Shown here: positions 1-64,000 of the stretch, in pieces
Position numbering within the stretch: the first letter of the stretch is position 1
Layout: every line of letters starts with the position of its first letter
Position numbers and translations under genes: made by a program
Assembly: GCA_016191845.1 (NCBI GenBank)
Contig: JACPVF010000016.1
Span: forward strand, 62,001 to 126,000
Origin: Chloroflexota bacterium
GTDB taxonomy: Bacteria; Chloroflexota; Anaerolineae; Anaerolineales; Villigracilaceae
Length of the DNA stretch: 64,000 bases
Direction: 5' to 3'
The notes under the pieces: generated by a model
The model's database searches: none
Told to the model about the DNA's origin: nothing
What the model saw: only the letters and a program-made list of their open reading frames with translations

Positions 1-94
1 GACTGAAGCTGCGTGTGGCGGGCAGCACGTCGGCCAGGTAGTTGACCAGCCAGCCTGCCAGCAGTCCCAAGGGGAGAATGACCAGGATTGTCAT
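1..94 (-). CDS. Prepilin peptidase (A24 family), N-terminal end only
   Basis: Not in the ORF track because it runs off the left edge. Reading leftwards from an ATG at 94-92 gives 31 residues: a hydrophobic start followed by GWLVNYLADVLP, which is the usual opening of type IV prepilin leader peptidases in this phylum (first membrane helix, then the N-A-DVLP segment). The catalytic aspartates would lie outside the window. The gene is divergent from murA, with about 107 bases between the two starts. The assignment rests on this short N-terminus only. Confidence 0.55.
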   Translation of the reverse strand, partial: MTILVILPLGLLAGWLVNYLADVLPATRSFS

Positions 95-201
95 GCGGTT
101 ATTATAATCGAGGCGCTTGGCGGGCACGTACGCGCAAGTCAATTGCAATGTATAATGCCCACGATTATCCGCGTGACCATCAAAATCAATGAGGTGCCGA
201 C

Positions 202-1482
202 ATGGAAAAATTTTTGATCGAAGGTGGGGTGCCACTTAACGGCGAGATCATTCCTTCCGGGAACAAGAACGCCGCCCTGCCGTTGGTGGCGGCCTGCCTG
301 TTGAGCGAGGAACCTGTCACCCTGCGAAATGTGCCGCAGATCCGTGATGTGTTGGACATGCGCCGTCTGATCGAGAGTTTGGGCGCCACCGTTGAGGATG
401 TGGAACATAACACCTGGCGAATCACTTCGAAGAACATTTCCGCTTCGAGCCTGGACCCCGACCTGTGTCGTCGCATCCGTGCTTCGATCCTGCTGGCAGG
501 TCCTCTGCTGGCCCGTGCAGAAGGCATGCGCCTGCCGCCGCCTGGCGGGGATGTGATCGGCCGCCGCCGCCTGGATACGCATATCCTGGCCTTGCGTGCG
601 CTGGGCGCGACCATCGAGTATGACCGCGTCTTTGACATCAGTGCCCACCAGTTGTACGGAGCCGACATCCTGCTGGATGAAGCCAGTGTGACTGCCACCG
701 AGAACGCCATCATGGCCGCCGTCACAGCCAAGGGGACGACCACCCTCCACAACGCCGCCTCCGAGCCGCACGTGCAGGAACTCTGCCATTTTCTGAACGG
801 TTTGGGCGGACAGATCGAAAACATCGGCTCGAACACGCTCGTCATCCACGGCGTGGACAAATTGCACGGCGGCGAGTACACCATTGGCCCCGACTATCTT
901 GAAGTGATGAGTTATGTCGGCGCGGCGGCGGTCACCAAGGGGGAGGTGCGTGTCCGCTCGGCGGGTGCCCCGCATCTGCGCATGATCTCACAGGTCTTCC
1001 ACCGCCTGGGCGTAGCCTGGACTGTCGAAGGTGACGACCTGCTCGTCCACGGTGGCGAGAACCACCCGATCGTCTCCGATTTGGACGGAGCCGTGCCCGA
1101 GATCAAGACCAACATCTGGCCCGCTTTCCCCACCGACCTGACCAGCATCGCCATCACGGTCGCCACGCAAATGGAAGGTTCGGTGCTCTTCCATGACTGG
1201 ATGTTCTCGGGCCGCATGTATTTCACCGACAAATTGGTGGGCATGGGTGCGCGCATCATCCTATGTGATCCGTATCGCTGCCTTGTACAGGGACCGACCC
1301 GCCTATATGCGGAAAAGTTGGAGAGCCCCGACATCCGTGCAGGCATGGCGCTCCTGTTGGCGGCCCTGGCTGCCAAGGGGACGTCCACCATTCGCAATGT
1401 GGGGCAGATCGAGCGCGGTTATGAGCGCGTGGACGAGAAACTCCGCGCTTTGGGCGCGAAGATCGAACGGGTAAAAGAGTAG
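202..1482 (+). CDS. murA: UDP-N-acetylglucosamine 1-carboxyvinyltransferase (MurA)
   Basis: First committed step of peptidoglycan synthesis: transfers enolpyruvate from PEP to UDP-GlcNAc in the cytoplasm. The 426-residue length is normal for MurA. The NKNAALP segment (residues 21-27) holds the conserved Lys22 region, and the two inside-out alpha/beta domains are visible as repeated GA-containing segments. In the loop that normally reads PGGC, this protein reads PPGGDVIGRR, so residue 117, equivalent to E. coli Cys115, is Asp (codon GAT at 550-552). Known Cys-to-Asp MurA enzymes are active but do not form the fosfomycin adduct. A TATAAT lies at 151-156. A terminator hairpin follows 7 bases after the stop. 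Confidence 0.95.
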   Translation: MEKFLIEGGVPLNGEIIPSGNKNAALPLVAACLLSEEPVTLRNVPQIRDVLDMRRLIESLGATVEDVEHNTWRITSKNISASSLDPDLCRRIRASILLAGPLLARAEGMRLPPPGGDVIGRRRLDTHILALRALGATIEYDRVFDISAHQLYGADILLDEASVTATENAIMAAVTAKGTTTLHNAASEPHVQELCHFLNGLGGQIENIGSNTLVIHGVDKLHGGEYTIGPDYLEVMSYVGAAAVTKGEVRVRSAGAPHLRMISQVFHRLGVAWTVEGDDLLVHGGENHPIVSDLDGAVPEIKTNIWPAFPTDLTSIAITVATQMEGSVLFHDWMFSGRMYFTDKLVGMGARIILCDPYRCLVQGPTRLYAEKLESPDIRAGMALLLAALAAKGTSTIRNVGQIERGYERVDEKLRALGAKIERVKE

Positions 1483-1489
1483 AAGCAAC

Positions 1490-1520
1490 AAAAAAGCGCG
1501 GAGTATTCCGTGCTTTTTTT
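1490..1520 (+). terminator. Intrinsic terminator after murA
   Basis: A6-GCGCGGA, loop GTAT, TCCGTGC-T7: GC-rich stem flanked by A and T runs. It can act on both strands and separates murA from the lipoprotein genes that converge on it. Confidence 0.85.
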
Positions 1521-1532
1521 ATTCGTTGTCAA

Positions 1533-2147
1533 CTATGGAGTGACGACCTTGACCTTGTCCATGGTCACGACCAGGTCCCACTTGTCATCGCCGTTGATGC
1601 AGGAGGCGGGGCCGTACACGTACTTGGAATTCTTCCCGCCCGGGTCGATGATGGCGGTAATCCAGTAGCACGGACCCTTGCCCGTGGTGGGTACATCCAC
1701 CTGGGTGGAGCCGTTCTTGCCAATAGCGCGTGAGATCATACCGCACTGGCCGAATGCATTGGGTTGCGACAGACCGATGGTCAAGGTGACGGGGTACTTG
1801 GTGTCATTCTTGAACATCACCGGGGTGGTTGCGCCCGAAGCGCCCACATCCAGCATGCCGTTACACTGATTGGCATTGTTGGCCGGGGGCTGGGTCGGCG
1901 GCAGGGTGGGGATCGACGAGGTCGGCGGAAGAACGAAGGTGGGGGTGGGAGGCGGCGTCTGGGTGGGGGTCTCCGTGGGCGGCACCTGGGTGGCGGTCGG
2001 GATGGCCGCCTGGGTCTGCGCGATCATGGTGGCGGCGGCCGCATTGGCCGTGGCCAGCACATCCGGGGTCGGCGTGGCAGGGGTCTGCGCGCCGCACGCG
2101 CTGAGCAGGACGACCAACAGCATGGATATGGCAATCAACTTTTTCAT
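1533..2147 (-). CDS. Lipoprotein with Thr/Pro-rich linker
   Basis: The track ORF begins six codons earlier, but GGAGAG lies 9 bases before the internal ATG that starts MKKLIAIS, so I use that start (204 residues). It has a signal peptide with a lipobox ending LLSAC, then about 60 residues of Pro/Thr/Gln-rich linker, then a compact C-terminal domain of about 100 residues with several Cys and beta-like segments. It is presumably anchored outside the membrane by the lipidated Cys. The next gene upstream (2169-2792) has the same architecture and both run on the minus strand as a pair. No enzymatic motif is recognised; the function is unknown. Confidence 0.8.
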   Translation of the reverse strand: MKKLIAISMLLVVLLSACGAQTPATPTPDVLATANAAAATMIAQTQAAIPTATQVPPTETPTQTPPPTPTFVLPPTSSIPTLPPTQPPANNANQCNGMLDVGASGATTPVMFKNDTKYPVTLTIGLSQPNAFGQCGMISRAIGKNGSTQVDVPTTGKGPCYWITAIIDPGGKNSKYVYGPASCINGDDKWDLVVTMDKVKVVTP

Positions 2148-2168
2148 CGTACTTATTCTCTCCATTTG

Positions 2169-2792
2169 TTACTTGATCTTGATACGGTTCTTGTATAACG
2201 TGATCGTGCGCTGGCCGCCGGTATCGAGCGAAAACTTGCCAGTGAACTGACGTCCACCCACCCAGGCCACGTAATCACACTTGCCAGAGGGGACCCTGAC
2301 TTCCGTGTATTTGCTTACGGGGAACTCCATGATGCTCAACGTGCCTTCTTTGTTGATGCACTGGAGCGAAATATAGGCCTGGGCATGCGACCGATTGGAA
2401 AGCATTATCTTTCCAGACGGTACAAGGGGCGGTAAAGTTCCATAAGATTGGAAACCCAGGGTGGCGGTGTAAGTCACCGGGGTATAAGTGAGCGATGGAG
2501 TCCCTGGGCCGAGTGTGGCGGTTGTGACAGTGCCGGTGGTGGTCGCTGTCAGTGGGACGGCCGTGGGGCTGGCTGTCGCTGTGGGCGGGAGCGGGGTGCT
2601 GGTCGGCTGGGGGGTATGGGTCGGAAGCGGGGTGGCCGACGGCAGGATCACGGGGGTCGATGACGCGGGGATCGCGGTGGGTGAAGCCGCCACCGCGGAA
2701 GGAGCGGGGTTCACGGTTTGCTCCAGGAACGCAGGCATGCATGCGTTCAAGAGGAGGGATAGACCCAAAACAGGCAGGAGCAATTTTTTCAT
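2169..2792 (-). CDS. Lipoprotein with Thr/Pro-rich linker
   Basis: 207 residues. N-terminus MKKLLLPVLGLSLLLNAC is a lipoprotein signal with lipobox LLNAC. It is followed by a long low-complexity PTxTP linker (to about residue 95) and a C-terminal domain with alternating hydrophobic and charged residues, compatible with a small beta-sandwich. A GGAG lies 8 bases before the ATG. It sits 22 bases behind the thioredoxin gene and leads directly into the second lipoprotein, so the three minus-strand genes may be co-transcribed. The domain order matches 1533-2147 but the C-terminal sequences are not obviously similar. Function unknown. Confidence 0.8.
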   Translation of the reverse strand: MKKLLLPVLGLSLLLNACMPAFLEQTVNPAPSAVAASPTAIPASSTPVILPSATPLPTHTPQPTSTPLPPTATASPTAVPLTATTTGTVTTATLGPGTPSLTYTPVTYTATLGFQSYGTLPPLVPSGKIMLSNRSHAQAYISLQCINKEGTLSIMEFPVSKYTEVRVPSGKCDYVAWVGGRQFTGKFSLDTGGQRTITLYKNRIKIK

Positions 2793-2814
2793 GGCCCAAC
2801 TCCTTGAGGGAAAA

Positions 2815-3159
2815 TCAATTCTGCGCGGCGACTTCCATGAACTGGGTTACGATGTCGCGCAACATGCGCTCGGGCAGCGCGCCCACCTGGCGGTGGACGA
2901 TCTTGCCGTTCGCTACGAACAGCATGGTGGGGATGCCCTGGATGCCGTATTTTGTCATCCACTCGGGGTTTTCATCAGTGTTGACCTTGGCCACCACGAC
3001 TTTGTCAGCGTATTCGCTGGCGATCTTGTCGAGGATGGGTGCGACCATTTTGCACGGTCCGCACCACGGCGCCCAAAAATCGACGATCACGGGCACGGGC
3101 GACTGTAGAACGGTCTGCTCGAATTCGGCATCCGTGACGGGGATGGGTACTCCAGACAT
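2815..3159 (-). CDS. trxA: Thioredoxin
   Basis: Cytoplasmic dithiol-disulfide oxidoreductase. The track ORF starts 23 codons too early. The ATG at 3159 gives the canonical length (114 residues) and lies just after TATAAT on the minus strand, so the longer start would fall upstream of the promoter. The active site FWAPWCGPCK is intact, as is the cis-proline loop GIPTM. The fold runs through to the C-terminal helix. Its start is about 100 bases from the divergent ftsY start. Lipoprotein genes follow on the same strand. Confidence 0.93.
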   Translation of the reverse strand: MSGVPIPVTDAEFEQTVLQSPVPVIVDFWAPWCGPCKMVAPILDKIASEYADKVVVAKVNTDENPEWMTKYGIQGIPTMLFVANGKIVHRQVGALPERMLRDIVTQFMEVAAQN

Positions 3160-3244
3160 ACGGTTATTATATTCCCTTTCTTGGCAGTTTTCGGCGGGTT
3201 GCTCTTGCCAAGTCACGGAGTATAACACAAAAAGATTTCTTCCC

Positions 3245-3253
3245 TGATATAAT
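3245..3253 (+). promoter_or_regulatory. Extended -10 promoter of ftsY
   Basis: TG-A-TATAAT, an extended -10 with no good -35 at the expected distance. The ftsY ATG begins 8 bases after the hexamer, so a transcript from here would have almost no 5' leader. Confidence 0.6.
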
Positions 3254-3261
3254 GGCGCGTC

Positions 3262-4176
3262 ATGACTGATTTCTTCAATCGCTGGCGTAATGGCCTTTCC
3301 AAGACCAGCAAGACCGCCTTCGGGCGCATTGCATCCCTGTTTGGAGCCACCGAGATCACTGACGAGACCTGGGATGAGCTGGAAACTCTGCTCATTCAGG
3401 CGGATCTGGGGGTGGAGACCGCCACCTCGGTGTTGGAGTCTCTCAAACGCACCGTGCGGACCGAAGGCCTGACCCGCTCCGAGGAACTTTCATCCGCGCT
3501 TCGGGCGGAACTTCGTGCCCGCCTCGATGTGCCTCCCACGCTGACATGGGCTAACAAGCCCAATGTAGTGATGGTGGTCGGCGTGAACGGCTCGGGCAAG
3601 ACCACCACGCTCGCCAAGCTCACGCAGCGCTACCAGCGCGAAGGCAAGTCGATCCTGCTCGGCGCGGCAGACACCTTCCGTGCAGCGGCGGTGGACCAAC
3701 TCCAGGTGTGGGGGAATCGGCTTGGGGTGGAAGTCATTGCTGGGGCGCCTGAATCAGACCCAGGGGCGGTGGCCTTTAACGCCGTCCAGGCGGGAGTCGC
3801 CCGAGGTGTGGACATTGTCTTCGTCGACACGGCAGGACGCCTGCACACGCGCTTCAATCTGATGGAAGAGCTTAAGAAGGTCCACCGCGTGGTCGGCAAG
3901 GCCCTGCCTGGCTCGCCGCATGCCGTCTGGCTGGTGTTGGACGCCACCACGGGACAGAACGCCCTGCAGCAGGCCAAGTCTTTCAAGCAGGCGGTCCATG
4001 TGACGGGAGTGATCCTTTCGAAGCTGGATTCCTCTGCGCGTGGCGGGATGGCCTTCGCCATTCAGCGTGAACTGGGATTGCCCATTTTATTTGCGGGTCT
4101 GGGTGAGAAGCCTGAAGACTTACAGCCCTTTGACCCTGATGCTTTTGTGGATGGAATTTTGGACTCCAAAGCCTAG
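3262..4176 (+). CDS. ftsY: Signal recognition particle receptor FtsY
   Basis: SRP receptor GTPase that docks ribosome-SRP complexes at the membrane. At 304 residues it is essentially the NG core. The long acidic A domain of proteobacterial FtsY is absent, as in many bacteria with short FtsY. Motifs in order: GVNGSGKTTT (about 106-115, G1), AADTFRAAAVDQL (about 134), DTAGR (G3), and SKLDSSARGG (G4 TKxD equivalent). It is followed 24 bases later by prfB, so the two probably form one transcript. The short or absent leader is discussed under the promoter. Confidence 0.95.
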   Translation: MTDFFNRWRNGLSKTSKTAFGRIASLFGATEITDETWDELETLLIQADLGVETATSVLESLKRTVRTEGLTRSEELSSALRAELRARLDVPPTLTWANKPNVVMVVGVNGSGKTTTLAKLTQRYQREGKSILLGAADTFRAAAVDQLQVWGNRLGVEVIAGAPESDPGAVAFNAVQAGVARGVDIVFVDTAGRLHTRFNLMEELKKVHRVVGKALPGSPHAVWLVLDATTGQNALQQAKSFKQAVHVTGVILSKLDSSARGGMAFAIQRELGLPILFAGLGEKPEDLQPFDPDAFVDGILDSKA

Positions 4177-4200
4177 CTTTGGAAATTATTTGGAGGAATG

Positions 4201-5284
4201 ATGCAAGATTTGCTCAATCGCTTGCAGGCCGCGCAGGACCTGACACAACAACTCCTGGTGCGCCTTTGACTTCCCTTCCAAGGAAGCTCAACTTTTCCAA
4301 TTAGAACGAGAAACCGAACAGCCTGAATTCTGGAATGACCCTGCCGCTGCCCAGCGCACGATGAAGACCGTATCGAGCCTGCGCGCGGATGTGGAGGGTT
4401 GGAACGCGCTTACCCGCCACCTGGCCGACCTGACCGATCTGGCGAAGCTCGATGACGAGTCGTTGCGTGCCGACCTGGAGTCCGAGGTCGCCAAGCTCGA
4501 AGCGGAACTCGACAAGCGTTCCTTTGCCGCCATGCTTTCAGGCAAATACGATGAAGACAGCGCGCTGCTGGCCATCCATGCAGGCGCGGGTGGCACCGAT
4601 TCGCAGGATTGGGCGGCCATGCTTCAGCGCATGTATCTGCGTTGGGCGGAAAGCCACAACTTCGAGACCGAGATCCTCGATTTCACTGACGGCGGCGAGG
4701 CGGGCACCAAGAGTGTGACCATCGCCGTCAACGGGCGTTACGCCTATGGGTATCTACGCTCCGAGAAGGGCGTGCATCGCCTGGTGCGACTCTCGCCCTT
4801 TGATGCGGCGCATCGTCGCCACACATCCTTTGCGCTGGTCGAAGTCCTGCCGCAGGACCCCATGGATGCGGCCGAGATCGAGATCAGCCCCAACGACGTC
4901 AAGATGGACGTCTTCCGCTCTTCGGGTGCAGGCGGACAGAACGTGCAGAAGAATGCCACCGCCGTGCGCCTGACGCACATCCCGACGGGGATTGTGGTTA
5001 CCTGTCAGAACGAGCGCTCGCAGTTGCAGAACCGCGAGAACGCCATGCGCGTCTTGCGTGCCCGTCTGCTCGAAATGAAGCAGGCTCAAAAGGATCAGGA
5101 GATCGCCGTCCTGCGCGGCGAATATACCAAGGCCGAGTGGGGCAGCCAGATCCGTTCGTACGTACTGCATCCCTACCAGATGGTCAAGGACCATCGTACC
5201 GACTATGAAACAGGCAACTCCCAGGCCGTCCTCGATGGTGACCTGGACGGGTTCATGGAAGCCTATCTAAAAAGCACAAACTAG
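4201..5284 (+). CDS. prfB: Peptide chain release factor 2, programmed +1 frameshift
   Basis: Terminates translation at UGA and UAA. Frame 1 starts at ATG 4201 (GGAGG at 4192-4196; an alternative ATG lies directly before it). It runs 22 codons to CTT TGA C. Slipping one base at 4267 continues with GAC TTC in the frame of the 307-residue track ORF. The coding sequence is therefore join(4201..4266,4268..5284), 360 residues, the normal RF2 length. The anticodon-mimic tripeptide SPF (VRLSPFDAAHRR) identifies RF2, and the peptidyl-hydrolase motif is GAGGQNVQK. The track entry 4361-5284 is only the downstream part. Confidence 0.95.
4257..4270 (+). other. RF2 autoregulatory frameshift site
   Basis: GGTG-CGC-CTT-TGA-C: in-frame UGA at codon 23 with the CUU slippery codon and a following C, as in E. 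coli prfB. The upstream Shine-Dalgarno-like stimulator is only GGTG, weaker than the usual AGGGGG, but at the right 3-base spacing. Confidence 0.92.
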
Positions 5285-5294
5285 GAGAACAACA

Positions 5295-5537
5295 ATGAGC
5301 GAACATATTGCCAAGCTGGAACAATTCATCGCTGCCAGGATCCTCAAGCAGCCCAACCGCAAGATTGGCGCCGACGAGGCCCTCATTTCGAGTGGTCTGG
5401 TCGACTCCTTCAGCCTGATGGACATCGCTCTGTTCGTCGAGGATACCTTCGGCGTCCGCATTGAAGACACCGAATTGAATGCCCAGACCTTTGATACGCT
5501 TAATCAACTATCCGCCTTGATCGATTCGCGTAAATAA
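5295..5537 (+). CDS. Acyl carrier protein
   Basis: 80 residues, the usual ACP size, helical and acidic. The phosphopantetheine attachment motif is VDSFSL with Ser38. It carries acyl groups as thioesters for the ligase encoded next. AGGAG precedes the ATG. The stop codon shares one base with the ATG of the AMP-ligase gene (TAATG), so the two are translationally coupled. The dedicated partner gene, rather than fabD/fabF/fabH neighbours, suggests a specialised ACP and not the fatty acid synthase acpP. Confidence 0.9.
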   Translation: MSEHIAKLEQFIAARILKQPNRKIGADEALISSGLVDSFSLMDIALFVEDTFGVRIEDTELNAQTFDTLNQLSALIDSRK

Positions 5538-7222
5538 TGACCACATTTCCCGAACGGCTGAAAAGCCTCTACACCCAAGACCCCGAGCGGGTTGCTATTC
5601 ATTTGCAGCAGGCGGGGCGTGACGACCTGCCCATCAGCTTTCACCAATTAATGTGCGGTGCGTCGGCCTATGCGCGCACCTATGCCCGCGAGGGACTTCA
5701 ACCTGGCGAAGTGGTGGTGCTGATCCTTCAGCATGGCGAGGATTTGATCTACGCTTTTTGGGGCGCCATCCTGCACGGCGCCATCCCCTCGATCATGCCT
5801 TTCCTGACCGAGAAGCTGTCGCCCGAGCGTTACCGCGCCGACCTGACCGCGCTGGTCTCGGTCACGCGCCCTGCGGGGATCGTGACCTATCCCGAGTTCG
5901 AGGATGAGGTCCATTCGGCGCTCAACGCGGATAGTTCGGTCCGCATCGTGGTGACCACCGACCGCCTGGAGCCTCAAGCGGATCCCGATTTCGCGGCGCT
6001 TTCTGGCTTCCAGCGCCAGCCCACCGATATTGTCCTGCTTCAGCATTCCTCTGGAACGACAGGCCTGCAAAAAGGTGTGGCGCTCGCGCATCAAGCGGTC
6101 TTCAATCAACTCAACGCCTACAGTGCCGCCCTGAGCCTCAACGCTGATGACGTGGTCGTCTCCTGGCTGCCGCTCTATCACGACATGGGACTGATCGCGG
6201 GCTTCCTGATGCCCATCCTTTCGGGTACCACGCTCGTGCTAAGTTCTCCGTTCGACTGGGTGCGTGCACCATACAAGCTGATGCACTCGGTGACGAAGTA
6301 CAAGGGCACGCTGTCCTGGCTGCCTAATTTTGCTTATAACTTCTGTGCGCAGAAGATCCGCGAGCGCAACCTCGAAGGCGTGGACCTCTCGACCTGGCGC
6401 GCCATCATCAACTGCTCTGAGCCTGTTCGCTGGGAGAGCCATCAGGCTTTCTACGAGAAATTCAAGGCCTATGGTCTGCGCCATGAGGCCTTACAGGCTT
6501 CCTACGCGATGGCGGAAAACGTCTTCGGCGTGACCCAATCGGATTTGTCGGAGCCGCCCATGGTCGAGGAGATCGACCGCGAAGCCTTCATGGTCGAGCG
6601 CGTGGCCAAAGCTCCCTTCGATGGCCGTCCTGCCATGAAGATGATGTCCTCAGGGAAACCGCTTTCCAATACACGCATCCGCGTGGTGAATGAAAAGGGC
6701 GAAGACCTGCCCGAGCGCATCATTGGCGAACTGGTCCTGCAAAGTGACTGTATGTTGACCGAGTATTACAATCGTCCCGATGCGACCGAAAAGGCGTTGA
6801 TCGGCGGTTGGTATTACACGGGTGATTATGGCTACGTCTCGCAGGGCGAAGTCTTCGTTTCGGGCCGCAAAAAGGACATGATCATTGTCGGCGGCAAGAA
6901 CGTGTATCCGCAGGATCTCGAGTCCCTCACATACGAGGTGCCTGGCGTCCATGCGGGGCGCTCGGTGGCCTTTGGTATGTTCGACGAAGAGGAGGGAACT
7001 GAGGAAGTGGTTATCATCGCCGAGGTTGACTCGGAGGATGAGGCCGAACGCCAGAAAGTGGCGGACGCCATCCGCCTGCATGTAACCAAGAATTCCGCCA
7101 TTGCATTGCGTCATGTCAAAGTGGTGGGCCCCAAGTGGATTGTCAAGACGTCCAGTGGAAAAACCGCCCGTTCCGCCAATAAAGAGAAGTTCCTTAAGGA
7201 ATTGGGACAACAAGGCGGCTAG
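5537..7222 (+). CDS. Fatty acyl-AMP ligase / acyl-ACP synthetase family
   Basis: ANL-superfamily adenylating enzyme, 561 residues. It has the nucleotide loop SSGTTGLQKG (171-180), the FAAL-like LPLYHDMGLI segment (about 211-220), the hinge region YYTGDYGY and SGRKKDMIIVGGKNVYP (A8), and a C-terminal catalytic Lys in KTSSGKTARS. By family it activates a carboxylic acid as acyl-AMP. The one-base overlap with the ACP gene indicates that the acyl group goes to that ACP rather than to CoA (inference). The following TPR-membrane and rhomboid genes are separated by only 7 and 9 bases. The final product is not evident. Confidence 0.88.
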   Translation: MTTFPERLKSLYTQDPERVAIHLQQAGRDDLPISFHQLMCGASAYARTYAREGLQPGEVVVLILQHGEDLIYAFWGAILHGAIPSIMPFLTEKLSPERYRADLTALVSVTRPAGIVTYPEFEDEVHSALNADSSVRIVVTTDRLEPQADPDFAALSGFQRQPTDIVLLQHSSGTTGLQKGVALAHQAVFNQLNAYSAALSLNADDVVVSWLPLYHDMGLIAGFLMPILSGTTLVLSSPFDWVRAPYKLMHSVTKYKGTLSWLPNFAYNFCAQKIRERNLEGVDLSTWRAIINCSEPVRWESHQAFYEKFKAYGLRHEALQASYAMAENVFGVTQSDLSEPPMVEEIDREAFMVERVAKAPFDGRPAMKMMSSGKPLSNTRIRVVNEKGEDLPERIIGELVLQSDCMLTEYYNRPDATEKALIGGWYYTGDYGYVSQGEVFVSGRKKDMIIVGGKNVYPQDLESLTYEVPGVHAGRSVAFGMFDEEEGTEEVVIIAEVDSEDEAERQKVADAIRLHVTKNSAIALRHVKVVGPKWIVKTSSGKTARSANKEKFLKELGQQGG

Positions 7223-7229
7223 GAGCAAA

Positions 7230-8090
7230 ATGTCCTCAGCGGATCAACTTCGACAGGCAGTGGCACTGGCGCGCGCAGGACGCAAGGTGGAGGCGCGCGA
7301 CATCCTGCTGGCCCTGGTGGATGAGGATCCGCACAATGAGATGGCCTGGATATGGCTATCGGGTTTGGTGGATACGCTCGATGACAAGATCATCGCCTGC
7401 GAAAATATTCTGACCATCAACCCGTCTAATGACAGGGTTCGGGCCTATCTGTCTCAACTGCTGGAAGAACAGAATCAATTGACCCGCCTGGAGGCGGCAG
7501 CGCAGGTTGTTGCCCCGCAGGTGGATCCTGTTGTAGATACCTCGCTGCGCTCCGCTGACCCTGACCCGTCCGTGCCAAGCTGGGAACTGGCGAAACATCA
7601 GGAAATGGAGGGGCAGTTCACCCAGGCCTTGGAGACGTATCGCAACCTGGCCTCTCTGACCAAGGACTCGCGTCAGTTCGACCGTATCTACAAAGAGATC
7701 ACGCGCCTCGAAAGCCTGCAGAAGGAGCGCATCGCGTACGTCGCGCCATCTTCGTCCATTGTTCGCATGGCCTTCGGTTGGCCATTGCTGTACCTATCCT
7801 TGGTTGTGGTTCAGGTTGGGGGTAAGTTCTTTATGTACCCTGCTTGGTATCTATGGCTGGGGATTCCCTTTGTGGCCTTCGGGAGCTTTCTAATTGCCCT
7901 GTCGGAGGTCAATGCCCGCCACCCGATCTGGAAGGCCCTGTTCGAGGAGGAGAATTCCAAGGGGTCGGGCTTTGCCCGTTTCATGGCGGGACTGATGGGG
8001 TGGATGTTGGTCATCTTTCCACACTTGATGCTAATTGGTGACTCTGTCCTTCGCTTGCGAAACTTCCAGATTCCTCCCATACCCCTTTAG
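7230..8090 (+). CDS. TPR-like protein with C-terminal membrane segments
   Basis: The track ORF starts inside the ligase gene; the ATG at 7230 follows AGGAG, giving 286 residues. Residues 1-75 form TPR-like helical pairs (QAVALARAGRKVEARDILLALVDEDP, WLSGLVDTL), and a second helical repeat lies near 125-160. The last 100 residues contain about three hydrophobic helices (MAFGWPLLYLSLVVV, PFVAFGSFLIAL, FMAGLMGWMLVIFPHLMLI). It probably acts as a membrane-anchored scaffold. Its position between the ligase and a rhomboid protease suggests a joint role at the membrane, but no function is established. Confidence 0.78.
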   Translation: MSSADQLRQAVALARAGRKVEARDILLALVDEDPHNEMAWIWLSGLVDTLDDKIIACENILTINPSNDRVRAYLSQLLEEQNQLTRLEAAAQVVAPQVDPVVDTSLRSADPDPSVPSWELAKHQEMEGQFTQALETYRNLASLTKDSRQFDRIYKEITRLESLQKERIAYVAPSSSIVRMAFGWPLLYLSLVVVQVGGKFFMYPAWYLWLGIPFVAFGSFLIALSEVNARHPIWKALFEEENSKGSGFARFMAGLMGWMLVIFPHLMLIGDSVLRLRNFQIPPIPL

Positions 8091-8099
8091 GGAATTCAT

Positions 8100-8786
8100 A
8101 TGCTGCCGCTCAGTGACACCGAGTCCAATCGCTACTCCTTCTTCCCGTTCATGACCTTTTTGCTCATTGCGGTCAACATCGGGATTCACCTGATCGTGAC
8201 CTTTACCCCGCAGCAGAACTTCTGGAAGTTCTTGATGTATTACGGCTTCACGCCGACCCTGATTGCGGGGGCGGTTGGCCCTGGCGTCATCTCCAATTTC
8301 ACATCCATCTTCTTGCACAGCGGCTGGACTCACCTGCTGGGCAACATGCTGCCGCTCTGGGTGTTTGGCCGCCGCGTGGAAGATGCCTGTGGCTCCTGGC
8401 GTTTTCTGGCTTTTTATCTTTTGGCGGGAACCTCGGCTAATCTGCTATTTGCCGTGATCCAACACGACTCGCCCATCCCGGGCATCGGGGCCAGTGGGGC
8501 CATCTTTGGGGTTATGGGCGCATATTTGTTGCTATATCCCACGGGGCGTATCCGTACACTGGTCTTCATCAGTTTTGTGCCGCTCTGGCCGCGTATTCGT
8601 GCCATTTGGATCGTGTTGTACTTTGTTGCGATCCAGATCATTCCCGCTGTCGACATTCTGCTCCACAAGGCGGATTACAGCGTGAATCACTGGGCCCACC
8701 TGGGCGGATTCTTTTCTGCGGTGTTCATCCTGCTCTTCATTCGCCCCGAAGCTTACGCCCGTTACGTGAGTGATACCCTCGTGTAG
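8100..8786 (+). CDS. Rhomboid-family intramembrane serine protease
   Basis: 228 residues with six hydrophobic segments. The catalytic Ser is Ser132 in GIGASGAIFGVMG, and the catalytic His is most likely His200 in NHWAHLGGFF. The HSGWTHLLGNM segment (about 73-83) is the conserved L1/TM2 region. It cleaves membrane-spanning substrates within the bilayer. It is the last gene of the ACP/ligase operon, 9 bases after the TPR gene, and is followed by a bidirectional terminator. Confidence 0.93.
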   Translation: MLPLSDTESNRYSFFPFMTFLLIAVNIGIHLIVTFTPQQNFWKFLMYYGFTPTLIAGAVGPGVISNFTSIFLHSGWTHLLGNMLPLWVFGRRVEDACGSWRFLAFYLLAGTSANLLFAVIQHDSPIPGIGASGAIFGVMGAYLLLYPTGRIRTLVFISFVPLWPRIRAIWIVLYFVAIQIIPAVDILLHKADYSVNHWAHLGGFFSAVFILLFIRPEAYARYVSDTLV

Positions 8787-8802
8787 TGGTCTCCGTTAAA
8801 CG

Positions 8803-8837
8803 AAAAGAGCGAGCCTTGACCAGAGGTTCGCTCTTTT
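8803..8837. terminator. Bidirectional terminator between rhomboid and S1 genes
   Basis: AAAAGAGCGA ... TCGCTCTTTT, a 10-bp stem with A and T flanks. It lies between convergent genes and can serve both. Confidence 0.85.
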
Positions 8838-8857
8838 GATTCTTGCCTTGATCGAGA

Positions 8858-9643
8858 TTAACCACCCGTGGGCAGACGCTTCTCGAGCGTGCGATTGAAG
8901 ATATCCTCGCTCTCCTGCGAAGCGCCAGACTTGCGTTTGGCCTTCTGCTGCTGATTGCGGGTCTTGGCGCGGCTCTGTGCCTGCATCCACGCGATTTGCA
9001 TGGCGGTCATCTCGGGCTCGCTGGAAACAGGCTCGGCTTCCATCTCGTAGACTTCATCCTGCTGTTTCTTGCCACGGCGTTTGCCGCCGCCACGTTCCTT
9101 GCGCTCTTCGCGTTCGGGCTTTTCCTCTTCCACGGCCTCGGGAAGCAGGGCTTTCATGCTCAAGCGGATCTGGCGCTTGCGGCGGTCAACTTCCAGCACT
9201 TTGGCTTCGACGTCATCGCCTTCCTTGACGACTTCGTTCGGGGTTTTGACGTAGCCACGGGTCAGTTCGCTGACATGGACCAGACCCGGGCGTTCCGCGC
9301 CAATGTCCACGAAGGCGCCGTAGGTTTCGATGCGCACGACCTTGCCCTTCACGACCATGTCGGGGTGGATTTCACGCCATTCGAGGCCGAGCGGCTCGAT
9401 CATGGTCAATTCGATGCGATCCTTCTTGACGCGGCGCACCCACACGTCAACGATCTGGCCTTCCTTGACCACGTCCTCGACCTTGTTGACGGCTTCCTTC
9501 TGCAGCTGCGAGATGTGGATCACGCCAGGCAAAACATTGCCGACGTCCACAAGAGCGCCGGCAAGGGTGGTCTTGACTACCTTTCCACTGAGTTTGGTCT
9601 TTGGTTCGAGCGCGCTCACGGGCGCGGTGTCAGTAGTAACCAT
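8858..9643 (-). CDS. S1 RNA-binding domain protein (two S1 domains)
   Basis: 261 residues. Two S1 OB-fold repeats: residues about 17-82 (LSGKVVKTTLAGALVDVG ... GVIHISQL) and about 98-167 (VVKGKVVRIETYGAFVDIG ... GLVHVSEL). A Lys/Arg/Glu-rich tail with RGGGKRRGKK and an extended helical C-terminus follow. It resembles short ribosomal protein S1-like proteins, which bind RNA and may assist translation or mRNA stability. It is expressed as a single gene from a strong promoter (TTGACG-N17-TATAAT). Two domains are too few for canonical rpsA, so I give no gene symbol. Confidence 0.9.
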   Translation of the reverse strand: MVTTDTAPVSALEPKTKLSGKVVKTTLAGALVDVGNVLPGVIHISQLQKEAVNKVEDVVKEGQIVDVWVRRVKKDRIELTMIEPLGLEWREIHPDMVVKGKVVRIETYGAFVDIGAERPGLVHVSELTRGYVKTPNEVVKEGDDVEAKVLEVDRRKRQIRLSMKALLPEAVEEEKPEREERKERGGGKRRGKKQQDEVYEMEAEPVSSEPEMTAMQIAWMQAQSRAKTRNQQQKAKRKSGASQESEDIFNRTLEKRLPTGG

Positions 9644-9684
9644 TGTTTTCTCCTGCTTGTAGTTTTGTATAATGCCGAAAAACG

Positions 9685-9713
9685 ATTATACCTGCACGGC
9701 AACATCCCGTCAA
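9685..9713 (-). promoter_or_regulatory. Sigma-70-type promoter of the S1-domain gene
   Basis: On the minus strand TTGACG, exactly 17 bases, TATAAT. The start codon at 9643 is about 40 bases downstream, after GGAG. Confidence 0.85.
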
Positions 9714-9780
9714 TTGCATTGACAGGGAAATTGTCGTGCAGTGTAAACAGGTTGTAAGTTGATGGGGAGAAGAGGAGGCG

Positions 9781-10170
9781 TTAGCGCCAGAGATAATCCA
9801 TGTCCGATTTTTTGTTTTGGCCGTTCTTCTGTGTGCCGTAAACCTCGAACATGCGCACAAAGATATCCATGTCGCCGGGCGTCATCTCGAGGATCTGAAA
9901 ACCCACGTTGAACGAGGTCGGGTCGAAGCGGTCGGGCTCGCACCAACGGCTGATGGCCGAGAAGATCATGAACTGCTTGTCGGCGATCTCCGGGTTCAGG
10001 TCGATGCGCATGACGTAACGCGCATTCAGCGGTACGGCCTTCTGACAGTCGAGTTTGAAACCGCCCGTGCTGATGTCGGTCAGGTGACCCAGCAACTGAC
10101 CTGTCGATTCATCCGTGACGCGCATGTAATACGAAAATTGGCGACGGTCGAGGTGTCTTCGTTCAGCCAT
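9781..10170 (-). CDS. PilZ domain protein (c-di-GMP effector candidate)
   Basis: 129 residues forming a stand-alone PilZ domain. The two c-di-GMP-binding elements are present: an RRQFSYYMR segment (residues 8-16, the RxxxR arm) and DISTGGFKL (about 33-41, the DxSxxG motif). GGAGG precedes the ATG. It is monocistronic between the S1 gene and the thiolase. Together with the c-di-GMP riboswitch near 60 kb it shows that this organism uses c-di-GMP. The partner of this protein is not encoded nearby. Confidence 0.88.
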   Translation of the reverse strand: MAERRHLDRRQFSYYMRVTDESTGQLLGHLTDISTGGFKLDCQKAVPLNARYVMRIDLNPEIADKQFMIFSAISRWCEPDRFDPTSFNVGFQILEMTPGDMDIFVRMFEVYGTQKNGQNKKSDMDYLWR

Positions 10171-10283
10171 GTCAGCCTCCTTTCATTTTTGAAAGGCTGG
10201 TTAAAGTATAAATCATCCCTCTCAATCAGGCAACCGTTTTTACACGGCCTACAGGGTCGGACAAAAGTCCTAGCCCTTAATCG

Positions 10284-10316
10284 AAAAAGCCGCCATCCGA
10301 CACGGACGGCGGCTTT
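10284..10316 (-). terminator. Terminator after the thiolase gene
   Basis: Minus strand AAAGCCGCC-GTCCGTGTCGGA-TGGCGGCTTTTTC: strong stem with a T run, 4 bases after the thiolase stop. Confidence 0.85.
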
Positions 10317-10319
10317 GAG

Positions 10320-11477
10320 TTAGCCTGCTTTCAGGATATGGGTCAGGATGGTGGCGCCCGACCCGCCAATATTCTGCGCCATGCCGATTTTTGCGTCGGC
10401 TACCTGGGTGGGACCACACTCGCCGCGTAATTGTTGTGCCACTTCGACGATCTGATACATGCCTGTCGCGCCGACGGGATGTCCGCGGGCCTTGAGTCCG
10501 CCTCGGGTGCAGACGGGAATCCGCCCTGTAGGGCCGATCTCGTTATCGAGGCCGAGGCGCACTCCCTGGCCTCTTTCCGCGAATCCACACGCCTCAAGCG
10601 AAAGCACCGCCATGATCGAGAACGCATCATGGATCTCGAACACGTCGATGTCCTCGGGGGCCACGCCTGCCATCTCGTAAGCGCGTTTGGCCGAGGAATA
10701 AGCCGCCTGCAGAAAGAGCGGATCGCGGCGGCTGTGGATGGCGATGGTGTCTGTTGCCGAAGCCGACCCCGCCACCTTTACACGCGGACGGTTGGGTAGG
10801 TGCGCCACCTTTTCAGCGGGCACGAGAATGGCAGCTGCTGCGCCATCCCCTGTGGGAGAAGCGTCCAGCAGGCTGATGGGCGTGGCTACCATGCTGGCCT
10901 TCTCGAATCTCTCGGGCGTGACCTTTTCATGCAGGCGTGCGTAGGGATTGTGCATGGCATTGGCATGTGCGTTGATCGGGAAGGGTCCAAAATCGGCGTG
11001 ATTCCAACCGTACTCATGCATGTAACGGCGCATGACCAATGCATTCAGGCCCACGAATGAGACGCCCTGTTCCACCTCGTAATCGGCGTCGGCAGCGGTG
11101 GCCAGGGCGGCGGTCACGTCGTGGCCTGCCTTGTCGCTCATTTTTTCGACACCCACCACCAGCGCGGACTCAACCTCTCCCGAGGCGACAGCCATCAGCC
11201 CCGAACGGAAGGCAGCCGCACCCGAACCGCAGGCGGCCTCCAATTTGACGGCTTCCTGCCCCCACAGCCCGATCCAATCCGAGAAGAACGTCCCCAATTG
11301 GTTTTGTCCATTGACAATGGGGGAAAGCATATTGCCCACGTAGAGCGCGTCCACCTGTTGGAGGCCTGCATCCTGCAGGGCGGCAAAAGCGGCCTCACCG
11401 CCGATCTCGCGCAGGGATTTCTCCCAATGCTCGTCCACAACGGTCTGACCGATTCCTAAAATAGCGACTTCTCGCAT
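10320..11477 (-). CDS. Thiolase-family acetyl-CoA acetyltransferase (SCP2-like)
   Basis: 385 residues. The nucleophilic Cys is Cys83 in AACGSGAAAF, the general-base His lies in GGLKARGHPVGATG, and the C-terminal NIGGSGA glycine motif is present. The second catalytic Cys of classical thiolases is not clear in the C-terminal motif, as is common in the SCP2/archaeal-type thiolases. It probably condenses or cleaves 3-ketoacyl-CoA in acyl-CoA metabolism. There is no HMG-CoA synthase or DUF35 partner beside it, unlike the archaeal mevalonate arrangement. GAGGAACC lies before the ATG. Monocistronic. Confidence 0.85.
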   Translation of the reverse strand: MREVAILGIGQTVVDEHWEKSLREIGGEAAFAALQDAGLQQVDALYVGNMLSPIVNGQNQLGTFFSDWIGLWGQEAVKLEAACGSGAAAFRSGLMAVASGEVESALVVGVEKMSDKAGHDVTAALATAADADYEVEQGVSFVGLNALVMRRYMHEYGWNHADFGPFPINAHANAMHNPYARLHEKVTPERFEKASMVATPISLLDASPTGDGAAAAILVPAEKVAHLPNRPRVKVAGSASATDTIAIHSRRDPLFLQAAYSSAKRAYEMAGVAPEDIDVFEIHDAFSIMAVLSLEACGFAERGQGVRLGLDNEIGPTGRIPVCTRGGLKARGHPVGATGMYQIVEVAQQLRGECGPTQVADAKIGMAQNIGGSGATILTHILKAG

Positions 11478-11610
11478 AAAAGGTTCCTCTTTTTCCTGTG
11501 TTGGGTAAAATTGTACCCGATTGGACTCTCAACTGCTATCCAAACTCCCGCGAACAAAACAGGTCGGAGATTCGTCCTGAATGGGAAGATACTTTTCGAA
11601 GGAGAATCAC

Positions 11611-12081
11611 ATGTCTCGTTGGATTTTGATCGGATTGCTCTTTGGCTTCTTGCTGGCGTCTTGCGCGCCGCTTACTCCTGCCATCTCTCAGGCGCCGCTG
11701 GCCACGCCCACCGCGGCTCCACTCGGTGACTGGTCCCTGCGTATGACCCAGACGGGCGGGATCATGGGCCTGCGCCGTTCCGTGGAAATTTCCAGCGACG
11801 GCCAGATGGCCGTGACGGACGAGCGCACGAAGAAGACTGTCACCGTGCAATTGAGTGACGACGACCTGTCCCGTCTGAAGGCCATGCTCTCGACGATGGC
11901 CTACACAGACTTCAAATCACCTGCTGTGTGCGCCGACTGCTTCGTCTACGACCTGTCGGTGGATCGCGGCAGCGGCAAGCCGTTGACCGTCACCCTCGAC
12001 GATATGAGCCTTGAAGGCTCGGGCCTGACCGACCTGATCAGCCTGATTCGCGGCCTGATGGATAAGGCGCTGAAACCCTGA
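11611..12081 (+). CDS. Small lipoprotein
   Basis: The track start is 10 codons too early: AAGGAG precedes the ATG at 11611. The 156-residue product begins MSRWILIGLLFGFLLASCAP, a lipoprotein signal with lipobox LLASC. The mature part has a beta-rich pattern resembling small secreted inhibitor-like domains, with Cys residues in VCADCF, but no family is recognised. It ends 2 bases before the ATG of the HExxH protein, so the pair is co-expressed. Confidence 0.75.
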   Translation: MSRWILIGLLFGFLLASCAPLTPAISQAPLATPTAAPLGDWSLRMTQTGGIMGLRRSVEISSDGQMAVTDERTKKTVTVQLSDDDLSRLKAMLSTMAYTDFKSPAVCADCFVYDLSVDRGSGKPLTVTLDDMSLEGSGLTDLISLIRGLMDKALKP

Positions 12082-12083
12082 AC

Positions 12084-12620
12084 ATGACGCGCGAAGACTC
12101 TGCCCGCTGGCACGACTCCCTGCTGACGACTCTGGACGCGAGCGGTCTCGAAGGCCGTCTCGCCGCCGACTACCTCCGTGCACATCAGACCACGGTTTGG
12201 TTCCTCAAGCTGCGTCCTCACGTGGGTGCCTTCTGGACTCCGTGGAGGAGTGTCGGTTTGAACCAGACACATTTTACCCGCACCACGCCGCTGACGGATC
12301 CCAGCCTGCTGACTCTCGTCATTCACGAAGTATGTCACCTGCAACAAGGGATGTTGAATGCGCTCTCGGTTCGTGGGGAATTGGAAGCCTGGCAACTGCA
12401 GTTCCGCGAATACCAACGTTTGACTCGACCGTTGACGGATCCTGTTTTGCTGGAGCTTTTATCCCTGCCGTTGAATTGGGACCGCGCTGTTTTGAAGCGT
12501 GCGCGAGAGTTGATGCAGGCGTATGCGGGCAAAGCCTATCGTGCTGACTTGCTTCCTCTATATCCATTTCCTCACGAGTTTCGATATTGGATGACCCGCC
12601 GACCTCCAAGTGGCGTATAG
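12084..12620 (+). CDS. Putative zinc metalloprotease-like protein with HEVCH motif
   Basis: 178 residues, no signal peptide. Contains VIHEVCHLQQG (His81, Glu82, His85), the HExxH signature of zincin peptidases, with acidic residues at Glu99 and Glu101 as possible third ligands. HExxH also occurs by chance and the protein is short, so catalytic activity is inferred only. It is coupled to the lipoprotein gene ending 2 bases upstream. No closer family is recognised. Confidence 0.6.
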   Translation: MTREDSARWHDSLLTTLDASGLEGRLAADYLRAHQTTVWFLKLRPHVGAFWTPWRSVGLNQTHFTRTTPLTDPSLLTLVIHEVCHLQQGMLNALSVRGELEAWQLQFREYQRLTRPLTDPVLLELLSLPLNWDRAVLKRARELMQAYAGKAYRADLLPLYPFPHEFRYWMTRRPPSGV

Positions 12621-12685
12621 CCATCTTCACAAAACTGTCAGTTCGTTTTAATGCAAGCCATATGATTTTGTACTATGATGGATGC

Positions 12686-12881
12686 ATAGGAAAGGAGGTC
12701 CCCAATCGATACACCGCCTGAATTCAAGTCCGAAGGGAAGACCGTGACGCCCTGATCTGGACAAGCAAGAGTGGCTTCCAGACGTTCGCCAAACGCAAAG
12801 AAGGCAACCGATCCGCTCTTTCCCTTCTACAACCAAATCTATTTGTACTTTGACGGATGGGTGCTCCCCATCCGTCTTTTT
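12686..12881 (+). ncRNA. Candidate structured small RNA of unknown family
   Basis: An apparently gene-free transcription unit: TATGAT (12674-12679) just upstream, a well-formed terminator at the end, and no ORF with a normal start. Complementary segments suggest folding: AGGG/CCCT enclosed by GTCC/GGAC at about 12730-12765, then CTGGA ... TCCAG enclosing AGC ... GCT. A perfect AAAGGAGGT sits near the predicted 5' end but is followed by ATC, not a start codon. I do not recognise it as 6S, SRP, tmRNA or a known riboswitch class. It lies between convergent genes, so it is not a leader of an adjacent gene. Confidence 0.5.
12852..12881 (+). terminator. Terminator of the candidate small RNA
   Basis: GACGGATGGG, loop TGCTC, CCCATCCGTC, then TTTTT. 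Confidence 0.9.
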
Positions 12882-12895
12882 GTGTTATGAGAAAG

Positions 12896-12927
12896 AAAAG
12901 AGGAAAGGTGTTGCCTTTCCTCTTTTT
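12896..12927 (-). terminator. Terminator of the sodium-pump decarboxylase operon
   Basis: AAAAGAGGAAAGG, loop TGTTG, CCTTTCCTCTTTTT: 13-bp symmetrical stem that can act on both strands, between the small RNA and the operon. Confidence 0.85.
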
Positions 12928-12980
12928 GGTATGGTTTCGTCGACGTGTCGTTAAAAACGCGTATTTACTCTACTAACAGA

Positions 12981-14111
12981 TTACACGAGCTTGCTGACGA
13001 TCGCCAGCAGGATGCCGCCTGCCATCACCGAGCCAAGTTGACCCGCGGTATTGGCGCCCATGGCGTGCATCAGGATGAAGTTATCGGGATCCTCTTCGCT
13101 GGCCATCTTGGCGGCCAGACGTCCCGCCATGGGGAAGGCGGAGATGCCCGAGGCGCCGATGAGCGGATTGATCTTGCCGCCACTCAGGAAGCACATCAGC
13201 TTGCCGAAGAGCAGACCTGCCACGGTGTCGAGCGCGAAGGCCAACAGGCCCAGCAGCATGATCTGCAGGGTGGCCCAATTCAGGAAGGCGGAGGCGGTCA
13301 TGGTCGAGCCGACGGCCAGGCCGAGGAACAGGGTGGCGATGTTGATGATCTCGTTCTGTGCGGCCTTACTGAGGCGATCCACCACCCCCGAGACCTTGAG
13401 CAGGTTACCGAGCATCAGCATGGAGATGAGCGGAGTCGCCTCGGGGACCAGCAGGCCGACCGCCAGCGTGATGACGATGGGGAAGGCCACCAGCGTGGTC
13501 TGCGAGATGGGCTTGGGTGCATAGTCCATCTGGATCTGGCGCTCTTTCTTGGTGGTGAGCAGTTTCATCAGCGGCGGCTGGATGATGGGGATCAGGCTCA
13601 TGTATGAATAAGCCGCCACTGCGATGGGCGCTAGCAGCTCAGGTGCAAGCTTAGATGCCACGAAGATCGAGGTTGGGCCGTCGATGGCGCCGATCACGCC
13701 GATGGAGGCGGCCTGGTTGAGCGGGAAGCCGAGCAGGATGGCGAGGATCAACGTGCCGAAGATGCCGAATTGTCCCGCCGCACCGAGCAATACCATGCGT
13801 GGCTGCGAGAGCAGCGGACTGAAATCGATCATCGCGCCCACGCCGATGAAGATCAACAGCGGGAACAGCTCGGTTTTGATGCCTGCATCGTAGATGACCT
13901 TCATCATGCCGTCGGCATTGGCAGTCAGGCCCGAGAGCGGGATGTTTGCCAGAATGCAGCCGAAGCCGATGGGCAACAACAGGACGGGCTCATATTCCTT
14001 GGCCACAGCCAGATAGACCAGCACCAGGCCCGCGATGATCATCACCGCATTGCCAGGCGTAAAATTCATCAACCCTTTGGTGAGTTCGGGAAGTAGGACG
14101 CCTAGATCCAT
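12981..14111 (-). CDS. mmdB: Na+-translocating decarboxylase, beta subunit
   Basis: Integral-membrane subunit of the OadB/MmdB/GcdB family, 376 residues with about ten hydrophobic segments. It decarboxylates the carboxybiotin carried by the biotin subunit and pumps Na+ outward. Recognisable parts are the N-terminal region with PIGFGCILANIPL, the NAASIGVIGAIDGPT-type stretch (here QAASIGVIGAIDGPTSI), and the C-terminal SGISAFPMAGR / HAMGANTAGQLGSVMAGG segment. Its start overlaps the end of the biotin-carrier gene by 10 bases. It is the last gene of the operon, followed by a terminator. The substrate is inferred from the alpha subunit. Confidence 0.92.
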   Translation of the reverse strand: MDLGVLLPELTKGLMNFTPGNAVMIIAGLVLVYLAVAKEYEPVLLLPIGFGCILANIPLSGLTANADGMMKVIYDAGIKTELFPLLIFIGVGAMIDFSPLLSQPRMVLLGAAGQFGIFGTLILAILLGFPLNQAASIGVIGAIDGPTSIFVASKLAPELLAPIAVAAYSYMSLIPIIQPPLMKLLTTKKERQIQMDYAPKPISQTTLVAFPIVITLAVGLLVPEATPLISMLMLGNLLKVSGVVDRLSKAAQNEIINIATLFLGLAVGSTMTASAFLNWATLQIMLLGLLAFALDTVAGLLFGKLMCFLSGGKINPLIGASGISAFPMAGRLAAKMASEEDPDNFILMHAMGANTAGQLGSVMAGGILLAIVSKLV

Positions 14112-14539
14112 GCCGCCTCGCCTGCTTCGGCAAAGCGGATCAGCGCCTGTTTATGCGCCACGCTCTGCCCCGCGCTGACCAGCACCTCACCGACCACGCC
14201 CGAGCGCACGGTGCGGATGCTGTTCTTCATCTTCATGGCTTCGATGATCAACACGACGTGCCCCATCTCGATCTTTTCACCGGGTTTGACGAACACCTCG
14301 GTGACGGTGCCAGGCAGCGGCGCGACCAGGTCATTGCCATTCATGTGCTGACTGGCTGAACCGACGGGTAACGCCGCCACGGCGGGACGCGCGGCCTCTT
14401 TCTGGACCGTGGGCTGGGTCCCGTTTTCGGGCTGGATCTCGAAGGTCTGGCCGTCCACCCGCGCCACGACGGGCCGCGCGTTGATGTCCTCGATCTCCAC
14501 TTCGAACGTCTGGTTTTCAACTTTGACTTGATATTTCAT
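14102..14539 (-). CDS. mmdC: Biotin carboxyl carrier subunit of the decarboxylase
   Basis: 145 residues. A C-terminal biotinyl domain (about 75-143) carries the biotinylation site EAMKM, with the Lys between two Met. A Pro/Ala-rich flexible linker precedes it, and an N-terminal domain of about 45 residues (KYQVKVENQTFEVEIED) is typical of OadA-tail or separate carrier subunits. It shuttles CO2 from the carboxyltransferase to the membrane beta subunit. Its coding sequence ends inside the start of mmdB. Confidence 0.93.
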   Translation of the reverse strand: MKYQVKVENQTFEVEIEDINARPVVARVDGQTFEIQPENGTQPTVQKEAARPAVAALPVGSASQHMNGNDLVAPLPGTVTEVFVKPGEKIEMGHVVLIIEAMKMKNSIRTVRSGVVGEVLVSAGQSVAHKQALIRFAEAGEAAWI

Positions 14540-14587
14540 GCTTCATACCTCTTTGCGGAACGCGGACCTGGGTCCGTGTCTGCCAAC

Positions 14588-14917
14588 TTAGCGGCGGCTG
14601 CCTTTTTGCACCAACTGGCGCGAGCGCAATCCCAACTGCCAGGCCGAGACCACCGAAGGAGTCGGCGGGGGAAGGGGATGCGCGGCGGAGAGTTCCTGCT
14701 CGGCCAGGGCCAGGGCCACAGCGACAGCCGCGGCGCGGGCCTGGAGTCCGCTGTCCACGCTGGGAGCAGCTTCGGGCGCGGACTCTTCGCCAGAGTCCTT
14801 TTCCTTGATGAGGCTCGTTATCAGCGACATGAGTCCCCACAGCACGATGATCGCTCCAAAGACCAGTCCCATCCCGACCGCGGTGATTTGTAAACTGAGA
14901 ATTATGTCATTAGCCAT
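14588..14917 (-). CDS. Decarboxylase gamma subunit (OadG-like)
   Basis: 109 residues with one N-terminal membrane helix (AVGMGLVFGAIIVLWGLMSLI), then charged and Ala/Pro-rich cytoplasmic sequence, the usual OadG/MmdD layout. The gamma or delta subunit anchors and assembles the complex. It lies between the alpha subunit (35 bases upstream) and the biotin carrier (48 bases downstream). The sequence itself is weakly conserved, so the call depends on size, topology and position. Confidence 0.82.
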   Translation of the reverse strand: MANDIILSLQITAVGMGLVFGAIIVLWGLMSLITSLIKEKDSGEESAPEAAPSVDSGLQARAAAVAVALALAEQELSAAHPLPPPTPSVVSAWQLGLRSRQLVQKGSRR

Positions 14918-14952
14918 AGTGCCTCTTTATATGACCGTGGATGGCCCATCGC

Positions 14953-16503
14953 CTATACAGGGATGTTCCCATGCTTGCGTGGCGGGGCGGGGGCGAACTT
15001 ATCGCGCAGGGCAGAGAGCGCGGCGATGATCTTGGGTCGGCTTTCGCGCGGCTCGATGATGTCATCCACGTCGCCTGTGCCCGCGGCGTAGTAGGGATTA
15101 TTGAAGCGCGCACGATAGTCGTCGGCCAGACGCTTGCGCTCGGCGGCAGGGTCGGCGGCGGCATCGATCTGTTTCTTGAACAGGATGTTGGCTGCGCCTT
15201 CCGCGCCCAACACGGCGATTTCAGCTGAGGGCCAGGCGTACGTCACATCGGTGCCCAGGTACTTGCTGGACATGACCACATACGCGCCGCCATAGGCCTT
15301 GCGCGTGATGATGGTGACCTTGGGTACGGTGGCCTCGGAATAGGCATACAACAGTTTTGCGCCGTGGCGGATGATGCCGCTGTGTTCCTGCGCCACGCCG
15401 GGCAGGAAGCCGGGCGAGTCGACGAAGGTGACCAGCGGCACGTTGAAGCAGTCGCACATGCGCACGAAGCGCGTCATCTTGTCGGAAGCGTCGATGTCGA
15501 TCACGCCCGCCATGACGGCGGGTTCCTGCGCGACCACGCCCACGCTATGTCCACCGATGCGCGCCAGACCCACGATGGCATTGCGCGCCCAGTTGGGCTG
15601 GATTTCGAGGAAGGAGCCCTTGTCCACGATGGACTCGATCACCTGATGCATGATGTAGGGTTCGGTGGGGTCGAGCGGGACGATGTGATTGAGGTGCTCG
15701 TCCATGCGCATCGGGTCGTCGGCCGGCGACACGAATTGCGGATTTTCCACATTGTTGGAGGGCAGATACGAGAGGAACTTGCGGACCAGGTCGAGCGCCT
15801 CGGCTTCAGAGTGAGCCGCCAGATGCGCCACGCCGCTGACCGACATGTGTACATCCGTGCCGCCCAGGGACTCGGCGTTGATGATTTCGCCAGTCACGGC
15901 CTTGATCACTTCAGGGCCTGTCAGGAACATGAAGGATTGCTTCTCGACCATGATGATCAGGTCCTGCAGGGCGGGGGAATAGGCTGCGCCGCCTGCACAG
16001 GGTCCAAGCATCACGCTGATCTGCGGCACGACGCCCGAGTACTGCGCGTTGCGGCGGAAGATTTCGGCATATGCGCCTAGGGCCTTGACGCCTTCCTGGA
16101 TGCGCGCGCCGCCCGAGTCGAGCAGGCCGATGCAGGGGACACCGTTGCGCATGGCCAGGTCCATCACGCGGCAGATCTTGTGCGATTGCATCTCGCTCAG
16201 GGTGCCGCCATAGATGGTAAAGTCTTGCGCGTAGACATAAACTGTGCGGCCGTCAATCTGGCCGTAGCCCGTCACCACGCCGTCGCCGAGGAAGGTCTCG
16301 GCGGCCAGCCCCAGTTCGTCCACCGGGCTGGTGATGAAGGGTTCGATCTCGTTGAAGGTGCCAGAGTCGAGCAACGCCAGGATACGCTCCCTGGCTGTCT
16401 GTTTGCCCTTGGCATGTTGCTTCTCGATGCGGTCCCTGCCCCCGCCTTCGAGGGCCTTGGCGCGCATCTTGCGCAGTTCAAGAATTCTGGGGTCTTCTTG
16501 CAT
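14953..16503 (-). CDS. mmdA: Acyl-CoA carboxyltransferase (alpha) subunit, methylmalonyl-CoA decarboxylase type
   Basis: 516 residues, PccB/MmdA carboxyltransferase family with two crotonase-like halves. N-terminal landmarks are GLLDSGGARIQEGVKAL and LGPCAGGAAYSPAL. C-terminal landmarks are FVDSPGFLPGVAQEHSGIIR, TRKAYGGAYVVM and WPSAEIAVLGAEGAANI. Being PccB-like rather than OadA-like, the complex should decarboxylate an acyl-CoA. Methylmalonyl-CoA is most likely, though a glutaconyl- or malonyl-type substrate cannot be excluded. No biotin carboxylase subunit is in the operon, which supports a decarboxylase pump over a carboxylase. It is the first gene, behind a promoter and a CRP-like operator. 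Confidence 0.92.
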   Translation of the reverse strand: MQEDPRILELRKMRAKALEGGGRDRIEKQHAKGKQTARERILALLDSGTFNEIEPFITSPVDELGLAAETFLGDGVVTGYGQIDGRTVYVYAQDFTIYGGTLSEMQSHKICRVMDLAMRNGVPCIGLLDSGGARIQEGVKALGAYAEIFRRNAQYSGVVPQISVMLGPCAGGAAYSPALQDLIIMVEKQSFMFLTGPEVIKAVTGEIINAESLGGTDVHMSVSGVAHLAAHSEAEALDLVRKFLSYLPSNNVENPQFVSPADDPMRMDEHLNHIVPLDPTEPYIMHQVIESIVDKGSFLEIQPNWARNAIVGLARIGGHSVGVVAQEPAVMAGVIDIDASDKMTRFVRMCDCFNVPLVTFVDSPGFLPGVAQEHSGIIRHGAKLLYAYSEATVPKVTIITRKAYGGAYVVMSSKYLGTDVTYAWPSAEIAVLGAEGAANILFKKQIDAAADPAAERKRLADDYRARFNNPYYAAGTGDVDDIIEPRESRPKIIAALSALRDKFAPAPPRKHGNIPV

Positions 16504-16518
16504 AAAGTGCCTTCCTTT

Positions 16519-16536
16519 TTGTGATAATAGTCACAA
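16519..16536 (-). promoter_or_regulatory. CRP/FNR-family-type operator before mmdA
   Basis: TTGTGA-CTATTA-TCACAA, a perfect inverted repeat matching TGTGA-N6-TCACA. It lies between the -10 and the mmdA start codon, around the expected transcription start, so a bound regulator would most simply repress. Confidence 0.65.
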
Positions 16537-16541
16537 GAAAG

Positions 16542-16570
16542 AGTTTAACATAGCCTGTCTGACAAGCCAA
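16542..16570 (-). promoter_or_regulatory. Promoter of the decarboxylase operon
   Basis: Minus strand TTGGCT, 17 bases, TAAACT. The operator lies immediately downstream. Confidence 0.5.
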
Positions 16571-16672
16571 TGACGGAAGGCATACGGCAGGGGATGTATT
16601 AAGGCACTGAAAAGCGGGGAAGGCAGGAGCGGGAGAGGTGTTTGTCTCCGGGAACGAATAGGAACGAAGCAT

Positions 16673-17032
16673 TCATGCAGGCGGGACATTCAATTCCTCC
16701 ACGGGGTCCGGGGATTCTTGATCTGCTTGCGGAGCAGGCGGGTCGGAGTTCAGAAGGAGCTGAGTACGCACCAGGCGGGTGATGCTTTCAGCGGCCAGGC
16801 TGACCGCGCGCAGGGCTTGCAGGCGCGTCTCATAATCGATCTGGCCGGCTGCAAGGGTCTCGGCTTCGAGATAGCGGAGAATGTCCACCCGGATCAGCCC
16901 AATCTCGTTGGAGAGATCAGTGCCTTGAATACGGCTCAGGCGTTCCCTTTCGGCCTGTTTGAAATGGGCCGAATAGAGACCGTGCTTGAAGGCGTTGCGA
17001 TTTCCGAATTGCGCACCGCGTTTTCTTTTCAT
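16673..17032 (-). CDS. Small protein with terminase-small-subunit-like N-terminus (cassette gene 4)
   Basis: I use the internal ATG at 17032 (119 residues), because its ATGA overlaps the stop of the previous gene. The N-terminus MKRKRGAQFGNRNAFKHGLYS matches the basic GNxNAxKHG motif seen at the start of many phage terminase small subunits and of unnamed Chloroflexota proteins. The rest is helical, and residues about 45-95 (EIGLIRVDILRYLEAE ... LQALRAVSLAAESITRLV) resemble the neighbouring 144-residue protein, so the two are paralogous. No terminase large subunit or capsid gene is nearby. Function unknown. Confidence 0.65.
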   Translation of the reverse strand: MKRKRGAQFGNRNAFKHGLYSAHFKQAERERLSRIQGTDLSNEIGLIRVDILRYLEAETLAAGQIDYETRLQALRAVSLAAESITRLVRTQLLLNSDPPAPQADQESPDPVEELNVPPA

Positions 17033-17463
17033 TTGTAGGGGGGCTCCTCCCCGCGCACGATTTTGCACATGGTTTCGAATTCGATATCATCCACCTTGTC
17101 CTCTCCCAGGACCAGGGCGGCAATCTCCAGGATGCGCCGATGGAGCTCCTCCATCTCCGCCTGGTGCGCGGCCTCCAATTGGGCCAGCGGTTCGAAGACC
17201 CTATGTTGGACCTCGACCAGGTGGGCGATCTTGCCGGCGGAATTCGTGATGGCCCGCAGTGTCTCCAAATGGTCATGGTAGGTGAGTCTTTTGCCCTCGG
17301 CCTTCATGCGCTTCAGGGTCAACAGGTTCATGTAGCGAATGAGCTCGATATCGTTGACGAGGTCGTCTGCGCCATACCGCTGGATGGTGCGCTTCAAGTC
17401 GCGGGCGTAGTAGACCTCATAGCCGGTGGGTGGCTGAGCGGTCTTTTTGGATGGCATCGTCAC
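17029..17463 (-). CDS. Helical hypothetical protein, paralogue of the next gene (cassette gene 3)
   Basis: 144 residues from a GTG that overlaps the upstream stop (GTGA). An ATG two codons later is an alternative. The central helical part (NDIELIRYMNLLTLKRM ... LETLRAITNSAGKIAHLVE) aligns by eye with the same region of the 119-residue protein encoded next. A Glu-rich C-terminal helix follows. It is tightly coupled on both sides (4-base overlaps). The function is not recognised; it is presumably a partner of its paralogue. Confidence 0.6.
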   Translation of the reverse strand: MTMPSKKTAQPPTGYEVYYARDLKRTIQRYGADDLVNDIELIRYMNLLTLKRMKAEGKRLTYHDHLETLRAITNSAGKIAHLVEVQHRVFEPLAQLEAAHQAEMEELHRRILEIAALVLGEDKVDDIEFETMCKIVRGEEPPYK

Positions 17464-17846
17464 TCCTGCTCCCCAGTGGGGAGGGTGGAAGGGGATGTTT
17501 GCGTGGTTTCCATATTCCCCAGGGGCCCTTCCAAATCATCCTCCAGCCCATCGTCCGCAAAATTAAGGCCACGGATGGCGTCCCACATTAATTGTTGTAT
17601 CTGTTCGGCTGTATATTCAGCCCTGACCTGAGCGGCGATCAGCGTGGTGAAGAGGCTTTCGAGCGCGACCTGCGCAGATTCTTCGGGCGGTAGGCCCGCC
17701 AACCTGGCGCGGAGGGTGGCCAGCAGGGAGAGGCTTTTTTCGATCTGCGGGCGTTTTTTCACGCCCCTGAAACCCGAGAGATCCCCCAGATCGGCCTGGA
17801 AGAAGGGGGCATACAGCGAGGTGGGAGAGGAGGGAGGCCTGGTCAT
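17460..17846 (-). CDS. Hypothetical protein (cassette gene 2)
   Basis: The track ORF is 177 residues, but the first 49 overlap the preceding gene and look non-coding, so the ATG at 17846 (128 residues) is the better start. There is no clear Shine-Dalgarno. The sequence is helical in the middle (KSLSLLATLRARLAGLPPEE, AALESLFTTLIAAQVRAEYTAEQ) with an acidic and Thr/Ser-rich tail. It overlaps the next gene by GTGA. No domain recognised. Confidence 0.5.
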   Translation of the reverse strand: MTRPPSSPTSLYAPFFQADLGDLSGFRGVKKRPQIEKSLSLLATLRARLAGLPPEESAQVALESLFTTLIAAQVRAEYTAEQIQQLMWDAIRGLNFADDGLEDDLEGPLGNMETTQTSPSTLPTGEQE

Positions 17847-17910
17847 GGAGGGGATGATAGCGGGCGGACCGTCCCTTTGGAAGAACCAGAGAGTATCTTT
17901 TGGTATCGTA

Positions 17911-18498
17911 TTATGGCGTTCTGCGCCGCTCCCTGACGTAGTTGGCGTGCAGCCTTTTGATGTGGGACAAGCTATGAGAGGTCTGCCGGGCAATTTCCGG
18001 CAGGGTGCATTTGTGACCGGCTTCCAACATGCTGTGATACCAATCGAACCAGAGGGTCAGGGCACTGCCCTTTTGGGGTCTGGACGGCATCTGGGGTTTA
18101 TCTGCAGGCAGGGGTGCGGACGGATGTGCCAGCCACCCTTGGGCTGCAAGTGAGGCCTCCACAGCCTGCCAGATGGAGAGGCAGGCACCGCCATGTTGTA
18201 CAAGGTAATTGACGTTCACTTCCACCAACAGTTTGACCCGATCCTCGCCCGGCAGGGTGCTGGCTTTGACGTGGAGGAGGAATTCCTGGTATTGATCCTC
18301 CCCAAAGGCGATCTCCACGACCTCGTAATAGGCGGGTTGATATTTTTCCAGGTCTCTCTTCCTCTGGTTGGGCGTGAGGAACTTGAAGGGTTCCCGCCCG
18401 TGGAGCGACGAGAGGCGCAGATATTCGGCATAGATCGCCTGGTAATACTGCACAAGCGTGCCGCGAAAGTACAGTTCCCTGGGTAGCACCGAGTTCAT
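17911..18498 (-). CDS. Hypothetical protein with C-terminal helix-turn-helix (cassette gene 1)
   Basis: 195 residues, first gene of the minus-strand cassette, with GGAG before the ATG. Residues about 165-190 (TLPEIARQTSHSLSHIKRLHANYV) look like a helix-turn-helix, suggesting DNA binding. The N-terminal part is rich in Tyr, Leu and charged residues with no recognised fold. A long hairpin followed by TTTTAATTT lies 40 bases upstream. The product could be the regulator or a replication/packaging-type protein of a small mobile cassette (inference). Confidence 0.6.
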   Translation of the reverse strand: MNSVLPRELYFRGTLVQYYQAIYAEYLRLSSLHGREPFKFLTPNQRKRDLEKYQPAYYEVVEIAFGEDQYQEFLLHVKASTLPGEDRVKLLVEVNVNYLVQHGGACLSIWQAVEASLAAQGWLAHPSAPLPADKPQMPSRPQKGSALTLWFDWYHSMLEAGHKCTLPEIARQTSHSLSHIKRLHANYVRERRRTP

Positions 18499-18537
18499 TC
18501 TCCTTTTCCATCAGGGCTTGCGGGCATTAAATTAAAA

Positions 18538-18573
18538 CAACCACTACCCGTAAAACGGGATGGGTCGTGGTTG
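18538..18573 (-). terminator. Hairpin upstream of the four-gene cassette (attenuator or terminator)
   Basis: Minus strand CAACCAC ... GTGGTTG (7 bp) enclosing CCCGT-TT-ACGGG (5 bp), followed by TTTTAATTTAAT. It would stop transcription entering the cassette from upstream, or act as a leader attenuator. Confidence 0.55.
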
Positions 18574-18793
18574 CAGATGAATTTTAGAACAAACCTTCTG
18601 CTTTTGTCAAGGAACCATCAGAAGGTGGAGAAAGTGGGGAGGAGTAGGTGGAAAGGGGAAAGAAAAGGCGCTTGGAGTGGGAAGGGTAATTGATACAGAC
18701 GGGAAGTATGCGTAAGCAATTGAAATAAGTGACAGTCAAGGGCTGAAGAGACCTCCCTCCTGCTCCCTACTACAGGGGGGAGGAAAGGTACTA

Positions 18794-19090
18794 TTGCTTG
18801 GGTCTGGGCCGACGATCTCCACGAAGCGAAGGTCACTGCGAAGGGGTTCCAAGTCTGCGTCTTGCCAGGTCCAGGCGGTGGCATCGGGCGGACTGGCGGA
18901 CCTGGAGCAGGCGGATGTGATTGCGCTGATCGAGGGCACCACCCTGAACGTGAAGTGTTCGATGCCTGGCTGTGGCTGCGCCCGCACCTGGTGGACGGGG
19001 GAGGATGCGCTGGAGCGGCTGATCGAGAGGCGCAGGTCTCACGACCTGCGCTCATTTTGCTTGCTGAAGTTCCTCGTGTTTTTCTGTTGA
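18794..19090 (+). pseudogene. Possible remnant of a small zinc-ribbon-like protein
   Basis: Open frame with plausible protein only in its second half: DLEQADVIALIEGTTLNVKC followed by CSMPGCGCARTWW and EDALERLIERRR. The clustered Cys suggest a metal-binding knuckle. There is no convincing start or ribosome-binding site; a GTG at 18878 is possible. The last part recurs in shortened form at 19840, so this DNA is duplicated and decaying. A minus-strand frame here (18736-18987) is also protein-like, so even the strand is uncertain. Confidence 0.25.
19006..19038 (+). repeat. Direct repeat, copy 1
   Basis: A 33-base segment starting TGCGCTGGAGCGGCTG and ending GGCGCAGGTC. It is repeated at 19840-19872 with flanking GGCTGTGGCTGCG shared, and is followed in both copies by an inverted complement of its end (GACCTGCGC / GGCCTGCGCC). 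Confidence 0.8.
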
Positions 19091-19204
19091 TTTTGTGAAA
19101 AGAAAAAACTGACTCTTAAGTACTGTATAGACAAGTAAAAGACATGGTAGGATTCGCTCAGGAGTTGGTATCTCATCTTTCTACCCCAAAGGAGACAATC
19201 AAAT

Positions 19205-19600
19205 ATGAAGAAGATGACTGTAATCAAGCTGGCGATAGTCGTTGCCGTGCTAAGCATTGCGCTGGTGTCCTACAAATCTGTTCATGCCCTTATCATGTGC
19301 CAGGGTTGGGCGACTGCCAGCTACGGGGGCGGTTCAACGGGATCTGGAACGGGCCAGTGCAGCTATGGGTATACACCGATTCCCAATTCGAAAATCATCG
19401 TAGAGATGAGAAATTGTTCCACGAATGCGACTGTGGTTGGGACTGCAAAAACGACCTTCTGCACCGCTAAAACCTCATGCTCTGGCAGTTCCAACAGCTT
19501 CACGCGTGTCTCTGGCCAAAAATACTATTCGTATGTCACTTACACGCCAGACAGGAACTACCCCAACTACGCCTTTATCGATACGAGCGCCTGCAAATAG
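19205..19600 (+). CDS. Small secreted protein
   Basis: 131 residues. Basic start and hydrophobic helix (MKKMTVIKLAIVVAVLSIALVS) ending near VHA form a signal peptide. The mature part is rich in Ser, Thr, Gly and Tyr with six Cys (for example TTFCTAKTSC), suggesting a disulfide-bonded beta domain. AAGGAG precedes the ATG, and a terminator follows about 75 bases after the stop. It sits between two copies of a direct repeat in the AT-richer island. No family recognised. Confidence 0.72.
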   Translation: MKKMTVIKLAIVVAVLSIALVSYKSVHALIMCQGWATASYGGGSTGSGTGQCSYGYTPIPNSKIIVEMRNCSTNATVVGTAKTTFCTAKTSCSGSSNSFTRVSGQKYYSYVTYTPDRNYPNYAFIDTSACK

Positions 19601-19672
19601 CTAACTGAAGACAGCGAAGATACCAACTCCGATTTTTTGTTTCGATATGGTTACTGATTATTCACAAGGAGG

Positions 19673-19697
19673 CACCCACCAATTGGTGGGTGTTTTT
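19673..19697 (+). terminator. Terminator after the secreted-protein gene
   Basis: CACCCACCAATTGGTGGGTG followed by TTTTT: perfect 10-bp palindrome. Confidence 0.88.
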
Positions 19698-19839
19698 ATT
19701 GTGATATTGCCGAATTGACCATATTTATGAGTGGGTAATTTGGTTGCCGAGCACGGCCAGAGCCACTTTATACCCCTGCGAGAAGATCCTTCACCATGTT
19801 TCACTGTTGACAGTGAAATACTTGGTGTCAGGCTGTGGC

Positions 19840-19872
19840 TGCGCTGGAGCGGCTGATCGAGAGGCGCAGGTC
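19840..19872 (+). repeat. Direct repeat, copy 2
   Basis: Same 33 bases as 19006-19038. The secreted-protein gene and its terminator lie between the two copies. The upstream context is shortened relative to copy 1, consistent with duplication then deletion. Confidence 0.8.
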
Positions 19873-19970
19873 GTGAGGCCTGCGCCAAAATGAAAAAATG
19901 TTGGGCACCTTTGTTGCCCTTAAAAGGGAATCGACTTATAATTTTATGCAAGCTAGATTGGCTCTGAGGC

Positions 19971-20519
19971 ATGGAAAACAAAACCGTGGCACATGATATT
20001 TTCAAGGACCCTGACCAGCTATTAAGTTACTACAATATTCAAGCTGCCGATTTTCGTATGCGGCATACCGCAATTTGGACAGAGGTGCAACACTATACTT
20101 GGGTCCTTTCGGTTGTTTTGGGCGCTGGACCATTATCCGCTGTAAGCCAGAAAAGCCTCACACCTGTACAACTTGGTTTTCTCCTGTTTCTGCCTCTCGT
20201 TGGCGTTGTGGTTTCCATCCTTGCCTTTTATATTATTCGACGTGACTTTGTTTATTACAGTCAAGCTGACTCTCGCCTCTTATATATTGAAAAACAGTTG
20301 GGGGTTGTCAAAAATAAAGGCTATGCGGACGAGCGATTACACAGAGCAGAGAAATCAAATTTTTCCGTCATTCAAGATGTAAAGCAACAAACTGTAATTG
20401 GCATGCGATCTGTCATAAAAGGCAGAATTCGCGCCTTAATTCTGACTACATTCATTGTTTATACCCTGGCTGGAATTGGAGAAGTTTCTTATTTTGCTTA
20501 CCTTCTCTTTCACAGATAA
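19971..20519 (+). CDS. Hypothetical protein with three membrane helices
   Basis: 182 residues. A soluble N-terminal 40 residues are followed by two membrane helices (about 45-62 and 70-88) joined by a short turn, a long charged cytoplasmic helix region (about 95-145), and a last membrane helix (ALILTTFIVYTLAGIGEVSYFAYLLF). The layout resembles small effector-associated or SLATT-like two-plus-one membrane proteins, but I see no diagnostic motif. Codon use is AT-rich compared with the core genes, consistent with transfer. It is followed by an attC-like spacer. Confidence 0.6.
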   Translation: MENKTVAHDIFKDPDQLLSYYNIQAADFRMRHTAIWTEVQHYTWVLSVVLGAGPLSAVSQKSLTPVQLGFLLFLPLVGVVVSILAFYIIRRDFVYYSQADSRLLYIEKQLGVVKNKGYADERLHRAEKSNFSVIQDVKQQTVIGMRSVIKGRIRALILTTFIVYTLAGIGEVSYFAYLLFHR

Positions 20520-20625
20520 ATACGGACTCCTGCGCTGCATGGGTGGCCTTGTACCCAGCACCCGCCCACACGCAGGTATCCCACTCGCTCCGCTCGGGGA
20601 CGATGTCGCAAACCGTTAGGTTTTT
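20520..20625 (+). other. Degenerate palindromic spacer, attC-like
   Basis: A GC-rich spacer between two AT-rich genes. It contains inverted segments (GGGTG/CACCC, CTGCG/CGCAG) and ends in CCGTTAGGTT, where GTTAGGT fits the integron core GTTRRRY. The opposite core is not clear. A non-integron palindromic repeat is an equally good explanation. Confidence 0.25.
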
Positions 20626-20646
20626 TGTAACCTTGGAGAAATACTT

Positions 20647-21624
20647 ATGAAAGCGATTGTATACGAAAAATATGGGTCCCCTGATGTTATTCAATTCAAG
20701 GATATAGATAAACCCACGCCCAAGGATGATGAAGTCTTGATAAAAATTCATGCGGCAGCCGTAAATGCGTATGACTGGCATTTCCTGACTGCTGATATAT
20801 TCTTGATTCGATTCATGGGCGGAGGGCTTCTCAAACCCAAAAACACCAGACTAGGCGCCGACATGGCGGGACGGATTGAAGCAGTTGGCAAAAATGTCAA
20901 GCAGTTTCAGCCAGGTGATGAGGTGTTTGGGATGGTAAAAGGCAGTTTTGCCGAGTACACATGTGCTCCTGAAAACGCATTAGCATTGAAGCCAGTCCAT
21001 ACTTCGTTCAACGAAGCAGCAGCCATACCCATGGCGGCAATCACCGCTCTGCAAGGTCTGCGCGATGAAGGGCAGATTCGGGCAGGACAAAAGGTTTTAA
21101 TTAATGGCGCATCAGGTGGTGTGGGAACTTTTGCGGTGCAAATTGCCAAATCTTTCGGCGCTGAAGTGACCGCCGTGTGTAGCACCAGGAATTTGGAACA
21201 AGCACGCTCAATCGGGGCAGACCATGTTATTGATTACACCAAAGAGGACTTTACCCAAAATGGTCAACAGTATGATCTTGTTTTTGCGGCGAATGGTTAT
21301 CATTCGCTTTCAGCTTATAAACGCGCCTTAACTCCCAAGGGTATTTATATTATGGCTGGAGGTTCCATGGCGCAAATCTTCCAGTCCATGCTCATGGGGT
21401 CAATGATGTCAGAAACTGATGGCAGAAAAATGTCAGGCGTCAGCGCAAAACGAAGCCAAGATGACCTGGTTTTTATAAAAGAACTTTTTGAAGCAGGAAA
21501 AGTAAAATCCATTATTGATAGACAGTATCTGTTAAGTGAAACTGCTGAGGCGCTTCGGTATCTTGGAGCAGGACATGCCAGAGGAAAAATAGTAATATCT
21601 GTGGAAAGCAACAACAAAACCTAA
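20647..21624 (+). CDS. Zinc-less MDR-family NAD(P)H quinone oxidoreductase
   Basis: 325 residues, medium-chain dehydrogenase/reductase family. N-terminal GroES-like domain (MKAIVYEKYGSPDVIQFKDI ... AAAVNAYDWHFL) and Rossmann domain with INGASGGVGTFAVQIAKSFGAEV (about 155-177). The Cys/His zinc ligands of alcohol dehydrogenases are missing, pointing to a quinone or enone reductase using NADPH. AT-rich composition and attC-like spacers on both sides suggest a mobile cassette gene. The precise substrate is unknown. Confidence 0.88.
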   Translation: MKAIVYEKYGSPDVIQFKDIDKPTPKDDEVLIKIHAAAVNAYDWHFLTADIFLIRFMGGGLLKPKNTRLGADMAGRIEAVGKNVKQFQPGDEVFGMVKGSFAEYTCAPENALALKPVHTSFNEAAAIPMAAITALQGLRDEGQIRAGQKVLINGASGGVGTFAVQIAKSFGAEVTAVCSTRNLEQARSIGADHVIDYTKEDFTQNGQQYDLVFAANGYHSLSAYKRALTPKGIYIMAGGSMAQIFQSMLMGSMMSETDGRKMSGVSAKRSQDDLVFIKELFEAGKVKSIIDRQYLLSETAEALRYLGAGHARGKIVISVESNNKT

Positions 21625-21775
21625 TATTGCGTGCACCCGACGCTAGGGAGCCTGGTGTAATCTCAAACAGTTTTCTACGTCTTATCATTTTTCACATCGG
21701 ATGGCGGGACGCCGTCCCAGCCCCAGCGCAAGCACTCCGCAGAGAGAACACGGGGCGTGTGCGGACTGTTAGTTG
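21616..21775 (+). other. Long imperfect palindrome, attC-like spacer
   Basis: After the reductase stop: ACCTAAT-ATTGCGTGCACCCG-ACGCTAGGGA, then about 100 bases later CGTCCCAGC, CGGGGCGTGTGC and a final GTTAGTTGC. The two ends are imperfectly complementary (GCTaGGGA with TCCCAGC; GTGCACCCG with CGGGGCGTG), and the outer elements resemble degenerate RYYYAAC and GTTRRRY integron cores. The size (about 150) fits long attC sites. No integrase gene is in the window. Confidence 0.35.
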
Positions 21776-21808
21776 CTCCCTTTACAAAAAGATGGATGAA
21801 AGTTTTCT

Positions 21809-22402
21809 ATGTTCAGCATAACAATGTTACGGTGGATTACGCTAAGCAGTTTTTTGTTCTGGTTTATTTGGTATTGGAAAGGCGGGAAAGAGATACTCGC
21901 TGACATTCAAAACTCATTGCATTCCAGCACCTCTAGCCTTGACACAATCCTATTGATCACCATTTCACTTTGCTCTGTCGGAATCGTAGGGACAGGAGTT
22001 CTTGCCAGTCTCAGACTATTGCCTATTGTCCTTTCGCAAAACGTAGCGATTACATTCATCGGCATGTTGCTCTCGGTTTCTGGCATTATGGGCATGTTTT
22101 ATTGCCGCCTCCATCTAGGCAGATTTTGGACAGCAGAAACGGATGTGGCGAACGACCATCAGGTAGTAGATACAGGACCTTATCGTTTCGCCCGACATCC
22201 AATCTACACATTTGCTATTATGATGTATATAGGTCTGAGCATGGTATTTCTGTGGCTATGGAATGTAGTATTGGCAGGCATCGTTATTGTGGCTTATATA
22301 CTCAAAGCAAGAGATGAAGATCGTTATCTGGAGCAAAACTTGGCAGGTTATCAAGAATACAAACAGCGTGTTCATTACTATTTATTGCCTGGTCTATGGT
22401 AG
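21809..22402 (+). CDS. Isoprenylcysteine carboxyl methyltransferase-like membrane protein
   Basis: 197 residues with about five membrane helices and the C-terminal ICMT/PEMT signature: RFARHPIY (about 130-137) then RDEDRYLEQNLAGYQEYKQRV (about 168-188). Family members use S-adenosylmethionine to methylate small or lipid-like substrates at the membrane; bacterial substrates are mostly unknown. No Shine-Dalgarno precedes the ATG; the next Met (21824) is an alternative start. It lies in the AT-rich island directly after the attC-like spacer. Confidence 0.85.
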   Translation: MFSITMLRWITLSSFLFWFIWYWKGGKEILADIQNSLHSSTSSLDTILLITISLCSVGIVGTGVLASLRLLPIVLSQNVAITFIGMLLSVSGIMGMFYCRLHLGRFWTAETDVANDHQVVDTGPYRFARHPIYTFAIMMYIGLSMVFLWLWNVVLAGIVIVAYILKARDEDRYLEQNLAGYQEYKQRVHYYLLPGLW

Positions 22403-22486
22403 GGCGGCCAGCAAGCGCAGATTTAGTGTTGGGGATTCTGACCCTTTCGCTTGGCGGCACCTCCTCACTATAATATCCAAATCATC

Positions 22487-22801
22487 ATGAGCCACGTCTT
22501 TGATAGTCCCTTCAATTACATTCCCGCCATCTTTATCTATATGACTTACAAATTCATGGTCATATTTTTTGGCATCAGGATGATGTTGACAGTGCATAAA
22601 ATCAAAAATATTGCCCTGGCGCTGGCGGGTTTCCTCAGCCCAACGTTGGTCACGTTTGCATGGCTGATCGACGTAGGTACTAAATTCGATATAAACTTCA
22701 CCTGGTTTATTTATTCCCCTGTTGCATTGCTGCTGGATTTTTCCATTGTAGGCTTGATCCGTGTGTTCTTGGAGCGTTCATCGTCGGATAAGACAGGTTG
22801 A
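22487..22801 (+). CDS. Small membrane protein
   Basis: The internal ATG at 22487 is preferred because TATAAT (22469-22474) lies 12 bases upstream, giving 104 residues. Three hydrophobic segments: FNYIPAIFIYMTYKFMVIFFGI, IALALAGFLSPTLVTFAWL, and FIYSPVALLLDFSIVGLI. No motif identifies the family. It may be a complete small cassette gene of the AT-rich island. Confidence 0.5.
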   Translation: MSHVFDSPFNYIPAIFIYMTYKFMVIFFGIRMMLTVHKIKNIALALAGFLSPTLVTFAWLIDVGTKFDINFTWFIYSPVALLLDFSIVGLIRVFLERSSSDKTG

Positions 22802-22821
22802 TTTAACAACCACTGAAATTC

Positions 22822-22850
22822 TTGAAAAAATAGAACACGAGTTCTAAAAT
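22822..22850 (+). promoter_or_regulatory. SOS-type promoter with LexA box
   Basis: TTGAAA, 17 bases, TAAAAT, with AGAAC-ACGA-GTTCT (22832-22845) filling the spacer. GAACN4GTTC is the LexA box of Gram-positive-type and several Chloroflexota LexA proteins, and a spacer position would block RNA polymerase. A hairpin (AACAGCCA/TGGCTGTT, 22858-22878) starts the leader. The promoter points at the broken small gene at 22899. Confidence 0.65.
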
Positions 22851-22898
22851 AAGATCAAACAGCCACATGCTGGCTGTTCGCCATTTAACGAGGTAACC

Positions 22899-23072
22899 AT
22901 GCCTCTTCCACAAATCACTTATCAGTTGCCGCTCGAACTGGACCTGCCCGCAGCTGAAGAAGAAGGCGGAGTCGGACAGGATGAAGCCCGCCAGCGAAGC
23001 GAAGTATTCTGCAAGGCCCTGGAGGCCATGTTTGGCAAGAGTGGTGAACGGGTGGCGATGGGATACTTCTAG
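22899..23072 (+). pseudogene. Short SOS-controlled ORF interrupted by an amber codon
   Basis: Too short for the ORF track. ATG 22899 (AGG upstream) gives 57 residues starting MPLPQITYQLPLELDLP and ending at TAG. The same frame continues for 21 further codons (NYDPADISGVTCPLQ...) to a second TAG at 23136-23138, so the gene looks broken by a point mutation or truncated. It sits directly behind the LexA-box promoter and upstream of the polymerase fragment at 23758. It may be the accessory small gene of a lost SOS polymerase operon. Confidence 0.45.
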
Positions 23073-23160
23073 AATTATGATCCTGCCGACATCAGCGGCG
23101 TGACTTGCCCCCTTCAGGTTGCGCCTGTCTTAGGATAGCTCTCAGAAAAATGGGCTATGG

Positions 23161-23189
23161 TTGTAATCTGCAATTGGCAGACGTATAAT
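23161..23189 (+). promoter_or_regulatory. Promoter of lipoprotein gene at 23245
   Basis: TTGTAA, 17 bases, TATAAT. The start codon lies 55 bases downstream, after GGAGG. Confidence 0.6.
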
Positions 23190-23244
23190 CTTAACCAGAG
23201 TATGAGAGGGATTTTTTCGCGCAATCCATTTGTGGAGGCCGAAG

Positions 23245-23664
23245 ATGAGACAGATCCTTTGCGCCATGTTGGCAGTAGTCCTGGTGACCACTGCCTGTGC
23301 GTTTTTCGGGGGAAACCAACCGACCCAGCCCAAAGCAGGTCATTGGGAGGGAAGTGGTCCAACCATATCCTTCAATATCACAGAGGATGGGCAACTGACC
23401 AATCTTCAAATGACCGTTCCTTATGGAGGCACAACCTGTAAGCTCTATATTCCCTCGATAACGGTCCAGACGGATTACTCGTTCACCCTGGATTTCACAT
23501 CTGCAGAGACGCTTTCCATGGGGTACATTATGGGCGTATTTCACGGCACGAAGGCCTCGGGCAAGTACCTGATTAAGATGTGCGCACAAAGCATCAGTTT
23601 TGTCCCTGGGGAGGACAAGGACAGAGACTGGAGCGCCGAGTGGAAGAGCAATTCGACACCCTAG
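23245..23664 (+). CDS. Small lipoprotein
   Basis: The ATG at 23245 has GGAGG 9 bases upstream and is preferred over the track start. The product is 139 residues. The signal MRQILCAMLAVVLVTTAC has the lipobox VTTAC, and the mature domain (GHWEGSGPTISFNITEDGQLTNL ...) is a beta-rich fold of the type seen in small secreted or lipid-binding proteins. It has its own promoter. It lies between a broken SOS-controlled ORF and a polymerase scrap, so it may have entered an older polB locus. Function unknown. Confidence 0.72.
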   Translation: MRQILCAMLAVVLVTTACAFFGGNQPTQPKAGHWEGSGPTISFNITEDGQLTNLQMTVPYGGTTCKLYIPSITVQTDYSFTLDFTSAETLSMGYIMGVFHGTKASGKYLIKMCAQSISFVPGEDKDRDWSAEWKSNSTP

Positions 23665-23757
23665 TTATGCGTGTGAGATAGGCTTGCGTCCGAAATCCAA
23701 CCCCCGTATCTATGAGCTCAGCGAAAACATGCGGACCACCCTTGCACAGCCCTCATA

Positions 23758-23931
23758 GGTGGACCTTGTGGATCCTGCCGCGCCCGAAGCGTGCTGGATG
23801 CTGCGCCAGCTGGAGACAGCGGGCCAGAGTCTGCGGCCTGGCCAGCATGTGAAGTGGATCTACACGTGTGGGAAGGTCCGCACGAAGTGGACCTGGAGCG
23901 GTATGCGAAACTGCTGTTGAGGCTGTGGTGA
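23758..23931 (+). pseudogene. C-terminal fragment of a family B DNA polymerase
   Basis: Two reading frames together give the end of a PolB-type polymerase: DPAAPEACWMLRQLETAGQ, LRPGQHVKWIYT in one frame, then after a one-base shift near 23867 VWEGPHEVDLERYAKLLLRLW and stop. The GQHV(K/R)(W/F)xYT and DxxRYxxLLLR segments are what I expect at the C-terminus of bacterial family B polymerases. The exonuclease, palm and most of the thumb are missing. No start or ribosome-binding site. Clear decay product. Confidence 0.6.
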
Positions 23932-24031
23932 GGAATTATCACAATTTGGAGAGGAGGTGACGTTTTCCTACTTGTTGCGCATGGAAACAGTTTCATATTT
24001 GTGTGTCTAAAGTAAAAAGGAGAAAGTCGCC

Positions 24032-24628
24032 ATGATTAAGAATCGTGGTTTATTGCGTGCCTTTGGAATACTGGCACTGACTGCGATCTACCTGGCAGCC
24101 TGTACAACAACACCATCGCCTTCAACACCATCTCCCATGGGGGACACTATAAATTTCGATGACCTGAGCCCGAATACGGTTTACCACGTCAACGACACCT
24201 TCACATCTGTAAATGCTACGTTATCCGTATTGCCTTTCTATTGGAGGGATAAAACCTCGCATAACGATGGCAGTGCAACAGTGATAGTTGCCGAGAAAGC
24301 TGGCGGTACGGGGAATGAGATCATGCTTAATAACGTTAATCTTGGCTTCGATGTCGGTTCTCTTGAGTGCATTACCCTCCGTTTTTTCAAGAGCGGAGGT
24401 AATGTAAATTTGGTTATCAATCAGGACAAGGGAAACTTCGACGAATTTCAAGATACCAACGTAGGCGGCGTCGACGTGTCTGTTGCCTATGATTCGAACA
24501 CCAATTACAAGGGCACCATCACATTACGCGGAAAGTTCGAGAAGTTCGTCTTTCAAGAAAAATGGTCGATCTCATTTGCCATCGGCGGGCAAGAGTTGTG
24601 GCTGGATGACATTGGGCCATGTCGTTGA
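24032..24628 (+). CDS. Lipoprotein
   Basis: 198 residues. Signal MIKNRGLLRAFGILALTAIYLAAC with lipobox YLAAC, a short Thr/Ser/Pro linker, then a beta-sandwich-like domain beginning GDTINFDDLSPNTVYHVNDTF. That opening resembles the start of carbohydrate-binding-like extracellular domains (INFDDL near the calcium-binding edge). AAGGAG precedes the ATG. It is single-gene, in the AT-richer island. Ligand unknown. Confidence 0.72.
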   Translation: MIKNRGLLRAFGILALTAIYLAACTTTPSPSTPSPMGDTINFDDLSPNTVYHVNDTFTSVNATLSVLPFYWRDKTSHNDGSATVIVAEKAGGTGNEIMLNNVNLGFDVGSLECITLRFFKSGGNVNLVINQDKGNFDEFQDTNVGGVDVSVAYDSNTNYKGTITLRGKFEKFVFQEKWSISFAIGGQELWLDDIGPCR

Positions 24629-24671
24629 GCGGGTACTTTATTAGAGGTATAAGGTTGTAGTTCGTCGAAGA

Positions 24672-24696
24672 GGGCGAGGCGCTGTCTCGCCCCTAC
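24672..24696. repeat. Dispersed palindrome GGGCGAGGC...CGCCCCTAC, copy 1
   Basis: Inverted repeat GGGCGAG ... CTCGCCC ending in CCTAC. The same motif recurs at 25232-25257. It is a short intergenic palindrome flanking the lipoprotein gene at 24742. Confidence 0.7.
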
Positions 24697-24741
24697 GAAT
24701 CGCCTAGACGGGGGAGCATTTTGTATACAAAAGGAGTTCAG

Positions 24742-25200
24742 ATGAGGCCAAAAGGATTTTTGTATCAAGCAGCAGGCGTTGTGCTGATTGCCCTGTTCCT
24801 GGTCGGATGCGGTGCACTAACGGCGGGCACTTCGAATCCAAATGGACAGCCTGCTGCCGCCGATGAATATGTGCTTGCGCCTATTGATTGTATTGTTTCT
24901 CATTCCAGTTGGAGAGGGACCGTGGTCGCCCCAGGCGTCACCAAGCCTACCAGTGGTACCGTCACTGCCTTCGAGTGCAATGGGAAAGCTGTGGAACTTA
25001 CAAGCGATACGATCACCGATGGATATATCGAGACCAAGGATTTCGGAAAGATCGGCATCCGTTTTGCAAGTCAGGTCCAAACGATTGGGGCGGGCGAGTA
25101 CATGGACGTTGCAGAAGGGATCTCTTTGCCTGAGCCAGCCATTGAAGTCTATGTCCTGAGTTCCGTGTTGAAGGACTTTACAACTCAATATTCAAAGTGA
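24742..25200 (+). CDS. Lipoprotein
   Basis: The track ORF starts at a TTG; AAAGGAG lies just before the ATG at 24742, giving 152 residues. Signal MRPKGFLYQAAGVVLIALFLVGC with lipobox FLVGC. The mature part of about 120 residues has two Cys and beta-like segments without a recognised domain. It is flanked on both sides by copies of the GGGCGAGGC palindrome and followed by a strong terminator. Confidence 0.75.
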   Translation: MRPKGFLYQAAGVVLIALFLVGCGALTAGTSNPNGQPAAADEYVLAPIDCIVSHSSWRGTVVAPGVTKPTSGTVTAFECNGKAVELTSDTITDGYIETKDFGKIGIRFASQVQTIGAGEYMDVAEGISLPEPAIEVYVLSSVLKDFTTQYSK

Positions 25201-25231
25201 GAATTGGGGAATTAAGAGATTGCTTCCAACT

Positions 25232-25257
25232 GGGGCGAGGTGTCGCCTCGCCCCTAC
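25232..25257. repeat. Dispersed palindrome GGGGCGAGG...CCTCGCCCCTAC, copy 2
   Basis: GGGGCGAGGTGTCGCCTCGCCCC, a near-perfect palindrome in the same family as 24672-24696, 3 bases before the terminator. Confidence 0.72.
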
Positions 25258-25259
25258 AG

Positions 25260-25283
25260 GCCCGCCTTTCGGCGGGCTTTTTT
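25260..25283 (+). terminator. Terminator after lipoprotein gene
   Basis: GCCCGCC, TTTC, GGCGGGC, TTTTTT. Confidence 0.92.
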
Positions 25284-25333
25284 AACTTTGTCTGCTTGTT
25301 TTAAAAACGGGTGAAGGTCGGTGCGGTGCAATG

Positions 25334-26524
25334 TCAGCGTTCGATCAACACGATCTCCGTCTGGCAACTGCCGAGGTATTCTGCGCCGCTCTCCGTAATA
25401 ACCACGTCCTCTTCCAGGCCGAGGTAACCGTAGCCGGGCACGGCCAGCCCGGGCTCGATGGTGAAGACCTGGCCGACTTCCAGTTTCAGGTTGGGGGAGT
25501 CGCCGTATTTCTCCCAGAGCGGGCCCAGCAGGGCACCGCCGTCGTGGGCTACGCGGCCAAGCTGATGGCCGAGGGCGTAGGGGTAGCTGGGATAACCCGC
25601 GCCCGTGACGATGTCGCGCGCGATGATGTCGATAGCGTTGCCTGTCACGCCTGCCTGCATGGCGGCGCGCGCCTTTTCGATGGCGGTGCGGATGGTCAGG
25701 AATCCGCGCTGGACCTCGATGGGTGCTTCCGTCTCGCCTTCACGCAGCAGGTAGGCCACGCGCTGGATGTCGGAGCAGTAGTCCTCGTATTTGACGCCGA
25801 AGTCGAAGTGCAGGAGATGTCCACGTTCGAGGCGGATGTCGGTGGGGCCGCTGTGGCCGACGGGGGAGTTGGGTCCGCTGTTGACGGCGGGGCAATTCTC
25901 GGCGGGCCAGGCCAGTTCTAATCCGCGCGTGCGGACTTGAGCCTGCATGAAGTCGGCCACCTCCAACTCGGTCATGCCGATTTGAAGGTAGTCGAAGGTC
26001 TGTTGGAAGATTTCGTCGGTGATGCGCACGGCCTCGCGGATGCGCGCCAATTCTTCGGGAGTCTTGCGTCCGCGCAGGGAGTTGATGATCGGCTCGGCGC
26101 TGACCAGTCGGTCGGCGTAGGGCGTGCCTGCCAGGTGCTCGCGCAATATCTCATACATGGCGTGGGTCAACCCGTCGGCATGGACGTTGTTGCGCGAGGT
26201 GTTGACGGCGATGGTTTGTGGGTCGAGGCGGACAATGGTGTCGCGCAGCAGGTCGCGTACGGCAGTGTCGTAGCCAAGGATGGGATCGTACACGCCCAGG
26301 CGTTCGAGCGACTCCTTTTCGAGGTTGCCGATGATGGCGAGCTTCCCGCCTTGACGGGTGAGCATCAGGGCGGAGGGCCAGGTCAAATCAGCGGGACCCA
26401 CCAACAGGTCCAGGGCGGGGTCGCGCACGCCGCTGGTTTCGCGGACGAAGGTCAGCCACAGATCGATCTTCTGTTGCTGGAGGATGTCGATGGCTTGCTG
26501 GACTTTTTCCTGAATGAGGGTCAT
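25334..26524 (-). CDS. M24-family metallopeptidase (Xaa-Pro aminopeptidase-like)
   Basis: 396 residues: an N-terminal creatinase-like domain (about 1-150) and a pita-bread peptidase domain. Metal ligands are visible in order: Asp in LHFDFGVKYEDYCSDIQR (two Asp), His in GHQLGRVAHDGG, Glu in FTIEPGLAVPGYGY, and Glu in LGLEEDVVIT. It removes N-terminal residues before proline or acts on a related dipeptide. Its ATG overlaps the stop of the MFS gene (ATGA), so the peptidase may process what the transporter imports (inference). Confidence 0.9.
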   Translation of the reverse strand: MTLIQEKVQQAIDILQQQKIDLWLTFVRETSGVRDPALDLLVGPADLTWPSALMLTRQGGKLAIIGNLEKESLERLGVYDPILGYDTAVRDLLRDTIVRLDPQTIAVNTSRNNVHADGLTHAMYEILREHLAGTPYADRLVSAEPIINSLRGRKTPEELARIREAVRITDEIFQQTFDYLQIGMTELEVADFMQAQVRTRGLELAWPAENCPAVNSGPNSPVGHSGPTDIRLERGHLLHFDFGVKYEDYCSDIQRVAYLLREGETEAPIEVQRGFLTIRTAIEKARAAMQAGVTGNAIDIIARDIVTGAGYPSYPYALGHQLGRVAHDGGALLGPLWEKYGDSPNLKLEVGQVFTIEPGLAVPGYGYLGLEEDVVITESGAEYLGSCQTEIVLIER

Positions 26525-27786
26525 GGCTGCTCCTTGTGCAGTGTGCGCGGGTCTTTCACGAAGATTAACAGGATGGCGAACAATCCCACCGAAAGCGCGG
26601 CCGAGATGAAGAAAGTGGGCTGGAAGCCCGCCAGGTCGGCGATCCAGCCGCCAAGGATGGGAGCGAAGATGGTGGCGGGGGCGGTGAGGGTTTGCGAGAG
26701 GCCGATGTACATCGGGCGGTCGGCCTCGGTGCCGAAGTCGACGGTCATCGACAGGCTGTTGGTCCAGATGGCGACGTTGGCCAGGCCGGTCAACACGAAG
26801 ATGGGATAGAACCAGGTCAGGCTGGGGGCGTTCCAGGCCAGCACGGAACTGGCGAAGGCGGCCACGGCTCCCGCGATGAGCATGGCGCGGTGGCCGATGC
26901 GGTCGCCAAGCAGCCCCATGCCCGCGTTGGCCACCGTCTGCGAGAGAGTGAGCGTGGCGGTCAGGAAGCCCGCGGTGATGGGGTCCATGCTGAAACGGCG
27001 CAGGGCGTAGATGATGTAGAACGAGAAGCCCATCACAGCGAATTGCGAGAGGAAGCGCGCGCCGAGGAACCAGCGGAAGTTGACGTCGCGGGCGAGAACG
27101 GTGCGGGCCTCGTGCCAGAAGTGCGGCTGGGTCTCGGGGATGACCTTTTCGGTGTCCTCGGGTTCGCGGGTGAGTGAGAGTGCATACCAGGAGAGGAAGA
27201 AGAAGACAAAGGCGATCAGGAAGCAGGCCACGAAGTCGAGCGGGGAGTCAAAGGCGTTGAGCAGGTAGCCTGCCAGCACGGCGGCCCCGCTCAGGGTCAA
27301 GTTGGCGAGCGCGCTCTGGAAGCCGAAGAAGGTGCCGCGCGAGTCGGGCGGCATGATCTTGGAGATCATCGAGGTCCAGGTGTTGGCGGTGAAGCCGCCG
27401 CCCAGTCCCTGCCAGATGAGCAGCAGGAAGGTCAATACGAGGGCGGCCTGGATCCCGATGAACGGAATCAGCAGGGCGACCAGGGCCAGCCCCAGGAAGG
27501 GAAAACGTTCGTGGAGGGTGGTCAGCAGGACCGTGCGTTTGTACTTGCGCAATCGGGCGACGCGCTGGGCCATGAACAATTGTGGGAACTGCCAGCCGAC
27601 GGCATGGATGGCGGGTACCAGGCCGATCAACAGCGCGGAATCGGTCATCGTGGCGACGAAAAGGGGCAGGATGGTGCCGAAGGAGGCGAACCCAAGCGCC
27701 ACGCCGAACAGGCCGCCATCCCACAAATTGACGGTGAGGTTGTACTTGAGATTCTGCCTGACTTCTTTTTCAAGGTTGGTAAGCAT
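26521..27786 (-). CDS. MFS transporter
   Basis: The track start is probably too early; the ATG at 27786 (MLTNLEKEVRQNLKYN) leaves 421 residues with about 12 membrane helices, normal for the major facilitator superfamily. The first loop reads DGGLFGVALGFASFG, and the cytoplasmic loops carry LRKYKR and GDRIGHR-type motifs (the latter resembling motif A in the second half). Substrate unknown. Coupled to the M24 peptidase downstream by a 4-base overlap, and divergent from tetR. Confidence 0.88.
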   Translation of the reverse strand: MLTNLEKEVRQNLKYNLTVNLWDGGLFGVALGFASFGTILPLFVATMTDSALLIGLVPAIHAVGWQFPQLFMAQRVARLRKYKRTVLLTTLHERFPFLGLALVALLIPFIGIQAALVLTFLLLIWQGLGGGFTANTWTSMISKIMPPDSRGTFFGFQSALANLTLSGAAVLAGYLLNAFDSPLDFVACFLIAFVFFFLSWYALSLTREPEDTEKVIPETQPHFWHEARTVLARDVNFRWFLGARFLSQFAVMGFSFYIIYALRRFSMDPITAGFLTATLTLSQTVANAGMGLLGDRIGHRAMLIAGAVAAFASSVLAWNAPSLTWFYPIFVLTGLANVAIWTNSLSMTVDFGTEADRPMYIGLSQTLTAPATIFAPILGGWIADLAGFQPTFFISAALSVGLFAILLIFVKDPRTLHKEQP

Positions 27787-27840
27787 GGTCGGATTGTAAC
27801 TGAAAGCGCTCCCAACGTGAAAAAATGTCATGTTTTTGCC

Positions 27841-27885
27841 TTGACAAGGTGTACAAGTTGCGTAAAATAAAAACGAACGTTCGTT
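27841..27885 (+). promoter_or_regulatory. tetR promoter with overlapping operator
   Basis: TTGACA, 16 bases, TAAAAT (27863-27868), then the perfect palindrome AACGAACGTTCGTT (27872-27885) across the expected start of transcription. Typical arrangement for autorepression by a TetR protein controlling its own operon. Confidence 0.82.
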
Positions 27886-27902
27886 CATTTTTAGGAGAAC
27901 TT

Positions 27903-28511
27903 ATGTCGGATGAAACCCTGAGCAAAGGCGAATTGACGCGGCAGACCATTGAGGATGCCGCCATTGAACTGTTCATGGAGCAGGGCTATCACGCCACCTC
28001 CATGCGGCAGATCGCAGAGCACGCGAACCTGGCCCTGGGGGGCATCTACAACCATTTCAAGAGCAAGGAAGACCTTTTTGAAGCCATCATCGTGGATAAG
28101 CATCCGTACAAACGCGTGCTTCCGCTGGTCCTCGAAGTGCAGGGCGCGACCACCGAGGAGTTCCTGAAGAATGCCATTCAGGTCGTTCTCACTGAGATGT
28201 CCAGGGAGCCCTATTATCTCAAGCTGATGATGATCGAGTTCGTTGAATTCGATGGCGGTCACGGAGCGATCATGTTGAAGGAAGTGGCGCCAAAGATCCT
28301 GCCCGTCTTCGAGCAGATCGTCGAGCGGCGCAAGGATTTACGTGTGACCAATCCCGTTGTGTTGATGCGTTCGTTTTTGGGGATGGTCATCTCTTACATC
28401 ATCACCGACATGATCATGTCCAATTCGGTGCTCAGCCCGCTGATCCCCAAGAACATGACAGACGCCTACGTGGATCTGTTCCTCCACGGCGTTCTGAAGG
28501 AGACCGCATGA
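27903..28511 (+). CDS. TetR-family transcriptional repressor
   Basis: The ATG at 27903 after TAGGAG is preferred over the track start; 202 residues. N-terminal TetR helix-turn-helix (AIELFMEQGYHATSMRQIAEHANLALGGIYNHFKSKEDLF, residues about 18-57) and a helical ligand-binding half. It most likely binds the palindrome at its own promoter and is released by a ligand that the downstream pump exports. Its TGA overlaps the ATG of the permease gene, so repressor and pump are co-transcribed. Confidence 0.93.
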   Translation: MSDETLSKGELTRQTIEDAAIELFMEQGYHATSMRQIAEHANLALGGIYNHFKSKEDLFEAIIVDKHPYKRVLPLVLEVQGATTEEFLKNAIQVVLTEMSREPYYLKLMMIEFVEFDGGHGAIMLKEVAPKILPVFEQIVERRKDLRVTNPVVLMRSFLGMVISYIITDMIMSNSVLSPLIPKNMTDAYVDLFLHGVLKETA

Positions 28512-29635
28512 ATTCACGTTTAATGTCCATCATCCGCAAGGAATTCATCCAAATCTTCCGCGACACGCGCACGTTGATCATGGTGCTGATCATCCCGATC
28601 ATGCAGTTGTTCCTGCTGGGATATTCGGCCACCAACGACGTGCGCAACGTGCCGTTGGCCGTGCTCGACCAGAGCCGCAGTACGGAGTCGCGCGCCCTGC
28701 TGGATGCCTACCGCGCTGCGGATTACTTCCGCATCGCCTACTCGGTCGACTCACAAGCCGAGATCCAGGACCTGATCGAAGCAGGCAAGGCGCGGGCGGC
28801 GGTCATCATTCCGCCCGATTACGCCCAGCGCCTTAACGACGGCAACGCCACCGTGGCCTTCATCCTCGATGGCTCGGACCCCACCAGCGCGTCCACGGCG
28901 CTTTCGGCAGCCAAGCTCATCAGCCAGGCGCATGCCACCGGGATCCTGTCCGAGCGTTTCGCACGCACGGGTATGAACCTGCGGGTCCAGCCGCCTGTTG
29001 AGGTGCGGACTACCGTCTGGTACAACCCGGATCTCATTAGCGCCTACTTCATGATCCCAGGTGTGATCGGCATGATCTTGTACGCCATCGCCGCCATCCT
29101 CACCGCCACGTCAGTGGTGCGCGAGCGTGAGCGTGGCACCATCGAGCAGCTCATCGTTACGCCCATTCGCCCGTGGGAGTTGATCGTCGGCAAGTTGATG
29201 CCTTATGTCATCCTTGGCTTCTTCAACACGCTGGAGGTGCTGGCCGTTGGTCACTGGTGGTTTGGCATGCCCATCCGCGGTGACCTGGGACTGATCATCC
29301 TGCTCTCGATCGTTTTTCTGATCACGGGCTTGGGCATCGGTCTATTCGCCTCGACCATCGCCAACACCCAGCAGGAGGCCATGCTGACCGTGTGGATGAC
29401 CCTGCTGCCGAGCATCTTCCTTTCGGGTTTCTTCTTCCCCCTGGAAGCCATGCCCGCCGTCCTGCGCTGGATCTCGTACCTGATGCCGTTGCGCTATTAC
29501 CTGGTCATCATCCGTTCGTTGCTGCTCAAAGATGTCAGCCTGGCCATGATCCAGACGGATGTCATCGCCATGACCCTATTTGCGGTCGGCATCATGACTG
29601 CCGCCGCTCTCCGTTTCCACAAGAGACTCGATTAG
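28508..29635 (+). CDS. ABC-2-type transporter permease
   Basis: 375 residues. N-terminal membrane helix (about 20-38), a large extracytoplasmic domain (to about 170), then five helices. The conserved region RERERGTIEQLIVTPIRPWELIVGK (about 199-224) is characteristic of ABC-2 drug-efflux permeases such as YbhS/YbhR. Overlaps tetR by 4 bases. Only one permease is encoded in the operon, so it probably works as a homodimer with the two ATPases downstream. Confidence 0.92.
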   Translation: MNSRLMSIIRKEFIQIFRDTRTLIMVLIIPIMQLFLLGYSATNDVRNVPLAVLDQSRSTESRALLDAYRAADYFRIAYSVDSQAEIQDLIEAGKARAAVIIPPDYAQRLNDGNATVAFILDGSDPTSASTALSAAKLISQAHATGILSERFARTGMNLRVQPPVEVRTTVWYNPDLISAYFMIPGVIGMILYAIAAILTATSVVRERERGTIEQLIVTPIRPWELIVGKLMPYVILGFFNTLEVLAVGHWWFGMPIRGDLGLIILLSIVFLITGLGIGLFASTIANTQQEAMLTVWMTLLPSIFLSGFFFPLEAMPAVLRWISYLMPLRYYLVIIRSLLLKDVSLAMIQTDVIAMTLFAVGIMTAAALRFHKRLD

Positions 29636-29639
29636 CTTA

Positions 29640-29675
29640 CCTCACCCCAGCCTCTCTTCTTACAGGAGAGGGGAG
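29640..29675. repeat. Dispersed palindromic repeat (CCTCACCCC...GGAGAGGGGAG)
   Basis: CCTCACCCCAGCCTCTCTTC followed by TACAGGAGAGGGGAG. CTCTC pairs with GAGAG, and outer C-rich and G-rich blocks can pair. It fills the 55-base gap between the permease and hlyD genes inside the operon. Confidence 0.6.
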
Positions 29676-29690
29676 CCCAAGGAGTATTCC

Positions 29691-31124
29691 ATGAACCACA
29701 AACGTCCCCCGCTTCCCGCCATCATTGTCCTCGGCCTGCTGATCGTCATCGGCGGTTATTTCATCATCAGTCAGGTGCTTGGAAATAATAATGGATCCCT
29801 GACTGCCTCGGGCACCATCGAAGCCGTGCAGATCAACCTTGCCCCTGAGATGGCCGGCAAGGTGACCGAGGTACTGGTCGACGAAGGTCAATCTGTCAAG
29901 ACAGGCGATCCACTCCTCCACCTGGACCCGAGCCTGTTGACCGCGCAACGAGATGCCGCCGCCGCCGCGCTGACCACCGCCAACTCCGCCGCCCAGACTG
30001 CCCAGGCAGGTTATGAGGTGGCTCAGGCTCAATACGACGTGACCCTGACCAATGCACGTGCCGCAGGATCGAAATCGCGTCTTGCTGACTGGAGCGCCCG
30101 TACGCCGAACTATTTCGACCAGCCGCAGTGGTACTTCACCCGCGACGAGCAGATCGCCGCCGCCCAGGCGGGCATCCTCTCGGCCGCGCAGGAAGTGGAC
30201 GCCGCCCAGACCAATCTCGACACGGTGGTCAAGGACTTGAAGAATGCGGACTTCGTCCAGGCCGAGACGCGCCTCGCCAATGCCCGCATCGCCTTCCTCT
30301 CTGCGCTGGACGTGTACAGTCGTTCGCAGGCCAGCGGCGGCACCGTCGACCCGACCACCTTGCCGCTCTCATTGCCCGCTGCAGCCCCTGGCTATCGCAC
30401 TCGCGTTGGGATTGCCAAGCAACTCTCGGGTACCGATGACTTGATCAACGCGGCCGAGGATGTCTATGATGCTGCCAAAGCCGAACTCGACGATGCCCAG
30501 GCCGCCTATGACGACCTGCTCGACACCGACCAGGCGGATGCCGTTCTGCAGGCTCGCGCCGAACTTTCGGTGGCGCTGGAGCGGTATCAGGCTGCCCAGA
30601 ATCGCCTGTCCATGCTGGAGACGGGTGAGAACTCATTGGGCGTCAAGGTGGCACAAGCCGCTTTGGACCAGGCCAAGGCCGCCGTGGAACAGGCGTTGAA
30701 CGCTGCCAAACAGGCCGAGGCCAACCTGGCCCTGATCGACACCCAGATCTCCAAGCTGACCATCTCCGCCCCCACGGACGCCGTGGTGCTGACCCGCAAC
30801 ATCGAACCAGGGGAATTTGTCCAGCCGGGCGCGACGGCTTTCGTCCTCGGCAAACTGAGTGACCTGACCATTACGGTCTACATCCCCGAGGATCGCTACG
30901 GAGAGATCCGCCTTGGCCAGGAAGCCACCGTCACTGTAGACTCCTTCCCTGGCGTGACCTTCAAGGCCACCGTCATCCAGATCGCGGATCAGGCCGAGTT
31001 TACCCCGCGCAATGTCCAGACCATGGAAGGTCGTTCCAGCACTGTCTTTGCCATCAAACTTAGTGTGCAGGATCCCGATGGCAAATTGAAGATTGGCATG
31101 CCCGCGGATGTAGTCTTCAAGTAG
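29691..31124 (+). CDS. HlyD-family membrane fusion / periplasmic adaptor protein
   Basis: 477 residues. One N-terminal membrane anchor (AIIVLGLLIVIGGYFIIS), a lipoyl half-motif (GTIEAVQINLAPEMAGKVTEVLVDEGQSVKTGDPLL), a long Ala/Gln/Asp-rich coiled coil (about 85-345), the second lipoyl half (LTISAPTDAVVLTRNIEPGEFV), and a C-terminal beta-barrel domain. As in YbhG-type adaptors it would link the ABC-2 permease to the outside. The coiled coil is long, which fits a cell envelope with some depth. Part of the tetR operon. Confidence 0.92.
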   Translation: MNHKRPPLPAIIVLGLLIVIGGYFIISQVLGNNNGSLTASGTIEAVQINLAPEMAGKVTEVLVDEGQSVKTGDPLLHLDPSLLTAQRDAAAAALTTANSAAQTAQAGYEVAQAQYDVTLTNARAAGSKSRLADWSARTPNYFDQPQWYFTRDEQIAAAQAGILSAAQEVDAAQTNLDTVVKDLKNADFVQAETRLANARIAFLSALDVYSRSQASGGTVDPTTLPLSLPAAAPGYRTRVGIAKQLSGTDDLINAAEDVYDAAKAELDDAQAAYDDLLDTDQADAVLQARAELSVALERYQAAQNRLSMLETGENSLGVKVAQAALDQAKAAVEQALNAAKQAEANLALIDTQISKLTISAPTDAVVLTRNIEPGEFVQPGATAFVLGKLSDLTITVYIPEDRYGEIRLGQEATVTVDSFPGVTFKATVIQIADQAEFTPRNVQTMEGRSSTVFAIKLSVQDPDGKLKIGMPADVVFK

Positions 31125-31138
31125 AAACAAGGATTCTC

Positions 31139-31597
31139 ATGCCGCCGATTGACTGGACCCGAATCAAGACCATTCAAAAGATCCATCGTGTGCTGTATGC
31201 GATCGGGCTGGGACCCGTCATCGGCAGGTTCATCCTCCTGTTGACCACCATGGGACGCAAGTCTGGGTTGCCGCGGGTGACGCCGCTCCAATACGAAAAG
31301 ATCGGCGTGGACTACTACGTCGGTGCGGCACGCGGCCTCAAGGCAGATTGGGTGCGCAACCTCCAGTCGAATCCACATGTGGAAGTGCATGTGGGAGCCA
31401 GTCGTCTGCAAGCCACAGCAGAAGTCGTGACCGATCCAGCCCGCTTCGCCGATTTTCTGGAAGTCCGCCTCCAGCGACATCCGTTGATGATCGGGCTCAT
31501 CATGCAAAAAGCGCATGGACTTCCCCGCCGTCCCAGCCGTGCGCAGTTGGAAGAATTGGCGAAGTCTGAAGTCTTTGTGATCCTCCACCCCAATTAG
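31139..31597 (+). CDS. Deazaflavin (F420)-dependent nitroreductase-family protein
   Basis: 152 residues, DDN/DUF385 family. Landmarks are LLTTMGRKSGLPRVTPL (about 35-51), YYVGAARGLKADWVRNLQSNPHVEV (about 60-84), and the C-terminal acidic helix. Members reduce quinones or nitro compounds with F420H2 or act on other flavin cofactors. Lying 14 bases after hlyD and 22 before the ATPase gene, it appears to be a structural part of the efflux operon, perhaps modifying the exported compound (inference). Confidence 0.85.
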   Translation: MPPIDWTRIKTIQKIHRVLYAIGLGPVIGRFILLLTTMGRKSGLPRVTPLQYEKIGVDYYVGAARGLKADWVRNLQSNPHVEVHVGASRLQATAEVVTDPARFADFLEVRLQRHPLMIGLIMQKAHGLPRRPSRAQLEELAKSEVFVILHPN

Positions 31598-31619
31598 GAT
31601 TTATCCTTTGCGAGAAACC

Positions 31620-32642
31620 ATGACCGACCTTTTAGTGAATGCGACCAACCTGCACAAATCCTTCGGCGACAATCACGCCGTGGATGGAGTATCCCTGCAT
31701 GTCAAGCCGGGCGAGATCTACGGCCTGGTCGGCTCGGACGGCGCAGGCAAGACCACCACCATGCGCCTGCTGGTTGGTGCGCTGCGGCCAGATGAAGGCG
31801 AGATCAACGTGTGCGGCTTTGACGTTTCGAAACAGGTCGAGCAGGCGCGCTCGCAGGTCGGCTATCTCTCCCAGCGTTTTTCCCTTTATGAAGACCTGAC
31901 CGTGCTGGAGAACATCCGCTTCTTTGCCGAGGTGCGCGGACTGTCCCAAACCGAATGGCTGCCTCGCTCGCTGGAGATCCTCGAATTTGTAGGCCTGGGG
32001 AATTTCAAGGATCGTCGTGCGGGTCAACTGTCAGGTGGCATGAAGCAGAAGCTTGGCCTGGCCTCGGCGCTGGTCACCCGTCCGCGCCTGTTGCTGCTCG
32101 ATGAACCCACCACGGGCGTGGACCCCGTCACCCGTCAGGATTTCTGGCAGTTGGTGATCAAGCTGGTGTCGGCCCCCGCGCTGAGCGTAGTCGAAGCGCA
32201 GCGGGCAGACCATCCTTCGACTTCGGACTTCGCAAAGAGCGCTTCGTCCTCCGCTCAGGACGGAGTAAGCGTCATTATCTCCACCCCTTACATGGACGAG
32301 GCCTCGCGCTGCCATCGTGTAGGCTTCATGAAGCTTGGCCGCATCATTGCCGAGGACACGCCCTACAACCTGCGTTCCCGCCTGGCAGAGCGCGTGCTTG
32401 AATTGCGTGGCTCGCCCATCAACACCTTGCGTCATGTGGCGCATCATGATGAAGATGTGGAGGATGTGGCGGCCTTCGGCGACAAATTGCATCTGCGTGT
32501 CAAGGAGGGCCGCGCCCAGGCCGTCATCGAGCGCCTGCCTGCCGGGATCACTGCCCAGGGTGCGGAGTTGATCGAACTGCGATCCATCCCGCCCGCGCTT
32601 GAGGATGTCTTCATCGCCTTATCGGAGACCAACCATGACTGA
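31620..32642 (+). CDS. ABC transporter ATPase with a 29-residue repeat-derived insertion
   Basis: The ATG at 31620 is preferred over the TTG of the track; 340 residues. Walker A is SDGAGKTTT (Asp instead of the usual Asn/Ser), the signature is LSGGMKQKL, and Walker B is LLLLDEPTTGVDP. The usual H-loop His position reads ISTPYMDEA (Pro in place of the TTHYMDEA His), so this domain may be catalytically degenerate, as in asymmetric YbhF-type pairs. Between LVIKLVS and DGVSVIIST are 29 extra residues encoded by a palindromic DNA repeat (32172-32258), without breaking the frame. Partner of the ATPase encoded next. Confidence 0.93.
   Translation: MTDLLVNATNLHKSFGDNHAVDGVSLHVKPGEIYGLVGSDGAGKTTTMRLLVGALRPDEGEINVCGFDVSKQVEQARSQVGYLSQRFSLYEDLTVLENIRFFAEVRGLSQTEWLPRSLEILEFVGLGNFKDRRAGQLSGGMKQKLGLASALVTRPRLLLLDEPTTGVDPVTRQDFWQLVIKLVSAPALSVVEAQRADHPSTSDFAKSASSSAQDGVSVIISTPYMDEASRCHRVGFMKLGRIIAEDTPYNLRSRLAERVLELRGSPINTLRHVAHHDEDVEDVAAFGDKLHLRVKEGRAQAVIERLPAGITAQGAELIELRSIPPALEDVFIALSETNHD
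32172..32258 (+). repeat. Palindromic repeat inserted in frame within the ATPase gene
   Basis: 87 bases (29 codons) between LVS and DGVS. Contains CTGAGCG ... CGCTCAG at its ends and TCGAAG ... CTTCGA inside, the same elements as the intergenic repeat at 54263-54310. The length is a multiple of three and it has no stop in this frame. Confidence 0.82.
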
Positions 32643-33540
32643 GACCGTCATCTCTGTTCAAAACCTGACGCGCCGCTTCGGCGATTTCGTCGCCGTGGAT
32701 CACATTAACTTCGAGGTGCACACGGGCGAGATCGTCGGCTATCTTGGCCCAAACGGTTCAGGCAAAACCACCACCATCCGCATGCTGCTCGGGCTGCTGG
32801 CCCCCAGCGAAGGGCAGGCCACCGTTCTCGGTTACGACGTCTTCGCGCAGAGCGAGGAAGTCCGCTCGCGTGTCGGGTACATGTCGCAGAAGTTTGCCAT
32901 CTACGACGACCTGACCTCTCTGGAGAATTTGACCTTTTACGGGGGAGTGTACGGCATCACTGACAAAGCCCGCATCCAGCGGACCCTGGAGCTGGTCGGC
33001 CTCAAGGGGCATGAGTCCACGCTGACGAGGGACATGTCCACAGGCTGGCGGCAGCGTCTTTCGCTGGGGATTGCCCTGGTCCACGAACCGAAACTGCTCT
33101 TCCTCGACGAGCCTACCTCGGGCGTGGATCCCACTGCCCGCCGCGAGTTCTGGGACTTGATCTATGAGTTGGCAGAGGACGGCGTGACCATCCTGGTGAC
33201 CACCCACTATATGGATGAAGCCGAGTATTGCGAGCGCGTCGGCGTGATGCGGGCCGGCAAGCTCCTGGCGATGGATACCCCCACGGCGCTCAAGCGCAGT
33301 ATCATTCAGGGTGACGTGTGGGAGGTGTACGCCCAGCCGCTCGAGCGCGGGTTGGATCTGTTGTCCGCTGTGGAGGGTGTGGACCGCGTTGGGCTGGCGG
33401 GCGACCACTTGCGCGTGATCAGCTCCCAGGTCCAGAAGGAGACCATGCAGCGTCTGTTGACGGAAGCAGGTATAAGCGTGGAGAAGATCGAGCGCGGCGA
33501 AGCATCGCTCGAGGATGTATTCCTGTCCCTGGCACGCTAA
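32635..33540 (+). CDS. ABC transporter ATPase
   Basis: The ATG at 32635 overlaps the stop of the previous gene by 8 bases; 301 residues. Walker A GPNGSGKTTT, Q-loop YMSQKFAIY, signature-like segment STGWRQRLSLG (diverged from LSGGQ), Walker B LLFLDEPTSGVDP, and H-loop TTHYMDEAEY intact. Together with the preceding ATPase it forms the two halves that are fused in YbhF. The degenerate elements are complementary: weak H-loop in one, weak signature in the other. Last gene of the efflux operon. Confidence 0.93.
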   Translation: MTETVISVQNLTRRFGDFVAVDHINFEVHTGEIVGYLGPNGSGKTTTIRMLLGLLAPSEGQATVLGYDVFAQSEEVRSRVGYMSQKFAIYDDLTSLENLTFYGGVYGITDKARIQRTLELVGLKGHESTLTRDMSTGWRQRLSLGIALVHEPKLLFLDEPTSGVDPTARREFWDLIYELAEDGVTILVTTHYMDEAEYCERVGVMRAGKLLAMDTPTALKRSIIQGDVWEVYAQPLERGLDLLSAVEGVDRVGLAGDHLRVISSQVQKETMQRLLTEAGISVEKIERGEASLEDVFLSLAR

Positions 33541-33570
33541 TGCTTTGCCGTTCCGCGGCTCGCAATGGCA

Positions 33571-34692
33571 TCAGACTCTTGGTAATTTTTCCCGCAACTG
33601 CATGGCAGGCTTTTCGAGAAATGTATACAGCAGGGCGGAGATCAGCAGGCTGCTGACCAGATAGAAGGTCAGGAAGCCGAGGTTGGCCGCGCGCGACATG
33701 GGACCGATGGCTTCCATGAGATTGGTCAGCACCTGGACGAGCAGGAAGTTGCTCAGGTAGAGCGAATAGGACCATACCGCGATCAGTCGGGTGGAGGTGC
33801 TGGCGAAGGTTTCGCGGCGCGTTTCCCAGCTGTCACAGGCAGGCAGCATCAACGCGAAGCCAAGGGAGGTAAACGAGAAGAGCAGGGTGCGGTTGAAGAT
33901 ACTGGTGGTGAAATCTTGCGTGAAAGCATAACCCCAGACTGTGAACAACAGGAGGATGCCCGCGCCCAGTAGCGGGAAGCGCGCGCGTTTCCAAAGCGCG
34001 GAATATGTACGCTTTGTCCAGGCAGCCAGCACCCCGTACATGATGGCGTCCAGGCGCACGAACATCACCTTGCGAAATTGCTCGCTCCAATCACCCAGCC
34101 CCGCCGCGGCCCAACTGAAACGGATGGCGGTCGGCAGCAGGATGAACAGTCCCGCCGAAAGCAGGAAGGCCGCATTGAACGACTTGGTCAGGCGATAAAA
34201 GATGAAAAGGCTGATGGGAAAGAGCAGGTAGAACCATTCTTCCACGGCCAGGCTCCAGGCCTGATCGAAGAACTTCGGGTGGGGCCACAGCCAGTTTTGA
34301 GTGAAGGTTGCATATTCCAACAGGTTGGGCAAGGGTTTGGCGATGACCAGTGTTGCGGCAATGTAGAGCAGGAGAAAGAAATAATAATTGGGCAGGGTAC
34401 GGAACCAGCGCCGTTGCCAGAAATAGGGCAGGATTTGCAGGCGCTGGAATTTGGGTTCGAGGGAAAGCAGGATCGAACCGATCAGAAATCCGCTCAGTAC
34501 GAAGAACAATTCCACGCCCAGAGAGCCCGCCAGGCCTGTGACGGTGCTGAACCATCCGCGCTGGCCAAGCGACAAGATCAAGTCCCCGTGGGTGAGCAGG
34601 ACGGCCAGAATGGCTATTGCGCGCAGGAAATCCAGCCCGAAGACGCGTTTCTCTGGAGGCAGGGTAAAGATGCGGGCGAACAGGGCTTTCAT
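33571..34692 (-). CDS. Acyltransferase-3 family membrane protein
   Basis: Start taken at the internal Met (34692) that begins MKALFARIFTLPPEKRVFGLDFLRAIAIL; 373 residues with about ten membrane helices. Signature elements of the OafA/YrhL family are visible: the GLDFLRAIAILAVLLTH start (with the catalytic His-type position in TM1), VELFFVLSGFLIGSI, and SLAVEEWFYLLFPI. Such enzymes O-acylate surface polysaccharides or lipids at the membrane. It stands alone, convergent with the ABC operon, so its acceptor is not indicated. Confidence 0.9.
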   Translation of the reverse strand: MKALFARIFTLPPEKRVFGLDFLRAIAILAVLLTHGDLILSLGQRGWFSTVTGLAGSLGVELFFVLSGFLIGSILLSLEPKFQRLQILPYFWQRRWFRTLPNYYFFLLLYIAATLVIAKPLPNLLEYATFTQNWLWPHPKFFDQAWSLAVEEWFYLLFPISLFIFYRLTKSFNAAFLLSAGLFILLPTAIRFSWAAAGLGDWSEQFRKVMFVRLDAIMYGVLAAWTKRTYSALWKRARFPLLGAGILLLFTVWGYAFTQDFTTSIFNRTLLFSFTSLGFALMLPACDSWETRRETFASTSTRLIAVWSYSLYLSNFLLVQVLTNLMEAIGPMSRAANLGFLTFYLVSSLLISALLYTFLEKPAMQLREKLPRV

Positions 34693-34762
34693 GCAGTGGG
34701 CCTTCGGTCTTGGGATGTCATGGCCCCCGAATTGTACATGAAATTCGAGGGGATCCCCCGCT

Positions 34763-34795
34763 AAAAACAAACCAACCGCCATTTCTGGCGGCTGG
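34763..34795 (-). terminator. Terminator after pspC-like gene
   Basis: Minus strand CCAGCCGCCA-GAAA-TGGCGGTTGG followed by TTTGTTTTT. Confidence 0.82.
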
Positions 34796-34811
34796 AAAGT
34801 TGGATTGGACC

Positions 34812-35021
34812 TTACTGCGGGAGGGTCTTTTCCAACGGGACGACGATGGCCATGATGAGATAGGCCAGGAAGATTCCAGGTCCCGTGAGGAAGAAACCGA
34901 GCACGAACAGCAGGCGCACGACGGTCGGGTCGATGTTAAGATAGTCGGCCAGGCCCGCGCATACGCCCGCGATCATGGTATTGCTGGCGCTGCGAGTCAG
35001 CGGTTTGTAGGTCTCGCTCAT
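34812..35021 (-). CDS. PspC-domain protein
   Basis: 69 residues, almost entirely one PspC domain: KPLTRSASNTMIAGVCAGLADYLNIDPTVVRLLF then a glycine-containing second membrane helix (FFLTGPGIFLAYLIMAIVVP). PspC proteins are inner-membrane envelope-stress sensors or toxins in phage-shock systems; here it stands without pspA or pspB. AAGGAG precedes the ATG. Confidence 0.92.
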   Translation of the reverse strand: MSETYKPLTRSASNTMIAGVCAGLADYLNIDPTVVRLLFVLGFFLTGPGIFLAYLIMAIVVPLEKTLPQ

Positions 35022-35156
35022 GTTGAACTCCTTTCGTGATGTCTACCTTTTTATACGCCGTTGCGCGCCGTGGGTTTCATATTATCTGCCAGCTGGGGAT
35101 GAGGATTTTTTAATCTGAGCAGCGGGCGAATACCTTTTGATGGGGAACCCTATTTT

Positions 35157-35516
35157 CTATTTATGCTTCCTGCTTTCCAGATAATTTGCGATGGCTGCGT
35201 ACAGAAGGAAGGCGCCGATCAAGATGAAGAAGACCGCCTGTAAGCCGAGGAAACGCAACTGCATCCAGCCGAAGCCCGCAAACAGGACACCGACCAAACC
35301 GTAGAAGATGGCATTGCGCAAGTAGGCTGCCCCCATGCGCTGGGACTGGAACAGACTGCGCGCTGTCAGCTGCAGTTCCGCGCGGGCCTGCCCTTCGTGG
35401 CGATCTTTGCAGGCCAGCACATCCTCCACGAGGGCGGTGCATTCGGTGCATAATCCGCGCTGACAGTGTTTGCAGGATCCAACAGCGGGACGGTCGGGAT
35501 GGTAAAAGCAATTCAA
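35157..35516 (-). CDS. B-box-like zinc-finger membrane protein, TTG start
   Basis: The track begins at GTG 35534. I prefer TTG 35516, because AAGGAG lies 6 bases before it and TTGA overlaps the stop of the previous gene; 119 residues. N-terminal zinc finger: CFYHPDRPAVGSCKHCQRGLCTEC ... CKDRH, matching the spacing of bacterial B-box-like domains. Two membrane helices follow (about 70-88 and 92-110). Function unknown; the neighbouring Cys-rich DUF3795 protein suggests a shared metal-binding theme. Confidence 0.78.
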   Translation of the reverse strand: MNCFYHPDRPAVGSCKHCQRGLCTECTALVEDVLACKDRHEGQARAELQLTARSLFQSQRMGAAYLRNAIFYGLVGVLFAGFGWMQLRFLGLQAVFFILIGAFLLYAAIANYLESRKHK

Positions 35517-35923
35517 GAGAGACTCCTTCCGCACTCGGAGCAGGTTTTGTTATGCAGGGAAACGGTCCCGCCGCACTCGGCGCAGGTCCATTGGGTTTGT
35601 TCCTCGCGCAAGTGTTGTTCCACACCCACGGCGCGGGCGCGTAATCCGTTCTCGATCAGGCTGATCTGGTAGCTGGTTCGGTAGCGTTTGTCGATGTGTT
35701 TGACCAGGGCGCAGGGGAAATCGGAACATTGGAAGCACAGGTCGATTCCGCGCCCGTCGGCACAATTCTTGATCTTGCAGCGGTCGCAATAGCCTGGCCT
35801 GCCCGCCTCTAGGCTGCGGCAGCCCGGGCAGGGATTCTTCTTGCGCACGTGGGCATAGCAGGCGGCGCAGGTGATTCCACAGGGAGCCATCATCAGAACA
35901 GGAATGGTTGTTGTGATCTTCAT
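35513..35923 (-). CDS. DUF3795-like Cys-rich protein
   Basis: 136 residues. Opens with APCGITCAACYAHVRKKNPCPGCR and continues CDRCKIKNCADGRGIDLCFQCSDFPC, the DUF3795 Cys pattern. The C-terminal WTCAECGGTVSLHNKTCSECG is a zinc-ribbon with two CxxC pairs. It probably binds several metal ions. Biochemical role unknown. It lies 6 bases after the HEAT-like gene and its stop overlaps the next gene. Confidence 0.83.
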   Translation of the reverse strand: MKITTTIPVLMMAPCGITCAACYAHVRKKNPCPGCRSLEAGRPGYCDRCKIKNCADGRGIDLCFQCSDFPCALVKHIDKRYRTSYQISLIENGLRARAVGVEQHLREEQTQWTCAECGGTVSLHNKTCSECGRSLS

Positions 35924-35929
35924 GGTGCC

Positions 35930-36478
35930 TCATCCTTTCTTGAATAAGGCTTCATATTGCCTCTGGTACTTTGGATTCTGCTCCAGGGCGATGAGCGCCC
36001 GTGCTTTGGTTAAGAGCGTGTCGTCGTCTTCTATTCTTGCAAGCGACAGCAAAGAATGGAGGATGTCCTGCCGCAGTAGATTATAGTGTTTTTCATCGAC
36101 GCACTCTGTAAAACGCAGTTCCAGGTGGGCCACGATCTTTTTGCGATTGGGCGGATTTGTCGCCGTTTTCCAGATATTTTGAAGGCACTGTCTCGAAACG
36201 ATGAACTTTTCATCTTTCGTGTGGCGGAGCAGGCGGTCCAGGATGCCGGCAAGACGATCTTCCGAGTCGCTTTTTGCCAGGTTGCACAAAAGTTGGATGC
36301 CTATCGAGCGTTGATAGGAATTCGCCTCATCCAGTTTTTCGAGCAGCGCATCCCAGGCTTCATAGACCCAATCCACTTGGGTTTCCGTGGCTTGCAGCAG
36401 GCTCTGCATCGCCTGCAAGCGTATCTTGTCATCGGTCGAGCCCAGGTCACGCATCAAGGTCTGAAAGGGCTGGTTCAT
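35930..36478 (-). CDS. HEAT-repeat-like hypothetical protein
   Basis: 182 residues, all alpha. Successive helical pairs (MRDLGSTDDKIRLQAMQSLLQATE, WDALLEKLDEANSYQRSIGIQLLCNLAKSD, RLLRHTKDEKFIVSRQCLQNIWKTA) repeat at about 40 residues, as in HEAT/armadillo folds used for protein binding. It lies 9 bases after the GyrI-like gene in the same operon. The partner is unknown. Confidence 0.7.
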   Translation of the reverse strand: MNQPFQTLMRDLGSTDDKIRLQAMQSLLQATETQVDWVYEAWDALLEKLDEANSYQRSIGIQLLCNLAKSDSEDRLAGILDRLLRHTKDEKFIVSRQCLQNIWKTATNPPNRKKIVAHLELRFTECVDEKHYNLLRQDILHSLLSLARIEDDDTLLTKARALIALEQNPKYQRQYEALFKKG

Positions 36479-36487
36479 GGCTAATCC

Positions 36488-37132
36488 CTAGATCTTCTCG
36501 ATGGGATGCCGCAGCACGGTCTTCATTTTGGCGGGGTCCGCCTTGCGCGGGTCGCCCAGATAGATCTCGTGGTGTCTGCCGTTCGGGCCGACGCGGTCAC
36601 GATAGCCCTGCTCGGCAGCGAAGGCGCGCATCGACTCGATGGTGGCGGGTTCGGTGGCGTAGGGTCCAATGTGCATGACCTGCACGCACAACCCTTCCTC
36701 GAAATGCTCCAGCCGCACCCTGGACAGGGCGGGCGAGTCGCCTTTCTTTTTCTTCACCTGCTCGATGGCTTCCGTGAACAGGTCAGCGGTGACGACCTCG
36801 GGCTGGAGGATCATCAGGGTGTAGTTCCAGTTGTCCTTGACGGTGATGTCGAAGTGGCCGTCCGTCACCCCCCACAATCCCTCCAGCGCCATGACGGGGT
36901 AGTCGATGGGATCCTGTTTGCGTTTCTTGAGCGCGAACTTGAGCGTGTACGCAATCCCATATAGCGCCTGGGTGGCTTCTGCGAAGTCAGACGACAGGCC
37001 TGGTTCGCTGCCTTTCTCGATGGCACCGTCGATCATGGCGAATTGGAAGCGTGGCACCTGGAGGATCGTGGGCTTTTTGGCCGAGGGTTGGTAGTAGGCT
37101 TTGAGTTCTTTCTTGAGGTCGAGGGTCTTCAT
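36488..37132 (-). CDS. GyrI-like small-molecule-binding protein
   Basis: 214 residues of the GyrI-like/SOUL-related family (PF06445 type). Landmarks are PRFQFAMIDGAIEKGSEPG, the central LEGLWGV and the C-terminal HIGPYATEPATIESMRAFA and HHEIYLGDPRKADPAKMKTVLR. Stand-alone members bind hydrophobic drugs or are hydrolases for reactive compounds. It is directly downstream of a WYL-domain regulator that probably controls it. Confidence 0.87.
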   Translation of the reverse strand: MKTLDLKKELKAYYQPSAKKPTILQVPRFQFAMIDGAIEKGSEPGLSSDFAEATQALYGIAYTLKFALKKRKQDPIDYPVMALEGLWGVTDGHFDITVKDNWNYTLMILQPEVVTADLFTEAIEQVKKKKGDSPALSRVRLEHFEEGLCVQVMHIGPYATEPATIESMRAFAAEQGYRDRVGPNGRHHEIYLGDPRKADPAKMKTVLRHPIEKI

Positions 37133-37155
37133 GGAAATATCCTTTCTTTCGTGAT

Positions 37156-37185
37156 GTCATTGCGAGTCTGCGAGAAGCAATTTCC
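37156..37185. repeat. GTCATTGCGAG...GAAGCAAT dispersed repeat
   Basis: GTCATTGCGAGTCTGCGAGAAGCAATTTCC, a form of a short repeat that I have seen as recurrent in many bacterial genomes. It lies between the WYL regulator and the GyrI-like gene. Confidence 0.6.
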
Positions 37186-37206
37186 TTATCACCAGCGAAT
37201 CTTCTT

Positions 37207-38163
37207 TTAGACTTTTGTTTTATCGAGGATGGCCTGCGCCCAGTCGCGGACCATCTCCTTTAGTTCTGGCGGTTCGAGCACGCTCACCCAGGCTGCAAAG
37301 CTCATCGTCATGGAAGCCAGCCAGGGCAGGTCGGGGGCGGAGAGGGTCACATCGGCGCTGCCGTCTTCGTTCTCGTGGACCGAGTCCCAGGTCGAACGGC
37401 TGCTTTGCACGAGGGCGGCGGCTTCGGGGGCGAAGCGCAGCCGCGCGCGGATCAGGGGCTGGTTCTTGAACTCATCTTCGAGGTAGGCGTGGACGTCGAA
37501 ATCGTCGGGCACCTCGAAGGTCGCGTCGAGCAGATTTAATTTCTGGATGCGGTCCACGCGGAAGGTGCGCAGGGCTGCGCGCAGGTGACAATAGCCGACC
37601 AGGTACCACCAGCCCGCGCGGAAGACCAGCGCATACGGGTCGATGCGGCGGCGGGTGGGCTCGGCGTCGACCTGGTTCTGGTACAGGGCCGAGATGCGCC
37701 GCTGTTCGTGGATTGCCGCGCGAAGTTGTTCCATCAAGGGCGGCAGGCTGGCCAGGTCGGGGCGGGTCAATTCCGTGCTGACGAGGGAGCGGCGCGCCCA
37801 GGTGATCTCTGCACGCTGGTCGTTGGGCAGAAGGTTCTCGATCTTGGCCAGCGCGCTTTGGGCTGCTTCGCGGTAGAGTTCGCCCCAGGCCTCGCGGATC
37901 AGGCTGGCGCCCATATAGACGGCCACCGCCTCTTCCATCGAGAAGACCAGCGGCGGGAGCTTGTATCCGCGCACCAGCGAGAAGCCGCCGTAGGGCCCGC
38001 GCTCGGCGTAGACGGGGATGCCCATCTCGTCCAGCATCTCGAAGTAGCGATGCAGCGTGCGCACCGAGACGCCCAGCCGTTCGGCCAGTTCACTGGCTTT
38101 TTGGTTGGGCTGGTTTTGCAGCAACAGGATCAAGGTGATCAGGCGGGTGGCGACGTTGGTCAT
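37207..38163 (-). CDS. WYL-domain transcriptional regulator (YafY family)
   Basis: 318 residues. N-terminal winged helix (residues about 1-60; ASELAERLGVSVRTLHRYFEMLDEMGIPVYAERG), a linker, and a WYL domain (about 140-230) with RRIDPYALVFRAGWWYLVGYC, followed by a C-terminal WCX extension. WYL domains bind ligands, often nucleic acids or nucleotides. First gene of the five-gene minus-strand operon. A perfect 9-bp inverted repeat 31 bases upstream is a probable autoregulatory site. Confidence 0.93.
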   Translation of the reverse strand: MTNVATRLITLILLLQNQPNQKASELAERLGVSVRTLHRYFEMLDEMGIPVYAERGPYGGFSLVRGYKLPPLVFSMEEAVAVYMGASLIREAWGELYREAAQSALAKIENLLPNDQRAEITWARRSLVSTELTRPDLASLPPLMEQLRAAIHEQRRISALYQNQVDAEPTRRRIDPYALVFRAGWWYLVGYCHLRAALRTFRVDRIQKLNLLDATFEVPDDFDVHAYLEDEFKNQPLIRARLRFAPEAAALVQSSRSTWDSVHENEDGSADVTLSAPDLPWLASMTMSFAAWVSVLEPPELKEMVRDWAQAILDKTKV

Positions 38164-38194
38164 GGATTGTCTTTCGATGAAAGTATAAAGCGGA

Positions 38195-38217
38195 TATATG
38201 TCAAATTATGACATATA
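38195..38217. promoter_or_regulatory. Palindromic operator before the WYL regulator
   Basis: TATATGTCA-AATTA-TGACATATA, a perfect inverted repeat with 9-base arms and 5-base spacer, between the regulator start codon and a palindromic repeat. Confidence 0.65.
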
Positions 38218-38286
38218 ATACCCACGGTCACAAATTTCACTTTCCACCACTACGTAGTGCAATTTGTGACCGAGTTCGGTATATCC
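38216..38286. repeat. Palindromic repeat CCCACGGTCACAAATT, copy A
   Basis: CCCACGGTCACAAATTTCACTTT, variable centre, AGTGCAATTTGTGACCGAGTTCGGTA. The arms (GGTCACAAATT / AATTTGTGACC) are complementary. Related to copy B at 44396, also placed upstream of a minus-strand gene. Confidence 0.85.
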
Positions 38287-38330
38287 GCTTAGATTTGAGG
38301 ATGAGTTTTATGGGGTGAGTGGAGATGGGG

Positions 38331-38406
38331 GACGCGGGTCAGCTTCCAGGCGGAGGAGATGCTGAGCGCCTACAACACCTTCCGCGCGGTGAAATTGGCA
38401 GGGTGA
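38331..38406 (+). pseudogene. C-terminal scrap of an unknown gene, copy A
   Basis: Short coding-like tail TRVSFQAEEMLSAYNTFRA ending in TGA, almost identical to 42179-42258. No start codon or upstream coding. The 38287-38608 interval holds nothing else that I recognise. Confidence 0.5.
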
Positions 38407-38608
38407 TTTACACTGCCTGGCGCGTATAGATACCAAAGGTTATTTCTTAAAGCTTTAGCAAAATTGGCTCTAAAGTTACGCTTTTTGAAAAATAATTAGC
38501 GACGAAACCAAAAAAGCTTCGCTTGAGCCACGGATGAATACAAGATTGCCCAAAACTACCCTAGACTCGGTCTAAAAAGCTTAACTCACAACAAATTTCC
38601 GATTGTAA

Positions 38609-39010
38609 TTAACCTATCACAACTTCCTTATGACTTATCATGATGAGTAAAATCAAGATTCCCAGTGCAATAAAATAGACACCGCTTGCTAAAACAATAT
38701 AATTAAGAACCAATATATTTGAGCGGAATATTATCATTAATATTGCCAAACCAATACTAAATAATTTGGGGTAGTTTGTTGTTATGTATATGCCTTCATT
38801 GTTTTTTTGACGATATTTTCCATAATGAATTTGTTCTATTTTTAATGTACAAGCACTTAGTATCAATCCAAAAAGGATGGCAATAACTAGGTTAACAGGG
38901 CCTTGTTGGTTGTTTGTAATGATACTAATAAGAGAAACACTAATACCAAATAGCCCTAGTAATGTCGAAATAAAAAGTGAAATAATATTCGACAAACCCT
39001 TATTATTCAT
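38609..39010 (-). CDS. Small four-helix membrane protein
   Basis: 133 residues with four hydrophobic segments (IISLFISTLLGLFGISVSLI, LVIAILFGLILSACTL, LFSIGLAILMIIFRSNILVL, VLASGVYFIALGILILLIMI). Strongly AT-rich, unlike the core genes. Its ATG overlaps the stop of the 83-residue gene upstream by 8 bases, so they are co-translated. No motif identifies it. In this RHS-fragment region an immunity-protein role is possible but unsupported. Confidence 0.55.
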   Translation of the reverse strand: MNNKGLSNIISLFISTLLGLFGISVSLISIITNNQQGPVNLVIAILFGLILSACTLKIEQIHYGKYRQKNNEGIYITTNYPKLFSIGLAILMIIFRSNILVLNYIVLASGVYFIALGILILLIMISHKEVVIG

Positions 39011-39254
39011 GGTGTGTCCTATCCACTGGAAAAAACGGTGGGTACCCCAGTTCAGCAGGGACGATCTGGCCTTCGAGATATTCCAACCATTCTGCCGCGT
39101 CGCGCTGGGCGCGCACCACGCCTTTGGGGGATTTGATGAAGACCATGACGCGGTTTTCCGAGACCGCTACATCTTCGACCACGCCATACCAGTGTTGTGC
39201 CTTGACCAATGCGCCTGGCTTGAGCCAGACAGGGGGATTAGTCTTCCCATCCAT
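39003..39254 (-). CDS. Small beta-barrel-like protein
   Basis: 83 residues: GALVKAQHWYGVVEDVAVSENRVMVFIKSPKGVVRAQRD reads as an SH3- or KOW-like barrel, then a short acidic helix (EWLEYLEGQIVPAEL). GC-rich compared with its downstream neighbour, whose start it overlaps. No known function; its size and location within the RHS-fragment region would fit an accessory protein. Confidence 0.5.
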   Translation of the reverse strand: MDGKTNPPVWLKPGALVKAQHWYGVVEDVAVSENRVMVFIKSPKGVVRAQRDAAEWLEYLEGQIVPAELGYPPFFPVDRTHHE

Positions 39255-39368
39255 TCAATAAAAGCCTTTCTGCCAGATCTATGACTTCGCGTTGCAACGT
39301 GGGATAAGTATCCCGCTGTAAATCATGTTATCAAAAATAGAATCAAATACCTACTTTTGGGGAGCAGG

Positions 39369-39926
39369 TTAATGCCACTTATTAAGCTTGATTTTTCTAC
39401 CAAAATAAATTAATAAGGATAAAAATACATTGGGTTTGATTCTATTTATTCCTTCCAATGACCAGTAGTATTTTTCATGATTCTTTTGTTTGTAATAAGC
39501 AGTTGATAAATTTCTATATATAGACAATTCATCGGGTTCTAGTAACACAGCTTTTTCTAATAGGCTAACACCTTCGTCTAAATTCCCTTGATGACATAAA
39601 ACGCTGCCCCACCAAAAAGTTGCTTCCCAATCCTGCGAGGAAATATTAAATGCAATTTGTGCTTCTTCTTTACATGCAGTAAAATTTTTTTGAATAAATA
39701 GAATATACGATTTGACAACATGGGGCCAGGCAGTATTTCCATTAATTGATAAGGCCTGATTGCATACATCTATTGCCTTATCAAATTTTCTCAGCCCGAA
39801 GTAGCTTTTGGAAATACCTTCCAGAGCCTCCATGCTATAAGGTTGCTGTTGATATAGTTCTGAAAATATTTCAAGAGATTCAGTAAATTTTTTCTTTTTC
39901 ATTGCGAGTTTAGCGTTTTCTAACAT
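39369..39926 (-). CDS. TPR-repeat protein
   Basis: 185 residues with about four tetratricopeptide repeats of 34 residues: KKKFTESLEIFSELYQQQPYSMEALEGISKSYFGLRKFDKAIDVCNQALSINGNTAW, then further copies. No signal peptide or catalytic domain. AT-rich. It is 100 bases from the end of the RHS tip fragment on the same strand, and may be its accessory or immunity factor (speculation). Confidence 0.75.
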   Translation of the reverse strand: MLENAKLAMKKKKFTESLEIFSELYQQQPYSMEALEGISKSYFGLRKFDKAIDVCNQALSINGNTAWPHVVKSYILFIQKNFTACKEEAQIAFNISSQDWEATFWWGSVLCHQGNLDEGVSLLEKAVLLEPDELSIYRNLSTAYYKQKNHEKYYWSLEGINRIKPNVFLSLLIYFGRKIKLNKWH

Positions 39927-40026
39927 TTTTCGACCTTCTTATTAGTGACATAAAATTGCCGGACAAGTTCCGCCAGAGGAGGCTTGTTGCACTACCAGCC
40001 CAAATGCAATTAACGCTGGGGCTGCT

Positions 40027-40942
40027 TTAATCGCTAATGCTGGCAAACCAACAGCAGCTGCCGCAGTTGTTAACTGTATCAGGTCTTGCTGAAAACCCCA
40101 TAGTAACACTGCCTTGAACGCCTACATTTCCTGAGGTTATTTGTGCGCGCGAAGTAGTTGACATATTCCATGGGGTAAAATCCCATCCAGTAAGAGAGCT
40201 TAGTTTAGTGCCTGTCAATGTTTTAGAATAGCCAAAATTGCCACGTGAAGTGTAGTTAGCTGCTAAGCCATTAGACAGAGTAATTTTATCCCTAATGCTT
40301 ATGCCATTTGGTCCAAGAGTATAAGTGAGCGGCGAACCGTTTGCGTCAATCACTCCGACTTGCCCACTTATTCTAATACCTCCATATATTTCGAAACCCA
40401 GGTTTTTATACAGGGTTACGTTCCCGGTCGCAACTCCATAGTTATATAATCCAGACCAATCTAGAAGGGCTAATGCAATTTCTAGGGCTTCATTTCTGCC
40501 GCCGCACCTTGTTCTGATGTCAAAACCACAACCATCATTAGGCCTCGGTTTTGTATTACCTCCAGTAAAACCAGCACCCCTTGTTCCATCATCATTTAAG
40601 CATTCGTCTGAATTACCTACACACTTATGGCCTGAAGGGTCGGATAATTTTATTGGATTGTTGCTCACATACGCATAGCGATCATATCCCTGCGCTCCGC
40701 CAGGAACAATCGTATCCGCCTGGGCAAACCTGCCGAGGGCGGGTCATACCAACGGCGTTGTCCACTCGCCGCAAAGCGGCTCGGGATGCTTCGCGATAGA
40801 ACATCAGGCCAAAGCGATGTCTGAGCCTGTCGAAGGACCCTCGGTCACGCCGCTGGTGGTGGGGCGTCCATGTCCCCAAAGGGGATGCTATAGCAGTACT
40901 GTCCCGTAAAGGTGTTGCGGGGGGCAGGGTCATGCGGCGCAC
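40027..40942 (-). pseudogene. Orphan RHS C-terminal core and toxin-tip fragment, frameshifted
   Basis: Across two frames the minus strand encodes the end of an RHS core: FGLMFYRE, then (after a one-base loss in WYDP) ALGRFAQADTIVPGGAQGYDRYAYVSNNPIKLSDPSGHK, followed by a variable tip of about 190 residues (Gly/Asn/Ser-rich, no recognised catalytic motif). The track ORF 40027-40668 starts inside the core at MSNNP. The upstream YD-repeat shell is absent. About 16 extra codons (around ASRAALRRVDNAVG) sit after FYRE. Such orphan tips are spare toxin ends that recombine with full RHS genes. Confidence 0.75.
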
Positions 40943-41024
40943 CTTGGATGAATATCCCTAATGCAGTTGAAGTGAAGATTGACAAATGACAAACTTTACG
41001 CGTCGGCTAAATTTGAAAAGGGAA

Positions 41025-41696
41025 TTATTCTTGGTAAGTTTCATATCCCTCCCATTTTCTGACCTCGAAACCTTGAAAAGGTACAATCTTCAAATAGTTG
41101 TCGATTCCAGGATTGAAAAATACCAACCCCTGTATTTCAGATGACTTGTCGATCTCTACTGTGTAGCCCATGGATGGCGACACAACCATTAATGCCAGAC
41201 CGGTCTCTGGATAAATCATGAATACATCGCAACCGCCATGAACACAATTGTTAGACTGAATATTTATGGGCTCGCCGAAAACGCCTAGAGCTTCTTCAAG
41301 GCTGATATTCTGATTGTGGTTAAATCTTATTGAGATAAACAGAATAATATTATTCCCAGCTTCAGTCTCTGCATATCCATTATATGATTGACTTCCTGCC
41401 CACTGCACGCCAGTTTTCGTCAGGCTCATGGTCTTGGCGCCCGGCAGCTTCGCGAGTATTTCCATTGTATCTTGCAATGAAGTTCGACCTGGTGTAATAC
41501 CTTCCCAACAAGGCGGCGTACAAGTAGCGTCATTCAGCCAGTTCGTTTTCCAATTATAGCGAAATGTTAAATCGGTTGAAGTGAGTGAGGGAAGTGGTAT
41601 TGGCGTGCTTTGGGTTATAGATGGATACGCATTGCACGAGACGAGTAATACAACATAAATAGCAAGCAAAAGTTTGCGCAGCATGGGATTGTTCAT
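41025..41696 (-). CDS. CxPPCW-motif lipoprotein
   Basis: The track ORF is too long; ATG 41696 with AAGGA 8 bases upstream gives 223 residues. Signal MNNPMLRKLLLAIYVVLLVSC has a lipobox. The mature start reads NWLNDATCTPPCWEGITPGRTSLQD, a motif shared with the broken gene at 42423-43041. The rest alternates beta strands and short helices with a second Cys pair (CVHGGC). Family function unknown; the paralogue pair and the RHS tips nearby suggest a locally duplicated accessory family. Confidence 0.75.
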   Translation of the reverse strand: MNNPMLRKLLLAIYVVLLVSCNAYPSITQSTPIPLPSLTSTDLTFRYNWKTNWLNDATCTPPCWEGITPGRTSLQDTMEILAKLPGAKTMSLTKTGVQWAGSQSYNGYAETEAGNNIILFISIRFNHNQNISLEEALGVFGEPINIQSNNCVHGGCDVFMIYPETGLALMVVSPSMGYTVEIDKSSEIQGLVFFNPGIDNYLKIVPFQGFEVRKWEGYETYQE

Positions 41697-42105
41697 TGGA
41701 TGAATCCTTTTTACTAGCGACCGTGAGCAAAGGAATGCGGATATCGATAATAAAAAATTGAACTGAGAATATACTACTGTCTTCTCTTCGGTATATACAT
41801 TGGCCCCGCCTATCCCAATATAATCGACAGTATACATAAAACTATCAGCAAAGCCCTCGTATGGATTTTTTCAGCGTATATTGTATGAGCTTCATTTTAA
41901 CTCTCCCGTTCACTACCTGTAGCCCTAGACTGCATATTTTGAACATAAATCGTAATAGATTTTTCCATGGCCATTACAATCGGTACCCTCGTCGTGATGA
42001 TAACTACCAGCTGTAGCTGAGGGTTACTCCCCCATCTATTTGCACTTGAGGCTTGCCAGGCATTGATTAGAGTCATTCTGCATTGATAGCCGCTCTGTCC
42101 ATCAT
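41697..42105. other. Gap without recognisable gene
   Basis: AT-rich, several stops in all frames. I see no gene, RNA or terminator here. It ends in the second RHS scrap. Confidence 0.5.
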
Positions 42106-42160
42106 GGCATTGTCCCTTTGCGGGATGCTCGCGATAGAACATGAGGCCGAAGTGATGCCC
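42106..42160 (-). pseudogene. Second RHS core scrap (FGLMFYRE)
   Basis: Minus strand reads FGLMFYREHPAKG, the same RHS-core segment and the same anomalous continuation (FYRE + short insert) as at 40027-40942. Only this stretch remains. It sits between the two CxPPCW lipoprotein genes. Confidence 0.6.
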
Positions 42161-42178
42161 TGAGCCTGCGCCGTGAAG

Positions 42179-42258
42179 GGACGCGGGTCAGCTTCCAGGC
42201 GGAGGAGATGGGGAGCGCCTACAACACCTTCCGTGCGGCGGTGGAGTTGGCGAGGTGA
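42179..42258 (+). pseudogene. C-terminal scrap of an unknown gene, copy B
   Basis: TRVSFQAEEMGSAYNTFRAA VELAR and stop; near-identical to 38331-38406 on the same strand. The origin protein is not recognised. The region to 42422 holds nothing else. Confidence 0.5.
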
Positions 42259-42422
42259 GTGCTGTGTGCTGTACAACCTGAACCATAAGCATGTACCTGG
42301 CGGCTCCTGGCATTGATGCTGGATGTGGTGTTGCAGAACAAGGCGCGGACATGTGTCCGAAAGGGTAAAAGCTCAAAATCTTTTGATGGCATAATAAACA
42401 AACTAGCGGCAGCAAGTTCTCC

Positions 42423-43041
42423 TCATCCATCAGAATAAACACCATAACCCGCCCATTTGTCTATTTTATAAGGAGCAGGAGGGAAGTTGTACCAATAGCT
42501 ATCCAATCCTGTTTCAATAAAATAAACCCTGAAGATGTTCGATTCTGGAGAGATTTCAGCGCTCCAGTTTTCCTGTTTATTTGTATCAGGGAGGTACAAG
42601 TTCATCACCATGCCTAACTTTTCATATATGACATGTGTTTCGCAGCCTGCACCAGGATCACATTTATACAACCTGACATAATCTGGTTGACCATATTTAT
42701 TGATAATTAACTTGGTTGGCACATGCTCATATGCCAGGTCTAGAGTGACACTTAATACTATAGAACTGTCCTTTTGTTTTTTTTAAATATACGCTTGGGT
42801 ATTTTTGTTGAAAGTTAGAAGTATCGTTTAAAGATGTGATACCAGGTGTTATCGATTCCCAGCATGGTGGTGAGCATGCTGGGTTTTCCAGCCACTGTAT
42901 GAACCATTCAGGAGGGACAGAAATGACTGTAGCTGCTGGAGTTGTAGTTGATGAATTGCTTTGGGGTGTGCAGGCTCCAGCCAAAATGATTATCCATATT
43001 GCCAGAACAAAACGGCCTTTTCTTTCAAATTTTGGATGCAT
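42423..43041 (-). pseudogene. CxPPCW-motif lipoprotein, frameshifted at an A8 tract
   Basis: Two track ORFs are one gene. The first half (42727-43041) has a lipoprotein signal ending LAGAC and then WLENPACSPPCWESITPGITSLND. After the tract of eight A (coding strand, 42777-42784) the reading must shift by one to continue KDSSIVLSVTLDLAYEHVPTKLIINKYGQPDY and the second half (42423-42722). Combined length about 205 residues, like its paralogue at 41025-41696. The tract may be a real mutation, a phase-variable switch, or a sequencing error. Confidence 0.8.
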
Positions 43042-43214
43042 CTCAACTCCATTCTCTTAATGAATATCTTTTGATTGTATAGCGAAATCCAAATATTAGA
43101 ACGGCCACGAGACGCAGATTTCATCCTCACGTAGCACCCTCGAAGTGTAGTAGAGGGGAGCATGCCTTACAGCAAACTTCAAATACCATTTCCTGCCGCT
43201 AGATTCGGTCCGCT

Positions 43215-44381
43215 TCACGACTCCCCGCGATGGATGACTCCCTTGCCGTACTTCTCCTGCAACTGGTCCACCACCTCCTGCAGTTTGCGCGACTTCTCTG
43301 AGCCCCCGTCCCATAATCCCAGTTGACGGACGGGCGCGCCAAGTCCGCTGACGCCCACGCCGATCAGGCGCACGGCCTGGCGCGGCTTGCGCACGGTGTG
43401 CAGCAGTTTCAGCGCGGTCTTGACGATCTCCTCGTCGTTGTCGGTGGGTTGGGGCAGGGTGGTCTGGCGCGTCAGGGTGGTGAAGTCGGGCCAGCGGATC
43501 TTGATCTTGACCGTCTTGCCTGCCAGGTCGTTCCTGCGCAACGAACGGCCGACCTCCGCCGCCAGTTCGCGCAGGGTCCTTTCGAGGGTCTTGTCGTCCG
43601 AGACGTCGCGCGTAAAGGTCGTCTCCTGGCTGATGGACTTGGTCTCGTGTTCGGTCACGATGGGACGCTCGTCCTGTCCCCGCGCGTGGGCCGCCAGCTC
43701 GCGGCCGTTCTCGCCAAAACGGCGCACCAGGTCCGCTTCGGGCCAGGCGGCGATGTCGCCGATGGTGTGGAGTCCCAACTCGGCCAGCTTGGCCTCGGTC
43801 TTCGGGCCCACGCCCCACAGCATGTTTGCGGGCAGCGGCGCGAGGAAGGCCGCCTCCTGTCCCGCGGGGACGAGGGTCAGGCCGAAGGGCGGAGCTCCCT
43901 TCTTGGCGCCTTTCTTCCCGACCTCGGTGGCAATCTTGGCCATCAGTTTGTTCGACGCGATCCCCACTGAGCAGGGCAATCCCAATTCGTCGCGGATGCC
44001 CGCCTGCAGGTCCAGGGCGATCTGACGGGGGTCCTTGTCGCGCAGGTCCGAAAGGTCGAGGAAGGCTTCGTCGATGGAGATCTGCTCTACCAGCGGAGTC
44101 AGGTTCCGCAGGCGTTCCATCACCTGCTCCGAGACTTCGCCGTACAACCGATGCCGCGAGGGGACGATGATCAGATGGGGCACCAGCCGCACCGCACGCG
44201 ACATGGGCATGGCCGAGCGCACCCCGAACTGCCGCGCGGCGTACGAACAGGAGGCTACCACGCCGCGTTCATCGGGCTTGCCGCCCACGGCAAAGGGCTT
44301 CCCGCGCAGGTCGGGGTTGCGGGTTTCTTCCACAGAGCAGAAAAAAGCGTCCAGGTCGAGGTGCAGAATGGTGCGGGGCAT
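43215..44381 (-). CDS. dinB: DNA polymerase IV (Y family)
   Basis: Error-prone translesion polymerase. ATG 44381 (MPRTILHLDLDAFF) follows GAGG and is preferred over the track start; 388 residues. Catalytic carboxylates in HLDLDAFFCSVE (Asp8, Asp10) and SIDEAFLDLSDL. Helix-hairpin-helix region LWGVGPKTEAKLAELGLHTIGDIA and a little-finger domain (ETTFTRDVSD...) complete it. No LexA box is evident upstream, instead a palindromic repeat and a TATAAT (44391-44396) almost abutting the start. No beta-clamp motif was confidently identified. Confidence 0.95.
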   Translation of the reverse strand: MPRTILHLDLDAFFCSVEETRNPDLRGKPFAVGGKPDERGVVASCSYAARQFGVRSAMPMSRAVRLVPHLIIVPSRHRLYGEVSEQVMERLRNLTPLVEQISIDEAFLDLSDLRDKDPRQIALDLQAGIRDELGLPCSVGIASNKLMAKIATEVGKKGAKKGAPPFGLTLVPAGQEAAFLAPLPANMLWGVGPKTEAKLAELGLHTIGDIAAWPEADLVRRFGENGRELAAHARGQDERPIVTEHETKSISQETTFTRDVSDDKTLERTLRELAAEVGRSLRRNDLAGKTVKIKIRWPDFTTLTRQTTLPQPTDNDEEIVKTALKLLHTVRKPRQAVRLIGVGVSGLGAPVRQLGLWDGGSEKSRKLQEVVDQLQEKYGKGVIHRGES

Positions 44382-44395
44382 CTTCCTCATTATAA

Positions 44396-44490
44396 AATAC
44401 CCACGGTCACAAATTGCGCTTTTTCAAAGGCGGGAAAGTGCAATTCCCTGGCACTGCCCGCCAGGGCAGGTATGTGGCCGAGTGCGGTAG
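44396..44490. repeat. Palindromic repeat CCCACGGTCACAAATT, copy B
   Basis: CCCACGGTCACAAATTGCGCTTT, larger centre with its own GCCCGCCAGGGC-type hairpin, and a diverged right arm TGTGGCCGAGTGCGGTA. Same family and same orientation to the neighbouring minus-strand gene as copy A. Confidence 0.82.
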
Positions 44491-44525
44491 ATGAAAAATT
44501 GGTAAGAATTGGCTACCCCTACATA

Positions 44526-44554
44526 TTGAACATTTGTTAGAGAAAAGTTATACT
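44526..44554 (+). promoter_or_regulatory. Promoter of the NBR1-Ig surface protein gene
   Basis: TTGAAC, 17 bases, TATACT, leaving a leader of about 80 bases before AGGAG and the ATG. Confidence 0.65.
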
Positions 44555-44640
44555 TAGGCATGGCGTATAGTCAAATGTTGGAACTTTTTAACCTGTAATT
44601 CCGTCACAATGCAGGTAGTATGTAGAAGGAGAGAATCCCT

Positions 44641-46761
44641 ATGCGTTCCAAGTTGAAACTTTTTTCTTTTGTACTTTTGATGGCCATGTTGTTGTCGCTG
44701 GTTCCCGCGGCGGGATTGCCCACTCCCGCTTCCGCCGCCTCGACCTGCGACTGGGCCCAGTTCGTGGCCGACGTGACCGTGCCTGACGGCACCAGTTTTG
44801 CGCCCGGCGCGGCCTTCAAGAAGACCTGGCGCTTGAAGAACATCGGCTCCTGCACGTGGACCACGGGTTATTCGCTGGTCTTCGACAGTGGCGAGAAGTT
44901 CGGTGCGCCCAGTGCGGTCAACTTCCCGATCAACGTGGCCCCCGGCCAGACCGTGGACCTGTCGATTGACATGACCACGCCCAGCTCGGCCGGGCATTAC
45001 TTCAGTTACTGGAAGCTGCGCAATGCCTCGAACGTGATCTTTGGCATCGGCACCACCGCCAACAAAGCCTTCTGGGCCGAGATCAATGTGACCTCGACCT
45101 CGGGTGCGGGCTACGACTTCACCGCCAACGCGGCTTCGGCCACCTGGACCAGTGGTGCGGGCGCCCTCTCGTTCCCGGGCACCGACGGCTCGGCCAACGG
45201 CTTCGTGCTCAAGAAGGACAATCCCAAGTTCGAGACCGGCGTGACCTCGGCCCAGGCGGGTCTGTTGTTCAGCCCGAACAACCTGAACAACGGCTTCGTC
45301 CAGGGCATCTATCCCGCCTTCCGTGTCAACAGCGGCGACCGCTTCCAGGCCACCATCGGCTGTGAATACGGCGCGACCACCTGTTACGTCGAGTATCGCC
45401 TGCTGTACCAGATCGGTTCGGGCGCGGTCACCACGTACTGGACCTTCCGCGAGAAATACGAGGGCCTGACCTACAACGTCAACCTCGACCTGAGTCCGCT
45501 GGCGGGCCAGGATGTCAAGTTCATCCTGTATAACTTTGCCTACGGCTCTCCCTCGGGGGACCGTGCCCTGTGGGGCAACCCGATCATCGCTCGCGCGGGT
45601 GTTGTCACGCCTCCCACCATCACGCCGACCGTGACGGGCACGCCGCCCACGCCGACCCCCACCAAGATCGCCACCGTCCCGCCTGCTGCCTGTGACCGTG
45701 CCCAGTTCATCGCGGATGTCACCGTCCCCGACGGCACCGCCTTCGCGCCTGGCATCGCCTTCACTAAGACCTGGCGCCTGAAGAACATCGGCACCTGCAC
45801 CTGGACCACGGGCTACTCGCTCATGTTCGACAGCGGCGAGAAGATGGGCGGCCCCGATACGGCTGCCATGCCCACCAACGTGGCCCCCGGCCAGACCGTG
45901 GACATCACCATCAACCTGACCTCACCGACCACCGCGGGCAGTTACCGTGGCTACTGGAAGTTCAAGAACGCCAGTGGCGTGCCCTTCGGCATCGGCACGG
46001 GCGGCACCAAGTCCTGGTGGGTCGACATCAAGGTGTCGGGCACAGGCACGGTTCCGAACACACCCACTACGCCGTCCACTCCGTCCACCCCAGTGGCGGG
46101 CTCCTCGTTCGACTTCGCGGCCAACGCCTGCGCGGCGGTCTGGTACAGCGGCTCGGGCCAGCTGCCCTGCCCGGGCTCCGAGGGTGACACCCGCGGGTTC
46201 ATGATCAAGCAGACCGCTCCCAAGCTCGAGAACGGCACCACCGACTCGCGCGCAGCCTTGCTGACCGTCCCGCAGAACGTCAACAACGGGTACATCCAGG
46301 GCTTCTTCCCGCCCTATACCGTCAAGGCGGGCGACCGCTTCCGCGCTACCATCGGCTGTGAGAACGGCGCCTCCAACTGCTACGTCGTCTTCCGCCTCGA
46401 TTACCAGATCGGCAGCGGCAGCATCCAGACCCTGTGGGCCTTCGTGGAGAAGTATGAAGGCCAGGTCTACAACGCCGATGTGGACCTGACCCCGCTGGTT
46501 GGGCAGAACGTCAAGTTCATTCTGACCATCCTGGCCACGGGTTCGCCCGTGGGGGACCGCGCCCTGTGGACGGGCCCCATTATCTACAATCCGTCGGTTG
46601 CCACAGCGGTCCCGCCGACCGCCACGGCCACCCTGCCGTTGACGGGCACGCCCACCGCGACGACTGCGCCCGCGACGGCCACCAACACGACCGTCCCACC
46701 CACGGCGACCAATACCACGGTCCCGCCCTCGGAGACACCCACTCCCACGGCTACTCCGTAA
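44641..46761 (+). CDS. Secreted protein with two NBR1-Ig-like modules
   Basis: 706 residues. Signal peptide (MRSKLKLFSFVLLMAMLLSLVPA ... ASA). Two tandem modules, each an Ig-like domain from NBR1 (CDWAQFVADVTVPDGT ... CTWTTGYSLVFDSGEK, residues about 36-150; and CDRAQFIADVTVPDGT ..., about 348-465) followed by a beta-sandwich of about 160 residues (FAANACAAVWYSGSGQ..., GCENGASNCYVVFRLDYQIGSG). Thr/Pro linkers separate them and a Thr/Pro tail ends the protein. The modules are strongly similar, an internal duplication. Probably an abundant surface or S-layer-type protein; there is no obvious anchor. Confidence 0.87.
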   Translation: MRSKLKLFSFVLLMAMLLSLVPAAGLPTPASAASTCDWAQFVADVTVPDGTSFAPGAAFKKTWRLKNIGSCTWTTGYSLVFDSGEKFGAPSAVNFPINVAPGQTVDLSIDMTTPSSAGHYFSYWKLRNASNVIFGIGTTANKAFWAEINVTSTSGAGYDFTANAASATWTSGAGALSFPGTDGSANGFVLKKDNPKFETGVTSAQAGLLFSPNNLNNGFVQGIYPAFRVNSGDRFQATIGCEYGATTCYVEYRLLYQIGSGAVTTYWTFREKYEGLTYNVNLDLSPLAGQDVKFILYNFAYGSPSGDRALWGNPIIARAGVVTPPTITPTVTGTPPTPTPTKIATVPPAACDRAQFIADVTVPDGTAFAPGIAFTKTWRLKNIGTCTWTTGYSLMFDSGEKMGGPDTAAMPTNVAPGQTVDITINLTSPTTAGSYRGYWKFKNASGVPFGIGTGGTKSWWVDIKVSGTGTVPNTPTTPSTPSTPVAGSSFDFAANACAAVWYSGSGQLPCPGSEGDTRGFMIKQTAPKLENGTTDSRAALLTVPQNVNNGYIQGFFPPYTVKAGDRFRATIGCENGASNCYVVFRLDYQIGSGSIQTLWAFVEKYEGQVYNADVDLTPLVGQNVKFILTILATGSPVGDRALWTGPIIYNPSVATAVPPTATATLPLTGTPTATTAPATATNTTVPPTATNTTVPPSETPTPTATP

Positions 46762-46782
46762 TTTCCCGATCTTTACTGGACG

Positions 46783-46812
46783 AAGGCCTGGTCCTCGTGA
46801 CCAGGCCTTTTC
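46783..46812 (+). terminator. Terminator after the NBR1-Ig protein gene
   Basis: AAGGCCTGGTC, CTCGT, GACCAGGCCTTTT: 11-bp stem and a short T run. Confidence 0.87.
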
Positions 46813-46824
46813 TCAACCCCTGCC

Positions 46825-47541
46825 ATGACCCACGAACGCCCCCTCCTGCTCCTCGCTGACGATGACCCGACCATCGCGGACAGCCTCGCCCCGTTCCTCG
46901 AACGCGCGGGCTTCCACGTATTGGTTGCTTCGGACGGTCTCTCGGCGCTGGAGAAGGCCCAGGCCCACCGCCCGGACATGATCATCCTGGATGTGCTCAT
47001 GCCGCGCATGGACGGCCGCGAGACCCTGCGCCGTCTGCGCCGCGCCAACGTCTGGACTCCCACCATCCTGTTGACCCAGGTGGGTGAATCCTCCGAGCGC
47101 GCCCTGGCCCTCGAAGAAGGCGCCGACGATTACATCAACAAGCCCTTCGATCCGCACGAACTGCTGGCGCGCGTGCGCGCCGTCTTGCGGCGTGCCAGGC
47201 CGGGCGAACGCTCCCTCTCCGCCGCGTGGACCCTGACTTCGGGCGACCTCACCCTCGACCGTCGCGCGCGCCGCGCCACGATCAAAGGCAAACAGCTCGA
47301 CCTGACGCCCAAGGCTCTCTCGGTGTTGGAATACTTGATGACCCATCCCGATGAGGCCGTCTCGCGCGAACGCCTGCTTGAGTCGGTCTGGGGCTGGGAG
47401 TACCCCGCGGGCACGCGCACCGTGGACACGCGCATGGCGGAGTTGCGCCGCGCGCTCGAAGACGACCCCGCCGAGCCGCGCTACATCGAGACCGTCCCTG
47501 CCGAAGGGTATCGTTTCATTGCGGATGTGAGAGGGGAATAA
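46825..47541 (+). CDS. OmpR-family response regulator
   Basis: 238 residues. Receiver domain (about 1-120) with the acidic pair LLADDDP, phospho-acceptor Asp in MIILDVLMPRMDG, and Lys in YINKPFDPHELLARV. C-terminal winged helix (about 135-235; LTPKALSVLEYLMTHPDEAVSRERLLESVWGWEY). Pairs with the histidine kinase gene that starts 3 bases downstream. Its target genes are not indicated. Confidence 0.95.
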   Translation: MTHERPLLLLADDDPTIADSLAPFLERAGFHVLVASDGLSALEKAQAHRPDMIILDVLMPRMDGRETLRRLRRANVWTPTILLTQVGESSERALALEEGADDYINKPFDPHELLARVRAVLRRARPGERSLSAAWTLTSGDLTLDRRARRATIKGKQLDLTPKALSVLEYLMTHPDEAVSRERLLESVWGWEYPAGTRTVDTRMAELRRALEDDPAEPRYIETVPAEGYRFIADVRGE

Positions 47542-47544
47542 CGC

Positions 47545-48465
47545 ATGAAACTCCGCGGTTGGTGGATCGCCGTCATCCCTGTCCTCATCGGTTTCCTGGC
47601 CTCCGTCATTGCGCAGGTCTTTTTCTCGCCTGTCCCCCTGTTGGTCTTCAAAATGGATGTTGGCATGGTGGCCTTCCTGGTCGGCTTCTTCCTTTCACTG
47701 CTGGTGGGCATGGCCCTGTTGGGCGCGGCCCGCGAACAGCGCGAAGCCGAGAAGTGGATGGACCAGGTGGATGTGATGAACCAGGAGAGCCGCCGTCAGT
47801 TCATCCGCCGCCTCGACCATGAGATCAAGAACCCGCTGACGGGGCTGCGCACGGCCCTGGTCAACCTGCGTGAGGCCCGCCTCGTGGAGGAGCGTGAGCG
47901 CGCCGCCGAGAATGCCTCCCGCGCCGCTGAGCGCCTCAGCCGCCTGCTGGCGGATTTGCGCAAGCTCTCCGACCTGGAGGAACGTCCGCTCGAACGCCTG
48001 CCCGTGGACATTCCGCTGCTGCTCGACGAAATGGTCGAGGCCGTGGCGCTGGTCCCTGCCTACGAGCATCGCAAAGTGGAGCTGCTCATCTCGCGTGTGC
48101 CCTGGCCCATGCCCACGTTGACGGGCGACCGCGACCTGCTCGGCCTGGGCGTGTACAACCTGCTCGATAACGCGCTCAAGTTCACGGCCGCCGAGGAATC
48201 GGTGGAACTGCGCGCGCGGGTGGAGGGACGCTCCATCGTCATCGAAGTGGCGGATTCGGGCATGGGCATCCTGCCCGAGGATTTGGGCAAGGTCTTCGAG
48301 GAGTTGTATCGCGGCACCAATGCGCGCGGCGTGGAAGGCAGCGGCCTGGGTCTGGCCCTGGTCCACCGCATCGTCACCCTGCACGGCGGCGACCTGACCG
48401 TCCGCAGCAGCCTCGACAATCCGCGCGGAACGGTCTTCACCATGCGGTTACCGATTAAGAAGTAG
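47545..48465 (+). CDS. Sensor histidine kinase
   Basis: 306 residues. Two N-terminal membrane helices (about 7-26 and 35-60) with almost no extracytoplasmic loop, so it senses within the membrane or internally. HisKA with RRLDHEIKNPLTGLR (phospho-His), N box LLDNALKF, G1 DSGMGILPEDLG, and G2 EGSGLGLALV. Cognate partner of the regulator just upstream. Confidence 0.95.
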   Translation: MKLRGWWIAVIPVLIGFLASVIAQVFFSPVPLLVFKMDVGMVAFLVGFFLSLLVGMALLGAAREQREAEKWMDQVDVMNQESRRQFIRRLDHEIKNPLTGLRTALVNLREARLVEERERAAENASRAAERLSRLLADLRKLSDLEERPLERLPVDIPLLLDEMVEAVALVPAYEHRKVELLISRVPWPMPTLTGDRDLLGLGVYNLLDNALKFTAAEESVELRARVEGRSIVIEVADSGMGILPEDLGKVFEELYRGTNARGVEGSGLGLALVHRIVTLHGGDLTVRSSLDNPRGTVFTMRLPIKK

Positions 48466-48674
48466 AATAATTAACCTTCGTTTGAAGAATTGGGCGAAAA
48501 ACATTGAAAATGTCTCAATGACTTTGTTGGACCTCTTGTAAAAAAATAGCGACTCCAAGTACCCAGACAGTGCCTAGTGTGAAACTTTTTAGTGGATGTT
48601 CACAGTCATTGAAAAGGCTGCAAGACTTTGGGAGATTGCCAAAGCCGGGTTGAGTTAATCAATCATTACTGACT

Positions 48675-48704
48675 TTGGTATACTGACAAGAAGTAATTTA
48701 TAAT
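48675..48704 (+). promoter_or_regulatory. Promoter of the Gtr-like membrane protein gene
   Basis: TTGGTA, 18 bases, TATAAT. The 48466-48674 interval before it is AT-rich and shows no gene. Confidence 0.55.
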
Positions 48705-48763
48705 TTTGATCTCACATCATTGCGACTTCTACAAGCGGTCTAAATATAGGAGGAAATATACCC

Positions 48764-50374
48764 ATGCACACACCGCCTTTGAAAACCATTCATACACAGC
48801 CATCGAAATTCCTGGAAATAGCCTGTTTGAGATTATTTGAGTATGTCAGAGGAAACCTACCATTGATCTCTGGCCTGGCCATACTTGCGGTCATGGCCTA
48901 CGGTTTCGAACTATTCAATTTCAATCTGACAATTGATGAGGAAATTCATTCCACTTATTCTGGTGCATTACTTGCATGGATTCAACAAGGTCGTTGGGGG
49001 ATTTATCTATTAAACGTCCTGGTAATGCCAAAGACAATCATCCCATTTGTTCCCCTGTTCGTGACCCTTGTGTTTCAAGTGGGCGCAATTCTGGTATTGC
49101 TGAATGCTTGGGGGGTTTATTCGAAATTTGAGCAGTTTATTGTTGGTGCGCTCTATATGACCTTCCCGATTATGGCATCTGTATATACCTTTTCCACTTT
49201 CAATTACGCCATCGGGATTGGACTTTTTTCCATATCCCTGGGTATATATATATTTGTCAAGGGTGGTTCGAAACGATGGTTCGCTGTTTTGCCCATCGCT
49301 TTTGCTCTTTCGATATATCAGGGGTTTCTCCCGGTTATTCTTAGCTCTTTCTTGGTGTACTTGTTGATCGTCTTGATGCGCGATCGCATCTTCCTTCTTA
49401 AGGATGGTTTTATTTTTGTCCTTGTCTTTCTAGTTGCCTATGTTGCTTATGACTTGATTTTGCAGATTTTTTTATTTCTATTGAAATTAAAGGTTGATCC
49501 CTATATTGCTGGTCAATTCGATCTGGTCTTCTTTCTGAAGCACCCATTGGACGCACTATTCCAGGTGCTCCATCACTTAATGCTACCAGTCTATTTCGGC
49601 GCAAAATCCTTATATACATTTGATATCTGGATCATGGGCATCTTATTATTGGTCTCGATTGCAAGCTTTTTCTTGGATATCTTGAGACTTACTCACGTTC
49701 AGAAGACGCTTGGATTTCTGCTTGCTTTTGGGATTTTGTTTCTACCTTTTGCTAGTGGATTGCTGATGAAAGGGCAAATGAGCATGCGTTTCTTATTGGC
49801 GGTCCCTATTGCTTTTTCTGGGAGCGTCTTGTTGGGAATGATGGGACGTTCAAATAACTATAGATTATTTGTTTCAGTTCTGTCAGGTATTTGTGTTTAC
49901 TATTTTGTGATATCCAATAATCAACTTTTTGCATCTTCCTATTTGGCTTTGCAGGAGGACCGTTCCTTTGCGACCCGTTTGATTGATGCCATTGAAACAA
50001 CACGCGTGAAAGCAGGTGTTCAGGAATTACACTATATTGAGGTGGTCGGATATTATGCGCGTCCGTCCATGCCGTCCATGCCAAAGATTGAGACCTTTGG
50101 TGCTTCGTTTTTTGAATGGGGAGGAGGAGATCCTGGCAGGGTGGCGGCCTTTTTGCAACTTATGGGATACCCGGCATTGCAGCCTCTACCCTTGCAAGAT
50201 AGGGCTGGGTTGATTCCTGTTTCCGCAGAGATGACAATTTGGCCTGCTGCTGGAAGCGTGAAGGTCATTGATGATGTGGTGGTGGTAAAGTTTGGGCCCT
50301 ATTCGGCTTCGCAAAGACAGGTTATTTGCATGGCCATTTCCCAGAGTAATTCTGCCTTCTGTGCTGTGCCATAA
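48764..50374 (+). CDS. Glucosyltransferase-like (Gtr-type) integral membrane protein
   Basis: 536 residues with 11-12 hydrophobic segments. After the first helix it reads FNFNLTIDEEIHSTYSG and QQGRWGIYLL, the acidic/arginine pattern of the Gtr-type serotype-converting glucosyltransferases (PF14264). These flip-side enzymes transfer sugars from lipid carriers to surface polysaccharide. The C-terminal 130 residues are extracytoplasmic. AGGAGG precedes the ATG. AT-rich compared with neighbours, consistent with a laterally acquired surface-polysaccharide gene. No glycosyltransferase partner is adjacent. Confidence 0.75.
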   Translation: MHTPPLKTIHTQPSKFLEIACLRLFEYVRGNLPLISGLAILAVMAYGFELFNFNLTIDEEIHSTYSGALLAWIQQGRWGIYLLNVLVMPKTIIPFVPLFVTLVFQVGAILVLLNAWGVYSKFEQFIVGALYMTFPIMASVYTFSTFNYAIGIGLFSISLGIYIFVKGGSKRWFAVLPIAFALSIYQGFLPVILSSFLVYLLIVLMRDRIFLLKDGFIFVLVFLVAYVAYDLILQIFLFLLKLKVDPYIAGQFDLVFFLKHPLDALFQVLHHLMLPVYFGAKSLYTFDIWIMGILLLVSIASFFLDILRLTHVQKTLGFLLAFGILFLPFASGLLMKGQMSMRFLLAVPIAFSGSVLLGMMGRSNNYRLFVSVLSGICVYYFVISNNQLFASSYLALQEDRSFATRLIDAIETTRVKAGVQELHYIEVVGYYARPSMPSMPKIETFGASFFEWGGGDPGRVAAFLQLMGYPALQPLPLQDRAGLIPVSAEMTIWPAAGSVKVIDDVVVVKFGPYSASQRQVICMAISQSNSAFCAVP

Positions 50375-51046
50375 AGGTTTTGGAATATAGCGAAAAGCCA
50401 CTAGCCGGGTTCTGAATTGCCTGACCTGCAGTGTAAAAACTGAGCAATAGATCTGGTCTTCATTGCCAACAAACAAAGTTGCGATTAAGCATCAAACGAG
50501 CATTGCCTAATGGGAAGGTCAGGCATTTTGAGAGGTTGGTGGATATTCCTGTGGCAATACCCCGTGCGAGTTGCTCTTCTGTAATAGTAGAGGACGGAGA
50601 TGGGCTCTGCCATCATGTCTTCCCAATGGCGGTCACTATAAGCTTTGTTTTTAGCGATCAAAGTGTCTTTTGACAGGCAAACTTGGTACACTTTCAAGAC
50701 TCGGGTAGCGTTTCAAGAACCTTGGGCCAGGAAGAACTTGGCTGGTTCCCCATATCCGGTAACATGAGATGGAGTTTCAAGTCATAAAAATCATTTCCTG
50801 CTGGCCTGATAACCACGCCAGGCCTCTCCATGATATCGTCGCGAACACGTAACCCAGAAGATACGGACTGTCACAGAAGAAATCTTTTGAAAATTCGTGT
50901 TTATCCGTGTCATCCGTCAAATCTGTGAACTTAAGAAAAGCAGACCCTCCTGGTGATATAACCGACTATGGAATGCAAATTACGGGGTTACAAAACTGTG
51001 ACATCCCTGCGACAGGCTTGTAACAGCTGAAAAGTATAAATAAGGC
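50375..51046. other. Long intergenic gap with a dispersed repeat
   Basis: No convincing gene in 672 bases; the short track ORFs here have no signals. TTCGTGTTTATCCGTGTCATCCG (50894-50916) followed by TCAAATCTGTGA belongs to a short motif that recurs in intergenic DNA of many genomes. A TATAAA close to 51033 may serve the sigma-factor gene. Confidence 0.5.
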
Positions 51047-51673
51047 ATGGACGAACACTCGCTCATCCGTGCCGCAAGAGAAGGCGACCTCGACGCCTTC
51101 AACACCCTGGTCCTCCAGTATCAGGACTACCTCTTCAACGTGGCCCTGCATATGACCGCCGATGAAGACCTCTCGGCGGACGCGTTGCAGGAGGCGCTGC
51201 TCTCGGCCTTCCGCCACATCCGCGCCTTTCGCGGGGGCGGATTCCGCAGCTGGCTGACGCGCATCACCATCAACGCCTGCTACGACGAATTGCGCCGCAA
51301 ATCGCGCCGTCCCGCCCAGCCATTGGAGTGGATCGTCCGTGACGGCGGGGAGGTGGACTTGAACGACTGGCTGTACGACCCCGCGCCCGGCACCGAGTAC
51401 CAGGTCGAGACCTCGGAGCTGGAGACCGCCATCCACGCCGCCCTGCGCTCGCTATCCGCGCCCTACCGTGCCGCGGTGGTGCTGGTGGATATCCAGGGCT
51501 ATTCTTATGATGAGGCGGCGAAAATCCTGCGGGTGCCCGTCGGCACGGTCCGCAGCCGCCTGGCCCGCGCCCGCGCCAACCTGCGCTCCCTCCTTGGGGA
51601 TGTCGAGGACCTCATGCCCGTCCCGGTGTGGTTTAATATTGGGGCTGGTTCCTACCAGGTCCCGACGGCGTGA
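51047..51673 (+). CDS. ECF-type RNA polymerase sigma factor
   Basis: 208 residues. Region 2 spans about 10-85 (LVLQYQDYLFNVALHMT, DALQEALLSAFRHIRAF, FRSWLTRITINACYDELRR). Region 4 spans about 135-185 (YRAAVVLVDIQGYSYDEAAKILRVPVGTVRSRLARARANLR). It directs transcription of a special regulon. No Shine-Dalgarno is seen and TATAAA lies about 10 bases from the ATG, so the transcript may be leaderless. No anti-sigma gene with a zinc-binding HxxxCxxC motif is adjacent; two lipoprotein genes follow instead. Confidence 0.95.
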   Translation: MDEHSLIRAAREGDLDAFNTLVLQYQDYLFNVALHMTADEDLSADALQEALLSAFRHIRAFRGGGFRSWLTRITINACYDELRRKSRRPAQPLEWIVRDGGEVDLNDWLYDPAPGTEYQVETSELETAIHAALRSLSAPYRAAVVLVDIQGYSYDEAAKILRVPVGTVRSRLARARANLRSLLGDVEDLMPVPVWFNIGAGSYQVPTA

Positions 51674-51717
51674 GATGAGAGGTTCGTCGGGGGGACCTGA
51701 CATTCTCGGAGACGCGC

Positions 51718-52347
51718 ATGAAGAAATCATTGTTGCTTTTGACCCTGGCCAGCCTCGCGCTGGCCTCGTGCGGTACGCTGGAGATCACCCTGGACGTCAC
51801 CTCCACGCCTACCGTGGTAGTGTCCACTGTCACGCCTCTGCCCGATACCCCTGCCCCGCCTCCTCCCCCTACATTCACGGCCATCCCCCGCTTGACCCTG
51901 GACGAACTGGCGAATGCCAAATTCCACAGTGTGAGCATCAAGGAAGACGAGGCGGATTTTCGCTTCGAGGACGGCCTGTATTTCCTGCCCGAGCAGGCTC
52001 AGGGCTGGGGCGGTGACTGGTACGTCCGCCTGTTGATGGACCGCATAGCCTTTGGCGACCTCGATGCCGATGGCATCGACGATGCGGCCGCCATCTTCGA
52101 GAGCAAGCGCGGCGGCAGCGGACTCTTCCGTGAGCTGGCCGTGGTTCTTAATCGGGGCGGGTCCCCCGTCAATGTGGCATCCGTCTATCTGGGTGACCGC
52201 GTGGGTATCCTCTCGATCAGCATCGACCACGGCGTCATCCTGCTGGACATGCTGGTGCACGGATCCTATGATCCCATGCTCGGCCCGAGCGTGGAGAAAC
52301 TCTTTCGATATCAATGGAATGGGACGGCCCTCGTTCCCTTGGATTAA
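51718..52347 (+). CDS. Lipoprotein
   Basis: 209 residues. Signal MKKSLLLLTLASLALASC with lipobox ALASC, a Thr/Pro linker, then a beta-rich domain. It contains DLDADGIDDAAAIFE, which resembles FG-GAP/VCBS calcium-binding turns, and the closing part resembles C-terminal domains of secreted structural proteins. Ten bases before the large lipoprotein gene, behind the sigma factor. Probably part of a surface-sensing or stress regulon (inference). Confidence 0.78.
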   Translation: MKKSLLLLTLASLALASCGTLEITLDVTSTPTVVVSTVTPLPDTPAPPPPPTFTAIPRLTLDELANAKFHSVSIKEDEADFRFEDGLYFLPEQAQGWGGDWYVRLLMDRIAFGDLDADGIDDAAAIFESKRGGSGLFRELAVVLNRGGSPVNVASVYLGDRVGILSISIDHGVILLDMLVHGSYDPMLGPSVEKLFRYQWNGTALVPLD

Positions 52348-52357
52348 TGGACACCTT

Positions 52358-54256
52358 ATGAAAAAACAGTTTTCCCTCCTGCTTTTACTGACTCTGATCC
52401 TCACAGCTTGCGGTACCCTGGAAGTCAACCTGGAACCCACCAGCGTGGAGGCCCAGTCTGCCGCCAATCTGCCCACGCCCACACCTGCGGCGCCGACCCT
52501 CTCGATGGCTTCGACCTCGGAAGAGATCCAGCGTTTTATGCTGACCAGCGCCACCCGCTGGCAGACCCTCTTCATGGACGGCACGGTCTACAACTATGAC
52601 CGCGATTCCAACGTCATCTACTCGATGCGCCAGCAGGCCTGGATCGACCAGATGAGTGCACGCTTCCGCGTCCTCAGCGGACCCGTCGAGGGCGAGGCCG
52701 CCGTCTTCAAGGCCTCCGATGGCGAGAACATCCTCACCATCGACTTGAAGTCGGGTGCGACGGATACCAGCCAGATGTCCCCTGGCGCGAACCAGCCGCA
52801 ATACGTCCCGCCGCTTGAACCTGGCACAGCCTACCCGAATCCGCTCTGGGGGCAGATTGGCGAACCGCTGGCGCAACTGGCCTTCCCCTCGGACTTTGCC
52901 CAGAACCAGGGCACTTTCAAGCCCGTCGGCATGGAGACGCTGCTGGACCGTACTGTCATCGCTGTCGAGTGGACCTATGCCAACGCGCAGAATCCCAGCT
53001 TCCGCGCCTGGCTCGATCTGCAGACGGGCGTCATCTTGAAGATGCAGAATTACGGCAAGGAGGGCGGGACCCTGGTGGAGACCGAGCTGACCGTCAACCA
53101 GATCGCCTTCGACGTGGCGATGGACTCCGCCTTGTTCAGTGCACCCACCGGGGCGCCGCGCTTTGCCGACGTCAACGGGGCGGCGCTGACTCCTCTCGAA
53201 ACGGGACCCGCCGTCCCGTCGGGGCAGGATCCGCTGGGTGACCTGTACTTCTTCACGCTGCCGCATCAGGCGGGGCAGATGCCGCAACTGGTTCGCCTGC
53301 CCGGCTCCTGCGTGGTGGGATTGAATCCCTGCCCACAGGTGGAGACCATCCCGCTGCCCTTTGCGCTGAACTTCAACTTAAGTCCGTTGGTCTGGTCGCC
53401 TGATGGCAAGTACGCGGCCCTGTCCTATCCCGCCAATGGCAACGGCATGCCGCAAAACTTATATCTGTTCGACCCGACTGCCAACACCTGGACCGCACTG
53501 ACCCAGTTCCCGTACATCGACCCGCCCTTCTGGTCGCCCGATGGCACGTGGATCGCTTTCCGCACTCAGGATGGGCAGGGCGGCGAGGATGTTTTCGTTG
53601 TCCGTCGTGATGGTTCAGATCAGCGGAACCTGACGGCTTCGGGCAGCCTGCCCGCCAATGCCCGCCCTTACGTGATGGACGGCTGGTTGACCGAGAACAT
53701 CATCCTGCGCTCGGCCCTGCCTGGCAAGGAAGGCACAGTGTATCTTGTGCGCGCTTCGGATGGGGCGGTACGTCCGCTCTTCGAGACCCTGCTGACCAAG
53801 GCCAGTTTCTTTCCCGCTCCCGATGGGTCTGCGTTAGCCTTTGACGAATACGACTACGTCAGCCAGAAACACATCCTCATGGTCACGGAGCCCGACGGCG
53901 CCAACCTCGTGGACCTGGCGACGTTTTCGGGCGGCAGTCTGTATCCCATCGTCTGGTCACCCGATAAGACCCGTGTAGCCTTCGTCTACTATACGAGTTT
54001 TGCGAATGGCAATCCCACCGCCGATGTGTATATCGTCGGCCGCGATGGCCGCGGCCTGTCGCTGGTGTATAAAGGCGTTACGATTGGCCGCGTGCTGTTC
54101 TCTCCCGATGGAAATTATTTACTGGTTGAAGAGACCACCTCTCCCACTGGCGGACACTTGTTCGTGGTGAACCTGTCCACGCTGGCGAGTCACATGCTGC
54201 AAGCCCCAGGTCTCTCGCTCGACTCGGATTGGTACGCACCCTCCTGGCGGAAGTAG
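52358..54256 (+). CDS. TolB-like beta-propeller lipoprotein
   Basis: The track start is 102 codons too early; ATG 52358 gives 632 residues. Signal MKKQFSLLLLLTLILTAC with lipobox ILTAC; this and the next residues (CGTLEVNLEPT) resemble the smaller lipoprotein before it (CGTLEITLDVT). Residues about 60-290 form a LolA/outer-membrane-lipoprotein-sorting-like domain. The C-terminal half is a TolB/WD40-like propeller with repeated WSPDG motifs (PLVWSPDGKYAAL, FWSPDGTWIAF, VWSPDKTRVAF, LFSPDGNYLLV). It is anchored outside and likely binds proteins. Followed by a repeat and a terminator. Confidence 0.83.
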   Translation: MKKQFSLLLLLTLILTACGTLEVNLEPTSVEAQSAANLPTPTPAAPTLSMASTSEEIQRFMLTSATRWQTLFMDGTVYNYDRDSNVIYSMRQQAWIDQMSARFRVLSGPVEGEAAVFKASDGENILTIDLKSGATDTSQMSPGANQPQYVPPLEPGTAYPNPLWGQIGEPLAQLAFPSDFAQNQGTFKPVGMETLLDRTVIAVEWTYANAQNPSFRAWLDLQTGVILKMQNYGKEGGTLVETELTVNQIAFDVAMDSALFSAPTGAPRFADVNGAALTPLETGPAVPSGQDPLGDLYFFTLPHQAGQMPQLVRLPGSCVVGLNPCPQVETIPLPFALNFNLSPLVWSPDGKYAALSYPANGNGMPQNLYLFDPTANTWTALTQFPYIDPPFWSPDGTWIAFRTQDGQGGEDVFVVRRDGSDQRNLTASGSLPANARPYVMDGWLTENIILRSALPGKEGTVYLVRASDGAVRPLFETLLTKASFFPAPDGSALAFDEYDYVSQKHILMVTEPDGANLVDLATFSGGSLYPIVWSPDKTRVAFVYYTSFANGNPTADVYIVGRDGRGLSLVYKGVTIGRVLFSPDGNYLLVEETTSPTGGHLFVVNLSTLASHMLQAPGLSLDSDWYAPSWRK

Positions 54257-54262
54257 ACTCTT

Positions 54263-54310
54263 CACGCTGAGCGGAGGGACGATGTCCTTCGTCCCGAAGT
54301 CGAAGCGTCG
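54263..54310. repeat. Palindromic repeat related to the in-frame ATPase insert
   Basis: CACGCTGAGCGGAGGGACG ... CGAAGTCGAAGCG, with GGACG/CGTCC complementary. Shares CGCTGAGCG and TCGAAGCG with 32172-32258. Here it is intergenic, right after the propeller gene. Confidence 0.65.
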
Positions 54311-54342
54311 TCTTCCTGATAAACATTGGATAACCGAGAATC

Positions 54343-54379
54343 AAAAAACAGGTCACTGCGCAAGCATGACCTGTTTTTT
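54343..54379 (+). terminator. Terminator after the propeller lipoprotein gene
   Basis: AAAAAACAGGTCA, CTGCGCAAGCA, TGACCTGTTTTTT. Confidence 0.88.
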
Positions 54380-54478
54380 AACTTTTCCGTTCTCATAAAT
54401 TTAAAAAAATTCGCGAGTCTCCGTGCAATCCGCAGCCCAGTGAAAGTAGGGTGGGCCTTGTAGGTCCACCTCTCTTTT

Positions 54479-55846
54479 TTATTCCCGTCTACCCTTGGTC
54501 ACGATGCGGATGGGCGTGCCGAGGAAGCTGTATTCCTCGCGGATCTTGTTCTCGATATAGCGGATATAACTAAAGTGGATCATCGTCGGGTCGTTGACGT
54601 AGATCATGAAGGTTGGCGGGTCGCTGCGCACCTGGGTGCCGTAATACATCTTCACCACGCGTCCCGCATGCGACGGGTGCGGGTGCAGGTCCTGCGCGTT
54701 GTGGATGATCTGGTTGATCTTCGAGGTGGTCAGACGCGCCAGGCGTTCCTCTTGTACGCGCAGCGCCATCGGCAGCACCTGATCCACGCGCTGGCCTGTC
54801 TTGGCCGAGATGAACAGGATCGGCACATAGTCCATGAAGTTCAGCTCGTTGCGGATCTTCTTGGTGTACTCCTCCATCGTGTAATTGTCTTTTTCGACCG
54901 CATCCCATTTGTTGACCAACACCACGCAGGACTTCCATTCTTCGAGGATGAAGCCTGCGATGTGCGCGTCCTGGGTGGTGATGCCCGTGGTCGCATCGAT
55001 CATCAGGATGGCGACGTCGGCCCGCTCGATGGATTTGAACGAGCGCAGCACGCTGAACTGTTCCACACCTGGCTCGATCTTTCCGCGCCGACGGATGCCT
55101 GCCGTGTCGATCAAGGTGATCTCCACCCCGTCGAATTCCAGCTTCGAGTCGATCGAGTCGCGCGTCGTGCCCGCGATCGGGCTGACGATGGCCCGCTCCT
55201 TGCCGACCAACTTGTTCAGCAGGCTCGATTTACCCGCGTTCGGCTTGCCCACGATGGCGATCTTGATCGAGTCATCTTCCTCTTCCTCCACCTGCGGCGG
55301 GAAGGATTCCACCATCGCATCCAGCAGGTCGCCCGTGCTCGTGCCGTGCAGCGCCGAAATGGGATACGGGTCGCCCAGGCCCAACTCATAGAACTCAGGC
55401 GCCTGCATGCGACGCTCTTCATTGTCACACTTGTTGACCACCACGAAGACGGGCGGCCAGAAGGTGCCGTCGGGGCGCTTCTTCTGATAGCGGCGCAGGA
55501 TCTCGGCCACCTCACGGTCAGGGGAGGTGACGCCGCTCTCGCCGTCGGCTAGCAGCAGCACGGCGTCGGCGTCTTCGAGCGCGGCCAAGGCCTGGGCGCG
55601 GATCTCCTGGATGAAGTCGGCGGAGCCCACGGAGAGCGGAGTCTTGCCGCCGTGGGTTGGGTCGATTCCGCCCGTGTCCACCACGGTGAAGGCTCGGCCG
55701 TTCCACTCCGAATCGCCGAACAGGCGGTCGCGCGTGGTACCGGGCGTGTCGTCCACGATGGCCATGCGCTCACCGACCAGGCGGTTGAACAGGGTGCTCT
55801 TTCCGACGTTGGGACGCCCGATCAGGGCGACGATGGGTTTGTTCAT
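54479..55846 (-). CDS. der: Ribosome-assembly GTPase Der (EngA)
   Basis: 455 residues. Two tandem GTPase domains: GRPNVGKSTLFNRL (residues 8-21) with DTGG and NKCD, and GKPNAGKSSLLNKL (about 205-218) with DTAG and NKWD; then the C-terminal KH-like domain (about 360-450). Essential for 50S subunit maturation. Last gene of the coaE-cdaA-cdaR-der run on the minus strand, separated from cdaR by an 80-base gap containing a hairpin. Confidence 0.96.
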   Translation of the reverse strand: MNKPIVALIGRPNVGKSTLFNRLVGERMAIVDDTPGTTRDRLFGDSEWNGRAFTVVDTGGIDPTHGGKTPLSVGSADFIQEIRAQALAALEDADAVLLLADGESGVTSPDREVAEILRRYQKKRPDGTFWPPVFVVVNKCDNEERRMQAPEFYELGLGDPYPISALHGTSTGDLLDAMVESFPPQVEEEEDDSIKIAIVGKPNAGKSSLLNKLVGKERAIVSPIAGTTRDSIDSKLEFDGVEITLIDTAGIRRRGKIEPGVEQFSVLRSFKSIERADVAILMIDATTGITTQDAHIAGFILEEWKSCVVLVNKWDAVEKDNYTMEEYTKKIRNELNFMDYVPILFISAKTGQRVDQVLPMALRVQEERLARLTTSKINQIIHNAQDLHPHPSHAGRVVKMYYGTQVRSDPPTFMIYVNDPTMIHFSYIRYIENKIREEYSFLGTPIRIVTKGRRE

Positions 55847-55870
55847 GAAATCTCACTTCCTATAAATGCT

Positions 55871-55893
55871 GCGGCGGATTCTTCATCCGCCGC
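55871..55893 (-). terminator. Hairpin between cdaR and der
   Basis: GCGGCGGAT, TCTTC, ATCCGCCGC: perfect 9-bp stem. On the minus strand it is followed by AGCATTTAT, not a T run, so it may only slow polymerase or protect the 3' end of cdaR mRNA. Confidence 0.55.
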
Positions 55894-55925
55894 CTATTGT
55901 ATCGTATCCTATTGCTGCAAGACGA

Positions 55926-57191
55926 CTATTTTGGCGTGGGTGTTGGCGTGTGGGTCGGCAGCGGATAGGGCGTCCCGGATGGGACCAGCGTCACTTCCAC
56001 CGTGCCAGGCAGGATCGACTCGACCATCACGTCCGCGATCAGGATCTCGACCTTGGGGGTCAGTTGATGGGTGCCCGCTGTCAGTCCGGTCAGATCCACC
56101 GTCACGCGGATGTCCTGCCGTGTGAGCGTATCCAACAGGGGCAGGGGGCCCGAGAGGATTACGTCCACCGTGGCAGGCAGCACCTGGGCTGTCAGGCCTT
56201 CGGGCAGTCCTGTCACTTGCACCACCTCATTCGAGAGCGTGATGCTGCTCTCGATGGGCGAGATGCCCGCCTGAATCAACACGGTCTGTTCGCCCACCAC
56301 CGACACACCTTCAGGCAGGTTCAGGTCGAGGCGGGTGGTGATGTCTTCGTTGGCGTTTTGCAGGTCGAGCGGCTGGGTCTCCACCACACCGGGCAGGGTG
56401 CTGACCACATTCGGGTCCGAGGAAAAGACCGTCACCACGGGCGGAAAGACCGAGATGTCGGTCAGGCGGTAACCGCTGGCCACTTGTCCGCGCACCACCA
56501 CCTTGACGGCCAGGTCGCGGTATCCGCCGCGCTGGCTGACGGGTACTTCCACGTCCACGGTCTGTGGCGAGACGCTCAACCCGCTGAGCGCCCGCCCGTT
56601 GGCATCTAACACCTGCACCGTCAGCGACTTCTGCACGCTCTCACGGACCCCGTCCAGACTGAGCGTGACCGTCGCCTTGGTGGCCTGCTGCACCTGCGAC
56701 TCGGCTCCTGCCACCACCACCTGCAGCGGGGTCAGGCTTGGGTCTCCAGCCTGGTAACCGACAGCGGGTTGCCCCGCCAGGTTGAGGTCAATTGTCAGGT
56801 TGCGCGTAGCCAGTGGTTCGAGGGCTAGGTTCACAGTCATGGGGCTGACCGAGACCAGCCGGGCGGGGCGTTCGCTTACCTGCACCTGGATCCCCACACT
56901 GTGCTGCCCGCCGCCCAGTCCGGAGAGGTCGAGGATGGCACGTACGCTGGTGGGATCGCTGCTGATGCGTTCCCACACCGAGGTCGGTGCGCGCAGGGTG
57001 ACTTCCACCTGTTTCGGGTAATCAGTGCTGATCACCAGGCCCGGGTCCTGGCCCACCACTTCGACTGCAACCGGGGCAGGCAGGGTGCGCACCTCATCCG
57101 GGTCGGCGGCCGTGACGGCTGCCACCCAGACAGCGAGCGCAAGGATGAAGGCCCATAACAGGGTTCTCAGGTTCTTGCCTAAAGTACGCAT
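55926..57191 (-). CDS. cdaR: YbbR-domain protein CdaR, regulator of the diadenylate cyclase
   Basis: 421 residues. One N-terminal membrane helix (LLWAFILALAVWVAAVTA) and then four YbbR domains of about 80-90 residues, each with the LPxxVxVxVxG-like pattern (TLPAPVAVEVVG, LATRNLTIDLNLAGQPAVGY, YRDLAVKVVVRGQVASGY, and NEVVQVTGLPEGLTAQ). CdaR proteins sit in the membrane and modulate CdaA. The Thr/Pro tail (TPTPTPK) is unusual for CdaR but common in this genome. It begins 30 bases after cdaA. Confidence 0.9.
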   Translation of the reverse strand: MRTLGKNLRTLLWAFILALAVWVAAVTAADPDEVRTLPAPVAVEVVGQDPGLVISTDYPKQVEVTLRAPTSVWERISSDPTSVRAILDLSGLGGGQHSVGIQVQVSERPARLVSVSPMTVNLALEPLATRNLTIDLNLAGQPAVGYQAGDPSLTPLQVVVAGAESQVQQATKATVTLSLDGVRESVQKSLTVQVLDANGRALSGLSVSPQTVDVEVPVSQRGGYRDLAVKVVVRGQVASGYRLTDISVFPPVVTVFSSDPNVVSTLPGVVETQPLDLQNANEDITTRLDLNLPEGVSVVGEQTVLIQAGISPIESSITLSNEVVQVTGLPEGLTAQVLPATVDVILSGPLPLLDTLTRQDIRVTVDLTGLTAGTHQLTPKVEILIADVMVESILPGTVEVTLVPSGTPYPLPTHTPTPTPK

Positions 57192-57221
57192 CGGTTTCTC
57201 GAAGCAGCCCGTTGAGGGCTG

Positions 57222-58094
57222 TTACTCGTCCTTCTTTTTGGCAGGCAGGCTCGGGATGAAGCGCTCGAACCAACTGGCGGGACCCTCGGTGCGGTTCGGG
57301 CGGAAGAAGGCGATCAGAATGTTTTCCAACCGCTCGGGGTCGAGGCGGCGGATCATCCGCCCGGAGTGGGCCACGGCGATCGCGCCGGTCTCTTCCGAGA
57401 CGACCACCGCCACCGCGTCGCTGACCTCCGAGATGCCCAGCGCCGCGCGGTGACGGAGTCCCATCTGGCGCTCGGGGGTGCGGTTGAGGATGCCGCTCGA
57501 CGAGAGCGGCATCACACAGGCGGCCGCCACCAGTTTGCCCTCGGCGATGATGACCGCGCCGTCGTGCAGGGGGGTGTTGGGATAAAAGACTTGCAACAAC
57601 AGTTCTGGCGTGACCTGCGCGTTCAGTTTCACGCCCGTATTGACGTATTCCTCCAGGCTGTCGAGCCGCTGGAATACGATCAGCGCGCCATGCTGACGGG
57701 CTGAGAGGCGCGCCGAGGCGCTCACCACTGCGCGCACCACCTGTTCGCTTTCGAGCACATCGGCCTTGGCGGCCAGCGGCCAGATCGTTCCCGCGCGGCC
57801 CAATCGTTCCAATGTACGGCGGATCTCCGGGGCAAAGATGACGGGGATGGAAAGCAACAGGGCAGGCAGGGCGTTGGTCACCAGCCACGAGAAGGCGGGC
57901 AGGTCCACCAGTGAGGTGAACAGCACGATCAACACCACCAGCAGGATCATGCCGCGCAAAAGCACCATCGCCTGCGTATCGCGCAGGGAATAGAGCAGCC
58001 CGAAGAAGATGAGCGTCACCAACAGGATGTCGATGGCGCTCAGCCAGTTCAGGCGTTGAAAGATGAAGAGGAGGTTATTGAGGAGTTCGGTCAC
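57222..58094 (-). CDS. cdaA: Diadenylate cyclase CdaA
   Basis: Makes c-di-AMP from two ATP. 290 residues: three N-terminal membrane helices (about 20-90) and a DAC domain (about 105-260) with the catalytic DGA (NTPLHDGAVIIAEG) and RHR (GLRHRAALGISE) motifs intact. Operon partner of cdaR. c-di-AMP controls osmolyte and K+ handling and cell-wall homeostasis; no glmM is adjacent, unlike the Firmicutes arrangement. Confidence 0.95.
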   Translation of the reverse strand: MTELLNNLLFIFQRLNWLSAIDILLVTLIFFGLLYSLRDTQAMVLLRGMILLVVLIVLFTSLVDLPAFSWLVTNALPALLLSIPVIFAPEIRRTLERLGRAGTIWPLAAKADVLESEQVVRAVVSASARLSARQHGALIVFQRLDSLEEYVNTGVKLNAQVTPELLLQVFYPNTPLHDGAVIIAEGKLVAAACVMPLSSSGILNRTPERQMGLRHRAALGISEVSDAVAVVVSEETGAIAVAHSGRMIRRLDPERLENILIAFFRPNRTEGPASWFERFIPSLPAKKKDE

Positions 58095-58163
58095 GGTACC
58101 AGGGAGGGCGGGACTCCTGGGCCTGGCGCGCGGGAATTCCCGTTCCCTTGCCCGGTCCCAGCC

Positions 58164-59297
58164 TTAGATGGGCCGCAGGACTCGGTCCTGCCGCAATTGT
58201 TTGAAGAGGAGCGGGCTGGCGGCGTCGGGTCTTGATTCGAGCGCGGCGTCCTGCCAGGCCTGCACGCCCAGGGTTTCGGGGGCGCGGCGTTCGTAGCCCA
58301 GCTTCGTCCAGACTTCAGCCTGGGCGGCCAGCTCCTCGGAGGAGAAGATCAACGAGGCTTCGCATTGCAGGTCGCGCGAGGCGCGTTCCACCTCGGCGAT
58401 CAATCCTTCGAGACCCTGGGCCGGGTCGAAGCCTTCTTCCAGATAAACGTCGGTGGTGCGGGCCACCAGGTTCTCCACCTGCCAGCCGGCCACGCCGACC
58501 AATCGTCCGTTGCTGCGCAGCAACATGTAAGCCTTGTCGCCGAAGCCTTCCATCACATCTTCGGCGGTCATGGAGCGGGTGCCCTTGCTCAGGCGGGTGA
58601 CCAGCTCGGCGATGGACTTTGAGTCGCGCGGACGCCCGCGCTGGACCTCGAGTCGCCCGGCCTGGGTCTTCTGCACCACGGGGATGGTATCGCCGGTCGG
58701 TGAGATCTTCTTCCACTGCGCGGTGACCTGCTTCCACAGGTCCTCGTAGGAGCCCGTGTTGCGGATGACCACACTGGCGGCAGCCACCTTTTCCATCTGC
58801 GCCGACTGGGCCATGATGCGCTGCAGGGCCTCGTCGCGCGTCAACCCGCGCTTGCGGATCAAGCGCTCCACCTGCACTTCCTGCGGGGCATCGGTTACCC
58901 AGATGGCGTCGGCCAATTGACGCAGGTCACTTTCGAGCAGTTTGATGGCCTCCACCACGATGATCGGCTGGCGCGCGCGCTGGATCAACATGTCGGTGGC
59001 CTGCCGCACCAGCGGGTGGACGATGTCCTCCAGCTTGGCGAGCGCGTCCGGGTCGCTGAAGGCCAGCCGCCCCAATTTGGAGCGGTCGATCTCGCCTTCC
59101 TTGTCCAGCAGCCACTTGCCGAACTCGTTCAGCACGGGTTGGTAACCGGGCGCTCCCTTCGAAATGGCGCGATGGGAGAGGGCGTCCGCGTCGATGGTAT
59201 AGGCGCCCAGATGTTCGAGCATCCTGCGCACGACGCTTTTGCCGGTGGCGATGTTACCGGTCAGGCCGATGATGAATTTCCCGGGCAGATGGCTCAC
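58164..59297 (-). CDS. coaE: Dephospho-CoA kinase fused to a GNAT-like domain
   Basis: 377 residues, against about 200 for ordinary CoaE. Residues about 8-200 are CoaE: GLTGNIATGKS (P-loop), the IDADALSHR substrate motif, VVEAIKLLES, and the LID-type basic segment RKRGLTRDEALQRI. The last step of CoA synthesis is dephospho-CoA to CoA. Residues about 220-370 look like a GNAT-type N-acetyltransferase (LVTRLSKGTRSMTAEDVMEGFGDKAYMLLR, then LGYERRAPETLGVQAWQ, a typical C-terminal end). Substrate of the second domain unknown. First gene of the coaE-cdaA-cdaR-der group. Confidence 0.88.
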   Translation of the reverse strand: MSHLPGKFIIGLTGNIATGKSVVRRMLEHLGAYTIDADALSHRAISKGAPGYQPVLNEFGKWLLDKEGEIDRSKLGRLAFSDPDALAKLEDIVHPLVRQATDMLIQRARQPIIVVEAIKLLESDLRQLADAIWVTDAPQEVQVERLIRKRGLTRDEALQRIMAQSAQMEKVAAASVVIRNTGSYEDLWKQVTAQWKKISPTGDTIPVVQKTQAGRLEVQRGRPRDSKSIAELVTRLSKGTRSMTAEDVMEGFGDKAYMLLRSNGRLVGVAGWQVENLVARTTDVYLEEGFDPAQGLEGLIAEVERASRDLQCEASLIFSSEELAAQAEVWTKLGYERRAPETLGVQAWQDAALESRPDAASPLLFKQLRQDRVLRPI

Positions 59298-59445
59298 AAC
59301 GACTCCTCGAGGATGGGGGATTCCCTCCTATTTTAATGTCATTTTGCCGATTTTCACAACGGACTTTTGCCCCAATTCCTTGATGTTTCCGTAAGGTTTG
59401 CCCCGAAAAATTTTGTGCCCTTCGCGGCGAATCCCGTCTCCCAGG

Positions 59446-59474
59446 TTGACGCCGCCGCCCCGGGCGGGTATGAT
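59446..59474 (+). promoter_or_regulatory. Promoter of RNase P RNA
   Basis: TTGACG, 17 bases, TATGAT, ending 6 bases before the first paired base of the RNA. Confidence 0.85.
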
Positions 59475-59480
59475 GAAGTC

Positions 59481-59926
59481 GCCTCAGGTTGGTCGGGCAG
59501 TCGCGGCTCCGCGTTGACGGGGTCGAGGAAAGTCCGCACTCCATAGAGCACGGCGTCGGATAGCACCCGGGGCGGGAAAGCCGCCGAGAGGCGCGAACCT
59601 GCCGGAAAAGGGCCACAGAAACAAACAGCTATCTCACCCCTCGGGGAGAGGTAGTCATGGTGAAACGGTGGTGTAAGAGACCACCGGCGCGTGCAGTAAT
59701 GCGCGCGGCCAGGTAACCCCCGCCGGGAGCAAGGCCAAGCAGGAGCGAATTCGTCTGTGGACGATGGGAAACGGCTCGTTTCCACACGTGCCCTCCCCAA
59801 CCGTGGGGAAGGCCAGCTCCGGGTAGGCTGCATCGAGCGGCGCGGCGACGCACCGCCCAGAGAGATGACTGCACAGGCGGAAGCAATTCCGCTGGACAGA
59901 ATGCGGCTTATAGACCGGCCTGAGGC
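59481..59926 (+). ncRNA. rnpB: RNase P RNA (A-type)
   Basis: Catalytic RNA that trims the 5' leader of pre-tRNAs. The ends GCCTCAGG ... CCTGAGGC pair as helix P1. The universal core segment GAGGAAAGTCCGCACTCC (conserved region I) and the 3' core ACAGAATGCGGCTTATAG (conserved region V) are both present, as are GAGCAAGGCCAAG-type and GAGAGATGACTG segments. The length of about 446 nt is slightly above the usual A-type. Track ORFs over this stretch are artefacts. Confidence 0.95.
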
Positions 59927-60003
59927 AAACATTTTTGATTGTCTTGTTATCAAGTCTGTAAAGCATGTGAAGCGGGGAAACGATTAGAATCCGCTTAATC
60001 GAA

Positions 60004-60090
60004 AAAGGCAAACTCGGCGAAAGCCGGGGACGCAAAGCCAACGGGTCTACCGTCACATTCGTGACTACGATTGCCAGGCCGCCGAATGAC
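60004..60090 (+). promoter_or_regulatory. c-di-GMP-I (GEMM) riboswitch
   Basis: Matches the class I c-di-GMP aptamer: GGCAAAC, a stem closed by a GAAA tetraloop (CGGC-GAAA-GCCG), GGGACGCAAAGCC, the second stem beginning ACGGGTCTAC and its return ACTACGATTGCCAGG with the tetraloop-receptor CCAGG, then GCC closing P1. Lies 110 bases downstream of rnpB and 66 before the response-regulator gene, with a terminator hairpin in between as the likely expression platform. Confidence 0.9.
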
Positions 60091-60106
60091 GAACGCTATT
60101 TCGCGC

Positions 60107-60140
60107 GAGCCTGGGAATCTATCCCGGGCTCGTTTCATTT
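60107..60140 (+). terminator. Riboswitch-controlled terminator
   Basis: GAGCCTGGGA, ATCTA, TCCCGGGCTC, followed by GTTTCATTTC: a 10-bp stem with a broken T run, 25 bases before the ATG. The anti-terminator would have to compete with this stem or with P1 of the aptamer. Confidence 0.75.
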
Positions 60141-60155
60141 CATGGATAAACAGCG

Positions 60156-60572
60156 ATGTCAAACATAACCAACCTGCTGGTGATCGACGATGACCCTGCC
60201 CTGCTCACGGGATTGAAAGCCATCCTCAGTCGCGAAGGCTACTCGGTGTCCACGACCTGCTATGGCACGAACGGCATCACCCTCGCCCGCGAGACGGCCC
60301 CCGACCTGATTCTGTGTGACTTGATGATGCCGCCGCCGAATGGGTTTGACGTGTTGCATACCCTCTCGCGCGATCCACGCACCTCCCACATCCCCTTCAT
60401 CTTCCTGACTGCCCGCGCGTCCGAGATGGACAAGGTACGCGGGCTGCGCTCGGGTGCGGATGATTACATCGTCAAGCCCTTTTCGCGCGAGGAATTGCTG
60501 GCCCGCATCGACGCCGTGCTGCGCCGCAGCCGCCGCAAAACTGTGGCGGTCGAACCCGGGGCGCGGGAGTGA
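60156..60572 (+). CDS. Stand-alone receiver-domain response regulator
   Basis: 138 residues, a single CheY-like receiver: LLVIDDDPALL, phospho-Asp in LILCDLMMPPPNG, Thr in FLTARASE, and Lys in YIVKPFSREELLARI. No output domain, so it signals by protein contact. First gene of the operon controlled by the c-di-GMP riboswitch. The GTGA at its end overlaps a possible GTG start of the next ORF. Confidence 0.95.
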   Translation: MSNITNLLVIDDDPALLTGLKAILSREGYSVSTTCYGTNGITLARETAPDLILCDLMMPPPNGFDVLHTLSRDPRTSHIPFIFLTARASEMDKVRGLRSGADDYIVKPFSREELLARIDAVLRRSRRKTVAVEPGARE

Positions 60573-60652
60573 GCATCCGTATGCTCAAAGAAATCACAAT
60601 GTTCTCGAAGGCCGTCACAGGCATTCATGGAACATCTGCACAAGGAGAGGAC

Positions 60653-61771
60653 ATGCTTGCTTCACCGAAGACCATCCTGATCATCGACGACGAGCCCAAC
60701 CTCTTGATGGGGGTGCGGGTCTTGTTGGAGCGTGCGGGATACCACACCTTGACCGCAACGGATGGGATGGCCGGGTTGCGTGCCGCGCGTGAAGCCAGCC
60801 CCGACCTGATCGTCTGCGATGTGATGATGCCCATCCTGGATGGCTTTGCCGTCCGCGAGCGTCTCGCAGGCGACTCGCAGACCTCGGAGATCCCCTTCCT
60901 CTTTCTGACCGCGCGTATCGGGCAGGCCGATAAATTGCGCGGCCTGCAGACCGGGGCCGACGATTACATCACCAAGCCTTTCGATCACCGCGAACTGCTG
61001 GCGCGCATCTCCGCCGTGCTCAAGCGGTACGACAGGGGCCAGGAGATCGTGCGTCGCGAGGTGGACCGCCAGATTTCCTGCTTCCAACAGGAGATATCGC
61101 ACAACATCAGTCACGAACTGCGCACCCCCATGACCCAGATCCTGCTCTCGTTGGAGATGGTCCTGCGCGACAGATACGATGACCCTGCCGAGTTGAAGCA
61201 GTTCATCGAAATTGCCTTATCCCAGTCGCAGCACCTGAACAGCCTGATCGATGACCTGGTCTTTCTGAGCAATGCAGACCGCGGTGCCGTCAACACCCTG
61301 CGCCAGAAGGTGGATGTCGAAATGGATTTCCTCATGCCCATCCGTGCCTGTCAGGAACGCTATGCCGAAAAGAACCTTCGGCTGCACCTGGACGTGGGTT
61401 CAGGGCTGAGCATCCATGCGCCGCGCAGGGAGTTCAAGCAGGCGGCCCTTCATCTGGTTGAGAATGCCTTCAAGTTCGCGCCGCCCCTGACGGGGGTGTG
61501 GATCGACCTCCAGCGCAACGGCGAAGGGGGCTGCACCCTTTTGGTGGCCGATTACGGCATGGGCATCCCGTTCGATCTGCGCGAGAAGGTCTTTGACCGC
61601 TATTTCCAGGTCAGTCAGGGCGACACCCGCGCCTATAACGGACTGGGAGTGGGCCTGACCATCGCGCGCATCGTTGCCCGCGGACTGGGCGGGGATGTGG
61701 TCGTCCTGCCTTCCAGCCAGGGATGTCGGGTTTCCATGACCGTCTCCCCGGGCGCGGCGGACCTGGCATAG
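60653..61771 (+). CDS. Receiver plus histidine kinase hybrid (RR-HK)
   Basis: The track starts at GTG 60569, but AAGGAG before ATG 60653 makes the 372-residue form more likely. Receiver at the N-terminus (ILIIDDEPNLL, Asp in LIVCDVMMPILDG, Lys in YITKPFDHRELLARI), then HisKA with HNISHELRTPMTQ (phospho-His), and HATPase_c with LVENAFKFAPP, ADYGMGIPFDL and LGVGLTIARIVA. Soluble: it has no membrane helix. It would be the internal kinase of the c-di-GMP-controlled operon, with the receiver regulating or accepting the phosphate. Confidence 0.92.
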   Translation: MLASPKTILIIDDEPNLLMGVRVLLERAGYHTLTATDGMAGLRAAREASPDLIVCDVMMPILDGFAVRERLAGDSQTSEIPFLFLTARIGQADKLRGLQTGADDYITKPFDHRELLARISAVLKRYDRGQEIVRREVDRQISCFQQEISHNISHELRTPMTQILLSLEMVLRDRYDDPAELKQFIEIALSQSQHLNSLIDDLVFLSNADRGAVNTLRQKVDVEMDFLMPIRACQERYAEKNLRLHLDVGSGLSIHAPRREFKQAALHLVENAFKFAPPLTGVWIDLQRNGEGGCTLLVADYGMGIPFDLREKVFDRYFQVSQGDTRAYNGLGVGLTIARIVARGLGGDVVVLPSSQGCRVSMTVSPGAADLA

Positions 61772-61787
61772 CTCCAAGGGATCCCCT

Positions 61788-61937
61788 ATGAGACAAATCC
61801 CCGTCTTTCCCCGCCTCCTCCTGGTCCTTCTGTTGGCCCTCGTATCGACGGGCGGATGTGCCCCAAAGCAGCCCATCCGCATTGCCATCTCGGCCTGGGC
61901 GGGCGTGGAACCTGCCGAACTGGCCGCCCAGCCGTAA
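61788..61937 (+). pseudogene. Truncated substrate-binding lipoprotein, N-terminus only
   Basis: Too short for the ORF track. ATG 61788 (AAGGGATCC upstream) encodes 49 residues: a lipoprotein signal with lipobox STGGC (MRQIPVFPRLLLVLLLALV...), then KQPIRIAISAWAGVEPAEL, the opening strand of an ABC-type solute-binding protein, and a TAA. The usual 250-300 further residues are missing, and the multi-sensor kinase begins 4 bases later. Either an internal deletion or a residual secreted peptide. Confidence 0.7.
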
Positions 61938-61941
61938 CCCG

Positions 61942-64000
61942 ATGAATGTGTTGGGAATGAACTCTTTGCGGGTCAAGCTTCCCCTCGTTCAGGGCATGTT
62001 GGGGTTGATTGGCATCGTGCTGGTCTTCCTGGTCAGTTGGCTGGGCTCTCAAGCGCGCGTCCTCAGCAACTCCATTTCCGAAGCCAGGAACCTCTCCGAC
62101 CAGATCGATTACAGCATCGCCATCCTGGTCTCCCAGGCGGGGGAGGATAGCCCCTTTTCCTATCAGCGCCTGATCGAGAAATTTGCCACCCTCGATAACG
62201 TGATCGCCATCCACATCGTGGATGATCGGGGCGTGATCATCGCCGATAACGACCAGGCTCGCATCGGGGAATCCTTTGCCGACCCCATGATCGTCGATGC
62301 CCTCGCGAACGAACACAACAGTCAGCAGGTGATCGGGCGCACGATCGTCTTCGTGCGCCCCCTGCATGGGCAGGCCTACACCTCGTCGATGCACGACGTG
62401 CTGGGCGTTTTGTGGCTCGAGATGGACATGACCCCCTCCTATCAGCGCGCCCAGGGCGATATCCTCCTGACCCTGCTGATCGGCCTGGCGGGCTTTGCCC
62501 TCATCTTCTATTGGTATTACCGCGTCACACAGGACGGCCTGATCGACCGCCTGCTCGTGGTCGAAGACGGCCTGCGTCAGGTGGAGAAGGGCGACCTCTA
62601 CCGCCATATCGAGATCGGCACTCTCTTCGGCAGCCCCGACGAGATCAACGGGCTGGCTGACCGCTTCAATCGCATGCTCACCAGCCTGCGCCGTCAGCGC
62701 GGTTTCGAGGAACTGACCTCCCGCCTGGCCGCCCGTTTCATGAACGCGCCCACCGACGAGATGGACCTGGAGATTCGCGATGCCCTGCGTCAGCTGGGGA
62801 AACTCTTCCAGGCCGACCGCAGCTACATCTTCGAGTTTTCGCGGGATGAGCGGGTGATGAATAACACCTACGAATGGTGCGCCCTGGGCATCGAGCCGCA
62901 GATCGCAAACCTGCAGAATGTGCCCGTGGATTCCTTCCCCTGGTGGATGCAGACCCTCCATCGCCTTGAGGTCATCAGCGTGCCGCGCGTCAGTGCCATG
63001 CCGCCCCAGGCGGCCAGCGAACAGGCCATCCTGGCGGAGCAGGGCATCCAGTCGGTGCTGGTCGCGCCCATGCTGTCTGATGCGGGCTTGTTCGGTTTCA
63101 TCGGCTTCGACTCCGTCCATGCCGAGCGGGCCTGGGCGGGCGAGGAGATCCACCTGTTGAGCGTGGTGACGGGCATCATCGCCAATACCATCGTCCGCCA
63201 GCGCTCCCAGCAGGAATTGCAGAACCAGCGCGACTTCGCCCTGCAGGTCATGAATACCGTGCGCCAGGGGCTCACCGTCACCGACCTCGAAGGCAGGTAC
63301 GAATACGTCAACCCGGCCTTCGCACAGATGCTCAAGCGCATCCCCCGCGAGTTGATCGGCCAGCGCGAGCAGGACGTGTTCCACCCCGACGACTGGCAGC
63401 GCATCATCGACCTGCAGAAGGGGACGGGCGCCCGCGCGGTCACCGCCACCGCCCGTCTGTTCGCCGCCGATGGGACGGTCGTCCACTCGCTGGTCAGCCG
63501 TTCGCCCCGCATCCGCGATGGACAGGGCATCGGCAACATTGCCGCCGTCGTGGACCTGACCGAGCAGCTCGCCGCCGAGGAACGCCTGCGCCAGTCCGAG
63601 GCGCGCAACCGTGCCTTCCTCAACGCCATCCCCGACCTCATCCTCCGCCTCGACCGCAACGGCACCTTCCTCGATTTCAAGACGGGCGACGACCGCCAGT
63701 TGGTCACCTCTCCTTCGGAGATCCTGGGCAGGCCCATCACCACTTTACTGCCTGCCGGCGTGGCGGGCCAGGCAGCCCAGGCCATTCAGCAGGCTTTGCA
63801 GACCTCCACCCCGCAGGTCTTTGAATACAGCCTGGGGCACGAGTCGGGTTCGAACCAGCACACCTATGAGGCCCGCCTGGTGGCCAGTGGCGAGGACGAG
63901 GTCATTGCCGTCATCCACGATATCAGCGAGCGCGCCCGCCTCGAACAGATGAAGACCGATTTCATCAACCGCGCCTCGCACGAACTGCGCACCCCGCTCA
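61942..64000 (+). CDS. Multi-sensor membrane histidine kinase (partial)
   Basis: Absent from the track because it runs off the right edge; 686 codons are visible from ATG 61942. Order: membrane helix (about 14-36), extracytoplasmic sensor of about 130 residues (VIAIHIVDDRGVIIADND, a dCache-like pattern), second helix (about 175-195), HAMP, GAF domain (about 270-425), a PAS (about 440-550, GLTVTDLEGRYEYVNPAFAQML), a second PAS (about 560-670), and the start of HisKA with ASHELRTPL at the very end. Senses outside and inside. Shares an operon with the receivers upstream. Confidence 0.9.
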   Translation, partial: MNVLGMNSLRVKLPLVQGMLGLIGIVLVFLVSWLGSQARVLSNSISEARNLSDQIDYSIAILVSQAGEDSPFSYQRLIEKFATLDNVIAIHIVDDRGVIIADNDQARIGESFADPMIVDALANEHNSQQVIGRTIVFVRPLHGQAYTSSMHDVLGVLWLEMDMTPSYQRAQGDILLTLLIGLAGFALIFYWYYRVTQDGLIDRLLVVEDGLRQVEKGDLYRHIEIGTLFGSPDEINGLADRFNRMLTSLRRQRGFEELTSRLAARFMNAPTDEMDLEIRDALRQLGKLFQADRSYIFEFSRDERVMNNTYEWCALGIEPQIANLQNVPVDSFPWWMQTLHRLEVISVPRVSAMPPQAASEQAILAEQGIQSVLVAPMLSDAGLFGFIGFDSVHAERAWAGEEIHLLSVVTGIIANTIVRQRSQQELQNQRDFALQVMNTVRQGLTVTDLEGRYEYVNPAFAQMLKRIPRELIGQREQDVFHPDDWQRIIDLQKGTGARAVTATARLFAADGTVVHSLVSRSPRIRDGQGIGNIAAVVDLTEQLAAEERLRQSEARNRAFLNAIPDLILRLDRNGTFLDFKTGDDRQLVTSPSEILGRPITTLLPAGVAGQAAQAIQQALQTSTPQVFEYSLGHESGSNQHTYEARLVASGEDEVIAVIHDISERARLEQMKTDFINRASHELRTPL

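Follow-up and report, generated by a model that had tools for sequence, protein, structure and literature searches.

A polymerase relic in a Chloroflexota contig

The window analysed here is a stretch of 64,000 nucleotides (C15:62001-126000) from a Chloroflexota genome of 4.63 Mb in 18 contigs. At the locus under study a LexA-type box, an orphan ORF and a lipoprotein ORF precede a relic of 255 bases (window 23677-23931), downstream of which lies a second lipoprotein gene with a paralogue on contig C12 (Table 1). The initial annotation had described positions 23758-23931 as a frameshifted scrap of the C-terminus of a family B DNA polymerase. On the plus strand this region does encode GQHVKWIYT in frame 1 and PHEVDLERYAKLLLRLW in frame 3, and BLAST aligns the fragment to the C-terminus of the intact PolB on C12 over 85 bp at 91% identity (E 3e-28) and over a further 40 bp at 82%, a similarity that is not due to chance. 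Fifty-six residues assembled from the fragment match the same C-terminus and, more weakly, that of the polymerase in one other genome of the genus. The change of frame stems from a 37-bp deletion. What the annotation had delimited was nevertheless incomplete, since the relic begins upstream of 23758, at 23677, and contains in addition pieces of a LuxR-type gene and of iRadA.

Alignment of the relic to the intact C12 operon, with jumps allowed, resolves it into seven colinear pieces in operon order: two from the LuxR-type gene, two from iRadA and three from PolB2, including its last codons and stop. Relic and intact copy are 92.1% identical over 252 comparable sites (84–100% for individual pieces); over the same sites the relic is 77.0% and the intact copy 82.5% identical to the operon of a sister species. 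The junction that follows the N-terminal iRadA piece falls in a near-repeat common to both ends. A Pfam search of the relic and the small ORFs returned nothing useful, and the genome holds no copy of the relic sequence besides the C12 operon; we therefore dropped the idea of a multi-copy mini-element. An assembly artefact or a chance similarity, which a draft genome in 18 contigs might invite, is barely credible for pieces that have diverged by ~8% from the intact copy while keeping strict colinearity with it, reach E values down to 3e-28 and lie inside a 446-kb contig.

Only 255 of ~3540 bases are left in the window copy, in mixed frames, and it does not amount to a functional operon. The mosaic might instead serve as a small functional element that arose from the operon, for instance a small RNA induced in the SOS response or a gene for a short peptide: it has kept the operon order and the last stop codon, and an ORF of 53 aa can be read through it at 23759-23920. 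Its mixed reading frames and lack of a LexA box of its own, together with its occurrence as a single copy for which no counterpart was found in the sister species, make this very improbable. The relic is probably non-functional and being erased.

Table 1. Features at the relic locus, in window coordinates. L014rc denotes the reverse complement of C12:10000-24000.
Feature	Position	Strand	C12 counterpart and identity	Remarks
LexA-type box TAGAACACGAGTTCTA	22831..22846	.		Spacer of TTGAAA-17-TAAAAT; probably not part of the relic
57-aa orphan ORF behind the window box	22899..23072	+		Shine-Dalgarno-like GAGGT; no family found
Left part of block: terminator-like repeat and promoter with GGCAGACGTATAATCTT	23095..23192	+	L014rc 4796-4898, 66% over 104 bp	
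Lipoprotein ORF adjoining the relic on the left	23245..23664	+		Lipobox (VTTAC); no Pfam match
LuxR-type (GerE) first-gene relic, codons ~10-34	23677..23748	+	L014rc 5567-5625 (93%), 5635-5647 (100%)	Internal 9-bp deletion
iRadA N-terminal relic (GWTLWILPRP)	23749..23780	+	L014rc 6078-6109, 84%	BLAST match extends to 23791 at 86%
iRadA C-terminal relic (PEARWMLDQL)	23781..23799	+	L014rc 6474-6492, 95%	
PolB2 C-terminal relic (LRQLETAGQSLRPGQHVKWIYT)	23800..23881	+	L014rc 8800-8881, 91.5%	85-bp match, E 3e-28
PolB2 C-terminal relic (EVDLERYA)	23883..23906	+	L014rc 8920-8943, 96%	Past the frame-changing 37-bp deletion
PolB2 last codons and stop (LRLW*)	23909..23931	+	L014rc 9081-9103, 91%	
Right part of block: paralogue of the lipoprotein gene and trailer downstream of the C12 operon	24721..25254	+	L014rc 10335-10867, 84% over 534 bp	

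The intact operon and its polymerase

The single intact family B polymerase of the genome is encoded on contig C12, in an operon where a LexA box precedes a LuxR-type gene, iRadA, a gene for a small, putatively helical protein (PPB2-like) and PolB2. The corresponding proteins are a 135 aa LuxR-type HTH protein, proteins of 172 aa and 94 aa, and the 749-aa polymerase. The box, TAGAACACACGTTCTA with its core at L014rc 5511, sits exactly within the spacer of a TTGACT-17-TATAAT promoter. The LuxR-type gene comes first (L014 8060-8464, minus strand), and iRadA, the putative PPB2 gene and PolB2 occupy one strand at L014rc 6062-6577, 6577-6861 and 6854-9103, an order that recurs in the sister species and in others.

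Family assignments were made for each product. The 135-aa protein matches Pfam GerE (E 2.8e-15). No Pfam model matches the 172-aa protein. RadA structures are, however, found with a profile built from 20 of its relatives (E 1e-8), and the structure predicted for the protein, with a mean pLDDT of 87.5, matches DMC1, RadA and RAD51 (E 1.1e-6). By eye, no Walker A motif was visible in the protein sequence or in the consensus of the family alignment, and we assign the protein as iRadA, a predicted RadA homologue without a working ATPase site. The 94-aa protein matches no family model above cut-off; it occupies the PPB2 position, is conserved in related loci and is on this positional ground a putative PPB2-like protein, PPB2 being known as a helical protein of ~90 aa.

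The polymerase matches the PolB2-type model PRK05761.1-2 of NCBIfam with an E value of 2e-114 and 383 bits, a score below the curated cut-off of 516, whereas Pol II models reach at most 66 bits against it. In its motif C, LYVDG, another residue replaces the first aspartate of DxD, and its motif A, DFxSMYPS, is retained. These sequence features place the C12 polymerase in the archaeal-type PolB2 group and not in the Pol II group, so the analogy with SOS-induced DNA polymerase II that had been proposed for the lost operon does not hold for the enzyme, and a comparison with Pol II is at most regulatory. At that level E. coli DNA polymerase II (polB) is likewise a family B enzyme under LexA control, here a predicted control, with an accessory role in damage; the two differ in family-B group and in operon partners. 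A further difference lies in the exonuclease domain, which is reported to be inactive in the PolB2 group (PMC12926913).

The operon iRadA-PPB2-PolB2 has been described as the PolB2 mutasome (Makarova 2014, PMC4104785; Timinskas 2025, PMC11791011). The C12 locus resembles it in its gene content, with a putative PPB2 between iRadA and PolB2 in what is the sole arrangement seen in bacteria, in an iRadA with a RadA fold and no visible Walker A motif, in the replaced first DxD aspartate (LYVDG) of its PolB2, and in a predicted link to DNA damage. It differs in the LexA operator directly upstream, with lexA located elsewhere, and in the LuxR-type gene that comes first in most members of the class; a term search of the main text of PMC11791011 found neither feature. 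The window copy departs from the described mutasome further, as a relic of 255 bases.

Deletions at short repeats

The copy in the window has lost ~3.3 of 3.5 kb through six deletions, and short direct repeats occur at the deletion ends in significant excess over chance. Exact microhomology at the six junctions measures 4, 2, 7, 4, 8 and 3 bases, a sum of 28 bases compared with 8.9 expected, and none of 5000 random draws was as high. The excess stems mainly from two junctions, and the weakest has a microhomology of 2 bases; the pieces being short, exact junction positions are uncertain by a few bases.

Origin of the relic

The sequences on either side of the relic have paralogues at the C12 locus (Table 1). 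The 17-bp promoter element on the left occurs at only two sites in the genome, one at each locus, even when up to 2 mismatches are allowed. At the syntenic place of the sister species, homology to the window ends at 17826 and resumes at 25328, and the segment between is absent. Given these flanking paralogues and the absence of the segment from the sister species, we infer that the region goes back to a duplicated or received block that has since decayed. Several observations count against this: the block is interrupted, the copy lacks the PLAT gene and has other lipoprotein genes in its place, further lipoprotein genes separate the relic from the 159-aa lipoprotein, and similarity on the left side is only 66% over 104 bp. 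We nonetheless put at about 90% the probability that the relic is a paralogue of the PolB2 mutasome operon of this genome, dead and reduced by internal deletions, and that it derives from a duplicated or received block. In the course that we propose, the copied block would have comprised the promoter and PLAT-gene region, the whole operon with its LexA box, and the downstream lipoprotein gene, and could have come from within the genome or from a close relative; the copy would then have undergone the six deletions, losing its own LexA box with the rest.

In an alternative reading the relic is what remains of an operon acquired from another strain of the same or a near species, perhaps an unsampled sister species, and decayed afterwards. 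That the sister species lacks the segment at the syntenic position, which lies in a variable region, is consistent with acquisition, as is the patchy occurrence of the operon in the class, where iRadA is present in 41 of 297 genomes. The lipoprotein and promoter paralogues on both sides are colinear with the C12 locus of the same genome, which argues for intragenomic duplication, and we consider acquisition the less probable of the two.

The segment 17826-25328 is itself variable: the sister species has different genes between the same flanking genes. An intergenic repeat of ~110 bases at 21619-21730 recurs many times in the sister species, and this genome has several copies.

The window LexA box and its neighbours

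The initial annotation had combined the polymerase scrap with a LexA-type box upstream, proposing a lost LexA-controlled PolB operon with a lipoprotein gene now in its middle. The box is real, being one of five exact 16-mers of this form in 4.63 Mb and lying in a fair promoter between TTGAAA and TAAAAT, and the lipoprotein gene between box and scrap is a real ORF. The proposal was right in kind, as intact relatives of the operon do carry such a box, but probably not in taking the window box as the promoter of this copy.

That the box at 22831 was the original promoter of the lost operon, the lipoprotein gene having been inserted later between them, would fit its location 846 bases upstream of the relic on the same strand and the fact that intact operons begin with such a box. 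Against this, the flanks of the window box show no similarity to the intact operon promoter, and the phase of the box between -35 and -10 differs. The 17-mer element, which at the intact locus lies upstream of the PLAT gene and hence of the operon LexA box, sits in the window between the box and the relic, and the 5' end of the LuxR-type gene, expected behind the box, is missing there. In the intact locus, the place of the adjoining lipoprotein ORF is taken by the PLAT gene and the LexA box. With the window box outside the block, to its left, its flanks dissimilar and its phase different, a connection between box and relic is improbable; the operon copy's own box was lost by deletion. Compared with other SOS loci, the window box region shows likeness limited to the box and its AT-rich flanks.

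The 57-aa ORF behind the box had no relatives in 61 genomes at E 0.01. Weak matches in 301 genomes of the order (best E 6e-4) contain internal stop codons and were judged chance, and no LexA box was found near those that were checked.

Predicted LexA control of PolB2 operons

Both the C12 operon and the window have the exact box TAGAACNNNNGTTCTA. The lexA gene of this genome, which is located away from the C12 PolB2 operon, has CAGAACAGGCGTTCGG with an exact core in its own promoter, and recA has a one-mismatch version, CTGAACATCTGTGCTA. Genome-wide, one-mismatch boxes are not in excess (16, compared with 15 in the reversed control), and we therefore relied only on exact boxes and on conservation upstream of genes.

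Such conservation is evident in the class. Exact GAACNNNNGTTC occurs between -300 and +30 of the first gene in 22 of 30 class iRadA loci, where 0.13 would be expected from mononucleotide shuffling. Among 65 operons on named Chloroflexota contigs, 41 have an exact box between -150 and +20 of the first gene; in 15 others the same interval holds a site with one mismatch, some of these by chance. In a matched control region 1.9 kb downstream of the polymerase, the box is found in 2 of 64. The PolB2 loci of Longilinea arvoryzae KOME-1 and Levilinea saccharolytica KIBI-1 have no exact box. The 30-locus and 65-operon sets overlap in some public genomes and are thus not independent tests. The relic is a PolB remnant from an operon of several genes, and its intact relatives show the order of LexA box, small ORF(s) and polB that the initial annotation had proposed to look for; neither of the outcomes that the annotation had named as refuting it was observed.

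Our literature search found no relevant paper on LexA in Anaerolineae or Chloroflexi. Judged by its operator sequence, the C12 operon is most likely repressed by LexA and induced on DNA damage. Cleavage of LexA after such damage would switch on the working copy, whose product, as published work on archaeal PolB2 suggests, may be a translesion polymerase complex of PolB2, an inactive RadA and a small helical partner.

Elsewhere in this genome, at L017 and L018, exact LexA-type boxes precede the genes of two predicted membrane proteins of ~245 aa that resemble each other. On the minus strand of L030, near 1501, a one-mismatch LexA-type box is found directly 5' of a gene for a 386-aa protein with the cysteine motif CERDCFYC, possibly a radical SAM enzyme.

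The LuxR-type first gene

Of 68 named loci, 50 carry the LuxR-type gene upstream of PolB2. In each of 13 genomes searched, a profile of its family had a single full-length match, which invariably lay in the PolB2 operon (E 1e-37 to 1e-57); the other matches listed for these genomes cover mainly the HTH and have E values of 1e-15 or weaker. The 13 genomes were picked for having the operon, so the result indicates that the family is not a common paralogue in them and carries no implication of its absence elsewhere. A ribbon-helix-helix N-terminus was considered for the LuxR-type protein and found unsupported, the fold search having matched mainly the HTH domain.

A term search found neither LuxR nor Chloroflexi in the main text of PMC11791011. 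The gene is apparently an undescribed fourth gene of the putatively LexA-controlled PolB2 operon in these bacteria, and its product could either regulate the operon or belong to the complex. We lean slightly towards a more general reading, in which the PolB2 mutasome of Anaerolineae-type Chloroflexota is a LexA-controlled four-gene operon whose LuxR-type first gene, found once per genome and only there in the genomes searched, would encode a dedicated, undescribed regulator or subunit of SOS mutagenesis.

Discussion

The layout of the PolB2 operon is analogous to that of the ImuA-ImuB-DnaE2 cassette, which is LexA-controlled and combines a RecA-like non-recombinase with an error-prone polymerase. 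The polymerase of that cassette belongs to the C family and PolB2 to the B family, and no relation in polymerase sequence is expected. Bacterial PolB2 has so far been tied to the SOS response because lexA genes are reported near its operons (PMC11791011). In most of the Chloroflexota cases examined here the LexA operator itself lies upstream of the PolB2 operon, and a conserved extra gene stands first.

The mutagenic role proposed for the operon follows published work on archaeal PolB2, as cited in PMC11791011. The relic illustrates the erosion of a surplus mutator operon through deletions that often fall at short repeats. The intact operon offers a direct way to ask whether PolB2, an archaeal-type polymerase with a relative that acts as the mutator in Sulfolobus, may have this role in the SOS response of the phylum.
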